Made by a program: the position numbers and the translations under genes | Part shown: positions 1 through 64,000 of the stretch, piece by piece | How positions within the stretch are numbered: the stretch's first letter is position 1 | Layout of the letters: every line of letters starts with the position of its first letter | NCBI GenBank assembly: GCA_034687125.1 | Contig: JAQGBZ010000053.1 | Span: forward strand, 1-64,000 | From: Neelides folsomi | Lineage: Eukaryota; Arthropoda; Collembola; Neelipleona; Neelidae | Direction: 5' to 3' | Length of the DNA: 64,000 bases | The notes under the pieces: generated by a model | Told to the model about the DNA's origin: nothing | Seen by the model: only the letters and a program-made list of their open reading frames with translations | Database searches by the model: none

Positions 1-597
1 TAAAGATTTTTATCTTTAATCACATTAAAATGGTTGCCCATTAAAAAAAGAAAGATACTTATGGCCCTCACTGTATATATCGGGGCTTATAATTAAATCT
101 ACAATAGAAGTGATGACGTGACGAATTAAATGATGGTTTAAATTTAGTAAGGAATTTACTTGTATAAATAGAAGGCTGTTAAAATCATCGCCTTGCATAA
201 GAAAGTGAAATGCTCGGGAATGTGGAATACATTTAAAGCCATATAAATGAATAGGATGATTGAACTTACAATGAAAAGCATTGAGGCTCATCTCTTTGGT
301 ATACCTTTAGGCAAAGGCCAATATACATTTACAAGCCAATGCTTATAAGGTTTGTGACTCTTGCATGTGGAATGACCTTGCTCTTGAACCTCCTCTCCTG
401 CAAGGCTGTTGGGTCCCAAACAAGTTCTTCGTCCATGAAATTAAGGCCATTTCTCCAGCTAGCTCTTTTTATCTCGCTCTCCTGGAAAGGGTGGAAATGG
501 ATGAAGGAGACTCTTCTTAATCACATGGCATACTCGTAAAAATAGAAGCAAGGCCATCACTAGACTCTCCTCACTTCACCTCTTCTCATTTACCAAA
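1..597. other. Upstream flank, no gene recognised
   Basis: This segment precedes the first recognisable gene. Minus-strand open stretches (about 25-291 and 340-520) and a plus-strand stretch at 339-539 are short and match no family I know. The last 60 bases (about 540-597) are the likely 5' leader of the short-chain dehydrogenase that starts at 598. Confidence 0.5.
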
Positions 598-2289
598 ATG
601 GATTTCAAAGATTTTTCATTAGATGTGTACGAGCGGTGTTTGTTCTGGCTAGTTTCTTCATATTTCATTTCCTCTGTCCTCAGCTTCATTGGATTCTCAT
701 TTTACTATTTGTTCTTCCTCATACTCATACCGGCCATCGTCCTCGTGGTTGTGTTCGATCGAATCAAGGTCTTTTACTTCTCATAATATTAATTTAATTT
801 ATTAAAATAAAGAATTTTAATTTTAATTTTTTAGCTAACTTAGCTAGCTAACTATTGTAATATTATTCATATTGAATTAATGTTAAATTTATTTAATGTA
901 GGTTGATCCAAATGGACGTGGAGTTCTTATTACTGGGTGTGACACGGGATTCGGAAATGCAGCTGCTAAAAAGTTTCATAAACTTGGTAAATTTCCAATT
1001 CTGTGTAAATGAATAGGAAAAATATGTTTAAATATGATTAAAAGAAGTTTTAAATAAAATTCATTATTATTAGGATTCACCGTCTTTGCCGGTGTTTACT
1101 CCACTGACACTGATGGGGCTAAGGGACTCAAACAAGAGTTCAAGAACAGAATGTTTGTTTTCCCAATGGACGTAACTTCAGATGAGTCGGTCAAAGATGC
1201 TATGACTTATGTCAATGAAAACTTGGGAGATTCATGTGAGCCTTTAACTCTCATAAGATTTATGACATGAATAAAGCATTTAATTAAACGGTTATAATTT
1301 AACAAATGACAGTTTTATGGGCTGTAATTGCAAATGCTGGTTGGAGTACTTTTGGTGAAGTTGAATGGGTTCCACTTGATGTTTATGAAAAAATTATGAA
1401 CATCAACTTATTCGGAACAATTCGAACTGTCAGAGCCGCGATGCCACTAATTCGTCGATCAAAAGGTAATAAAATAATCAAAAAGTTAAATGCTTCAGAT
1501 AATATTTATAAGTTTATTCTTAGTAATAAGTTCGTCCTTTTATTTAATATAAAGAGCTCAAATATGAAAAATATCTTACCCAATGTAAATGCACTATATA
1601 ATAAAAAATCATTGATGTATAGGGCGCATCATTTTAATTTCAAGTATGTGCGGAAGATTCGGTGCTTATTCTCGATCAGCATACACGTGCACGAAATGGG
1701 CCGTCGAAGGATTAGCCGAATGTTTAAGAGCCGAAATGAAAAGGTATGAAATCTACTGAAAATGCACCTGTTGAACATTGCGTTGACTCGACATTTATTA
1801 AACGAGTCCTGTCATTAATAATTCTTCTTATTAAGTGTCCTCAATATTTTCTAATTATTTGCAGATGGTCAGTTGATACTGTTGTAATTGAACCCGGAAA
1901 CTTTGTGGCTGCCACAGCCCTCTACGCTGGAAACGCTATTAAATCTCAGTCCGAGCACATGTGGAAGAACTTGACCGAGGAAGTGCGGGGTGAATACGGG
2001 GAAGATTATTTCAACACGGCCGTTGAGAAAATGACAACTTATGCAGTGACTGGGGTTAAAAGACATCTTAAGATAACTCTGAACTTGATCTGTTGAATTA
2101 GAAGGTTAAATGTGATTAATAATATTCTTGCAGAACTCGGACATTGAACCAGTTTTGCAGACGATGGTTGAAGCTGTGAGTCATTCTTTCCCACAGACAC
2201 GCTATCAAGTCATGAGCTTAAAGGAAAAGGTCAAATGCTTCGTTGCAACTCATCTCCCTTCAGTCCTCTATGACAGATGTTACAATTAA
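598..2289 (+). CDS. BDH1: BDH1-like short-chain dehydrogenase (SDR9C type)
   Basis: NAD(P)-dependent short-chain dehydrogenase of 345 residues. Seven exons: 598-768, 902-986, 1074-1235, 1313-1465, 1623-1743, 1865-2054, 2134-2289; phases close (1038 nt). The N-terminus has a hydrophobic stretch (residues 20-53), so it is probably membrane-anchored. Seen: dinucleotide motif TGCDTGFG (68-75), NAG (147-149), catalytic Ser197/198, and YTCTK with Tyr211 and Lys215. The C-terminal half, with EPGNF followed by a tyrosine-rich stretch, resembles vertebrate D-beta-hydroxybutyrate dehydrogenase BDH1 and its insect relatives more than retinol dehydrogenases. BDH1 interconverts 3-hydroxybutyrate and acetoacetate. 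The substrate here is inferred, and a retinoid or steroid dehydrogenase of the same SDR9C group remains possible. AATAAA signals lie at 2376 and 2618. Confidence 0.88.
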
Positions 2290-3362
2290 TCCTGCCGGCA
2301 CAAGAGAACTTAATAATTGCATCTCTATAAAGTATACCAAAAATAACAATGACAATGTACCCAGTTCAAATATCAAATAAAATACTATATGGGAAAATGT
2401 TCATCCATACAATCGCGAAAGCACATTAATGTAAAATACTTATAATAAATATCATTGTTATTTTCAAAGTCCAAATATCGTCAAATCTAGTAAATGTGTG
2501 TGAACCTGTGAGCCCAATTCTAGTAATATTCCTAATTCCTTCAATGTGTTACATTATTCTTAACTATTACAATGTGCACTACTTTTTCCTCTCTGTAAAT
2601 TAAAATGCATAATATGCAATAAAAGATTTAAAACATTAAGTTTTTGATCATGGACAAGTCTTATTATTTCAACAATAAATTTTAAATACTAATATTTCAC
2701 TTCTTAAAATAATAGTTTGGTAATGACTTAATGACAAATTAATCAATTAAAAGAATATAACACGTATTGTAATGTATCTAAATGCATCATATTAGATAAA
2801 TGATTATTTGATAATATTAATTTATTAACTAATTATTGTAAATCACATTATCATAACGAAAAATAACTACCTACATAAATTACATTCTATAGTAAATATT
2901 AGGAATTAGGATTTGAAAAATATAAGCACATTATTATCATTTTGTCACTCAATAATACAATAATACATTATGTAGTTAAAAAATTAAGTACTTAATAAAT
3001 GAAATCAATATAATTTTATAGGAAGTAACTCACAAATAGCATTTTAATATCATAGTCAATTTGAACTTAGTTAGCATCTTTAAATTTAAACAATTGTTTA
3101 GAATTTCTTTAGAGTCTGTTTAAAACACACATCCAAATATTTGTTGTAAAAAGCTCAAATTAGACCACAAAAAGTAATATTTCAGTAACATACATATTAA
3201 TGGCGATAAGAAAAGCATAAAACTTTCAAAATTACATTGACTAGGGATTGTAATCCAATATCTTAATTTTATTCTTAAACAGCCAAATATTCATTAAATT
3301 AATTAATTAATTTCCAAAATTAAGCTAATATAATAAATTTAATATCAATTTAAAAGTAATAT
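2290..3362. other. Convergent 3' intergenic region, AT-rich
   Basis: Very AT-rich DNA between two converging genes. It holds the 3' UTR of the BDH1-like gene (poly(A) signals near 2376 and 2618) and presumably that of the acyltransferase on the other strand. I see no coding exon or structured repeat. Confidence 0.6.
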
Positions 3363-5189
3363 TTAGTCAATCTTCTCGAATCCATTATCTTTACTGTAAT
3401 GTCCATTCGATAGCTGCGAAGTTCCGTTTCTCTCGTTGTATCCGTAACTTGAACCTTTACTAATCTTTGTTAGGTTGATCAACTTGTACATTCCGTAATA
3501 AGCTATAGGACAAAATATAAATTCCCAATTAGACTTTTCAATACAATTTCATAGATATTAATTTTAAAATGGCAATAAAAAGATTTTTACCTGCTGCAAC
3601 AAAGGCAAGAGCCAAAAAGATGTACAAAAAGGATCCAGAAGTGAGAAGACTGTAGAGATAATAAACCAATGGGAAGAGAATGAAAACACCCCAAGTGAGG
3701 ATGTTGACTAGAGAAACATAACGACGAGGAAGTTCAATCATTTCATAATTCTTATACTCTTCGATCTCATTATTTGGATTAAATTCTCCGGTTTTCTTGA
3801 AATTTTCAACCAAGATGTCCTAAACGAATAATAATAAAACTTATTATGGAACCCAAAAAAATAAGACAAATGATAACTTATTGTAAATTATAAAGTTAAA
3901 ATACAATCAAAAATATTTACCTTGTGTTGGTAAAGTTTATGAAGCCACATTGCTGCCTCTTCTTCATTTTCTGGAACTTCTTCAATTGGGATTCTTTTAA
4001 TGATCATATAGGCTTCCACATATTTTCCATTCAACATGTTAAATACAGTCGGCGAATGTCCCTTTTTACTAAAAATTAACAAAAAATTAAATACTATAAC
4101 GAATTCTAGATAATATTTTTTCCTTTTAATACAAATTAAGATTAACTCACGGATCAAAAGCAATTGTCACGTCGTAAATAGCAGGAACTTTTTTCCTCAA
4201 ATAAGGAATGCTGGCGACAAAGCCACGTGTCCTTGGAAGAAGATGATGTTTAAGTTCTGGAAGGCCTTTTTGTCTAGCGACCACCATACTCGCCTCATGC
4301 TTTTCATTCGTGAACCGAGTTCCCTCGGGAAATATTGAAAGCTATTTAGAATTTAAAATAATGAGCTCATGAATGATATAAAAATGGATTTTTTTAAGAT
4401 TAAGATAAGAGTTTTTATACCCAAATTGGATCCGGATAATCTACAAGGCGTTTGAGCTGTGTTCCCAAGTTTTTCTTGTCCTTTTCCCAATCTCGCTCCA
4501 AAAAGACAATTTCTTGGAATTTCCAGGACCAGCCTAAGGATATCAAAATAATTATTATCTAACTAATTTTGAAAATAATGATATAAAAATGTTCGAAGTA
4601 GAATTTAAAATTTACCCAAAACAGGTGCATATTGTAACATCTTCTTTACGTAGACTTTTGCATTCTAAATAAAATTTAAAAATAATAAACTTATAACACA
4701 GTGAATGAGAATAATTATTGTTACTTCGAAAATGTTAAACTTACGCCAAGAACTCCAACTCTGTCACAAATGACCCATCCCATGAGCCAATCAACTTCAT
4801 AACAGTGATTAATGAGCAAAAAGGCATGTTCGTTTCCCATATATTTCTTCACATTTTCTGGATCAGTGTAAATCATTCCCCTTGATCCAGACCACCATTC
4901 AACCAAAAATACAACTTCTATAATTTCAAATAAATAATACCTTATAGTTATCTGTTAGGTTAAACTATTAGATAAGAAAATAAATGGTGAACTTACGTGA
5001 ATTGAGTGTGTATGTAACATAATAGTTAATTTTTCGATAGAGCGAAGGATTGAAGGGCCTTATAGTCACGTACATGAAGGCCTGAATAATGTCAACCACA
5101 ATCCCAGTTGTGAGGAAAGTGACAGCGAGGCAGAGATGACAAACTACGAGTTCTTTGAAAGAGCTCCATAGCTCGCTCACCCTTCCCAT
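3363..5189 (-). CDS. AGPAT3: 1-acyl-sn-glycerol-3-phosphate acyltransferase, AGPAT3/4 type
   Basis: PlsC-family acyltransferase of 411 residues that would convert lysophosphatidic acid to phosphatidic acid at the ER/Golgi membrane. Exons in coding order: 4997-5189, 4745-4917, 4616-4664, 4421-4533, 4151-4341, 3921-4068, 3591-3819, 3363-3502 (1236 nt, phases close). Seen: N-terminal hydrophobic segment (about 13-40), acyltransferase block I N-H-x4-D-W (His102, Asp107), block III FPEGTR (180-185), the conserved LLPRTRGF stretch, and two C-terminal membrane helices. The tail contains KGSSYG, which as I recall is also near the C-terminus of human AGPAT3. The ATG at 5189 follows an acceptor, with an in-frame stop in the likely upstream exon (donor near 6207), so the leader is spliced. 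Length is close to the vertebrate enzyme (about 376). Confidence 0.94.
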
Positions 5190-7556
5190 CCTAAAAATAA
5201 AGAAAATGAATTTAAATGGCACAATAAAAAATCACCAGGTCTCCTGATCATCAGCCACAAATTACAAAGTTATGCATGATTCAAAGATGTTAATTATAAC
5301 ATGTCCTACATTTTAATCTACTAATATGGAATTGTATAATTGAAGGAAGAAACTGATGAAATTAAATATTGCTTACTCTCAATTCAATAGTTCAATAGGT
5401 CAATTTTGGGTGCTGATGAACTTCCAATGCTTTTAAATGCACACAAACTCCAAGCAAATGAATCGCTTGAAAGTTTGTGATTCTCAGATGGAAGTGTTAT
5501 CAAAGGTCCGTCAAAAGTCAATATGGATTTCTGTGTTTATTGTGTGTAAGCTACATAGAAAAAGGAATTATTATATTACTCATTTTGACTACAAAACCTT
5601 GTTAGAATGATAAAAATATACAAACAAGGATAAAAATGATGCAGACAATTCAAACAATCCATCCTCTTTAATAAATAGTAGAAAAGATAAGGTTGTAATC
5701 ATTCCTTCATTTAATAAAACCATTCAAAGATAGACAAAATAAAACTATACAATAAGTCAGGTGAGCTAAAAGTTACAAAATAAGATAAAAATAATTTAAT
5801 GTGTTTATTATTCTTATGCTACAAACACTCTGATAAATTACTTCTTTGGTTTTTACATAATGTTTGATTAAAAATCTTAATTGAATAACTTATAAAATAT
5901 GTATATTAACAAATATGTTTAGGTCCATTTCATAATATTTCAAAATAATTTGAAATTGAATGAATACAAAAAAATTAATTTGATTGAATTGACTTCACAC
6001 GAAAGTTAAAAAAAATCAATATTGATTGTTATATAAAATTAACATTAGAACCTCATTAATGTAAATAATTATACCTTAATTGTGAATTTCCGTTACGCCA
6101 TCACACCATCACTTTGTTCAGATTCTGAGAAAATAATTCCCTTTATTACAACATTTTTGCAATTGTGCAGAAGCCCGATTTTAAGAAAGAATCGCTGAAC
6201 AACTCACCATTTAGAATGCTGGAGACGTGTTGTTGTTCTATAGGATATCTCTCACTCTTTCTCACTCCTCTTCTCACACAACTACGGTGAACACAAACAA
6301 TGCATTAAACATGAGCCACTTTCGCGTAATAGTTCTATTGTTGATGTGCAAAAGTATTCTAGTTGGTGAATGATTAATTACTTAAGGTTAGTTAACTCGG
6401 GTGAGAGGAAGGATGTTAATGATAGAAAGTCTATGATGATGGTCCGTTTGTTCACGTTCTAATAAAAATGTTATTGGAATAAATTGAAGGACCGAGGGTT
6501 GGGGAGGAACTGCGTGGGAGCGAAATAAATGTGAGATTATTTTGTTTTGACGAGGTTTGGAAGAATCCATAAGATTGGAAGCTCATTTGACCGTGTCATT
6601 GAGAATAAAGGAAAGAGCCAGGGGCAAGGATGTCCAACAAAGCCTACAATATATTCGATGAGGAGGAACATTCAGGGAAGAGATTTTCCTATTCATCTAC
6701 GTGTCTACAATCTACTTTAACTACCTTTGTAGGTGTAGGTACATTCCTTCAATAATTCAATATAACATATCAGGCAAGGCTTTCCATAATTCATCCATCT
6801 ATAGGAGATATTTGCATGAACATTTCCCACTTTGAATGCCCATTCCTTAGCTCATCACATCAGCAGTCATTTAGTATAAATCTTATAAATATAAATGTGA
6901 CTAGTTATTACTTACGAGACTTGTGAGTCCAGATCAGACTCATTCACTCTTTATCGACAATTTGTACACTCTGCGTATCTCATTTTCAATTTGCATTCAT
7001 TCACAATAACTCTAAACCTAATGGAATGTAAGTATATGGAAAATGGTAAATTTTACCAAGTCAGTTTAGGATAAGTAAGCCAAGTTTATGATAGCACTCA
7101 AAATAAATGGGAGGTTTGCTGTAACGAATATTCATTTTCAGAAAAAAGACTATAATGCAGTGCTAAATTCGTATAAAAATCATTGTAAATTGGTATATCA
7201 GATTAAATATTTAACCATTGTTATACTTTAGATAATGTAAAGCTAACAATGCCTATTAAAACTAATATGTATAATGAGTTATGACATGAGGATATATTAT
7301 AAAAATTAGGTATTTGGAATAATAACGAGTTTTTATATACTTTTGAATGGTAAATGCTTGCAAATTGCAATGTGCTTTGGGGTTTGGAGTTTTGGAGTAT
7401 GAAATCCTAGTTCAGATTACAGCAGCCTATAAACCCATAAATAAAAGCGGCGGATAATCCCTTTTTGAATCCTTTCCTACTTTCATAAAACTTTCATTCG
7501 CCGACGGCCGACCTCATTCCTTTGACCGCTCAGCAGTTTCTTTGACCCGGTGGGGA
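5190..7556. other. Divergent promoter region between AGPAT3 and TyrRS
   Basis: This holds the 5' ends of two divergent genes. On the minus strand a consensus donor (GTGAGTT, 6201-6207) ends a plausible non-coding first exon of AGPAT3. On the plus strand ATGGAAT followed by GTAAGT at 7021-7033 could be a TyrRS first exon. Spliced to the AG at about 7532 it would stay in frame and add a short N-terminal extension. The rest is AT-rich with no other recognisable content. Confidence 0.4.
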
Positions 7557-9091
7557 ATGAATGGTATGGCGGGTTTATCAGCCGATGAGAAGAAAACCCT
7601 CATAACGAGAAACTTACAAGAAGTCCTAGGGGGTGAGAAGCTCGATGCGATTCTCAAAGAGAGGGACCTGAAAGTAAGTGACATTTTCCGTACGGGATTA
7701 TTTCGGGCTAACAGCTGTTGTACCTAAAAAGGTCATTTTATAAGTTGATATTTTGTAAAATTACAGTTATATTGGGGAACAGCGACTACAGGCAGACCCC
7801 ATGTCGCTTATTTTGTTGCGATGTCAAAAATCGCAGATTTCCTCAACGCTGGATGTGAAGTTACTATTCTTTTTGCCGACCTCCATGCTTATCTCGACAA
7901 TATGAAAGCACCGTGGGATTTACTCCAATTCCGAGTAAAGTATTACGAAGAAGCGATCAAGTCGATGCTCTTGTCCATAGGTGTATCTTTAGAAAAGCTC
8001 AAGTTCATCAAAGGGTCCGACTACCAGTTCACGAAGGAATTTACAATGGATGTCTACAAACTCGCTTCTGTCATTACAGAACACGACGCGAAGAAAGCCG
8101 GTGCTGAAGTTGTGAAACAAGTTGACCATCCTCTCCTATCTGGTTTACTTTACCCAGGTGAGTTTAATTAAATTGATGGTTTTGAATATTTTTTGCATAT
8201 AAACTATTCTGCCATTATGGGGAGTTTTTAATTTAATTAATATTTATGATAGGGCTACAGGCACTTGACGAAGAGTATTTGAAATGTGATGCACAATTTG
8301 GAGGGGTCGATCAAAGGAAGATTTTTGCTTTTAGTGAAAAATACTTGCCACAATTGGGATATGCAAAGAGAATTCATCTGATGAATTCAATGGGTACAAA
8401 GACACGTTTTTGTCTCTAAATTGCAATGCTGTTGAAGATGGACTGGAACAATTTTAATTGAAATTTTATTTTTCAAGTTCCTGGACTCACTGGAGGAAAA
8501 ATGTCTTCATCGGAAGCAGAATCGAAAATCGATTTACTTGACTCGGCCGCTGAAGTAAAGAAGAAATTGAAGAAAGCATTTTGTGAACCTGGGAATATCA
8601 CAGAAAATGGGATTCTTTCGTTTATTAAACATGTGGTGTTTCCCATTTTCGGAAGTCAGGGACCTTATCTTATTGAACGACCAGAGAAGTATGGAGGAAA
8701 TCAAGAATTTGCCACGCACGAACTTTTAGAGGCTGCTTTTGCTAAAGAAGTAATTGACTAAATTAAATAAATATTTTAGATTTTTTTAAAAGATATTATT
8801 TCATTACTTATGTTATTGATCAGTTTTTAATGAAACTTTAATTTTTTATAGGAAGTACATCCTGGTGATTTGAAAAACTCTGTGTTGGTGTACCTCAATA
8901 AACTTTTGGATCCAATCAGAGAGCGATTCGCTTCGAACAAAGAATTACAAGAACTTGTGGAAATTGCTTATCCCGATCCAAATAAAAAGAAAGTTAATCC
9001 GAAGAAAGAGAAGAAAAAGGGCCAGAAAGGCGAACAAAAGGAGAAGAAAGAAGAGGTCGTGACCCAAGAAATGGAGAAACTCGAATGTTAA
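7557..9091 (+). CDS. YARS1: Cytosolic tyrosyl-tRNA synthetase lacking the EMAP-II domain
   Basis: Class I aminoacyl-tRNA synthetase that charges tRNA-Tyr. Exons 7557-7673, 7767-8157, 8253-8393, 8478-8749, 8852-9091 (1161 nt, 386 residues). The sequence follows human YARS1 closely through the catalytic and anticodon domains. The HIGH-equivalent is PHVAY (50-54), [19 protein letters not shown] matches the animal enzyme, and KMSSS lies at 224-228. After the conserved AYPDP it continues as a lysine/glutamate-rich tail (about 350-386) and stops. Human and fly enzymes run to about 525 residues with an EMAP-II-like C-terminal domain; none is present here. The converging allantoicase gene begins within 200 bp, leaving no room for it. 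ATG 7557 is the first in this exon; ATG 7566 is an alternative, and an upstream exon at 7021 is possible. Poly(A) signal at 9164. Confidence 0.97.
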
Positions 9092-9289
9092 CTTCACCTC
9101 CAACTACTCAATTATGTATCTGTATCTTAAATGCAACTCAATTTTCATATATTTGACATTTAAAATAAAAACATTATATCTAGAATGCAAAACGAATTAA
9201 ATGTTCTATTCTCCATTATTTATGATTTTAAAATGAAACAAACTTGTTTATATGAAAGATTTCACTTTCTTTATTTCTTTTATTCAGAA

Positions 9290-10878
9290 TTAATTTTTTG
9301 GGGTTCCCCATATTCTCAATCGAGCAACACCACCGTCTGGAGCCATTCTGATCCTAACGTGTGTAACGTCTCCACATTTTTCAATTTCTTCACTATAAGT
9401 GTGGTCGCTGTCGGCCTTCATCTAAATAGAAAGTTTATTTTTTACAAAGATAAAATTTGGAAAAATTAGCAGTTTATTATGCAAAGCTCTAAAGTTAATT
9501 ATTTATGCAACTTAAATACATTACCTTCTTTGCTGGAAGGAGTCTTTTCCAAGGAGCTCCATTCAATTCAACCATTTCAGTTTCTTTTTTCAAATTCTCC
9601 ATGTTGCAAACTTCAATCGTGCATGAATCTGGGAAGTTTCCTTTGAAATGAGTTGTTAGGATTTCCACCTTCTTGATATCTCCAGGAACTCCAAGTCGAA
9701 AAGCTGCCCATTCTGTTCCCGGAACTTGAAGAACTCCTTGACTGTCCGCTACAAGAATCTCCGGTCTATCGAGTCTCCTCGCAGTTTCCCATCCATCTCC
9801 CATATTAATTGAGCTTGGCTTTTGAATCATATTTCTTGGATGTCCATAATGAGCATCACTGTACCCAATACAGATTCCTCCATTTTCCATTGCAATCAAG
9901 TCGACTAATCCTCCCTATAAAAACATTATTTAACTAATACGATACATTCAGTAGATTTGTGTGCCTAAGCATATTTTATTAACGTCTATCAATGGTTGCA
10001 TTCATTATTTAAATTGCAATTTTTCTTTTGACTCACACAAGAATTGTTAGCGATAATGTCCTTAAGATCTCTTTGAACTTGACCATAAACTCTCAACCTT
10101 GCGATTCCTCCGTCTGGATACATATTGAGTCTTAAGTGAGTCCAAGTTTCTCTACTCTCAACCTCAAAGTAATTATGACAAGTGTCGATGTAGCCTGGTC
10201 CCAATTTAGAGTTTTTTACAATGGTTGTCCATTTAATGCTATTTAGTTTGTCAACTTCGTCAAATTCTGCTTTGGTTGCTGCTTTTCCATTTCCCCTTCT
10301 TGAACGTGGAGTTGCTGCTTTTTCTATAAGTAATAGCGTAATTAATTGTATGTAATAGTAACTCATTATAAATAACATTGAAATAAGGTTAAGATTTAAA
10401 CCTTGAGGTTCGATTCGTGCCGCTTGAATTGACATTTTTGGTGTATTATTTCCTGTGAAGAAAGCGGTATTGACATCCACTCCATGGATGACCCCAGGAG
10501 ATGAGAGTTTAATGATTGCCCAATCATGTCCAGGGATTCTTTTTCTGCGAGTCTCCCATCCGTCCATCCATTTTCCATAGTCGTCGAATACTCCTTCTTT
10601 CCATTCAGCCTCACTTTCCTAATTTGTCAAACACAATTTAAATATCAAAATTATTAGCCTTTAGAATCTATTTATTTTCTTGAGATTAATTTTTTAAAAC
10701 ATCTTAAAGAATAAAAATCTATCGACTTTCATTTTACCTTTAGTAAATTTTCCGCCGCAGCAAACCAATCGTCAGTCGCAAAAACAATAGCTGCTCCGTG
10801 CTTCTCGCTGCAGAGGTTGTTGAGTTCTGTGAACTTTGCCTTTTCGCTTCCTCCGTGGTTGAGTGGTCTTGCGGCCAT
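9290..10878 (-). CDS. ALLC: Allantoicase
   Basis: Allantoate amidinohydrolase (EC 3.5.3.4), which splits allantoate to ureidoglycolate and urea in purine breakdown. Exons in coding order: 10738-10878, 10402-10618, 10037-10323, 9525-9914, 9290-9421 (1167 nt, 388 residues). The fold is an internal duplication and both halves are visible. DGWETRR.R..GHDWAIIKL in the first half pairs with DGWETARR and EWAAFRLG in the second, and THLRLNMYPDGGIARLRVYG pairs with THVRIRMAPDGGVARLRIWG at the end of each half. The start codon at 10878 gives the usual N-terminus with FATDDWFAAAENLL. Convergent with TyrRS: only 198 bp separate the stop codons, and a TTTATT (AATAAA on the minus strand) lies at 9270. Length is normal for the family. 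Confidence 0.97.
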
Positions 10879-11302
10879 GATGAATGAAGAGTTTTAACTT
10901 TAGTCAAAGCGTGAAATGAAAATGAGAAGGTTGAGGTAGTTAACTTTTATATTTATCCACACAATTCTTGAATATTCATAAGTTGTTTATTAATCCTTCC
11001 AATGACGTGGATATGCTAACTTCAAGGAATGACGACATTCCATTCCATTCCAATGTCAAACATCTTATTTTATGTCATCATTAACATTAGCTCTCAACTT
11101 ATAAAATAATAATCTCATGTCTGAGATCCATTGCATAATAATTAGCCGAGTTATGATTAAATAATTTTATAATACGTAACTCAACTTTACATGATATGAG
11201 CCTATCTTTATTTTATTTAAGTCAAAATAATGTCACTTGCGATTTTATTACGAAATACCTACCAATAAATTATTTAATCGATAAAGTATTGAATTTATAG
11301 AC
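10879..11302. other. Allantoicase upstream region
   Basis: AT-rich spacer between the allantoicase start and the stop of the sugar transporter, both on the minus strand. It should contain the allantoicase promoter and leader. No coding exon or repeat is evident. Confidence 0.5.
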
Positions 11303-13180
11303 TCAAGGAAGTTTAAGATTGTCATTCGGATTAATTGTATGAACACCATTTTCACTAGTGGTGGAATTAGCTATATATTGCTCTTGAATTTTCTCCAAAC
11401 TTTGTCCAGTAGTTTCTGGAACACAGAAGAAAACAAATAAAATTCCAACAATCGTCGCTCCTCCGAAAAGCCAAAAGGACACATGAGTTCCCAAAGCGTC
11501 GTTCATATTCCCAAAGAATCTTGTTACTAAAAAGGCAAGTGTCCAATTGAAGGAGATGGCAAGAGCTGATGCTTTCCCAATGATGTTGTTTGGTAAAATT
11601 TCTCCCATCATCATCCAAGGAATTGGACCAAATCTTTCAATTCAAATAGAAATACTTAATTATGTATTTAATTATATACTAACAGTAGTCTTATGCATAA
11701 AATATCAGTATATGGAGTATAGGAATAATTTTAATCCTAATCTTACCCTAAAGAGAAAGCTATGATGAAGATCATGAGACTTAGCAACGGGAGCCATCCA
11801 AGATTGTCTGCCGACTCTTCCTTGTGTTCTTTCAAGTAAAAGAACGTTCCAATGGAGATCAAGCTCAGAGACATCACCAAACCAGAAATCATCAATAAAA
11901 TTCTCCTTCCTATTTTATCAACTAGTGCAGTGGCTGCAATTGTGGCGACCACTTGAACAGCTCCAACAATGATAGCAGCAGTATTGGGTTCAATATCGGA
12001 TCCAGCATCTTTGAAAATATCCACAGTGAAAAAGATGACAGACTCAATGCCAGATAGTTGTTGGAACAACATAAGACCAAGGCTGATTGACACTGGCTTT
12101 AAAGTGGCAGATTTAAACAAGTCTTTAAAAGTTCCTCGATTTGCTTTAGCTTCTTCGAGACTCTCTCTTATCTTTTAAGTAATACAAACAATTATAAATT
12201 GTAACTCGTTCGATTCAATAATGTCATTTATATAATTTAACCTTACAAGAATCAACTCATTGTTGATTTCATCTTCTGAACTCCCATGTCTTAACCATGT
12301 TAAAGCTTTGGTCGCATCTTCGTCTCTTCCTTTGCTTATAAAATATCTTGGCGATTCTGGGACCATGAACATAAGAATAAGACAAATGATAGGAACAATG
12401 GCAGAGACTAGAGCCAATGTGTCCCACGACATGAATTTCCCCAAAATGTATGAAAAGAAAATTCCCATTGTGACGAGGAGTTGAAAAGCGGAGCCCAACA
12501 TTCCTCGGATTTCATCACCGGCAGTTTCACTTATGTAAACAGGAGCAGCAAGACTGAAGGCACCTCCGCAGAATCCTATAAGAGGATTAAATCTTCATTT
12601 GTCAATATTTTGATGATGTGTAATAAATAATAAAGCAATAAATATTAATACCAGTGAGGAATCTTCCACTCAATAACATTGCTAAATTCCCATCTGTTCC
12701 CAATCCAGAGTATTTAATGAGACCCCAGCCAAAAATAAACGGGAGACAAAGCCAAAGCATCGTCCATTTTCTTCCAAATTTAGCGATTGCGAATCCCGTC
12801 GGGGGACCAGATATCAACGAAGCTAACTTTTCATTTATTTCATTATTTCCAATAGAATATTTTTAATCAAAAGTATTGGAAATTATTGGCTAACTGGGAC
12901 AAAGGAAGCGATCCAATTTTCTTCATCCGAACTGAGCTGTCCAAATTGGCCTCTCTCTTGAAGGTCAGGGAGAGCTGGAGATGTCCATGCAACAACAGAA
13001 CCCATTCCAAAGGCACCAATATTGGCTTGTTATATACCAGATATTTTATTAAATTTTTTAATTCATTTATAAGTCTATGGATGTGTATTGGTGTAATTAT
13101 TATATGATAATAGGTTTATATTATTTACCTACAAGAGCAGCGAATATTTGATTCCATTTTGATTTTTTCAACTTTATCAT
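11303..13180 (-). CDS. MFS sugar transporter, Tret1/GLUT-like
   Basis: Facilitated hexose or trehalose transporter of the SLC2 family, 480 residues with the expected twelve membrane helices. Exons in coding order: 13129-13180, 12895-13025, 12652-12826, 12247-12575, 11747-12171, 11303-11633 (1443 nt, phases close). Seen: GPPTG followed by KFGRKW after helix 2, SGRFLTG.CGGAFSLAAPVYISE in helices 4-5, PESPRYF in the central loop, FQQLSG in helix 7, DKIGRR in the second half, and PETTG.SLEKI after helix 12. These are the sugar-porter signatures typical of insect Tret1-like proteins. The substrate cannot be read from sequence. The acceptor before 12826 and the last acceptor (before 11633) have weak pyrimidine tracts, but reading frame and homology fix them. 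Confidence 0.94.
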
Positions 13181-14047
13181 TTTAGATTGATAATAAAATG
13201 GATTTAATTAAAGTTAGAGTGAAAGTTAAAATGGAGTAAGTTTTTTAGATTCTTCTGCATTTGAACCGTTAGGTTTAAGCACTTGAATATTACACGATTC
13301 AGATGATTCAAGATTTAAAGTAATGTAATGTCTTTAAAAGAATTAAAAGATTGAATCCGAATATAGCAATTAAAAAGTAATGGATGAAACTTAAAATAAC
13401 ATGCAGTTCATTTAAATTAACAATTGAGCTTATCCTATCAATGGTATCTTGATCGGTATATTACGTTGAAGGTTAGCACTTGAGGATTTTCATTATTAAA
13501 AGTTATAATGTTTCAGTGGCTTAACATTTAACTAACTGACATTATATGGTAGTATGATCTAACAAAATGTTGTTTCCAGTACTGTCATTTTAATGAAATA
13601 CATTACATACTCTAAATTTTGCAAGAAGTGAAAGAGTCTAGTTTAAATATAAAAGATGAGACGATCAAAATGATTATGATTTAAGAAAATAATTAGGTAC
13701 ACGAGTGCATGTTTATTACTTAATGACCCAGGCTCCGTATAGTTGGAAAAATGATCAACTATAACTATTTAGTTAAAAAAATTTCTAACTATAACTAAAC
13801 TATAACTATAATTTATAGTTAACTATAGTTAATTCTATATCAATACATGTAAATAGTTAAAGTAATTAACTACAAATAACTACAATTTTTTCAAACTCTT
13901 CAACTATAACTATAGTTTGTAGTTAACTATAGTTTATAGATAACTATACGAAGCCTGGTTAATGACTAACGTAATTAAACATTAAACACATGCAGTTCAA
14001 AATGTAAATTGAATAAACAAGTTAATTAACAAGAAATACAACGTGAA
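13181..14047. other. Intergenic region with a hAT MITE
   Basis: AT-rich spacer upstream of the sugar transporter and downstream of the ACAD gene. The only recognisable content is the small transposable element at 13728-13958. Confidence 0.6.
13720..13966. mobile_element. Non-autonomous hAT-type MITE with 8-bp TSD
   Basis: The element spans 13728-13958 (231 bp) and is flanked on both sides by the perfect direct repeat TTAATGAC (13720-13727 and 13959-13966). Its ends are inverted copies of CCAGGCTCCGTATAGTT with one mismatch (T for C at the eighth base). The interior is dominated by repeats of AACTATAACTATAG and its complement, giving many nested palindromes. An 8-bp duplication with CAGG-type ends is the hAT superfamily pattern. 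There is no coding capacity. Confidence 0.92.
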
Positions 14048-16406
14048 TTATTCTCCTTGATATGAATCAAACACGAGTTCTTTGGAATCTTCAGAATATT
14101 GCGTAAAGGAGAGTCTTTGAAGCTTTTCTTGAAAGCTGCTCATTTTTTCAACAAATCTGTTTGCGCAAGTAATGTCGCTTTTTGCAGCTCCTTTATAAGC
14201 TGCATGTTCCAGTAACAATGTTCCTATTTAATCATTAAAAATCCATATTTATTCCTTATAATAACAGAGTATACATACTCTGTTACATACTATTTATGTA
14301 TGATCAAATACTGTTATAAGTATATTTTATTAAAATTCTTAACTCACCAATTGTGACTTCAGCAATTGAAAATGCGAATTCTCTCGCTGATATTTCTCTC
14401 ACTTCGGTGACTCCTGAAGCGATTTCATTCATGTGGATTTTCACCTTTTCGGCAGCTTGAGCGAGATGCGAATGAGAAGCAGTTGCGGCAAGTCTTCTCT
14501 TTAGATTTTCATTGAGTGCAACGAGAGCTTCACCTTTGGACTTTCCTAGTGCTCGAAGGACGTCTAAACTTAAAATGTTGGTTGTTCCTTCCCAAATTGG
14601 AGTCACTTGAGCGTCTCTCATTATCTTTGGAAGTTGGGTGTCTAACAATTTTTTAAAAATTAAATCATATTTTGGCAATAGCATTACTATCCTAATCCTA
14701 ATTAGTAGATCGTAAATCTTTACTTACCTTCAATATAACCCTGTCCACCGAAGGCTTCAAGTCCTTCAGAAATTAGAGGGACACATTTCTTTCCAGTGTA
14801 AAGTTTGACAATTGGTGTGAGAATTCGAAGAAGGTATTCCTCTTCTCCTGTAGCACCCCGACCTCCTGTACATTCAGTATATCCCAAAAGCCTCGCAACT
14901 ACAAAAATTAATTTCAATTAGAAAATAATTTAATTTCTGACATTTTCAAGTTACCTTCAAAGAAAAGTGCAGCTGAACCACGTGTCTCAACTTCCATTTC
15001 ACTCAATGTTTGAACATGAAGTGGATAATTTTCGATTGTCGTTCCAAAACAAACTCGTCTCTTGCTGTAATCTCGGGCTAGGCTCAAAATTCTTCTCATT
15101 GCAGCCACACTGGCGGAAGCGTTGTGAATTCGAGTAATCGTAAGCATATTAGTAATTGCTGGGATGCCTAATATAAAATTAAAAGTACTATAAATATAAG
15201 ATAAATCAAAATTTTAATCTATATGGTATTTGATAAAGCTTTAAGGAAAGGAATACCTCTTCCAGAATCTGAAGCAAGGTGAGCAATGGAACCATCTAAA
15301 AGAAGTTCCCCAGTAGGGAGCTGCCTCGTTCCTAATTTATTCTTCAACCTCATGACTTGAATGTTGTTCAAAGTATTGTCCTCTTTTCTGGTTTTCATAA
15401 AAAACATTGAGAGACCGCGTGAGCCATCGATGGTTTCTCCATTTGGCCCAGCGATGCGAGCGAGAGTAAAAGTCATGTCAGAATCCGTCGCAGAGGAAAA
15501 CCATTTGTAGCCATGAAGTCCATAAGTTCCATCTCCAAGTGGAACAGCTGTAGTTTCAGTGCCACTCCCAACATCCGACCCTCCACGCCTTTCAGTCATC
15601 CATTGCCCAGATGTCCAAAAGTGGGCAGGGTTTCGCGTAGTAAGATGTTTGTATGCATTGTCGAAATCCCCCTTTCTCCCCAAAGATTCAATTGTTTTTG
15701 CAGCACCATCCTAAACAAAAATTGATAAAAGCTAATTACTAAAAAAATCAATTAAAATGGCAAATCATTACATGTCTATTAAGGAACACTTACTGTCATT
15801 GCCAAAGGGCATGCATAAAGTCCAGAAGAACAATTATACAAATAATGTTTTGCCATTTGAGCAAGTCTGGTAAATTCTCCAAACTTTCTTTCATAGCCCA
15901 TTGCAACAATGCCTTCTTCGGCTGCAATTCCTTTCATCTTTTTCCAAGCATCGCAGGTCACTGACAATAAAACAAAATGTATAATTCAAACTCCTAAACT
16001 CCCTTGTTTGCATACAGTGCTTAGCAGGATGGATAAAATAATTGGGCTTACCAACTTCGTCGATTCTCTTTCCCCATGGATCAAAATGATTCAAGTAAGG
16101 TGGATTGAGTTCACATTGAGTTGACAAAGGTTCCAATTCATTTTTAACTCTCTCGCCGAATCTCGTTAAGTCTTTTGAGCACTCACGTTCCATCTGATGA
16201 AAATAGTTATAAAATTCATGATTATAACTTAACATTAATAACTGTATAGGTAAGTATCACTTTAAATTAAATACCTCTGGTGGAAGAACCCTAGCAAGAA
16301 GCCGTCGTAGAAATCCATCACCAAGAAATGGATTTTCTAACTTTGGCTGAACTTGGAAGAATGATCCAATTTCTGGATGGCGAAATAATGTCTTTGCAGC
16401 TGACAT
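14048..16406 (-). CDS. AidB/ACDH-11-like acyl-CoA dehydrogenase
   Basis: Flavoprotein of the acyl-CoA dehydrogenase superfamily, 582 residues. Exons in coding order: 16275-16406, 16052-16193, 15794-15960, 15257-15710, 14955-15167, 14728-14898, 14348-14641, 14048-14223 (1749 nt, phases close). Seen: the FAD/substrate signature [11 protein letters not shown] (184-194), a long extension before it, GFQG-type FGGQGYIE, and the second signature with [18 protein letters not shown], whose Glu444 corresponds to the catalytic base of ACADs. Length (usual ACADs about 400), the N-terminal extension and the helical C-terminal extension place it with bacterial AidB and nematode ACDH-11 rather than mitochondrial MCAD/SCAD. 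No clear mitochondrial presequence. A leader exon ends at a donor near 16481 and carries an in-frame stop, supporting the ATG at 16406. Confidence 0.94.
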
Positions 16407-17550
16407 CTGAAAAATATTTTACAAAATGAATTAAATTCTTCAAAACATAAATATACAAATAGAACGAATTGAAATTACCTTTTACAAATGCCGATAAAAG
16501 TTGTCAACTTTCTAATAATTTCAACAGTAAATAGTGACTTATTGGTTAAAAATGGAAGTTTTCAAAAAAGATCAATACAATTTCATTTTAGATACATTGC
16601 TTGTTTACTACTTTTATTACTCCATAAAACACTCGACAATTTGGTTCAAAGTCCTGACAAGTTATCAATACGTAGAGGAGGCTAAAACATTCGTATAAAT
16701 AAACTTTCAACTTTGTAATTTGTTATGCTTTAGATTGCCCATATTTGAGTATATTTAAGTTTAATTGTGTATATAACTGTTTTTATGTGTATATTTCAGT
16801 ATATCATGTGTTATTATTCTTATTATAAATAAAATTACGATGTTATAATGGAAGTTGAACTCTATTGCTCTCATAATTACTCACTACTATTCAATAACAT
16901 TGATTCTAATTCATAATGTATTAACAAACAAAATTAATAAATCAATGAGCTCTAATCGAAGCTACATTAGGAATTGTAAGAAAATTTCAATTATCATTTA
17001 TCACATTATGATAAGAGATAAGGGTATGAGACGTAGATAAAATAGGTGAACGAAACGGAAATTATAATAGACAAACTAAAGTTGATTAACCACTCCAGTT
17101 TGACCTTTTAAGCCCAACGGCTCAAAACAGTTACAAAATAATTGACCTTGGAAGATCCAGTGGAAGATTTAATTGCAATTTGGAATTGACAAGTGTGGAA
17201 GAAAGTGAAAATCGAGAAAGTGAGCATTTCACCCCAAAGGGTTCCACCTTCTAGGCTCATTGTCCTTGTTCGAAGGGGGAAATAAGGAAATGAGATAGGG
17301 AAAGGTAGGAAGGTTCAAAGTTAAACTTTCCTCATTAAAATGGCGACGACCGGTGGTGTCATGTCCAAGGTAATTAACCTCTTGAGTTAAAGTAGCAATT
17401 AAGAAATTGAATGCTCGCTCTCTCCTCCTTTCCTTCAACCTTCATCCTTGGGACTCATCCTCTTGCTCTCCTCTGCTTTCGCAATCACTGGAAGGAAGCC
17501 TCCGCTTGGGAGCTTTCAATTTCATAATAAATATTCATATAATATTCGCA
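16407..17550. other. Divergent promoter region of ACAD and CUL5
   Basis: About 1.1 kb between two start codons that point away from each other. It contains the probable non-coding first exon of the ACAD gene (ending at a donor near 16481) and the CUL5 leader. The 17210-17540 part is richer in GC and pyrimidine tracts, as expected for a promoter or 5' UTR. No other gene seen. Confidence 0.5.
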
Positions 17551-20500
17551 ATGTCAAAGTTTAAAAGTATCTCACTCCGTCGTCCTTCTTCTTTATATAA
17601 GGAGAAGTCTTCTGCTATCGTTTTTGAGGAACAATGGCCCAAGTTGCAGCCGTCGATCGTCAAGCTCCTTCGACAAGAATCAGTCAATCGTTCCGAGTGG
17701 CAAGATTTGTTCTACTCCGTTCATCAAGTTTGTCTTTGGGACGAGAAGGCAGCTGGGAAGATTTACAAAGCCCTTCAGGATAATATTGCCGAGTTCATAG
17801 GGCAAGCTACGAAAGTAAGATCTTTTTTAATTCCTCAAGGTTGGAGTTAAGCTTTAATTGAGTTTTGTAATTTAATGCCTACCTAATTATGAATTCAGAG
17901 AGTGATGGAACACGAAGAGGACCAAGCACTTCTCAAAGCTTATATTGGAGAGTGGAGGAAGTTTTTTGAACAATGCAGTTACCTCCCTAAACCATTCAGT
18001 CAAGTCGAAAATACACTTAACAATCACAGTACTACCGTGCCAAAAAAGCATAGAAATGACGACAGTGACGTTAAAAAGGTTCATAAATGAAAATAAATCT
18101 TTGCATTTTAATAATCTCCTTGATGTTAACTAAACTAACCTTCAATTTTTTTGCTTTCATTTAAAGCTGATGCTCGACAGTTGGAATAATCAAATATTCC
18201 TCATTATTAAACAGCGACTTCAAATATCAGCTATGAAATTAGTTCGTTCTGAACGGCAAGGAGAGGCTTTTGATTCTCAATTAGTAATTGGTGTAAGGGA
18301 ATCTTATGGTAAGATTTTTCGCATTTGAAAATTGATACATTTGAATGAATTATTAAAGTAAATCATATTATTTAAATATTGCTTTCTTAATTTCAGTAAA
18401 TCTAAGTTCCGATCCAGAAGATAAATTAAAAATTTATCGGGAAAACTTTGAGAAATCTTACATCGAAGCTACTGAATCGTTTTATATGTTGAAGGCAATG
18501 GAATACCTTCAGGAGAATGGCGTCCAAAATTACATGAAGTTCGCCTTTGCCAAATTGAGAGAAGAGGAAATTAGAGCTAAAAAATATTTAGAACCAACTT
18601 CTGGTTCAATACAAGCAGTAAGTTTGTATTTAATCGTATTTTTAGAAAATTATGGTTCTATACTTTATTTGTAATAATTGATTAATTCTATCTTTTATAA
18701 AAAAAATTCATTCAGAATCAACGGATTTTTAATTCATTTTCATATTTCTTTACAGCTTATGGACTGCTGTGTGAATGTTCTAGTTACTGCCTTTAAAGAT
18801 TCAATTCTTACTGAATGCCCTGGAATGATAAAATTTAACGAGACAGACAGTATGATCAATTAATTATAAAAATTATAATTTAACATTTTTGGCCAATTTT
18901 AATATAAATAAATATTTTACAGAACTGCAATTAATGTACAAATTAATGGAAAGAGTACCTGATGGCATAAACTCAATGCTTAAAGACTTAGAAGAACACA
19001 TTATTTGTGCAGGTTTAGATGATATGAAGCAAGTTGCGGAAATCATTACACAAGTAAGCCATCATTACAACTTGCTATTAATGTGATATTTTCACCAATT
19101 TAATTTTTTTATGTAGATTAATATTAGATTTATAATTAATGATAATCTTGTAATAAAGGATTCAGAGAAATATGTAGAGCGACTTTTGGAGCTCTTCAAT
19201 AGGTTCAGTACATTAGTATCGGAGGCCTTTCTCGATGATCCTCGATTCCTCACAGCGAGAGATAAGGCCTACAAATGGGTTGTAAATGACACTTCTGTCT
19301 TTCGACTAGAATTGCCTGTTAGCAAACAAGTGAGATTTGTTATCCCGCGTATCCCATTGACAGTGTTCGCTAATTCATATTTTCATTCAAGGGGCCTACA
19401 ATCAAAACTATACCAGAATCCCGATGTCCCGAGCTTCTAGCAAATTATTGCGACCTTCTTTTGAGAAAAACTCCATTGAGCAAACGACTTACCTCAGATC
19501 AAATAGAAGCTCGGCTTAAAGATGTGGTATGAAATTAAATTTTTTCAATAATACCAAACTATCATAATTAGTAAATTATTATTATTATTCATTACATTTA
19601 TAAAATAATTATAAAATTATTCATCCGCGATGTATTTGTCATGTTACAGCTGCTAGTCTTGAAATATGTGCAAAACAAGGATGTGTTTATGCGTTACCAC
19701 AAGGCTCATTTAACAAGGCGGCTTATTCTTGATGCGTCAGCCGATTCTGAAAAAGAAGAAAATATGGTCGAGTGGTTAAGAGAAGTGGGAATGCCAGCCG
19801 ATTACGTCAATAAACTTGCGAGAATGTTTCAAGATATCAAAGTCTCAGAAGATCTCAACCAACAATTTAAAGGAAAATACAGAGCTTCCAAAGGGCCAGT
19901 TGCAGGTTTAACTTAATTACAATAACTTTAAATTATCAAATGTAATTCATTTTGCTATATTTTAAATTCGACTTTTGCCTCATGACTTTCTAGATTCCAT
20001 TAATATCAAAATTCTCAATGCTGGAGCTTGGGCCAGAGGTTGTGAAAGAGTCACCGTGTCTTTGCCCCTTGAGCTCGAAGATTACATCCCTGAAGTGGAA
20101 GAGTTTTATAGACGGAAGCATAATGGAAGAAAGCTTCAATGGTATCATCATATGGCCAACGGAACGATCACATTTGTCAATTCCGTTGGTAAATTCGATC
20201 TTGATGTCACTACTTTCCAAATGGCAGTTCTCTTTGCTTGGAACCAAAGACCTAAGGACAAGATCTCTTATGAGAATCTTCGACTTGCTTCTGAGCTTCC
20301 TGACGCAGAGCTCAGAAAAACTCTCTGGGTATTTTTTTAAATTATTATAAAGATTTAAATTACTGCATCAAAGACAATTTTTTAATCGTAATCGTATGTT
20401 ATGTAAATCTAATTCTAAAATAACTTTTGCAGTCACTCGTGGCTTTTCCTAAAGTAAAGAGGCAGCTCCTGCTATTTTCTCCCGAGACTCAAAACCCAAA

Positions 20501-20949
20501 AGATTTTACAGAAAACAGCGTTTTCTGGGTGAACCAGGAATTTACAGTTGTGTAAGTGTTCATTTCGTTTAAATTCAACCAGATTAAAATGTTCAATGAT
20601 TGACGTGGGTTTTTTTTAATAAATTGATAGGAAAAATGGTAAAGCTCAGAAGAGGGGTAAGGTTAGTTTAATTGGGCGATTGCAGCTGTCAACCGAGAGA
20701 TCTCGTGATGAAGACAACGAAGGGATCGTCCAACTGAGAATACTCAGAGTTCAAGAAGCCATTATCAAAATCCTGAAGATGAGGAAGCGGATCTCCAATG
20801 CGCAACTTCAAGTGGAACTTGTTGATATTTTAAAGAATATGTTTCTCCCCTCTAAGAAGATGATTAAAGAACAGATCGAATGGCTCATTGAGAACAAATA
20901 TATGAAGAGGGATGAAACAGATATCAATAATTTTATTTACATGGCTTAA
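17551..20949 (+). CDS. CUL5: Cullin-5
   Basis: Scaffold of CRL5 ubiquitin ligases; binds SOCS-box/Elongin BC receptors at its N-terminus and the RBX2 RING protein at its C-terminus. Twelve exons: 17551-17814, 17899-18078, 18167-18308, 18397-18617, 18756-18849, 18923-19053, 19159-19329, 19392-19526, 19650-19905, 19994-20328, 20433-20551, 20631-20949 (2367 nt, 788 residues; human 780). Diagnostic blocks match CUL5 almost word for word: VKLLRQESV, LLKAYIGEWRKFF, ENGVQNYMK, RFLTARDKAYK, YVQNKDVFMRYHKAHLTRR, VNIKILNAGAW-like, and the C-terminal FIYMA. The neddylation lysine is Lys732 (human Lys724) in the context KILKMRK. The N-terminus is short and variable; ATG 17551 is the first in frame. Divergent from ACAD and followed by RHEB on the same strand. 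Confidence 0.98.
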
Positions 20950-22573
20950 CCTCACTTGTTATTTCTTTACTTTATAAAGACGAATGCAAAATGTGATTCT
21001 ATTTATTATAGGTTTATACATTACCTACAACTATTTTTTCAATATTTTACTAATGTTGATATTACTATCCATTAGTCTTTTAAAAGTTTTATTTAAAAGG
21101 TCAGATGAGGAATCTTCAATCCTGCCTATACTTATATTGGGACTTGGGACCTCTTAAAATTTGAAGCGTCTTTGAGATTTATAAGTTTATAAGAAAGCAA
21201 CATTGATTTAAAATTAATATCCTTCGATTTAATAGTATTACGCGCAATAACTACTCTCATATTTTACGGGATTTTCATTCGTGATTTTTATTTAAATATC
21301 TTAATTTTATACTTAAACGTTATAAATATAAATTATAATAAACTCTATATAAAGTATAAATAATGATAATAATACCGCTACCCATTACTTCCAGTAATTC
21401 GGGAAAGCAATAATTTTAATATAAATACATAATATTTTTAAAATACACAACAAATACTTAAATTAAATAATTATTTAATCACATTTATTGTAAAACTACT
21501 TTGTAAGATAGTCTTGAATAAGACATCAATTGTATAATTTTTCTTCTCACACAATCATTCTCCACTGTGTAATTGTTAAGAAAAATTATCAAATTACTTT
21601 TATTGCAAAAAAATACCTATTGCCACTTTTGTCAAGTTTCATTATTATATTGTGATTTATAAAAAAATCCTTTTAACAGATTATATTATTCATAACGGTA
21701 TATCACAACAATTATCATTAGTTTTAATCATTCAGATCACATGGATGATCCAGTAATACTTACTTCGTATTATTATGATTGTGACAATTGAAAATAATAT
21801 AAATAATTAAAGGTAAATATTTACATTTCAAACTGTCGATATGAAAAATAAAGTATATTGAAAGAACATTCATGAACATAATCTTTGTCTTGATTATCAT
21901 CTAATCAAATTTCCATTATTCTCCGTTTTCATTAATTACATATTTAACCAACCATACAATAAAAAATTAATTTGCGAAATGTATGAATGCCCTTCAATTA
22001 AGTATGAAGTTAGCAATGAGCATATATGCGAAAGTCAAAGTGCGTCTTTGGAATCTCTAGAGATGGATGAAGCTAAATGGGAATATGTTATGCAATGATC
22101 GTAAGGTCGTAAGAGTCTAAAAAAGAACAAATGAATGGGAATGTTCAACACGTGATTGATGAATGAATGAATGTTGCTTGCGGGTTGTCTTTTACGAGGT
22201 GTGGCGCCGTTGGTCGAATCGCCATTCCATTCCACTCATCTTTTTTAATATTTTTCTCTCGCTTTTCATTCCGCCCATCTTTCCCATCTTTCTTTCTCAC
22301 CTGGACTCAAGGACTTAAGGTATTTAAATCATTGCACTTCATTTAACATTCTTTCTTTGACAATTTCGGGGCATGGGGAGAGATCATTGTTTGATCAATG
22401 CCCTTGTCTCCCAATATTCACGTGCGGGGTTGGGAGCAACTTTTACTTTCATTATCATTAGAATGATTTTACTACGACGTTAAGCTTAACCGTTGGACCT
22501 AACGAGATTTTTTAACCCAATTCTTTGTTTAAGTTCTTGAAACACGGAGTAAGAAGAATAATTGCAGGGCGGG
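20950..22573. other. CUL5-RHEB intergenic region
   Basis: The first part is AT-rich 3' UTR and spacer. From about 22030 the sequence becomes less AT-rich and pyrimidine-rich, and probably contains the RHEB promoter and leader. An acceptor AG at 22565-22566 lies just upstream of the RHEB ATG, so the leader is spliced. No coding exon found. Confidence 0.5.
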
Positions 22574-23486
22574 ATGCCGCCTAAAGCTAGAAGGATCGCA
22601 GTCCTGGGATTTCGATCCGTTGGAAAAAGCTCCCTCACAATTCAATTCGTAGAAAATCAATTTGTTGACACTTATGAGCCAACTATTGAGAATACCTTCA
22701 CAAAAAATGTTAAAATTCGTGGACAAGAATATCAGGTAAATTTTAATTGTCTTATTTGCAATCCTCAATGCCAATCTCATTTTCTTTGTAATGTGCTGTG
22801 AAAGTTTATGCAAAAGAGCAAATTCGAATCATGAAAACATTACTATACTCTATTCCATTTGAGAAGATTATTGAGAATTGAATCATGTTACTTGACAAGT
22901 CATTAGAAATTCAAATAAACCGATATTATTTCCTGTAGAAATTATTTGCGGATGACATGACATTTGATTGCCCTGTCAAGTAACATGATTCAATTCTCAA
23001 TAATCTTCTCAAATGGAATAGAGTATAATTAGCATTTAACATTAATGATATTTTGCATTTATTACAAAATTAATTTATGAATTGAAGGTGACACTTGTGG
23101 ACACTGCTGGTCAGGATGAGTATTCAATATTCCCTACTCAATACTCAATGGATATCCACGGCTACGTTCTCGTGTACTCCATCGTGGATCCGAGGAGTCT
23201 CGAGGTCGTTCAGATAATTTACGACAAGCTTCTGGACATGACAGGGAAAGTGAACGTTCCGATGGTCCTTGTTGGTAACAAGAAGGATCTCCACGCTGAA
23301 CGCAAGATTCCAGTCGAACAGGGAAAGAAGTTGGCTGAGTCTTGGAAGGCCGTGTTTCTTGAGGCATCAGCCAAGAACAACGACAGTGTTGCTGACATTT
23401 TCTCCGCCATTCTGGCTCAGATCGAAAAGGCCGACGGAACCTCCCCAAGTCAGAGCGGAGACAAGAGCGGATGTTTGGTCGTGTAA
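22574..23486 (+). CDS. RHEB: Rheb small GTPase
   Basis: Ras-family GTPase that activates TORC1 on the lysosome and is switched off by the TSC1/2 complex. Two exons, 22574-22735 and 23088-23486 (561 nt, 186 residues; human 184). Seen: P-loop GFRSVGKSS (12-20) with the Rheb-specific arginine where Ras has glycine, effector region YEPTIENTF, G3 DTAGQDEYS, GNKKDL, EASAK, and a C-terminal CLVV prenylation box (Cys183). The ATG at 22574 lies eight bases after a splice acceptor and gives the conserved start. The intron carries a hairpin MITE. AATAAA at 23658. Confidence 0.97.
22844..23027. mobile_element. Hairpin MITE in the RHEB intron (TA-flanked)
   Basis: Two 54-bp arms, 22844-22897 and 22974-23027, are perfect reverse complements around a 76-bp spacer. 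The outer ends read TATACTC and GAGTATA, compatible with a TA target duplication and therefore a Tc1/mariner-type foldback element of about 180 bp. It sits wholly inside the single RHEB intron. No coding content. A structured intronic RNA is an alternative reading. Confidence 0.75.
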
Positions 23487-24419
23487 CGGAACCCAGCTAT
23501 GTTAAAAACCCTTTATTTTCAACCTTGTACAACTACGAATTATAAGTTTTTCGCATAACATTCTATTCATCGTCCGAATACTTACAAATTATTTAGAGAA
23601 TACAAGAACAACTTGACTATATAAACTAAAAATATTATGTAAAAGGTACCTTCTTAGAATAAAGATTTTCTTTATTAACTCAGACACATCTTGGAGATTA
23701 TTCATTCATACATATTTTACATTTTATAATAAAATACCTAATTAATAAGTATTTGAGCAAATATTTGTATTATTTATTTTCATTCTACATGTTTAATACA
23801 ATTATCTTTACATACTATTTGTACGAATAACTAATATCTATACCTAATACTTGTGTATGCTATACTATTTTTAATTGACAACAATGTTAAATGCAAGGGT
23901 ATTATCCCATAAAATTATTTTACCAAGATAATTCTACAGTTTAGCTTAATCAACTTGAATCAAACTTCCAGCATCAAGAAATATTCTAGTATTTAACGAT
24001 ATGCTACTTCATACATAATGGATTTAATTATTCACTAATGAGGTCTAAATTGTTCTACATACACCAATGTTCCGATGAAATGAAAGATGAAATAGTCCGC
24101 GTATGTTAAAGATTGATTAGTTTGATAAAAATCATTATTTAGGGAAAGACTGGGAGAAAGACTTGTGTTTAGCACTTGCAATTGCAGTGGAGATGCAGGT
24201 AGATTTGTTTTGTGTGTTTAAGTATAGGGATGACAGAAGAAGGGAAAGAGCGGCATTTGTCTCATATGAAACTCATAGCAGGTGCGTCAGGGGTGTGGTG
24301 TGTTGAATTTGGATGTGAGAACTCTGACAGACAAGCCTATTTTATTTTAATAATTATAATGTTAGCGTAACGCAGGTCTCTCATTTTTAACTATAATTAA
24401 GCTCAAAGTTCAGCTGTTG
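23487..24419. other. RHEB 3' UTR and spacer
   Basis: Contains the RHEB 3' UTR (AATAAA at 23658-23663), then AT-rich spacer and the leader/promoter of the next gene. Nothing else is recognised. Confidence 0.5.
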
Positions 24420-27400
24420 ATGATGGGTCGTAGTAAGGTTGTGAGAATTGACTCGAGCGAGGGGAGACTTGTCAAAGTGTGCATTGGCCTTTTGCTCATT
24501 TTCATTGGATTTGCCTCTGGACAGTTTAATTGGCAAACAAGGGACAATTTTGACGAAATTAAGAAGAGATACGACCAAGTGACACCGGATAATTGTCAAA
24601 TACGGCAACGAGATGACCTCTATTTACCAGAAGATTCCGTCTCGCACAAACCAGATATCAAAGAGATCAACATTAACCCCGTGTTCCCTAACCGGACAGC
24701 TCTCTTGCATCTTCATAATATGGCTTTGACCAGGGCCTTTTACTGGTCATACATTCTTCAGAGTCGGTTCATTAGGTATGATTGTATTTTAATATAAATT
24801 ATTTCAAGTTAAAGTGAATCATCATCTAAAAAAATTATTATTTATTTCAGACCTGCAATCAACGACACTTACGATCCAGGTATGATGTATTATTTTCTCT
24901 CGACAATTGCTGATGTCTCTGCGAATCCAAAGATCAACGCTTCAGCAATCTACTTTGCTCCAAATTCATCATTTTCTCCGAGTTATCGTGGATTCTTCAA
25001 TAAGACTTTCCCACTATTTGCACCAAGAACTTTCCGGTAATAACAATTTCGATTTTAATTTACTTACATACTGTCACAGATGTGATGCTGAGACAAATAA
25101 TGTGATTAAAAAGTAAGTTAATCCTTCATTCATGTTTAATGTTTTTTAGAGCTGACGACTACAATGATCCCATCCATTTAGGTAAACAAAACATTCTTTG
25201 ATACTCACGATTCTCTAATTTATAATTTAAAAGTATTTATTGTAGATAACTGACTCTATAAAAATAGTGCTATATTTTTATCATGCTTTTATATCAATAA
25301 CTAAATATTTTTATAGAGAGGATTTCGACTCTCAATACGTTCATTGTAAGGGATTTGGGAGCTGTCCCACCAAATAGCCAAAGCTACAACTATACAACTG
25401 ACTACTATCGCATTAATGATTGGTATAAACAATGGCTTCCCGATAACGTCGGAGATCGACATGACACAAAGACAACTTATGAAGTCGAGATTCGATACTC
25501 GAATAATACAAATGAAACATTCACTTTTCACGGCCCAAGAGGTTACATTCAAATTCTTTTTTATTCCTAATATGAATCCACTATGTATTATTTTATAACA
25601 TTACGATTAGTTTGAAGAAATCTTAATTTTCTCATTTAAATCTCTAGGTGCCGATGAGGAACCTGGCCCAGTTAAATGGACAAGGCCATATTTCGATTGC
25701 GGTCGAAGTAATAAATGGATCATTGGAGCCGTTGTACCAATTGCCGACATTTATCCACGTCATACTGGATTTCGACATGTTGAATATCCGACCTACACTG
25801 CTGCTGCTGTACTGGAAATGGATTTTGAGCGGATAGACATAAATCAATGTCCGAAGGGCGAAGGAAACAAAGGACCGAACGTATTTTCAGGAACATCGAG
25901 ATGTAAAGAAGATACAACTGAGTGTGAGCCTTTTCATGGTTACGGCTTTCGAAGAGGAGGCTATCAATGTCGATGTAAGCCTGGATTCAGGCTTCCTTAC
26001 GTGGACAGAAGACCTTATCTGGGAGAAATTTTAGAGAGAACTTCTGAAGAGCAATACAAAAAACATTTTGATTGCCAAAAAATTGGATGTAAATTATTTA
26101 TTCATTTCCATTTAATTATTTATTTAAATAGTTTAAATTAATTTTAAATATTGTCTTAAATCAGTTACAAGGACAGAAATATGTAATGGTTCATTTTGTT
26201 AAATGCAGGGATTCAAAAAATGCCTGTGGAATGGGAAGTTTCTCCTTGGCACATTCGCGAAAAATATTTGGACCTTTATTACAATTACCGAAACTTCACT
26301 TACAATGAGCTGGACTATACACCAGATCTGAGTAAAACATACCCAGCCGAACTAATTTATTACATGGAAAGACGCGAGAGAGAAGAAGATTTAAGACGAA
26401 GAGATGAGGAACAGACCAGACAACAAAACTTTTACAGTCAGAATCAAAACCAGCAGCAGCAGCAGCAACAGCAACAAACCCCACGATACAATCCATACAG
26501 CAATAATTATAATAATAATTATAATAACAATAATCGAAGGAGAGAAGAGGAAGGAGACTCTGTTCTTACAAGGCAAAAGAATCTCAATATTGATTCAACG
26601 ATTCGGTTCATAAGAGCAATAAATGCGAGAACTTGCAAAAATAAAACGTAAGAAATAAACTATGCATTTATCGATTTATATACAATTCGTCTCTATTACC
26701 AACTAACGTAACTGAATTAAAAAATAACTTACTGGCAAGTTTATAAATTGCTGTCACACCGCGCCAACTCTTTTAAAACAGGAGCAGAATTTTGTACTTT
26801 TGATTTACATTAAACGTTTTAAAAATCCTTGGAGTTATTTAGAAATTCAATATTCCAAATACTGTTTCTTTTTAAATGTTATGGCGCGGTGTGCCAGGAA
26901 TTTGTAAACTGACCAGTATTATTTTAATTTAGAATTATCAAGCGAGCTCAGGATCTCGTACTTATGGGAGACATCGGTTACGGAGCACAAGAGCAATATG
27001 AAAATGAAGCTTTGATGGCAGTCCGCCTGGCCAATTTCATTTCATCCTACTTACAAATCGTTGATCCTAATGAAGTCTTCCCGGGAAAGAGAGTCTCCGA
27101 TAAACCTCTTTCAGAAGATCAAATGATCGGCGAGACTCTGAGTCTCGTTCTTGGAGATACGAAGATTTGGTCTGCTGGAACTTTTTGGGAGCGGAACAAA
27201 TTCACCAATCGGACTCTGTTTGCTCCATTTGCCTACAAGAAACAGTTGAATACGAGGAAATTCAAATTGGAAGACTTGGCTCGAATCAACGCAACTGACA
27301 AAGTGTATTTGAACAGGCCTTGGTTTAAGTTTCTTAAAAACAGATGGGCAACTAACTATGACGAGCTTGAAAGACACTACTTAAAAATTCACATGAGGAA

Positions 27401-28068
27401 CAATGAGACTGGCGATTTTCTACGCAAGTTTGAGCAATATCCAACATCTTACAGGTTCGATACACAATTTGTTATTAAGAATTTTTTAAAAGAATTAAAT
27501 CACTCACTTTTTGTTATTTAAATGAAACAAAGAAAATAAATTGGTTTAAATTTTCAGAGCTGCCAATCTTGGACATGGACATTGGACTACGCCTTATTTT
27601 GACTGTGAAGGTCCGGTGCCAATGTGGCTGATCACTTACTCTGTTCCATTCTTTGGCTGGGATGGGTTAAGAGCCAATTTGGAGTTTAAAGGAGTCGTTT
27701 CCGTATCAATGGATCTTCTCCAATTGGACATTAATCAATGTCCGGACGACTACTATGTTCCAAATGCTTTCAAAGACTCTCACAAATGTGACAAGGCAAC
27801 TTCGTATTGCGTCCCCATTCTTGGACGCCTTTTTGAAACCGGTGGGTACAAATGTGAATGTCTTCAGGGATACGAATATCCTTTTGAAGATCCAATCACT
27901 TACTTTGACGGCCAGCTTGTGGAGGCCGAATTTACGAATCTCGTTATGAACAAAGAAACGAGGTTTGACATGTTAAAGTGCCGATTAGCTCATGCGGCGG
28001 GTCTCGCGTCCAACGTCGTTCTCGTCACTTCAACAATCATCTTCGCTCTCTTCCGCTGGCACTTTTAA
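24420..28068 (+). CDS. Secreted or GPI-anchored protein with two GPR158-type ectodomain modules
   Basis: Eight exons: 24420-24775, 24851-25036, 25150-25181, 25317-25541, 25648-26088, 26209-26647, 26933-27454, 27558-28068 (2712 nt, 903 residues; phases close). A signal peptide lies at about 1-35. Module 1 (about 36-400) ends in PYFDC (280-284) and a cysteine-rich EGF-like part with DINQCP, SGTSRCK, GGYQCRCKPGF. A linker rich in Gln and Asn (CAG/AAY tracts near 26450-26540) follows. Module 2 (about 560-870) repeats the plan: PYFDC (746-750), FKGVVSVSMDLLQLDINQCP, ETGGYKCECLQGYEYP. These stretches resemble the Cache plus EGF-like ectodomain of GPR158/GPR179. No seven-helix domain follows. The protein ends in a hydrophobic run and FRWHF, suggesting a GPI signal or a single membrane anchor. 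Many N-glycosylation sequons. Function unknown; an extracellular ligand-binding or adhesion role is inferred. Confidence 0.85.
26730..26918. mobile_element. TA-flanked MITE in the GPR158-like gene
   Basis: Inverted terminal repeats of 37 bp at 26730-26766 and 26882-26918 match at 32 of 37 positions. Both outer ends read TACTGG and the inner ends share CACACCGCGCCA. A TA at each end fits a Tc1/mariner-type target. Length 189 bp with no coding capacity. It lies in the intron between exons 6 and 7, only 14 bp upstream of the acceptor of exon 7. Confidence 0.82.
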
Positions 28069-29119
28069 AGATCTTCCTTCCGTCCGCAACAAAGTTTTAA
28101 TCACTTTTAACTTTTACATTTATGTATTTATATACCAAATGCTTTCCAATTCATGCTTTGATCAATCGTAATTTTTCAAATGTATCTCAGAGAATTTCAT
28201 CCATCCAGTTTTTACTTTAAATGAGCACAATCAAGTTCACAGAGTATTTTTCATATAAGATTCAAGCACTGTAGTATAGATATAAGAGCAATGATAGTTT
28301 TTTGACAATACATGTACTTTAATCTATTGTGTTGTGCAACAATAGATCTTTTTAAATCTTTGTTAGTTTTTAGTGAAACAATAAATAACAACTTGTATGT
28401 TATTAATTTTAAAAAATATTGTAGTTAATAACTTAAAATCAAAGATTTTAGTGTCACGTAATGTTACAATTTCAAAATCTAATTAAATTAATTGAATTGT
28501 AAAATGTAATTGTTGTGTCATAATCTTAAGGAATTTGTAAGACTAATTGTATTATTTAAATTGTTTCTAGTGTTAATTGTTGTTAATCAGTTAATGTGTT
28601 TTAGTTGGAAGTTAAATGAAATCATCAAATTCAGAAATATTTAAGACTCCTATTATATTTCCTCACTGTATAAAACTTTATTGAAACATTCCAAACGAGC
28701 TATAATATCTCAATTCTATTAACTATAATTATCATACTTGTAATTTCTGTTTAAAAGTAAATCGTTTAAGATTACAATAGTACATCTTCATTAAATCTAA
28801 ATATATGACCGATGGCTACTTTTGTACTTTTGTAATGAACATCATTTATACCTAATAAAGAAAGTGGAGCTGACATTGAGTAATTTATATTTGGTTTTGT
28901 CTGAGAATTATTCATATCATAATTCATTATAGGGATTCTCAGAATAATCCAAGAATGTAGGGATATTCGATATTAAATATAAGGTGATTGTTTTTATACT
29001 AATTCGACTATGCTAATTACGAATCTGAAGATAGTTTGCGTCTCTCGCGTGAAATAACAAAGTTGTGAATATTTAATATTTTTGCATCTGTATTGTTGGA
29101 TGTAAAAGGAAGTGAAATA
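28069..29119. other. 3' UTR and AT-rich spacer
   Basis: Probable 3' UTR of the GPR158-like gene with AATAAA signals at 28379 and 28854, followed by unassigned AT-rich sequence up to the minisatellite. No coding exon recognised. Confidence 0.5.
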
Positions 29120-29451
29120 TGTCCCCGTGATGTTCCTGTGATATCCACGTGATGTCTCGATGATGTCCGCGTGATGTCTCCACAATGTCCGCGTGATATC
29201 TCCGTGATGTTCTTGTGATGTCTCCTTGATGTCTATGTGATGTTCCATTGATGTCCGCGAGATGTCTTCGTGGTGTCCGCGTGATGTCTTCGTGATGTTC
29301 CGATGATGTCTCCGTGATGTTCCTGTGGTGTCCTTTTGATGTTTTCGTGATGGCCGGTCTCTTTAATGTATCCGTGATGATCCTTTGATGTTGCCGTGGT
29401 GTGCCCGCGATGTTCCCGCAATGTCTCCGTGATGTCTCCATGATGCCCGCG
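29120..29451. repeat. 12-bp-period minisatellite (GTGATGTCTCCG type)
   Basis: About 330 bp built from roughly 28 degenerate copies of a 12-bp unit near GTGATGTCTCCG. Copies differ at several positions (for example CGCGTGATGTCT and CCGTGATGTTCC), so the array is old or has mutated. Because the period is a multiple of three, several minus-strand frames stay open and yield repetitive His/Asp/Thr-rich translations that are not genes. It directly abuts the transposase remnant on its right. Confidence 0.93.
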
Positions 29452-29454
29452 CCA

Positions 29455-30111
29455 GTTTCCTTTATCTTTTATAACAAACATGAGTGTTTTGGCTGTAAAA
29501 CATGAAGAATCCAATGCATGCTGGTTTCGCAGAAATCTTCACATTTTTCATTCTCTGGTATTACTGAATTTGACAATGCCCATATCCTATCGTTCTTATA
29601 ATCGGTTTTCGTACAAGATAAATATAAAATTCATCACTTGGGGCCAAATGCATAGCATCTTCTTCATCCCAATTAATAAGATACTCGCAAAACCACATGC
29701 GATCATCAATATTTAACTTTGTTTTCATTGGTTTACGAACAACATGAAAAGCTTTGAGTTTAATTGATTTTCTGAAGCTTCTAACTGTTGAAACGCTGAC
29801 TATTTTTTGTCTTTTTACTAAAATTTCAGCAACGACACTTGAACTTTTTTTCTTTTGTTCGATGCTTCAATGATGAGGTTTTTATAATCTTGGTTTAAAA
29901 TTTGTTTTCTTCCATTGTTGCTAAAATCGGCTTTACAATTTTCGTATGATTTCTTCATTGTTCGCTTTACCCAGCTAATTGAACGCTTTAATTTATTTGC
30001 AATCCACTGTTGAGTCACAAACAAAGCACCGGCATCTCGGACTTCTTTCCAAGCAAGAGTTTTTACTCGATCAATAAAACGCTTATCTTCAGTGTCTCCA
30101 ATAAGATTCAT
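29455..30111 (-). pseudogene. Decayed Tc1/mariner-like transposase
   Basis: Reading leftward from 30111, the first piece (30111 to about 29820) begins MNLIGDTEDKR and contains an N-terminal helix-turn-helix (VTQQWIANKLKRSISWVKRT). A second frame continues with VSVSTVRSFRK and KPMKTKLN.DDRMWFCEYL, then WDEEDAMHLAPSDEFYIYLVRKP, whose SDEF carries the first catalytic Asp typical of Tc1-like enzymes. A further frame gives FTAKTLMFVIKDKG and ends at the minisatellite. At least two frameshifts and loss of the C-terminal third, including the remaining acidic residues, make it inactive. The sequence near 30375-30387 (CAACTACCCTGTA) looks like a Tc1-type terminus, so the 5' end of the element may be there. 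Confidence 0.82.
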
Positions 30112-30383
30112 TATATGACTTTATATTAAGTAATGATAGGATATTTTAAACCAGAGAAATGAATAAAAATTGGAATTTCATACCCTCTCATTTTCTTATT
30201 TTAGTCTCAATATTTGGGGATTTTTTCTCAAGGCCCCATTAAAAAGTTAATTGCAATTAAAGTTAAAATATTAATGCTCTCTAAGATGTATTTTTGCACG
30301 CTCTTTCGAATGGTATATGTTACAGCTTTGTGCAATGATCAGAAGTATCATTTACGTATGGTAGCAATCATTTCCAACTACCC
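30112..30383. other. Probable 5' flank of the Tc1-like element
   Basis: Non-coding sequence between the transposase start and a terminus-like CTACCCTGTA. It probably represents the element's untranslated end and terminal repeat. The matching opposite terminus was not found. Confidence 0.4.
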
Positions 30384-30669
30384 TGTATACCCAGGGAAGT
30401 GAGTCCGGACATATGTCCAAATCATAAATGTTCGAAATTTTTTAAATTAAATCAAATTAAAATTAATTCCGCAAAATAAATTGAAAATCTTCTCATCACG
30501 TTATTAGGAGAACGTTAATTAATCAATATAACGTGTTTTTGTAACAATTTAATGATTAAATTGATTAATTTATTACAGTTACGTCATATTTCGGCCATCT
30601 TTTGGACATGTGTCTGGACACATGTCTAAGATGCTTAAATGTCCGACATTTAACATCCCTGTGTATACC
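30384..30669. mobile_element. Non-autonomous hAT-type MITE with 8-bp TSD
   Basis: The element runs 30392-30661 (270 bp) between perfect direct repeats TGTATACC (30384-30391 and 30662-30669). Its ends are CAGGGAAGT and ACATCCCTG, a 9-bp inverted repeat with one mismatch, followed by subterminal GGACAT/ATGTCC motifs in both orientations. The 8-bp duplication and CAGGG end define a hAT-type MITE. It has no coding capacity. It sits at or next to the terminus of the decayed Tc1-like element, suggesting a later insertion. Confidence 0.9.
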
Positions 30670-30929
30670 TCTATGTAGTTCCAGTTGGCTGGATCTGGAT
30701 GGAAGTGGAAGGATGGAAAGAAAGTGGAATTTTATAATTTCATTCGCCGCTTAAGCATTTGAACCCTCCGCTATTTGGTTCACGTGAGTAGCATATTTTT
30801 ACCAAAATCTCCCTTCTATCGGAATTGACCTTTTGTAATTTAATGAATTCAAATAATCAAATTTAGCATTTCTCCATTCTTGTCATTCTCACATTTGAAA
30901 GTGTAGCTGATTGAATTCAATTATTAAAC

Positions 30930-31847
30930 ATGCAATCAGTAATCGTAAGTCACAATAATTTACATGAACTTCAAAGATATAATTTAAAGTTTATAAATAA
31001 AGTATTTTGATTTACTAATCGTAAAAGAATTCTTTTATATAGTCAATTATTTTAAATTGAACTACACATAATACATTTTTATTTTAGGACGTGGTCAACC
31101 AGACGTGTTCGTCTATTGCTCCCGTTGCGAGGGGACTTTTGGAAATTACAATGTCTCTCATCCCAGGGGCTGCTTCCAAAGGAAAGGAAAATGGACAGTT
31201 GATAAAATCCGATGTTGGGCAACCGACCATAATTCAAAAAGTCGGAAAACCTCCCATGGTCATCTCAAGAAATTGGATAAGAGTTGCTGGCGTGTCTGGA
31301 GCATTGGCTGTAGCATTGGGTGCATATGGAGCACACGGTTAGAAAATATAAAAAATGCATTTTACAATTAACTATGAATGATACAATTAACCTTTTACGA
31401 TTATTAATAATAATCCTTTTAATTCAAAACCTAATATTTTAGGAATTAATGGATAAATTAACAATAATTTGTAGCCGTCATGATGGACGAAAAGATTAGC
31501 GATGAAAGAAAACATTCGTTTCGAACAGCGAACATGTATCATTTCATAGGAACTTTTGGAATGGTCACTGCAGTTTTAGCTAAATATCCAAGAGTTGTAA
31601 GTTTTTAAGATAATATAAATAAATGCTTAATTAATTGCTCAAGTATGTAAATAAAAATAGTTAAACTCGATGTATTCGTATTATTTTATATTTAACTTTT
31701 TAGACTGGGGCTTTAATGTTGATTGGAACAACACTATTTTCTGGTTCCTGCTACTATTATGGTTTCACTGGAGAATCATCTGTCAAGAAAGTCGCTCCCA
31801 TCGGAGGATCAACTCTTATAGTAGCTTGGATCTCTCTCATCTTTTGA
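30930..31847 (+). CDS. TMEM256: TMEM256-like small membrane protein (DUF423)
   Basis: Four exons: 30930-30944, 31088-31337, 31475-31596, 31704-31847 (531 nt, 176 residues). The first exon encodes only MQSVI. Four hydrophobic segments are visible: RVAGVSGALAVALGAYGAHG (about 70-90), the MYHFIGTFGMVTAVLA region, ALMLIGTTLFSGSCYYYGF, and a C-terminal segment ending in AWISLIF. The order and the GAYGAHG and APIGGS motifs are those of the TMEM256/YgdD family, whose biochemical role is unknown. The N-terminal 65 residues extend beyond the about 113-residue human protein. The tiny first exon is inferred from a good GTAAGT donor and frame, so it is less certain than the rest. AATAAA at 32091. Confidence 0.88.
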
Positions 31848-33400
31848 AAAGTGAGAGAAGAGATTTCACATGTCAGATACTCATCATAACTTAATAAGTT
31901 TCTTAGACGTTATATCTAGGATCTGGATATATTAGTGCCTATTGTAATTATACGAATCTTATTTCATTTTTGATAAATTGAGCTGTTACCATTTATTATT
32001 CACAGAGTTATAAAGTTGTATTGTACTATTTATACACATACCAATATGTAGGAATTTTAATTAAGCAAGAGTATATGGAGCTGTAAATATAATAAAGTGC
32101 TTAGCATAAGTTAAATTGGTTTCTATCGAATTAAAATTTAAAATTTTTTAATTTTTAACCTTTTAGATTTCATTAAAATCTTGAAAATATTTTTCTCAAA
32201 TATTTTTACTGTTATTATAATCAATTAAATTGATTTTATTGAAAATATTAATAGTAATTTATACAAAGTTAAGCAAATTATTGTTAAGATTATAAAACAT
32301 TTAACTCAAACAGCTATCTAGCATACTTGCATACTCTTAAGTACACGGCGTGATTGGTAATTGGTAACAAATGAAACGATCTTAAAAAGTATTTCTTTGA
32401 GTTATATAATGGCAGGTAAAGTGCCCTCAGCATCAGCACAAAATGTTATCAACTTAGGAATAAGTTGGAATCGCTGTGCTGGAGGTGCAGTGGGCCACTG
32501 CACATCCCTGTGCTACGATACTACATAATTGTTACTTTCATTTCTCTCTATTTAATTTCAAATATTAAAATATTGTATTCATATTACAATATAAGGAAGG
32601 AAGAGCATGTACTATATTCCAATCCCCATAGTTAAACAATTAAATTCATGTTATAAGAAATTTCATTCTAATATTTAAAAATTAATTATCGAATTTGATA
32701 ATAAAGGGTTAAAAGTACCGCTGGCTCTTTAAAAATTTAAATTTCTCAAAAATCAACAAACTTCTAAGCACGTTATTATATTTACAGCTCCATATAATGT
32801 GACACTTTATATCACTTATGATCATTGATTATTTACGTTTAATATTGTTAATTTAATCGAATTAATTTATACTGTACAATGCCAAACATTTGATACATTA
32901 TTAATTTTTCTGGCATTAAGGGTTAATTATATTTATTTTTAAGTTTTCAAAGGTTAATCTCAAGATGACAAATGATCATAATACAGTGCTAATCTGCATA
33001 TTTAAAGTGAAATTTGCAAAAGTACAAATCTTATAGAATAGTTGGATAAATGAACCTGCGATTCCACCGAGGATTTTCATATAATTTACTGATTTTTTAA
33101 AAGTAAAGCTGAATTATAAAAAACTTATTCAATAAATACTATACACTATTCCAAAACATACAATTCGAATTTATTAACAACTTTCATAAAGAGTTCAAGT
33201 GAATCAACTATGAAAGGAGTAGTAAAGAAAAGGGAAGTTAAAGCAATTTTATAGTTCTCCCAATTTTTACAACTACTCATAGTGCATATTTTCATAAATA
33301 CGAGTATTGGGGAATTTTTTCTATAGGGGTAGAAAAGGATCGTAAAAAATTTCTTTTAATGCATAAATATTCCCACATCTTTTACTTTGAGGGTGCGAGG
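31848..33400. other. AT-rich region after TMEM256
   Basis: Contains the TMEM256 3' UTR (AATAAA at 32091) and AT-rich DNA with a long-range inverted repeat (32072-32104 versus 32764-32796) and a small hairpin at 32485-32503 (GTGCAGTGG and its complement). No coding exon recognised. Confidence 0.5.
32072..32796. repeat. Inverted repeat of the TMEM256 poly(A) region
   Basis: A 33-bp segment covering the TMEM256 poly(A) signal (32072-32104) recurs in inverted orientation at 32764-32796 with one mismatch, which destroys the AATAAA in the second copy. The arms are 659 bp apart. This could be an inverted duplication or the ends of an unrecognised element; no target duplication was identified. Confidence 0.75.
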
Positions 33401-36400
33401 ACATTGAGTTATAATGAGGTAAAAGGGTAAAACTTAATATGTAAAATATTGATTCCCCTTGTCAAGTGTCAGAGTGAGTGTAAAAAAGGAGCAGCAGATG
33501 TGGGGAAACAGGAAATGCAGGAAGAGGAGAGAAAAATAACGGAGTTTTATTATGGGAAAAATAGGAGTGTGGCTGTGGGGTTGAGGCGAATTCCATCCTT
33601 TCGCTCCCACACCGTCTCCACCGGAGTTATGAATGAGGAGCCGAATCGGAGACACCCATCTGTTTCGTCCCGGATGAATAGAAGGTGGCCCATTGATGAG
33701 ACACCCAAATAGCAAGACAACACATCTCCCCTCTCCCAAATAACCCTCTCTTACGCAAATGACCCGGCTGGAAATTCAGTCAGATGGAACGTACACTTTT
33801 ATGGAATTCTTTTACGCAACCCCTTCGTTCATTCATTCCTCCAGGAGCTCTTGTATAGAAGAAGAAAATTAAGGATTATTAATGTCAAAGTGAATTTTTA
33901 ATGAGTAAAGCATTCACCATTAAGCATAATATAATAATGTACACGTGTAATGTAGTTTTTGATCTTCCATTTTAGCTAAATTTGAAGATTTTTCTTGTAT
34001 AACAAACTACATAAAACATACATAAATTCGTAAATATGTAATGTTACATCTTATAGATACATAATGTGGAAGACATGGTGAATGGATTGTCATTCATATG
34101 AACAATCTATTTAATGAAGTATCTTTTACAAAATTAAATTTATTAGATATGGTGTACCATATGCCTTTTTAATATTTTTATTTCCTTAAACTTTGCTTAC
34201 ATCCTTACAAGAATTGAAATAAACAGTTATAAACATGGGAAAATTTTGAACATAGAATTTATTAATTAATGCCTATAAAAATATTTTTCATCAATTTTTA
34301 TAGTGAAAGATTTGAATAGGTGTACAATGGAGTGAATCTGTAATGTGAGACCGCTGAGGACATTATGCATTAAATGAATGACGTGAAAATGAATTGAACT
34401 TTTGAACTATTTATCAATTCGTAAAAATGATTTGGGTTCATTTTTCACCCAATATTTTTCCTTCTCCAGGCTCCTCAGCCAAAGGGAAGGTCTATGAGAA
34501 AGGGCATGAAAGGGGGAAGAGTTCCTAGTTGTTGATTGTTCCGTAAAGAAGGAATCTGGATCACTTTCCAAGTTTCCACTCTCGAGGATCCTCAAGGGTT
34601 AAAAATGTGGAAACGTCCCATTACGAGAGAACCGAGAAGAACTGATTATCCCCAACTGGGATCGTTGAAACAAAAGGGGCATACAACATGCATTGCTAAA
34701 CCACCAGAGCTTCAACTTTAACTTGAACCCTTTCCTCACTCAAAAAACCGAGAAAGCGGTTCGAACCCCCTTGATAAGTAGGTTGCTCTCTGCTCTCAAC
34801 TCTTTCCCACGGCCTTTACCGGGTAAAAATTTATTTTTTACCTCATTTTTCCCTTATTCTCCCCCTCGCAAGACATGGCTGTTTTCCTATATGTTATGCC
34901 AGTGCTTCTTCTCCAAGACTCCAAGGCTCATTACGACCTTATTGCGTTTACATATTTCTGAACATACATATAATATGCAGATGGATCTTATCTGCATATG
35001 GTTCAAGAAAGAGAAATAATAAATGCATTTTCCCCTTGGCTCTTCCCTATTTTCGAATGAGGATGAAAAATGAGTCGATGTTTTCCAAACACTTCCCCTG
35101 TGTTTCCCTATATGTGTTTGCTCTTCTTCCCTTATTCTGGCTTTACTTATTTGCTTTACTTATAATAGGATGAGCTTCATCAGATGAAGGGGTTGAGAGA
35201 CATGAGGAAATATGCATAAATGAGAAAGAGACACATTTATTATAACTGCTATTCTTCCATGTGTGTAAAATTCTTTGTAAGGAGATCTCCATTTCTTCCT
35301 CTTTGAAGAGTTGGGAAAAGTATAAATATGGAAGTTGGACGTAATAGTGCGTATATGAATGTCAATTCCCCTCTTCTTATTCTCAATTCTCGTTTTTTTC
35401 CTTCCTTCTTTCGGCGAACTTGAACTTGAAAAATATGATAAATATTCACATATGGGAACGACGATATTTTTTCTTCATTCCTCTCATTTGACTACACTTC
35501 TTCTTATGGACAGGGTACTTAAATGAAGGGGAGATTGGGGAATTGATTCCTTTGAAGGAACCAACTGGAAGAGCACAGATTTTCCCTTCATCTGCTCTTC
35601 ATCTCCAATTCTCAGAGGGCTGTTGTGTGGGAATCATGTGAACACAATCGGAAGATTCCCCCTTTCCACCACAATCTTAATATCTTCCATATTCCTTAAT
35701 GACACTTCTTTTTACACGAGGTTCGAGAAATGAACTTTGATACTTTGAGTAGTTAAAAGATGTTTCAGGCTCCCAGCATCCCAGCTGCTTCACTATGATC
35801 ACTCTGGCCCATAATTTCCCGAATTTGTCTATAAGAGATATATCTTCTCTCCATCGTGTTAACTATTTACTCATCATTAAGCCAGGGAAGGAATAACATG
35901 CATTTATGATATAGCCCTGTGCTTATTTGTTTATCCGATTACCGTCTTACATTTATGACTAAAAGAAGATTGATGTCTGTTTGTGTGTATTTTTAAAGAA
36001 AGATCCTTTAATAAGAGGGAGAAATACCTGGAATGTGATAGCATGGAGGAATGAACCTGGGAACTCATTCGTTCGTGACATTTTTTCAATGTGTGGATTT
36101 AAAAGGAGTGGAAAGTGGCGAATCGATTACAAATGCATGGATTGTAATTTAATGAGAAATGGTTCCCTTCCTGGAGGCGAAAACCTCACTCTCCGTGTGT
36201 AACTCGAGTAGATGGAAATCGAGAGCTTCGAGAATGTTCTTGATGAGTAAGTGAGGTTTCGTGAAATTTATAATTTTCTTAAAAGAAAACGATCATGTTC
36301 CAAAAGCTTATATTATTAAAACTTGTTTCTTTCTCCATGAATAAGTAATGACCTAAAGGGTAAAAAGAACTATAAAATGTTAATTTCCCATCAATAAACA

Positions 36401-37882
36401 TGCAGGTAACATAAGTAGAAAGTTCCACTATTTGGAGAAATCCAATAATTGTTTAATTTATGTTGGTTTGCTATAATATTAAAACAACACACCTAATTAA
36501 ATGAAAATCAAATTGAGTAAAACAATTGGTGATGAAATTCAACTTACATGAAACATCCACAGGTGAATATGGTATAGTTGAATTAAACAGTTAAACTTAA
36601 GAAAATAAAGTTATGTATGTGTAATGAAATATTCTTACCCATTTTCTTATCGTAGCATCTTTACATTTGTTTACCTGTTTATGTTATTTATGAAATTCAT
36701 GAACTTTGCTCAGCATACTTCAATTTTTTCATTTTGATAGCTTCGGAAAATGTCGTTTATTGAAATATAAATTATGTAAGAAATTCAAAGTTTGATAGTT
36801 TCCTTTTCCAATGTCACATATGATGAATAAAAGAACGCCTTTTATGTCAATTTACATAACAAATAATTGAGAATTTATCAAATATTTCAAACACTTGATT
36901 GAAATAAGAAGAACTATACTTTTTCATTTCTTTTTTTAATAAACGTCAATAGAAGTTTCTTTCTTAAATAAGTGAACCAATTCGGTACAACATGCATGAT
37001 TATATTTTTTAATCATTTCTCGAAAGGAAATTACAATACAATAAAAATGAACGCGTGTGTGTGCTTTCAGCGGCTCCAACTTATCCAAGTCTATATTAAA
37101 AGTATTTTATTAGTACAAAGCGGATATCCAAATCGAATTTGACAGTTTTTTTTAAAGAAAGGGGAGAGAGAAAATGTGTATGGAAATGATGAAAATGGAA
37201 TTAAATTATTCATTCTTCTCCATTCCTATTCACTCAATTCCCCCAATATTTATAATGGGGGAAAATGAATATATAATATAAAGTTTGGAGTGGACATGAT
37301 AAAAGATTTTATGCTGTGTTCTTCTCCTCTCTTAAGTCCTGTAAACTCACGAAATAATGGAATCGCGGATATATTATGAATTATTTGATTATCTCTGACA
37401 ATTTTCAATTTCAACTTGACTCAATTTGAGCTGATAAAACATTTCGATAGAATTTGGAATTCAACATTTCTTTCAATTGATGAGGCTTTTATACTGGCTT
37501 ATATATGCATGTACTTTATTTGTGTATCAGTATTATTTTATACCAAGGTATTGGTATTAAAGGATCGGTTTGGAGTAGATGTGAATATATTATGATGATA
37601 AATAACTTACATTGAATGAAAAAGTGGACTCAATATTTACGCTTCTCTCGTTTATGTTCCATTAAAGGAGATTAAATTTAATTTTCATATCTAACCTATA
37701 TATCGGTCAATTAAATATGAGATTATTGCATCCCATGCCCATGATTCAAAATTCATTCATAAATACCCTAAAAACTTTTATTTTTATCTTTGAGTTTGAG
37801 TCAGGCTTTATGGCATAATTGGTTAAAAGTTAACTTTAAATTGCAATTAATTTTTATAATTCGATATACCATACTTAAGTTT

Positions 37883-37944
37883 AAAGTTAAAATTCAAAAT
37901 TCAAAATTCAAAAATTAAGGGTTCAAAAATTCAAAATAAAAGTT
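37883..37944. repeat. Short AT-rich tandem repeat (AAAATTC)
   Basis: Several near-tandem copies of AAAATTC/CAAAATT occur in about 60 bp. It is low-complexity sequence with no further feature. Confidence 0.6.
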
Positions 37945-38542
37945 AAATATTTGCATTTAGAAGTAACGTAATCCTAAAGATACGTTCAAATGAAGTGCAG
38001 GAAAGTTGTGTCAGTGGACAACAAGATGTAAGATGCGACACATGTTTTTCTCTCGCTCTCGTATGAATTTTTTATTTTCTCTTTTCTTGATTTAAGCTTT
38101 TGTCAATAATTTCAATTTCAAATAATAACTAATTTTCAACAACTTTTAGTTAATTAAGCTTAAAGTATAGGTTTTGGTCAAAGTCGGTAATTAACTCATT
38201 AAATTTTTAAATTTTTATTTAAAGTGAAAATGAAAAAAGATATTGCTTTCTGTCTATGGATTATATTTTCCTTTAGAAAGTCTTTGTCTTAATTCATCGT
38301 AAATTGTTCATTAAATCATTAAAGCTTTAATAACTTAATTAGGTGGACCAGAATTGAATAAATGCGAGCACGTGAATAAGAAGAAGTGATGGAGTTTAGA
38401 ATTTAACTAAGTAATTATCACCATCATCCGTTTTAATTGTATCGTTTGAAGTCATTTGGGCGGAAATTGGGCTCAACGGCGACGGCTTGCTCTTAAAAAG
38501 GGTAAAGTGGAAACTTTCGATGCTTACAAAATGAAAAATTAA

Positions 38543-38562
38543 GGTGTGTGTGTGTGTGTGTG
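38543..38562. repeat. (GT)n microsatellite
   Basis: A run of about ten GT dinucleotides in otherwise unique noncoding sequence. Confidence 0.9.
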
Positions 38563-40498
38563 TGGATATCCAGATATTGAAAGAACCATTAATAGGATAT
38601 TCCAAATTCATATCATTTCTTGGTTCCGTGAGGTCCGATGGAGCTGATTGTGTACTTTATAGAGCTGTATTATATTTATGGCATTTAATTCACCACACAC
38701 GATTTTCCCTTTTCCGAGGGGATCTCACCGAAATATTCATTATAATATTCTGGAACCAGGGAGGAATATTCATAAACATTCATAAGCCTATGAAGTTTCT
38801 CTCTGTGGCAAATGAACCAAGTCATTGTACGACCATATGAGGCACACACGGCGGAATCGTAATATGCATAATGGGAATCGAAAGAGGTTTTCCGACTCAC
38901 AATAATTCGGAGAATATCTATGCTTTTGAACATTTCGACTTATTTTAAATGGAGGGGAGAGAAATGCAATATTTTATATTTTTCTCTCTCGTTTGAATGA
39001 CATGAAAAAGAAGTGGTATTGATCCTCTTCCCCTTCCACACAAGCTTTTCCTCTCATTCTTCTCCCCGCTCTTGCCGACTGCATAATAAAAGAGGAGATT
39101 AGCCAAATTATATTTTTTATTCACCACCTGGGATACTTACGGCTTCTGACCAATTTTACACTTTTTATCAATGCTTTGTATATTACTTCAAAGTTCAACC
39201 CTTCCATGTTTTCCAATTCTATGGAATAATCAAAACGAATAATAATGCCAATGAAGGTATGGATAGCCAACCAAATTGTTATGAAATGGATTTGTACTGA
39301 TAATTATTATTATCATGGTCAACATGATTTCCCATTTTCTAACTGTAATTTGATAATTACGACGATGATTTAAAATAGTTGGAAAATAATTATAAAGCAT
39401 TTTCGTAATAAATTATAGAGATAAAATTTGGGGTCTTGTTGTGATGTATGTATTTGTGTTTGTACATAAAAGTAACATTTGAACAAATTTTAATTCTGAC
39501 ACGGGATTTTTGAAGATGACAATGACACTTTTTAATGAGTTTCTCTTTCACCCGGCTTAATCTCGCCTTTGAGTAATCTGCAAGGGGACATGGTAAAAAA
39601 TAAGAGGAAATAATGAAAAAGAGCTTTGGCTTCAGCTCAACTATTCTTCAATACCCACCCGACTCATTCCCTGTACTGGAGAACTCTAAATTTCCCCTTC
39701 GCGAGTTAAATGTGAGCATAAAAATAATTTTGTGAGGAATGGCAAATTTTCTCCGTGCTCTCCTTCCCAATCCACCATCGGTATTCTCTGTGACGGCCCA
39801 AAAGTTTAAAGGGCAAAGGAGAAGAGATAAAGCGTGACAATGTCAAATGGGAGACAAAGGTTTGTGTAAGCTTCGCAATCACTTTCCAAAATGTATTCTA
39901 AGAAGTCAGAAAGGTTGTGCAAAGAACTAAAATAAGGGGAGATTTCGCATGAAGAACTCTTCGTCTTTTTTCCTCCCTTTTCATTTGTGGTTTTAAAAGA
40001 ACCGAAAGGAAATTAGATTTTTTCATACTATTTACTTAACTATTCTTAACCTCCTTAAACTCACTTTTTTGCAAAAGGGAAATTTTACAATTTCCCATTT
40101 AGCGGTTACCTCCGAAGAAGACTAACTCATATTTACGGCGGGTATATCCGCTCGTTCTTACAGGCTTTGTTACATTATATGGAAGTGTGAATAGAAAAAA
40201 TGACTCGGTTCACTTCACGCAATGCTCAATTCCGTTTTCTCCTTTAATAGATTCCCTCAAAACAAGCCATTATGGTTTGAAGAGAATTACGAAGCTGACA
40301 CTTTGTTTATTTTCGGCCCTTCCCCCTCATCCCACTTTGTTACACTTTTATTCTTTGCCTCTGTCGTAAATCCTGTTTTAACTACTCAAATCTTTACAGT
40401 CTCCCCCAGAGCGGAACAATGGGGTAGGTTTTATATTTTGTCCATGAAGCATCCCCCATCTTCTCCAGCTTACATTTTCCCATATTCCAACCACTTTT

Positions 40499-40590
40499 AT
40501 GCAAATTCGCAAATTCGCCTTTGTGACTTATGGCCGAACTTTTTATTATTTGCATAAAATTTTTTGCTTGCAGCTTAAAATTATGCAAAT
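40499..40590. promoter_or_regulatory. Cluster of three POU octamer motifs
   Basis: Three perfect octamers lie within 92 bp: ATGCAAAT at 40499-40506, its complement ATTTGCAT at 40548-40555, and ATGCAAAT at 40583-40590. The related word GCAAATTCG is repeated next to the first. The octamer is the classic POU/Oct site. Clustering in a gene-free region suggests an enhancer, but this is inference from motif spacing only. Confidence 0.4.
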
Positions 40591-43500
40591 TAGAATGATA
40601 AATTAAATTAAATTGGCAATAGCGAGGTTATGAATTTACATAATATCGATTAAATCACACCTAAAAATTCTTTTTATTTACATTTGATAAAAGGATTAAA
40701 AGGGAAACTGTCTATGGGGTTGTTTTAGGAGGTAATAACACTTTAAAGAAGATAATCATTGTAAGCATTTAAAAGCCTTGAATATGATTGCGAGATTAAA
40801 TAGGAGAGAATCGAGATTTATCAAGGCATAAAAATGTCTCAATTTACTACGGGCACTTGAGAGAAGAAAGATTCGAAATAAAAGTTGATGAGGAGTCGAA
40901 ATAATTCTTTATTGCTTTTGCAAATATTTCGTATATTCCTCAGCCTGCTACTTAAAAAGGAATGAAAATTACATTTGTACAATAATAAAATTTCATTTGC
41001 AAATATTATTATTACTAAATGTGTAATTCAAGTGCTATACTCCACTTACGACGTCTTATAAGCTCTTGGTTTTTCCTCCAGTTTCATTTATGCCGAGAGC
41101 TTGGTCATTGGTATGGGTATATGGAAAAGTAAAATCCGTATATTAAATTCTCTTGATAATTTCATACCTTTGGTTTAATTTATTAAAGAAAAGGGGAATA
41201 AAAAGAAAGGATAAATTGAGCAAAGTTGAATAGACTGGGCGGAGGATCGTAAAAATTATTTTAGTATTTGAAACATAAGAAGAATCTTAATGAATTTAAG
41301 CCTCCATAGATCCTATTGAAGAGAGATTCTTTTCCAAGACTCTCAAAATGATTAGGAGAGGAAGGAGGCGGAGACTCAGATTGCAAAAAGAGAAAGAGAA
41401 TAATAAAATTAACCCTTTCCCTTCCATCGTCGAGAGGAGGGTTTAATGGCACAATTCACGCTTTACCTCTCCGCCAACCTCTCGCTTTTAAGGAGGAAAT
41501 ATCACATTTTACGTCTCATCTTCTGTCTCTCTCCTTTACACGGCCCATTCCTCGTTCCCTCCTTCCAAATTTCATTGCCCATTACGTCTCCACGTATTAG
41601 TTATTCTATCATTCTCATAGTTCAATACACCAAAATTCCTTGCTAGATTAGCAATTGTGCAATGCACTAAAAATCTTATTATATGACTTTACCATTTGAT
41701 AAATTTTTCATTGCTCTAAGGTAAAGACCGTTGGGTAAATAAATAAATACTTTTAAATGCATTTACTCCCTCTTTAGATTTAAACTGACTAGGGGGATCA
41801 TTTTGCAATGTTGGATTTGAGTTTTTAAACTTTCAACCAAACTGACTGAGGCAATATTTTATTATTACTACTTTGTATTGAGTCCTCCTTCCGTTTCGCT
41901 CATAAGTCCTTTACACAGGAAAGGGTTGAATTCCTGTTGTTCCAAATCCACCAAGGGATTTTTTTTTCATATTTACAGTGAGAGATCTGTATATAAAATA
42001 CATATGCGGCGGTTCCATCCACTCCTGGTCCAGGTCCTTTGAGTGTAGGCATATTTCGTTCTTTAGAAAATCATTTTTTACTCATTCGTTGGAGTATTCT
42101 CCCATTTCCTTTCGGGGTTCGGCCCCCAAATACGTACGATGAAAGAGGAGAAAATCAATCATTGCCAATGCCATAAGATTCTGATGAATCGAACCAAAAG
42201 TTTCTCAAATTATGCTCGCATGGAATGAGCCTTTTGATTTCCACCCTGCCTGGACGTCGCCTCGAGGTTCAATCACTCCACGTACTCTGTATTCTCCCCA
42301 CTCGTCTGCAATTATATAAAGAAGAGCCGGCGAGCGAAGGGAGTATCAACGACCATTTAATACGGCTATTTTTGAACAACTCATATGTTAAGAAAGAGTG
42401 AAGGCCTTCATTTTTCATATTCCATTCCTCCAATTTGGCTATGGGGACTCCTGTTTCCGATTTTCTGTCCTCAGGCCCACCCTTTTCTAAACCCCATTTC
42501 ATTTCCATTTACTCTCCGTATGATCCCATTATATCTTCAGTCTTATGGGAGAATAATACGACAGATTCTTTTACAAATTCTTCAGTCCAATCGGGATTCA
42601 TTTGGTCTTGATCCACAAAAACTTTATTTAAACCTTTTTACGAGATTGAACACTTGCATTCGGTTTCGACCATATAAAAAGTAATAAATAGTTTAGTAAA
42701 GAATACAAGCAGATGCATTCGTTGGGATTTTGGACAATAGGAGTTAAATTATCGTAAATAATCACATGACAAAGTGAGAGCTGATATTTTACACAAGTTT
42801 ATTTAAGTAGATGACTTGTGTCATTTTTAAGTCTTTGAGAATCAATTCCATTTAAGGGGGATCTTTTCTGGGGAAAAGGAATAAAAAAAGTGTATGGACA
42901 TAATAAATAAGCGGGCTTAACGACGTGATTCATCTCGTAATCTCTGGCGAGGGTGGAAAAGAGAAATGAGGAATGCAATTGTAGCGTTATTATTATAACG
43001 AATTGATTGATTAGGGCTCGAAGTTCTTCTGACTCTCGTCCCAGGTTGACGGGGCCCATGAGCCATAATTTGAAATATGCACAGGAGGAATCAGAGAGAG
43101 ATGGGCCGTGTACATTATGGTTCCTTTTAACTCATTCTTTTTGAGAATAAGTTCTCCGACATAACTCTGGCATGACAAGGGAATGGATTGAAATAGAAGA
43201 ATCGGTCGGAGCGCATCAATAGAGCAGCTTAAGGAGGCTGCAGGTAAAAATCTCCTTTGGACAGACACACGAGATGATGATAATAATAAACCCATACATA
43301 TATCACTGTCGGCCGTCAAAGGGAGAAGAACCCCTTTCTTCCCCAACTCCACTCCCTTTATCCTCCGAACACACATTTCTCGGCTAGTGGAAAAATATCC
43401 AGCAAAGTTAGAGGAATCGGGAGAGAGATAAAAAGTCGAGACATCATGACTCGTCATTTCTCCTCTCACTACCCCTTCTACAGTATATTAGATCCAATGC

Positions 43501-45080
43501 GATTTGTCCATATTCAATTTTCCAAACTCATGAGGTGGAGATGCATTACTTCATATTATCATCTCCATTGCATAAAGCACAGATCTGTGCATGGGGCACA
43601 TCGTGTCAGAAATCAGTGTCTTCAAAAACTTGATGTTCGGTAGAAAAAATAATATTTTCTTATATGGAGACTCATCTCTCTATAGACACTCCAGTTCCTC
43701 TCCTTTCGGCCTCTTTACCTCTTCAAACTCACTTGAGGTTCTCTTCGGTCTGAAAAGTCTTATGGGAAGCTCTCTCGGAGACGTGTCTTCAATGGGGCCT
43801 GGCATTACCTTCAATGTTCATTGTTATTTTATTACATAAGTATATCAGGAACAGAACACTTGTTCGGCCATTGGTAGGGATATGGGAGAATGGAGGGAAC
43901 ACGTGAGGACGATTGAATCTCCCTTTATTATTAGCATGTATTAAAAGGAGTTAAAGGAGCGTCCGATGATGATCGTTCAAATTGTTCTCTATTGGGAGAC
44001 GAATGAAGTTGAAGAGTTAAAGAGCCGCATTTTCAGTATTCACCGACACTTTCGTTTCTCCTACACTCATACATACATGTGTGTGTCTGGCCCTCTTCCC
44101 AATTTACCTAATCACCTGGACAAAGGGGGGGAATGAAAAATTAAAAAGTGAATGCATCCATTCGTTATGCTCATATGAGTAGGCCATACGGCCATCGTAA
44201 GAAAAACTTTTTAATCCTTTTAAGCCCTCTGTCTCTCTAAAAACCATATCTTTCCTTATTATCAGCTTCCCATGGTTTTGGGAACTCTCGGGCCATTTCC
44301 CATATCTCCCTTATGGCCGTCATCATCATACTCCTGTTTTCTCCTCAAATTGAGAAATGCGACAAAGGGCATTCTTGTTTCATTTCTTAATACTTTGTCT
44401 CCTTGCGATGTCATGTTGAGAGGTTTTGTTCTTTCTTCATAATTTATTATGGTCCTATTCACATATAAAAATATATATAAGATTTGTAAGTTCAGATGGC
44501 ATGAATAATTAAACCACCGCACGACACCCTGAGAGCCTTTTACAGCCCAAATGTAGAATATATCTCTGACTGTCCCACGGACCGCCACACAAGAGGTTGA
44601 GAAATCATTACAACAAATTTCCACCATTCACTCCATATCAAATTGGTGAGGTGTAGGGAGAGATGGCCATTTACCAAATTAACGCATCTGTCTCTATTTT
44701 TGAGTTTTCATACATGATGAACGATAAATCTCTCTCGTTTCATGTAAAGAGAACGGGGCTCTCTTTGTATGCTTATGGGAGGTAATATAAGGAATTGGAT
44801 ATTTTTGAAAGGGTTGGAATGCCGTATATAGTCACCGTAAACAATGAGGTATGGATTCCGATGCGAATGATGATAATTATTATGGATGAACGATGAAGGT
44901 GGAGAAAAACAATGGGGGATTCGATGAGTGCAAATACTCAGTGTGAAACGGAGGAATGAGATTATTATTTTTAGAAATCTCCTCCTCTGATTCTTCCTCA
45001 TTGCTCCTTGGGGAAGATTCGCTCACTCGCAACTTCAAACTCCACACAATCGAGAGGTCATTAGTCTAAAAGTTGAAGTG

Positions 45081-48000
45081 AAAAAATCCCATCCTTCTTA
45101 AATCATATTTAAATTCATTCTTCTGTTTGCAATCGCTATTATTACTCAATGGTTAATCGTAACTGTTAGGATCCCTATTATGATTTACTATTCAGAATAC
45201 ACATTATCAATTCCAAATCTTAATAATTTGGAATGCCTACTGAAAATGAATCTTTTTTAAATTAATTTGAAAATATTATTTATTAAATAATTAATTTTAA
45301 TTATAAGCGGCATTTAAAAATGTTATTTCATTATGAAAAAAATTCTGAGCTACGGTTAATTTATTAAAGTTTAAATGATGCTAATGAGATCACTTTTTAG
45401 CATTTAGAATTTCTCCCAAGATTATCTGAATGATTGTTGTAAGATCTTTTAAGGAAATTTGAAGGGAACGCCTTCAAGTTAATTTTCGCATCGTAGGACA
45501 CCTGTGGAGTTTGGTTCCGGGGCGAGTGACGATTTCTATCGGCTCAAGTACAAATGGGAAGAACCTGAGAGAATGTTGAATGAGAGATGCCAATCGGGGT
45601 TATTTTCTATTTATTACTTTTCTCACTCCTCCTCATACTTCGTTACCCTTATCCGCAATTACATCTCCTCCTTCGACTCAACCACTGGGAGGAATAGAAA
45701 AATCATTATTTTTTCAATGCCCTTATTCCAATTCTAAACTCGTAACAAATTAATTTTTCATTAAAGTCTTTCGAATATTTACCAATTCATCGGCTTTATA
45801 AAACCATTAATATAAATTTACATATTACAAGTTCAATTTATCTAAAACATACTGCATTGTGAAAGGAATTTTTCTTACGTATCTTCTACCAAATCCCACT
45901 AATCCTCATTTAAAACAGCATTGTAATGCTTTACCAACAGCATAATAAATTGGTAATTGTAGGAATAACAATCGTAAATTTACAATAGTTTACATTATAA
46001 TAGATTAGAAAAATCTATTGACGGACATTGACTCTGTTGTCTGTGTATTAACTTGGGTTAACTGTTAAGACTGGCGGAATAATCTGACGCGTAATGCAAG
46101 CGTATGAGAAAGCCTGTGGAATATGTAAATGCATTAAAAGTAATTTGTCTCGGTTACCATTTGTGAACTCGAGATTTTCCTCCACTCATCCATTTAAATA
46201 CTGTTTATCTCTATTGACCTCCGAGAAGACAATTGTCAATTGTGTTGAGTTTGAGGTTGATGGAGAGTTGAAAGTGGGGAGAGGTCTCTTAATAAAGCCA
46301 TTTCTTCGGAAATTAACAAAGAGATTTAATATTTTACTCAAAGTCCCATGAAGCCTCAAATGTGTGATCGATAACCGTGTCCGGCCCCGTTTGGGCCATC
46401 AAGCGGACCATTAGCTTGGCCTTTGGTAATTAAGAGGATTTTCATAAGGAGATTCTGGGAAGAGAATTCCCCGCTGATAACAAGTTAATTAACGAGATTA
46501 GTACAAGTGAAACGGGACGAGGAGAACGGCCTTTTTTAATATTCCTCGACATTATCATTAGGAAGTGAGGATTCCTTAATATTTACATTGCTTTGCCTTC
46601 CCCTTTTCTTGTTCAGAGGCGTAAAGGAGGTGGAAAAGTTTTTTTCTCTTTAGCTCATACTCTCTATCCGCATAATCCGGCTCCTGGATGTTCATTCAAA
46701 ATTAAGGATCAAGTGAATTAAATCCTCCTGTCTTACTCATTGTTCTTTTCTCTCTCAATTGTCTCTGTTTGCATTCTTTTGAATATTCTTTCCAATTGAA
46801 TATTTTAAATACATGAATATAATCAAGAATTACAAAATCATTTGTAAAAAATCGAAGAGATTTAACTTGGAATGAAACGCGTGCTATACTTGTACATTAT
46901 ACAAAAGTACACAAGTATGCATTTATCTACATAAATGTATGTAGTTTCATACATAATCATTTTATAGAATTAGGAGAAGAGTCAAAAGTTAAGATTGAAT
47001 TGAAGTTTGGACAGATAGGAGACATTTGAATGTAATATTCTGAACGAATCCCTCAGTAGTCACATTGTTGATTCGAAGGGAGGTGAGCGAGGTGGAAGGA
47101 GAGTTTTGAAGGATGAGCTCACCGTTGACTTAAAGTGAGAAGTTGAGGAGGACAGGAGCTTTGACATATGTGTTTCAATAATAATGAGCGGACGGCGTCA
47201 GGTCCTTACACATGTAACAAGTTGTAAGAGTCCCCAGTTATTCCATAAGCATCATCTTCGCATGGTCAGCATACTTACACACACACTTCAATTGTCATTG
47301 TTCCCTCTTTTGCACGTCCACGTGGCATGGTTCACACACCGCAGAGTGATTTAAATAATAAGTCTCCGAATGGAGAGACATTGTTAGCTTATACATACAT
47401 AGAGAAGAGCATTCAAAGCCCGAGAATCTCGTTTCATTGTTGTCCATTGGGAAGGGAGAAGAGACACGGATTGATCGGCAGTGTAATAAGAGAAGATAAC
47501 TGATCACATCCTATATATTACACTTCAAGAGCGTAAGATGTATAGCAGAGTTGTGAGATTAAAGAGACGGCAGACGCATGGCACGAGGCTATAGAATCGT
47601 ACATTTGGTTTAAGAAACTGCAAGGAATCTGAGGTGAATTTCTTGGGGGTGTATCAGAGGAGAGTATCTGTAATGTGGTAGTAGTGGACAGAGGAGGTTC
47701 TCATAGTAGAACGGATTGGCTCATCCCAGTAGGCGGTGAATTGTCTCGAGAGGCTAAACTCATAGACTCACCGGCGGAGTTAGAGAAAGAATAACAAGAA
47801 GAGGAAAGCCTCAAGGAATTCTTCAGCTTTATGCAAAAAAGGGTTGTTGGATGGATTGAGCGATCTTTGGTTTCCCTCCGCCTCCTCAGAGTAGATTCAT
47901 CATCTCATCATCATGGATGGAGGGATCCTTTGGTTTACGAGGAAGGAGTCTAAATGACTCTCCGTTCACGGACTCACGGACACGAGGCAATTTTTTTCCA

Positions 48001-51000
48001 TCACCTTTTACATTCCGCTGGGCTCCGGCATACGCTCCGGACACGAGATATCCTAACAAGACAACTTTGGATATATATTATTATTAGAACTTTTTAGATA
48101 TTCTATCAGGAGACAATACACAATAATGTATTTAGAAGAACTTTCCTTCGTTTGACCATCGGGATCGGCTTGGTAAAGCTATTTAGGCAACTCGAGATGA
48201 ATTAATATTGGGAGGGAAAGAAATGACTTGGTATATGCACTCTGTATGCTTGGATCGATAAATAACTTCTCTTGACTTTTGAAGTGTCGTATGCACATAT
48301 AGTTAAATAATTGCTCCTGGGCTTGAGCTCTCGCTTTTTGCTACACATTCTCTTTAGGGTTAAGACAATGGGAAATGGGAAACAATGGGGATGATTCTTT
48401 AAAACGAGAGTAGATCCCTAACTACCCTCAATTGTTGATGATGAATATAAATCGTCTCAACTTGTGGACGCAAGGGATGGAGACCAACTTGGATTGTCGA
48501 TGGGTTGAAGAATGGAATTAATGTTTTGTACGTTTTTAGATTTCACAAAGACATTCTTTAAAACCAACATTGAGATTCATGAATTAAAAGCATTGTTCAT
48601 AATACAGATTGTACCTTGGATGAAAGTTCTTTTGATCTTTACATTATTGTACAGTTAATAAATAATTTGAATTTCTTTGCATTCCGATCCCGTGTTAATT
48701 AATATATTTATTTACTATCAGTGGTTGTTTTACAAAGAAATTGAACAAAAGTACATGGGTCGTGTCGAAGGTAAATAATGTAAGAGTCATCAAACTGTGT
48801 TTATAAATAAATATAAAATGGGCATTATGGGTTTGGCTCATTTTTTCCAAAAGAAAATGGTGAGAGAGAGTGAGAAAATAATTGGTTTAAAATCTCACTT
48901 CCTTTTCCTTTTTGAGTTTACAATAAATTATATGTCATCTGAGGACAGAGGGAGGAAGTTGAAAAGAATGCCTCGATTATGTTCTGTGTGTTCCTTCTGT
49001 AGAATGTTGAATTAAATTGAGCATCCGACCAAAATGATTCCGAGATGAGAAAACAGAGAATGGGACCAACTTGGTTTCTTTGTAAAAAGCATACGAAGGG
49101 GGGAGATAAGAATAGGACCAGTGCATTATCCTCATTTTACATAATGATACAAGAACTTGTACAATATGTGCACATATGAGTTTGATGATTATTATGTGTA
49201 TTGAATGAATGTGGCTCTGTCTCAATTTCCTCGCTCTCTGAGCCTTTAAAAAGTCAAAGTTTGAGTTGAAGAAGGCAGAAAGCTTCTTTTTTGTGTCATT
49301 TCATTTCCTTTATTAATTTTTTACCCTTCCACTTCGCCTTCATCTCCCCATTTTGTGCCTTATCATATCTGTAGAATCAACGGCCGAAGAAATCTACGCC
49401 CATTTCATTACGCGGAAACTTTTGGCTCAAATTAGCCCTCATTTGTCTCATTTATTCATTATGAGTATCTTCACCTTTTTTTCCTCTCCGGCTCACACAG
49501 TCTCTTCAAATGCCATATGTATACTTTACCCATTATTTAAAAAATTACTTTATGCCTCTTTTTATATAACATTTCTTACAAAACCACTTGTTGGAAAAAG
49601 TAAAGTCGAATAATATTTTTAGAATAAACATTTAAGTTCTTTTATTTAATAAATATGTATTATAGTATATAGATAGGTATGGAAAAAATTTGGACTATAC
49701 CAATTATAATAAAGGTATTAATATGAAATCTCAAAAGAATTAACATTAGAGATATTATGCGTAAAATATTATGTATTTGCAATCAGTAATCAGCACCCAA
49801 ATGCCTATTGGCTAAATTGGTTATGTGTGATGTCAGATTTAGCTTTTAAGATCTCCAAAGAAAGAACTTGGGATTTCAATCACAGGCCTCACCATTACAT
49901 TTAATGACTTCTGTCCTGGTAAATCTCTTCAAATCCTTTGGCAAACGGTATTTTAAGGCGGATGAGAAATCGTTCCCCGATTGTGTCTCAGAGATAAATC
50001 CAAGGAGGATGTGTATTTATTTTCCTCACCCACGTGAGTCCATTTTTGCACCATTGTCCCCAGGATTGGGGAAAAGGGTTTTGAGTTGAGTCAACTCTCT
50101 CGTAATGCCTTCAGTTCACTCCATCCCAAGTTCCCAGATTGTAATCGGGGAAGGGAAGGTCTATTCTATGCAAATGAGAATAATTCATAAATGTTCGAGT
50201 CCGGAGTTGAAGAAACAGTCAACCGTGAAAGAGCGTTCTTCAATATAGGAATATAAAAAAAGTACACAAGACTCTGAGCTGAGTAGCTTGTGAGGGTGAA
50301 GTTCACGGAACAGAAATAAGTTTCATTATTTGCTGCACAAGTCTGATAGGATGAGATTCAATGGGTTGGAATTTTGGAGTCCGAGGAGGTGCATGGAAAG
50401 AATTTCATTGTCCTGAACTCAAGATGACTGATGATTGGAATGGGTTTGGGGCTCGGAGAGATTCCGTCATAGAAATTAAAAGTGTCGCTTCTAATCAGGA
50501 TTCAAAGGTTTTTTTATGCCTATACATTGTAGGGGCTTATGACAATGGCGGAGAGTGTAAGCGAGAGGAAAGAGTTGGGAGGATCGTTGAGGTTTTTTGG
50601 TACGAATGCTGAGTTTGGAAGTGAAAAATGAAGGATTTCCATGTAGAGTCCGTCGGCGAATCTGGCCGTCAGGTTTTTATTGATTACTTCCAATCTCTTA
50701 CGACTGTGTAAAATTGGACTCCGAAGAGACACAATCAATTATTAGACATGGGAAGGAGAGGCGGAAGGTTGAGAAAAGGGCAAACGCCGCCGTCGAGCCC
50801 CACTTTGTTTTCTAAAATGTCCCCAAATTTATCCTCCCTTGTCGGCCAGGGCCTTACGTCTTTTTTCTACCCTCTCGGACGGGAGGGCGAGAGGGATAAA
50901 AAAGAGATTCATTTGGAAAGTATCCATTTCAGCCCCTTTTCGCAAGGAGTGACTTTGATGAATTATGATTCCCCTTTAAACTTCTCTTCACCCTTTACTA

Positions 51001-54000
51001 TTTGAGAGGAAACGCGAGCAGGGAAGAATGACTTACAGGTAGCATATAAGAATAGCCTTTTCAATCACACGTAAACTCTACTTTTTTACTCTCCCTTTTA
51101 CGCTTAAATTCTTGGATTTCATACGTCAAACTTTTGATGAATCTTTCCACGACTCTCAATGGACTTACACATTACCTTACTGGTAGAATTCTTGATTATA
51201 TTTAATTTAATAATAATTATTAATAACTATATTTGATTTTTCAGTAATGTAATATTTCCATTAGGAGATTTATTTTCTCAAGCTATCATTTTTTTGACCA
51301 TCCTTTTCTTTTAAGAAATTAAATATTAAGTAAACTTAAAAATAATCTAATTTTTAATCTTTTAAAAAATGGAAACCCAATCTTTTGGACAGATGGATTG
51401 AAGAGTCGGGAATAAAAAATTAAGAGTTTTAATAAAAAATGATTGAACGAATAAAGATGGAAAATGAGTAACCCCTTTGGTCCCAAAACCATTAGCGGCC
51501 ACCCCATTCACTTTCCCTTTCCTTCAGTTCCGTAAATATTGTTGGAAAAAAAGGCTAATCGAAATCCGATCTCTTCAAGGAAGGGTTCATAAGTGGTGAA
51601 TGAGTGTAGAAAATGAAAGTGGAAAGATCATTAGGAGACATGATAAGGCTCGTATGGAAATAATTGGAAACGAAAAGGAAAGGAAGCGGAATGGAAGGAA
51701 AAGGTAAATTCATACTCGGGGTTTGTTGAATGAAGCCATGGGTTTAAAAAAGGGTTGAGAGAATTCCTCTTAACTTTGGAATCGGCTGAGGGGGTTTTTG
51801 ATAAGGAAAAGGGTTGAAGAATCGGACGGCGGCTTTTTCGGTCAAAAAATGCTGACTGTGAGTGAGGAGAAGCTTGTCCTTTAAGTTCCATAAATCATTG
51901 GAGCGTCGGTAAATTGCAGGGAAAAGTGAAAAGGATTTCGTCTTTATGTGTGTGGCTCGCCCTCAGCCTGTGTGGGGAATAAAAGGGGGGAAAAGAAAAG
52001 AGAACCCCTTTGGTTCCCTTCAGAATTCACTCCGAAGGGCCGTATTTGATCGGAGAAGAAAAGACCGGCCCTTCCCACATAGGTAATATTATAGAAGGTG
52101 TTCTCCTCTATGCCTTCATACCGACTTGGCATTTGGGCGTATTTTCTCATCCCCATCCCTTTGGTTTTATATCAAAAATGAGGAGGATGAAAAAGGGGAA
52201 AAAAGTCCCATATGAGGAGAAACGTAGAAAGTGGGAAAGGGGCCGAAAAGCTACTGAGGAGTTCCTTTTGAAGGTTCTTAAGCCGTTTTGACCTTGGTTT
52301 GACTTTTTGAGGTTTAAAGAAAAGGTGACTGCTAAATGGGACAAGATAAGAATAATGTAATTACGACAAGCGCGAGATCCCCCCACTCCTTAAAGATTCG
52401 TGAATAATTATCAAAGTAGTTAAATATTTCCCTTTCTCCCATTGTCCCTTTCACTCCTTGGCCGTGGAAACGGAGGATTTGAATAGACCCATATCTTTCA
52501 TTTTGAGTTTTATTAATACTTGGAACTTTTCTATTAGAATATATGGATTATTGTGGTACTAAGGAATGTATGAGTTCACAATATGTCCATTCTGGTAGAT
52601 TCTTATCTATCATGAGTACACGAAGAGTTTTTATATTTCACCGTGACTCGATGAGTTATTCCTGCTTTGTATGAAAATAACTTATCAGCATTTTTAAATT
52701 TTTATATTCCTTCCATTCTTCCTTTTCTTTTATGATCCAACGCTCTCAATTTATCTCTTCTTTTTGCCCTCTGACTGAGAATGAGGAACAGACATTGGAA
52801 ACTACAGGAAATCTATGTTATATAAATGTTATGTACATGTTGTTGTAAAATTAATATTTGAGTTATGGATGTATTTATTTATTTAGAATGGATATTGAAA
52901 AATTAAGAAACGAACATTGCTCTGGCAAATTAAATTGAAAGATCGAATCATAAGAATTCTCACAATCATAGTTCAAGGAAAGATTATTTCTACTGTAAAT
53001 TGCGATTATCGAATACTTAATTTTAATGACTTTGAATATCATTAATCATTCCCCTATTCCTTTTCTATTAGGTAGTTATTTATTATTACTTATATTTTTA
53101 TCTCCATAAGCTCTTTTTCTTCACGAAGGGCAATGGAATATGTGAAGGATGATTATTATGTATGTGGAAGTTTAGGCATTTGTACATAAGTTGTTTTTGG
53201 AAAACTATTAAAATTGTATATATTCGTTTCTAACAAGAAAGGAATCAAGAAGAGTTGAGTGTGCTAAAGAGAGGGGAAGAGAGATAGAAAGACAACTGTT
53301 GAAGGATTAGAGGGATTATGGAATGTAAAATTGTTAAATCCATAAATAATGTGGTTCAAATCCCCCCTCGTTCTCAAATCTCTATTACGGAAAATGCTTT
53401 TCTCTCTCGGCCTCTTTTATAAATACACATCAAGACTTATTTATCATGAGCGGACAAAGCACATTCTTTTTTCAATTCGATTCATTATTAGTTATGCTTG
53501 TACATTTATCCTTCTTCTGCTCAGAGTACAATTGAATATTTTTTATATCTGTCTAAATGAATCTTGCATATTTGTAAATTCGAGACTCTGCTCGCTCGAA
53601 ACTCTCATTGTTGCACATGAGAGTTACAAAGTTGGGCATAAGGGAATATTCGCGAACAAATGAGTCTTTTAGTAGTAGTAAATTAATGGATAATGCATTA
53701 ATTTCTTGGTTGATGGACTCATTGCGAGTGAGCGAAGTTGAATGTTACATATGTTCATTGAATGTATTGATCCACGTGGAATTCCATCGGTCAATCTTTT
53801 TTCTCATTGTTCCCTTTTCCTTTAAAAGGAGTTGGAGAGGGACGCGATGTAGGGCAAAGGACGGTGTTGAAAAATCCCAGGCCGCTTATGCTTGTCGTCT
53901 TTCCTGCAATGTTTCATTGATCTTGGAAGTTCTTAATAAGTGTTTTTAAGCCTTTGGCTCCCATTCCCACTTTATTAATTTATATTTCCTGTTTTGAGAA

Positions 54001-54600
54001 ACAATGATCTCACTCTTCCTCTCGGAGGCAGTATGAAGAGCCAAAACCTGAATAAATAATTTATGAACCTCAGCTATGCTCTGGTCTGAATATGAATGTT
54101 GGAATATGCTTCCTTTTACTAATAGATCCCCAATTTCTCTACAGGAAGGAGGAGTCAGATTTGGAGTTGATCAACATACTTTTAGTAGGCGAGCTACCAA
54201 GTTGTACTCTATAAATATTAATTCATATTCAGATATACTTTCTAACATCTTTCTATACACCCTATTAGTACATTTAAAGCAAAGTTCGACGAGTGCTTGA
54301 AGGGGATTCTAAAGATGAGAATTCCCACCCCTAAAGAGATGAACAAGTAACTAAAAATATGAAACTTGAGAATTGACAAGTATCGCTAATAGGGCCGTTC
54401 ATTAACACATGCTGCACTTCTGTCTCTCCCTCTTTTCTCTCGAGTCACACAAATGACTATATTCACACATATGGCATATGTACTACATACGAGTAAGGAC
54501 GGGTACTTATTTTCTCAAAAGTGACTTTTTACGCTCTATTGCAGCCAAATAAAAGTTTTGTGCAAAGACCAACAACGAAGGCAACGATACATTATGCTTT
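45081..54600. other. Gene-free noncoding DNA, middle block
   Basis: It begins with an AT-rich island (about 45100-46010) and then continues as moderate-GC, purine/pyrimidine-rich sequence like the block before it. A further octamer ATGCAAAT lies at 50168-50175. No coding exon, RNA gene or mobile element could be supported. Confidence 0.5.
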
Positions 54601-57600
54601 ATGCTTCCTTTCTTGTCAGTTCTTGTCTACAAATTGAGCGATCGATATTTCATTATTTTGGCTATTGAAAATTGACAATAAATTATTGTCTGTATCAAAA
54701 GATATGAATATGACTATTTTATAAAAAAAATATAGATTAAAGTATTTTAGGGTTTAAAGTGATAAAGGTGGACACGAGATAATTATACTTATTTTTTAAG
54801 AGATTTAGCAAATGTGGAAACTGAAGTTTATGACAAAAAATTGGACAAAAAAGGTAAAAAATCAAATGATTTACCTAACCTAAATCGATTCAATTTAATG
54901 ACTTTATTAAGTCTCATCGATGTTTTGACAAATAATTATCTTTTTGTAGTTTTTGTTATTAAAATAAAAGGTTATTTACTATCATACTTTATTATCAAAT
55001 CATTCATTTTTCACCCGTTTCCAATTTTTCAAGTATTAGTATTTACTAAATAAATAACAAAAAAGATAATGCTATCTATCCGATTCGTTCATTCAGTTCC
55101 CATTAATATTTGCATAAACTTTAAATTCATTCTTATTTCATGAATGAAAATTTTTAACAATAAATGATACTTATTATTCCTACATAATCTAATTATAAAC
55201 TATGTAAATAAAATCATAACCTCAATTTTCTAAAATGTGATTTGTATCGCAAAGGCTCTGTTTGAACTTTGGAATGAAATTAATAATTTAATATTTATTG
55301 ATTAAAAAATAATAACAAATGGATTTAAATAAGAATTACTTAACAATCTCAATTCCCATTTGAGCGTTTAGCAAAGTAAGGACGGTGTTTTGTTCTGAGG
55401 TAAATCATGAAGGGTGGCCCTGGAAGAAAAATAAGAAGTTGTACCAAGGAGTGAGATGGGGAGCGAAACTCGGTTTAAGTAAATCGCTAATGAAAGAACA
55501 CACCTGTGTGTGTAAAAAAAACTCTTCTTTTTATGATAATTCTCCCTTCTTTACAGCCTTTTAACGACTCTGAAAATGAATTTCCTTTTATGACTTCTCT
55601 TATACTTAAACTCCGTCTGATGCTCTTTCCCTTCTTACTTCCCTCTTCACCCCCTTCTCCGCTCTCAACTTACCTATTTTTATTTTTAATAGATTTTAGC
55701 AATGAATATTTCCCTTAAAATATTTCTTATGCACATTCCACGACCTTTCCTTCACCGTTCCCATCCCCTTCACCCATAATATCCGTTTAATAATAGGATA
55801 AGAGAAGAAGTTTAAGCCCTACCAAATGCATCCCACCAGCTAAAAGATATTAAATTCCTATTATCATCACACTAAATCACAATAAGAATAAGAATAAATA
55901 TCAGCCATTTGGTTAGATTTACCATTTATTGTCTTATTCTAACACCATACTCAATTGAGCATTGATCGTTGAAATGACAATTGAAGCCTTTCCTTTAATT
56001 TCCTCTTCATCAAATTGAACATTGAATTTCCCAATATTAAATCCCCAGGAACCATCTGCTTAAATAATTGCAGGGAATTTAACACCTTGAATCCCATCAA
56101 ACATGGGAGGACCTTCTAGTCAAATCCATCTTACTTTATAAAATTCTTTATTGCTTCACAATCAAAAGGGTCCTTTAAAAGGGAAGTACGTAGTAGTCGA
56201 TGTAATATCATTAATTTACGCACAAAAAAATCTCCATCTTTTGCATGTGAATGTCGCGACTGCAAGTTTAGGTCTTGTGCATAATTTCATTTTGGAGTTT
56301 GAGGATGAATTTAACATTCATTCTCAAAGAGACTTTGGAAGGTATTAAAAGCAATAATAATCTTCTTGAACCTTCCTCCCAGTGAATGCAATGAGTTTCC
56401 GAGGGATGGAAAGGGTTTTAATTTTTAATGGAAAGTGCATACATAACATTAAAAGGGTCCTCATGCTCAATATTTCCTATTTAACATATTCCTCATTCGT
56501 TCATTCTCCATCACGATCCGTTCAGCGGAGGAGATATGAAAAGATTCATATAGGAACCAATAGGCCTTCAAATCCTTATTGTACAAATATCGTGATCTGC
56601 TCTTTTTCAATGCAAGTTATTATATAGGGAAACGAGAGTTGGGTTGAAAGTGCTTTGGATATTTGAATACATGGTATTATTATATGAAATAGAGTGATAT
56701 AACTAGTGATAGTTTTGATTAAAAACAGGCGATTCGATTCCGATTTCATCCAGAATTGAATTTTTTGTCCTCATTGAGTCCAGCAGACACAAAGGGAGAG
56801 ATTCGACTGTTCATCTGAGGGGAAAGGGTTATGTGAAAAGCTGGAAAAAAGTCCTAGGACATCTGCCTCTTAATTCAATTTCCAGTAGTTGAGCTCTCCT
56901 TCCCTCACCTAACATTATATTAAATTCTCGAGCTTCTCCGTGACGTGATTCAAGGGATTGAACGTTGAAGTTCATATGATTTTCCATTGGTTTTCACAGA
57001 AGGATCGAGGCGATCGAGGAATGAAATGGGGCATTTTAGAACCCTTTTCCCCTCTCCCTAATATATTTTATATAAAAATATCGAACTCGCCACTTTTTAA
57101 AAGTGCGGACTTTTAATCCTTTGAGAATTCTCATGGGCCTGGAAGGGTAACCGGCACACAATTACGATTACAATAATAATAAATAATCCAGGGTGGAATC
57201 AAAGGGTCGGCCCCGCAAGTCTCCTTTCTTAACTCTCTCGCCCAGGTCCTAGGGATAACCTCAATCCCTTCGGATTTCTCAGGGCATGGAGGGATGAAGT
57301 CCCTCGAAATGGGTTATCATATCACACTGTGCCGTATTATGATCAAAAATTACTTTTTTAAAAAATCTTTTGATATTAAAAAGGGTGTTTGTGTACGCGT
57401 TTGGAGGTATTAGGCAAAGTTTTTCTCCTTAAAAGCCCTTTTTAGTCTCCGGCACCACATATTGGGGGTAGTGCATAAGTTCGCAATAAATTCTTCTTGT
57501 CTCTTTTTCCTTTGGGGTCTTTTGCGTTGGTTTGGGGAGTGCGGAGTTGTGGAGGGCCGCAGGAGCCCCGCTGTTTACTTTTGTCGGTTTTCACACATTC

Positions 57601-60600
57601 TTCTCTTTCTCTCCCCCTTCCTCCTTTGACGAAAATGACTCTTCACTCTCAATGGCCTCAACGTCCTTTTACAATTTATGGCTGGCGAAAATGGGCTAAA
57701 AAGACACGAAAAAGATATTTAAAAGATTTGAGGAGTCAAGTTTTTTAAATTATGTGGCTCAACACTTGGGCGAGTCCGGGCAAATGTTCTTAATGGACAT
57801 GATCTTTTGATCTTTATAATCATTTCCCACAATTTCAACTTCCGGACTCTTGTGTATTCTTTCTTTCTGTTCATTCAATCTTTTCTCATTCAAAGCTCTC
57901 TGGGTGGATTATGGGCCTTATTTCAATGTCACGACGTTTGGAATTTCGAGAGCATTATTGCCCCATTGTCCATTATTTGACCAGGCGGCTATATAATCGA
58001 GATGATTATTGTGAAAAATGAAGATCAGAGCTGAGACCGAAGTGGAATTTATATTGGATGGGAGCGAGGGTTAAGTGATACAGAGAGTTGCCTTCTTTGT
58101 TTTTTCCCAAATCGTGTCTCCAGCCGCTCGAGACGCTATCGGTCTCCAAATGTATGAAAATGTTCAATTTCAAAGGACGTTTGAAGTCCTCAAGAGCATC
58201 TCGACTCCTGCTGAGCAATGATCAGATGAGTAATAGGGTTAGGTTCATCTTATACCTCTTACACATTTTTCTCTTCACATGGTTTCCAGCTTTAAATTTG
58301 GCTTAACGACGCTGATCGATGGATTCTCATTTCTCACTGATATTTTTAATCCTTCCTACTTTTTAAGCTCATTTTTCAGATTTGAGAGTCGGGAGCCGAG
58401 GGTTTTAAAACTCATATTATTACGCTTACCATTATTATTCCCTCTATTTCTCATATGCCTATAGGCTGATGTAAATAGGTATACTTATACAATATTGGCC
58501 CATATGGATTCAATTCATACTCCACAATTGTAATATTAGTCCAAATATCAGTCCTTCATCCGCTCGTTCCCTTTCATTTGGCTTGCAGTCGAATTCGTGG
58601 GCCGCGGCCGAGAGCTTCAATGAACCTTAAAACACGTCCCTCCGTCCCTCTTGTGAAACATTCTCATTATTTACCTTCCGTCTCCTCCCTCACGTAATAG
58701 AAATCCATCCCTCATGTCCTCACACTCCAATCTTCATTAGTTAAACATCCAGCTACTTCAATTTCCAATATATTCCTACTGCCTATCTTTTTTTACTTAA
58801 ATGTCACAAAATTTAAATAATTTTTTTCTTATTAATAAAACTGATTCTATTGATAATAGGGTTTTTATGTCCTTATTCTAAAGGAATATTTCTGATTTTG
58901 TATAATATTTCTTGTGGTGTATATTTTCTATACCTATCAAATATATTAATTTTTATGTGAGATTCTTTCTTAAATTCAATCGAGCAATTTTGTCATGATT
59001 TAAAAATTTTAAAACGGAAAGCAAAGGCTTCTTTACTCTGTTTAATAAGTTTGATGTGAATGGGTTTGATAAGAAATGAAAAGAAATGGGAGCTAGCAGA
59101 TGGTTCTTTTATTCTCATCATCACTCCACTCACCCACATCCCAAGCCAGCTCTGGTTATATTTATAATAAACAGACGAATAAGCAGTTTCTCATTCTTCC
59201 TCAGTTAGTGGCGTAACCTTGAGGAAGTTTGGAAACGGGAGCTCGAATGACACTCTTGCATTTAATCCTCCGACCCAGAATGGGGAGATCGAAGGAGTAA
59301 ATCATCATCTGCTTCGGATTTATTTGGAGCGGGTGAATTACTCTTGGAGGATCAAAAAAGGATGGTGGATGAAGTTTCTTTCCTTCTGCCATGGACATTT
59401 TATATAAAGGGAGAGACAGCATGGGGCGTCTAGGAAGGAGATGATGCCTCTTTGCGACTACGGAGCCTTTAACAGAGAAACTCCTGACGGAGAAATAAAG
59501 ATAAATCGCTTCAAAAATTGTCCCTTAAAAAATGAAAAGGTCATGGGGGTATCAAAGGAGGAGAACGGAAGTTTGGAATTCATTCAATTCTTTCTTTTTT
59601 TCCTCCTCTTTTTCTATTTACACTGATGCGACGGAACGTCCAGCATTTCCCACACCCATTACATACATATGGAAGTCTACTTTGAGTCTCTAAGTTGAAA
59701 ATGTTTAAGAGCACAATTCTTGCCTTTTCCTCCTTCCAGCTTTCTGTGGGAAGATCTTAAAGGATTCATTGAAACGATCTTAACAAGATGATATGCGCGA
59801 TACTTCTAACGCTCTCATATGGTACTTTAAAAAATTTATCAGGGTTGTTCCAGACTAGGTTAGGAGTATGAGTCTAGGAAGGAGATTGTGTATATTTGGA
59901 AATGTATTAAGAATACAAAAATGTACGTAAATATGTACTAAATATGTAATGAAATGAAATAAAAGTACTTTTATGTAATATCTGTACATATAGCCTTTAG
60001 TATGTCGATTAACGTTGAGTAAATATTTACAGATTTCATTTTTTACTACAGATTCTCACATATTAATCAATTCATTGAGATAGATTATGTTTTTCTGTCC
60101 TCAAATATTTCTCTCATAGTAAGCAAATGTTGGATAAGTTGGGCAGACTCGAAGAGAAAAAATGTTTAAATACGACTCATTTACGAGTTTTCTGATTTTA
60201 AAACCATTCTGCTACTTTTATAAACTACATATGTATGTACATATTTAGATAACGATATGCTTGTAGAGTTTGTACTGATATTACATAAGGTGCATACTAC
60301 TATATGTATTCAAGCTCTTTCAGTAGGATTTTAAGTTTGCTTTAATACTTTAATAATTTATAACACGATGATTTGGCAAATTGTGGCATAGGAAAAGATC
60401 GAACTAAAGAAATAATTTCCTTGCAAAATTACGCACTTGAATGCGACAAAAGACTGATAGTGTCTAAATTCCACACTTTTTTAATGGAATTCTACCATAC
60501 TAGGCCTATTTCATTAATACATGTATTGGAATATATGCTTAGAATTCACATTTTTTGTTTAATATTAAATTTGTTTTTAAAAAAGTGAGTAAATAAAAGA

Positions 60601-63600
60601 CGAAGGAAATTCATGCCACGAATGTGGATTGCTTTAAATGTAAATTCTAACACAACGTCCTGTTTTGCTCATAACACTACATTGACAATGAGATTATTTA
60701 AATGAGATAAATATTCATATTTACTGACACTTAAACTTTTGTGCAAAAAAGTACTGCGTTTAATTTGACAATTTTTTTTCAATTTAAACTATCAGAAATT
60801 ACATTCCTTATTATTTAATTACTAATTCTATTACTTTTAGCATGTGTTTAATCAATGTCGTTTTAATTAATGATTTTGGTTTTAAGTCGGATTTGTGTCT
60901 TCGATTTGATGTATTAAAATGACCATTTAGCGAGATTATAAACTTAATAATAATAATTAATAACGTTAAAACTTGAGTTTTACCTACTAAATTAATTATA
61001 ATTGTGTGCCACATATAATTTTCGTGATAAATTGATAAAGCTCATCGTTAGGAAAATCAATTTGGTAATTAGGAAAGTTCATTACTTATTTAATTAGGTA
61101 TACTCTATATTGTACTACTACTATTGTACTAGTATAGTGCTAGACAGTGATGTCATTCTAATTGCATATTATATCCTTATAAATAATAATTATATTCTCA
61201 ATATTACATAATTTATCATATTATGTTTTCAAGTCTCAGAAGCTAAGCTTATAAATATCATGGACACGTTTGATTTTATATCCTCGTATTTCAATATTAA
61301 TTTTCCCTTTCTTGCTTCCTCTCGTCTCAAATGAAGAGTTAAATAGCGAAAATGGCGACATTAGTTATGATGAGCCTTGCATAATTTATAAATTTACATT
61401 TATATGTTTATGCAGGAAAATCATTTATGTTCATTTTTCCATACTAGTTAAATTGGTTTCGGTTAAAATAACGAAGAGTTGGAAGAAAAAATTCCACATT
61501 CATGAGTTGAAATATTTAAGTTATCTGGAATGAAGTTTTTAGTGGCAGGAAATGGATGAATATTTTTTCTCTCTACAAGAACTAACATTATACTTACTAT
61601 CTCTTCCATCATTATTTACCAAGAATTCACGAATCCATCAACTAACAAATATTTAGTCCTTATTATTCAATTTATTCAAATTGTGCTAAACTCAATTTGC
61701 TGATAAACATAACCCAATTGGGCTTTTGATTCTCTAATCCTAATTACTCACATTATTATCCTCATTGTGGGTGTCAATTTGGGGCTCATTGACGTCCGAT
61801 GAGGAAGAGCATTCACTAAATTGCCCATGAATGAGCTTTGAGGTTTAGAAATGGAAAGTGTCAAAGGAGCACCTGTTACACGCACCGCTCTCGATACTTG
61901 AATAATCTCTCTTGAAATCCATAGGTATATGAAGAATGGTTTTTTCGGGGTTGGTCCCATTTCTCCAAAAATGTGGAAAGGGCGACCCTCCCTCTCGAAT
62001 ATGAAATATAACCTTAAAATCTCCCTCTGTATATCGTTCCTATAGCTTTGCTCCACTGTTCTGAACTCATGGTTATATCCCGCTGAATGAGCATAGGTTA
62101 TCTTTTACAACATGACTCTCAGTTTCAGAAGTGGTTGAGCATCGATGAAGGGTTCCATATAGGAATAATAATATAGAGCAATAGGGGAATTTTTGTTCAA
62201 TTTGTTCACAAATTTGGGGTAAAAGGTCCGTCCCTTCTTCCACCGCAGGATATCATTAGTGTGACAAAGGTAGTCAAATATTGAACTTATTCCATAAGAA
62301 TATATACAATCGGTAATAGAGCTGTTGCTTTATTGGCCTCTTACATATTAAGCCTGATACTGTGTGCGATATATCTCTATTGAATAAATGTGCGTGAATT
62401 TCCCCTTCGCCTTCCCACTTTTTCACTGGTTCTCAATTGAAGTAACCTCTTGCCCTTATTTACGATGCGGATTTATTCAATTTATTGAATTATCCTCCTG
62501 AAGCCAAAGAATTCGAATATATTATTAAAAAACTTTAGAGCATTCAGGAACTCTGTAACCTTTTTTCATTACCTAAAAGGTTCTTTTTTAATAACTCAAG
62601 TGGACGAATTGAAGCCCGGGAAGTTTCATACAAAAGTTTTCCAATATGTTCCAGATATTATAAAAATTATTGCATTTTCATCATATCTTTTTACCGATGA
62701 CAGTGCTATATGAGTATTACACTAATATTCGAACATTTCTTTAAAAACCAGACTCGCTTTTTAGTACAATTTATAGATTTGAAAAGTCGCTTTCTTGAAA
62801 GCCATGAAGAATTGTGATGATGAGATATTAATTCTTCGTACATATCATAAAGAGATGAGGATTTGAAGGTTTGTTGGTTCCTAAGTATCCTTTTGTTAAA
62901 TCGCTCTTGAACATTCATCCTCTCGTCACTTAGAAGGATTATCGTTTTACACAACGTTTAAATGATACCTGTTACATTCTCCATGTTCCATCTGTGTCGA
63001 AATACCGTTTTCACAGGCTTTTGAGTTTTAAAGTTGATTCCTTGTTAAAATTGTGGATTTAATTTTTGTTGGTTATTAAATAAAACCCCATCATTGTTCT
63101 TCGTCCAAAATTTATAAAACTATCATTGTCTTATAATTTAATTACCTTAAAGTTCCAAGTCCTCTTCTTAAAATCTTACAACAATTTTATGTTCAATTAT
63201 GTATGCATGTCAGTATGTATTTACACAAAGATCTTTCAGATGTGAATATTATTTTACCTAGTTAGAATGAGAATATGTGAAGCTCATGGCTTCCATCTTT
63301 ACACACATATTAAGTTCTGCTTATTTATGACTAGTCGAGTAGAGAAAGAATAGCGAGGAAATTTCAGAATCCTGATAATGAGAAAGAAACACAGAGCCTG
63401 ATTTCGAGAAGCAAAAAATGAGGAACACACACTAAATAACTTTAAATGTATATGATTCCAAAATACCTCTCATATGAGGGTGAATATGAGAAAGCTTTTT
63501 CTCCACATTAGGACATTTCATATCGGAGTGTGTGAGCTCATTTGGTAAAGCCGCCGGAAAGTATTTAGGAAATCGTAGGGATCCTGAGAGAGAGTTTGAA

Positions 63601-64000
63601 CATTTTTACTTACATTATTCTTTTACATCTCCTCCGTTTCTCTCTCATGTTTGTACTTTGCATCTTATTTGTTTAAGCTTGTCCTTGGTTCCCCTTTAAC
63701 TCCACTTCGGCCATTTATTCCAAGTTTACATTCTCAAGAATCCATACATGTGGTTATGTATTAAACATGCCACTCCTGAAATGTATTGAAATGTTGAAAT
63801 GAGGAGATGATGAATATTTAAATGTGCCATGAGACGAGCTCATCGAAATCCTCAGCTCAGGCTCTCGTATAATAAGAACCAAAGAAGTTTTATGAGAAGG
63901 AGGAAAAAATAATCTCTTTTCCCTCTCACATCCTAAACTCTCGACAATCTGTTCTAATTCTAGTTTTCCTATACATTTTCCTAAATGAACCACTTGAACT
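54601..64000. other. Gene-free noncoding DNA, final block
   Basis: AT-rich stretches (about 54600-55350, 58780-59000, 59870-61250, 62500-63250) alternate with moderate-GC sequence containing CT-rich tracts. Open frames are short and resemble no protein family. Nothing specific is recognised up to the window end. Confidence 0.5.

Follow-up and report, generated by a model that had tools for sequence, protein, structure and literature searches.

The window analysed here, a stretch of 64,000 nucleotides (C53:1-64000) from a genome of 75.1 Mb in 840 contigs that set the scope of our searches, carries at 24420-28068 (+) a gene predicted to encode two copies of a GPR158-type module on one chain (Table 1). 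We picked the exons by eye, from the sequence alone; when joined, the eight of them yield 903 codons in an open frame, followed by a stop codon. An in-frame stop is located upstream of the start codon at 24363, and the frame is closed by the in-frame stop at 28066-28068. All seven introns are of the GT-AG type (75-285 bases in length), and the GC content is 0.37-0.45 in the exons as compared to 0.16-0.29 in the introns. As judged by the open frame and the splice sites, the eight predicted exons and the stop at 28068 put forward in a preliminary description of this DNA stand.

Table 1. Features of the double-module gene (positions in the window)
Feature	Position	Strand	Content
Exon 1	24420-24775	+	Start codon, signal-peptide-like hydrophobic segment (residues ~17-35), front of module 1
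Exon 2	24851-25036	+	Module 1 front (Cache half)
Exon 3	25150-25181	+	Module 1 front (Cache half); 32 bases, the least certain exon owing to its size
Exon 4	25317-25541	+	Module 1 front (Cache half)
Exon 5	25648-26088	+	Module 1 last Cache strands and EGF-like part; PF22572 match 25674-25988, E 6.1e-23 genome-wide
Exon 6	26209-26647	+	Q/N-rich linker (residues ~414-536), then start of module 2
Palindromic repeat element	26730-26918	+	Noncoding, inside intron 6; 49-nt inverted arms
Exon 7	26933-27454	+	Module 2 front (Cache half)
Exon 8	27558-28068	+	Module 2 last Cache strands and EGF-like part, hydrophobic tail, stop; PF22572 match 27580-27873, E 1.4e-25 genome-wide
Hydrophobic C-terminal segment	27985-28053	+	Residues about 877-899, then RWHF and stop

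The encoded protein is laid out as a signal-peptide-like start (hydropathy 1.98 over residues 17-35), module 1, a low-complexity Q/N-rich linker, module 2, a hydrophobic tail and the residues RWHF, and it contains 13 N-glycosylation sequons. The tail begins right after the last cysteine (875) and reaches a Kyte-Doolittle value of 1.95 over 19 residues; hydrophobic 19-residue windows span 877-901, in agreement with the earlier claim of a hydrophobic tail with RWHF alone behind it. Inspection by eye for the usual GPI pattern (a small residue at the cleavage site, a short spacer and a hydrophobic tail) showed small residues around A878-G882 followed by a hydrophobic run at 887-899, but the protein ends in RWHF. 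Since the signal-peptide-like start, the sequons and the disulfide-type modules all point outside the cell, the protein is probably extracellular, with the tail, which directly follows the last cysteine, probably at the membrane. Tethering of the protein to the membrane is, in our estimation, likely.

The tail sits where the first helix of a receptor would be, and we considered it as a vestigial helix 1. The position fits this candidate; the likeness to helix 1 of the GPR158-type receptor gene on contig C74 (see below) is not significant, with 60 out of 500 shuffles reaching its score.

Two copies of a GPR158-type module

The Pfam profile GPR158_179_EC (PF22572, cut-off 28.1) matches the 903-residue protein twice (172 bits, E 4e-51). 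When the copies are taken separately, copy 1 scores 84.1 bits (E 1.1e-23) and copy 2 scores 92.7 bits (E 2.3e-26). Similarity to the GPR158/179 ectodomains, the lack of which the preliminary description had named as fatal to its own reading, is therefore found in each copy alone, both passing the PF22572 cut-off. A search of the PDB gives the same picture: the E values for the first part (536 residues) are 2.8e-10 against GPR158 (42.7 bits) and 1.7e-8 against GPR179, and those for the second (368 residues) are 2.5e-16 against GPR158 (62.8 bits) and 4.7e-11 against GPR179. Up to E 1, the only further match is at 0.34 for the first part and at 0.091 for the second; below 0.05, GPR158 and GPR179 are the only matches. 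A profile built from the two copies finds GPR158 in the PDB with E 3.1e-18 and, up to E 5, GPR158 and GPR179 alone. The assignment to the GPR158/GPR179 family, proposed earlier, is thus upheld. VWA or α2δ families are absent from the seven Pfam matches of the whole protein at E <= 1.

The motifs PYFDC, DINQCP and GGYxCxCxxG were said to occur in both copies, and they do, with their cysteines at 284/750, 334/795 and 374+376/833+835, respectively. In the residue alignment, PYFDC falls on PYLEC of GPR158 (P268-C272) and DINQC on DIDQC (D314-C318); across GPR158 and GPR179, the motifs P(Y/F)(F/L)(D/E)C and DI(N/D)QC align residue by residue, as do the first five cysteines of the EGF region. The six EGF-region cysteines are located at 334, 352, 359, 374, 376 and 409 in copy 1 and at 795, 811, 818, 833, 835 and 875 in copy 2, the sixth being matched to the receptors by order only. 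General EGF profiles match the modules below their own cut-offs. GPR158 is described as combining an α/β PAS-like (Cache) domain with an EGF-like part that has three disulfides, followed by a lower loop with two more disulfides that contacts the helices (PMC8611064), and the Cache-EGF combination is reported as a metazoan class C receptor architecture in an eLife survey (PMC12716839). The two further stalk disulfides of GPR158 lack matching cysteines here: no cysteine follows the EGF region in copy 2, and none follows it in copy 1 before module 2. Every PDB match is confined to the back part of the module; the GPR158-type similarity demonstrated at the sequence level covers the last Cache strands and the EGF-like part, about 100-120 residues.

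The claim of two module copies also holds. Counted from the WTxPYFDC motif onward, the C-terminal halves of the copies align with a score of 175 (z 30); the repeat is not due to chance, as the maximum score among 500 shuffles is 56. The N-terminal halves score 44, a value reached by 10 of the 500 shuffles (z 2.6). The copies are about 30% identical over the whole alignment and 38% identical over the matched Cache end and EGF-like part. Given identity this low even over the matched part, the sequences indicate that the tandem duplication is old and did not arise through misassembly. Support for the front of the Cache fold is weak in both copies: the case for two full Cache domains consists of collinearity and of a single cysteine preceding each copy (residues 59 and 556), which the alignment pairs. 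The PDC/Cache-type profile PF22673 (cut-off 27) gives 32.2 bits for copy 2 and 15.3 bits for copy 1, and is silent on the Cache front, since its best stretch lies on the back of the domain. AlphaFold run on the two-row alignment of the copies returned a pLDDT of 32.5, with every residue below 50.

At the positions of GPR158 Y269, E271 and D307, which we take to be glycine contacts, the alignment places Y, D and E in copy 1 and Y, D and S in copy 2; the comparison is limited to the alignable part of the module, and contacts in the N-terminal half fall outside it. Because both copies keep the tyrosine and exchange E for D, and the third residue is E in copy 1 as compared to S in copy 2, ligand binding appears possible, more so for copy 1. 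The position of D314 is occupied by D in both copies and that of D316 by N in both, as in GPR179; in GPR158 these two residues are described as corresponding to calcium-coordinating residues (PMC8611064). Binding of glycine to the Cache domain is reported for mammalian GPR158, the identity of which as a glycine receptor dates, according to the same source, only from 2023 (PMC10695916). A small-ligand role for the double module can be suggested tentatively.

Seven-helix domains in the same genome

The preliminary description stated that the seven-helix domain is lacking, and our searches of this contig agree. No 7tm_3 match was found in the 903-residue protein by Pfam search, none of the 16 exon-level 7tm_3 matches in the genome (E <= 0.001) is on C53, and a local scan of C53:1-74000 with three GPR158-type helix queries stayed at noise (best E 0.26). 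The cytoplasmic tail that recruits RGS7-Gβ5 is likewise absent, RWHF alone following the hydrophobic segment. With neither helices nor cytoplasmic tail, signalling in the manner of GPR158 is impossible for this protein. A G-gamma profile gave three matches in the genome, which are uninformative for RGS7.

Matches to 7tm_3 were found on nine contigs, three of which (C480, C74 and C210) were checked against the PDB and the other six by eye. The C74 gene at 66541-69003 (-) (loci L035 and L043-L046) has seven helices and matches GPR158 with E 3.3e-6, the next family following at 0.038; its 7tm_3 match, taken over four exons that we joined by eye, reaches E 5.7e-24, and an EGF-like CxC stalk is visible by eye right before helix 1. 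On C480, a helix exon at 7389-7532 (+) (loci L015 and L049) matches GPR158 with E 8.9e-8, GPR179 with E 2.1e-4 and, as the next family, mGlu2 with E 0.63. No companion exons for it were found on this 42.7-kb contig, and it may be a fragment or belong to a fast-evolving gene. The C210 match is of the mGlu type. Querying the genome with GPR158-type proteins returned C74 and C480, plus two weak matches on C29 and C325. The helices on C74 and C480 indicate that the GPR158 receptor class exists in the same animal. Its genome gives 39 matches to the cuticle-protein family PF00379, which mark it as an arthropod, and three to an odorant-receptor profile, which speak against a receptor set like that of insects.

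The module and the helices are found at different places. Genome-wide, PF22572 rises above its cut-off at the two copies of the double-module gene alone; the sub-cut-off candidates on C11 and C27 (E 0.5 and 0.9) cover the profile end only (positions 61-96). The C74 and C480 receptors thus differ from the double-module gene in having class C helices, which it lacks, and in having no PF22572 match among the matches listed up to E 10. A four-sequence profile, which includes both copies and whose matches to them on C53 are therefore circular, detected no ectodomain module in C74:50001-90000 or in the whole of C480 (best E 1.6). When the two copies served as queries, no frame scored better than C74:70375-70259 (-), which at E 0.48 is not significant; it is located upstream of the first-helix exon, the very place at which one would look for an ectodomain of the C74 receptor. 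Also upstream of the helices, an open frame of 210 residues at C74:70793-71422 (-) has a signal-peptide-like look and no Pfam match. As these module searches took exons singly, a module split by introns could escape them. The sequence suggests that the C74 receptor lacks an ectodomain recognisable as a GPR158_179_EC module, and it may have a diverged ectodomain of its own. Upstream of the C74 gene we also noted coding-like frames on the + strand at 76992-77888, 78046-78648 and 79194-79649.

Possible roles and relatives of the double module

From the anatomy of the gene we infer, as follows, how the protein is anchored, how it arose, how its modules pair, and what it may bind and do. We favour, with a probability of roughly 0.6, a tethered extracellular double GPR158-type module without helices that would serve as a ligand-binding co-receptor or decoy at the cell surface. 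Two GPR158-type ligand-sensing modules, each with a Cache end and an EGF-like part, would be carried on one chain with a flexible linker between them, and the short C-terminal hydrophobic segment, acting either as a GPI signal or as a single helix, would hold them at the surface. The gene most likely originated from a GPR158-type receptor through tandem duplication of the ectodomain and loss of helices 2-7 and the cytoplasmic tail. Within the one chain, the two modules may pack against each other in the manner of the receptor's ectodomain dimer: GPR158 ectodomains are described as dimerising side by side (PMC8611064), so that a double module on a single chain makes mechanistic sense. So arranged, the protein would bind either a matrix partner or a small ligand resembling an amino acid, and in this way would modulate the animal's own GPR158-type receptors or compete with them. 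The economical role would be that of a ligand sink, decoy or co-receptor working alongside these receptors.

A freely secreted matrix or adhesion protein, its tail removed or never acting as an anchor, would instead use the EGF-containing modules for protein-protein contacts, for example with proteoglycans, and not for small ligands. The EGF-like parts of the modules (below EGF cut-offs) and the 13 sequons would suit such a protein; moreover, GPR158 reportedly binds a heparan sulfate proteoglycan and GPR179 is said to bind dystroglycan-pikachurin, both in support of this reading. The last module is directly followed by some 20 hydrophobic residues, however, which suit an anchor better, and we consider free secretion rather unlikely. 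It is quite improbable that we are looking at a split receptor, its sensing module moved to a separate tethered single-chain Cache dimer that acts in trans on the helix partners encoded on C74 and C480, which have no recognisable module; this reading is weakened by the possibility that the C74 receptor itself carries a diverged ectodomain.

The missing helices could also mean that the gene is decaying or that our model of it is incomplete. A nonfunctional remnant of a truncated receptor on its way to loss would account for the failure to find seven helices, either with 7tm_3 on C53 or in the scan of C53:1-74000, and for the lower GPR158 likeness of copy 1 as compared to copy 2 (42.7 versus 62.8 bits). 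All eight exons are open, however, with intact splice sites in 7/7 introns, and both copies keep the six EGF-region cysteines at about 30% identity, which would be unexpected without selection; a remnant is very unlikely. If instead an isoform or longer transcript added seven-helix exons, the gene would encode a receptor of the ordinary kind, apart from having its ectodomain twice. The exons were deduced from sequence alone and the helix search comprised three GPR158-type queries and one profile, which leaves some room for this explanation; against it stand the in-frame stop at 28066-28068, the absence of 7tm_3 matches on C53, the noise-level result with all three queries over C53:1-74000, and a further coding frame at ~31088, 3 kb downstream of the gene, which we take to be TMEM256-like. 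We regard an incomplete gene model as most unlikely.

The tethered double module would be set apart from its relatives by its architecture. GPR158 (metabotropic glycine receptor, mGlyR) and GPR179 belong to the same Pfam family, PF22572, but have one module where this protein has two, together with a seven-helix domain, which was not found here, and a long cytoplasmic tail in place of the RWHF end. The module itself is known, and what is unusual is its arrangement. Outside the receptors, the α2δ subunits of calcium channels are Cache proteins that a GPI anchor holds at the outside of the cell, and may serve by analogy as an example of a Cache protein working without helices. For Drosophila smog, GPR158 is reported as the closest human protein (PMC6778782); compared by description only, smog is an arthropod GPR158-like class C GPCR, in contrast to the double-module protein, which lacks the helices. 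Searches by tblastn of viral contigs (53 pattern stretches) and prokaryote contigs (19 pattern stretches) returned no relatives, a result that is silent on arthropods, and among the matches listed in the open-access literature there was no description of a free double-module GPR158-type protein. Public databases may well contain a relative that has a name but no study devoted to it. The GPR158 ectodomain has so far been treated as a part of a receptor; if our favoured reading is true, the protein would be a natural soluble or tethered form with which to look for binding partners of the module and to see if it can act without the signalling domain.

Repeats and neighbouring genes

Intron 6 is long because of the palindromic element that it contains (189 bp), being 96 bases without it. 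Elsewhere in the genome the element is present at no fewer than 23 sites; at nine of these it is full or near-full length, with 96-97% identity, which suggests a MITE-like family that was active recently. Another hairpin, at 22844-23027, consists of two 91-nt arms that are 82% complementary and 2 nt apart; it is located in an intron of the neighbouring gene, which is presumably Rheb-like. Downstream of the double-module gene, a degenerate tandem array with units of ~11, 44 or 55 bp (63-72% matches) occupies 29119-29352, followed at 29561-30120 (-) by two overlapping open frames that we take for a remnant of a Tc1/mariner-type transposase. The open frames at 9498-10618 (-), at the other side of the gene, presumably encode an allantoicase, which they resemble.
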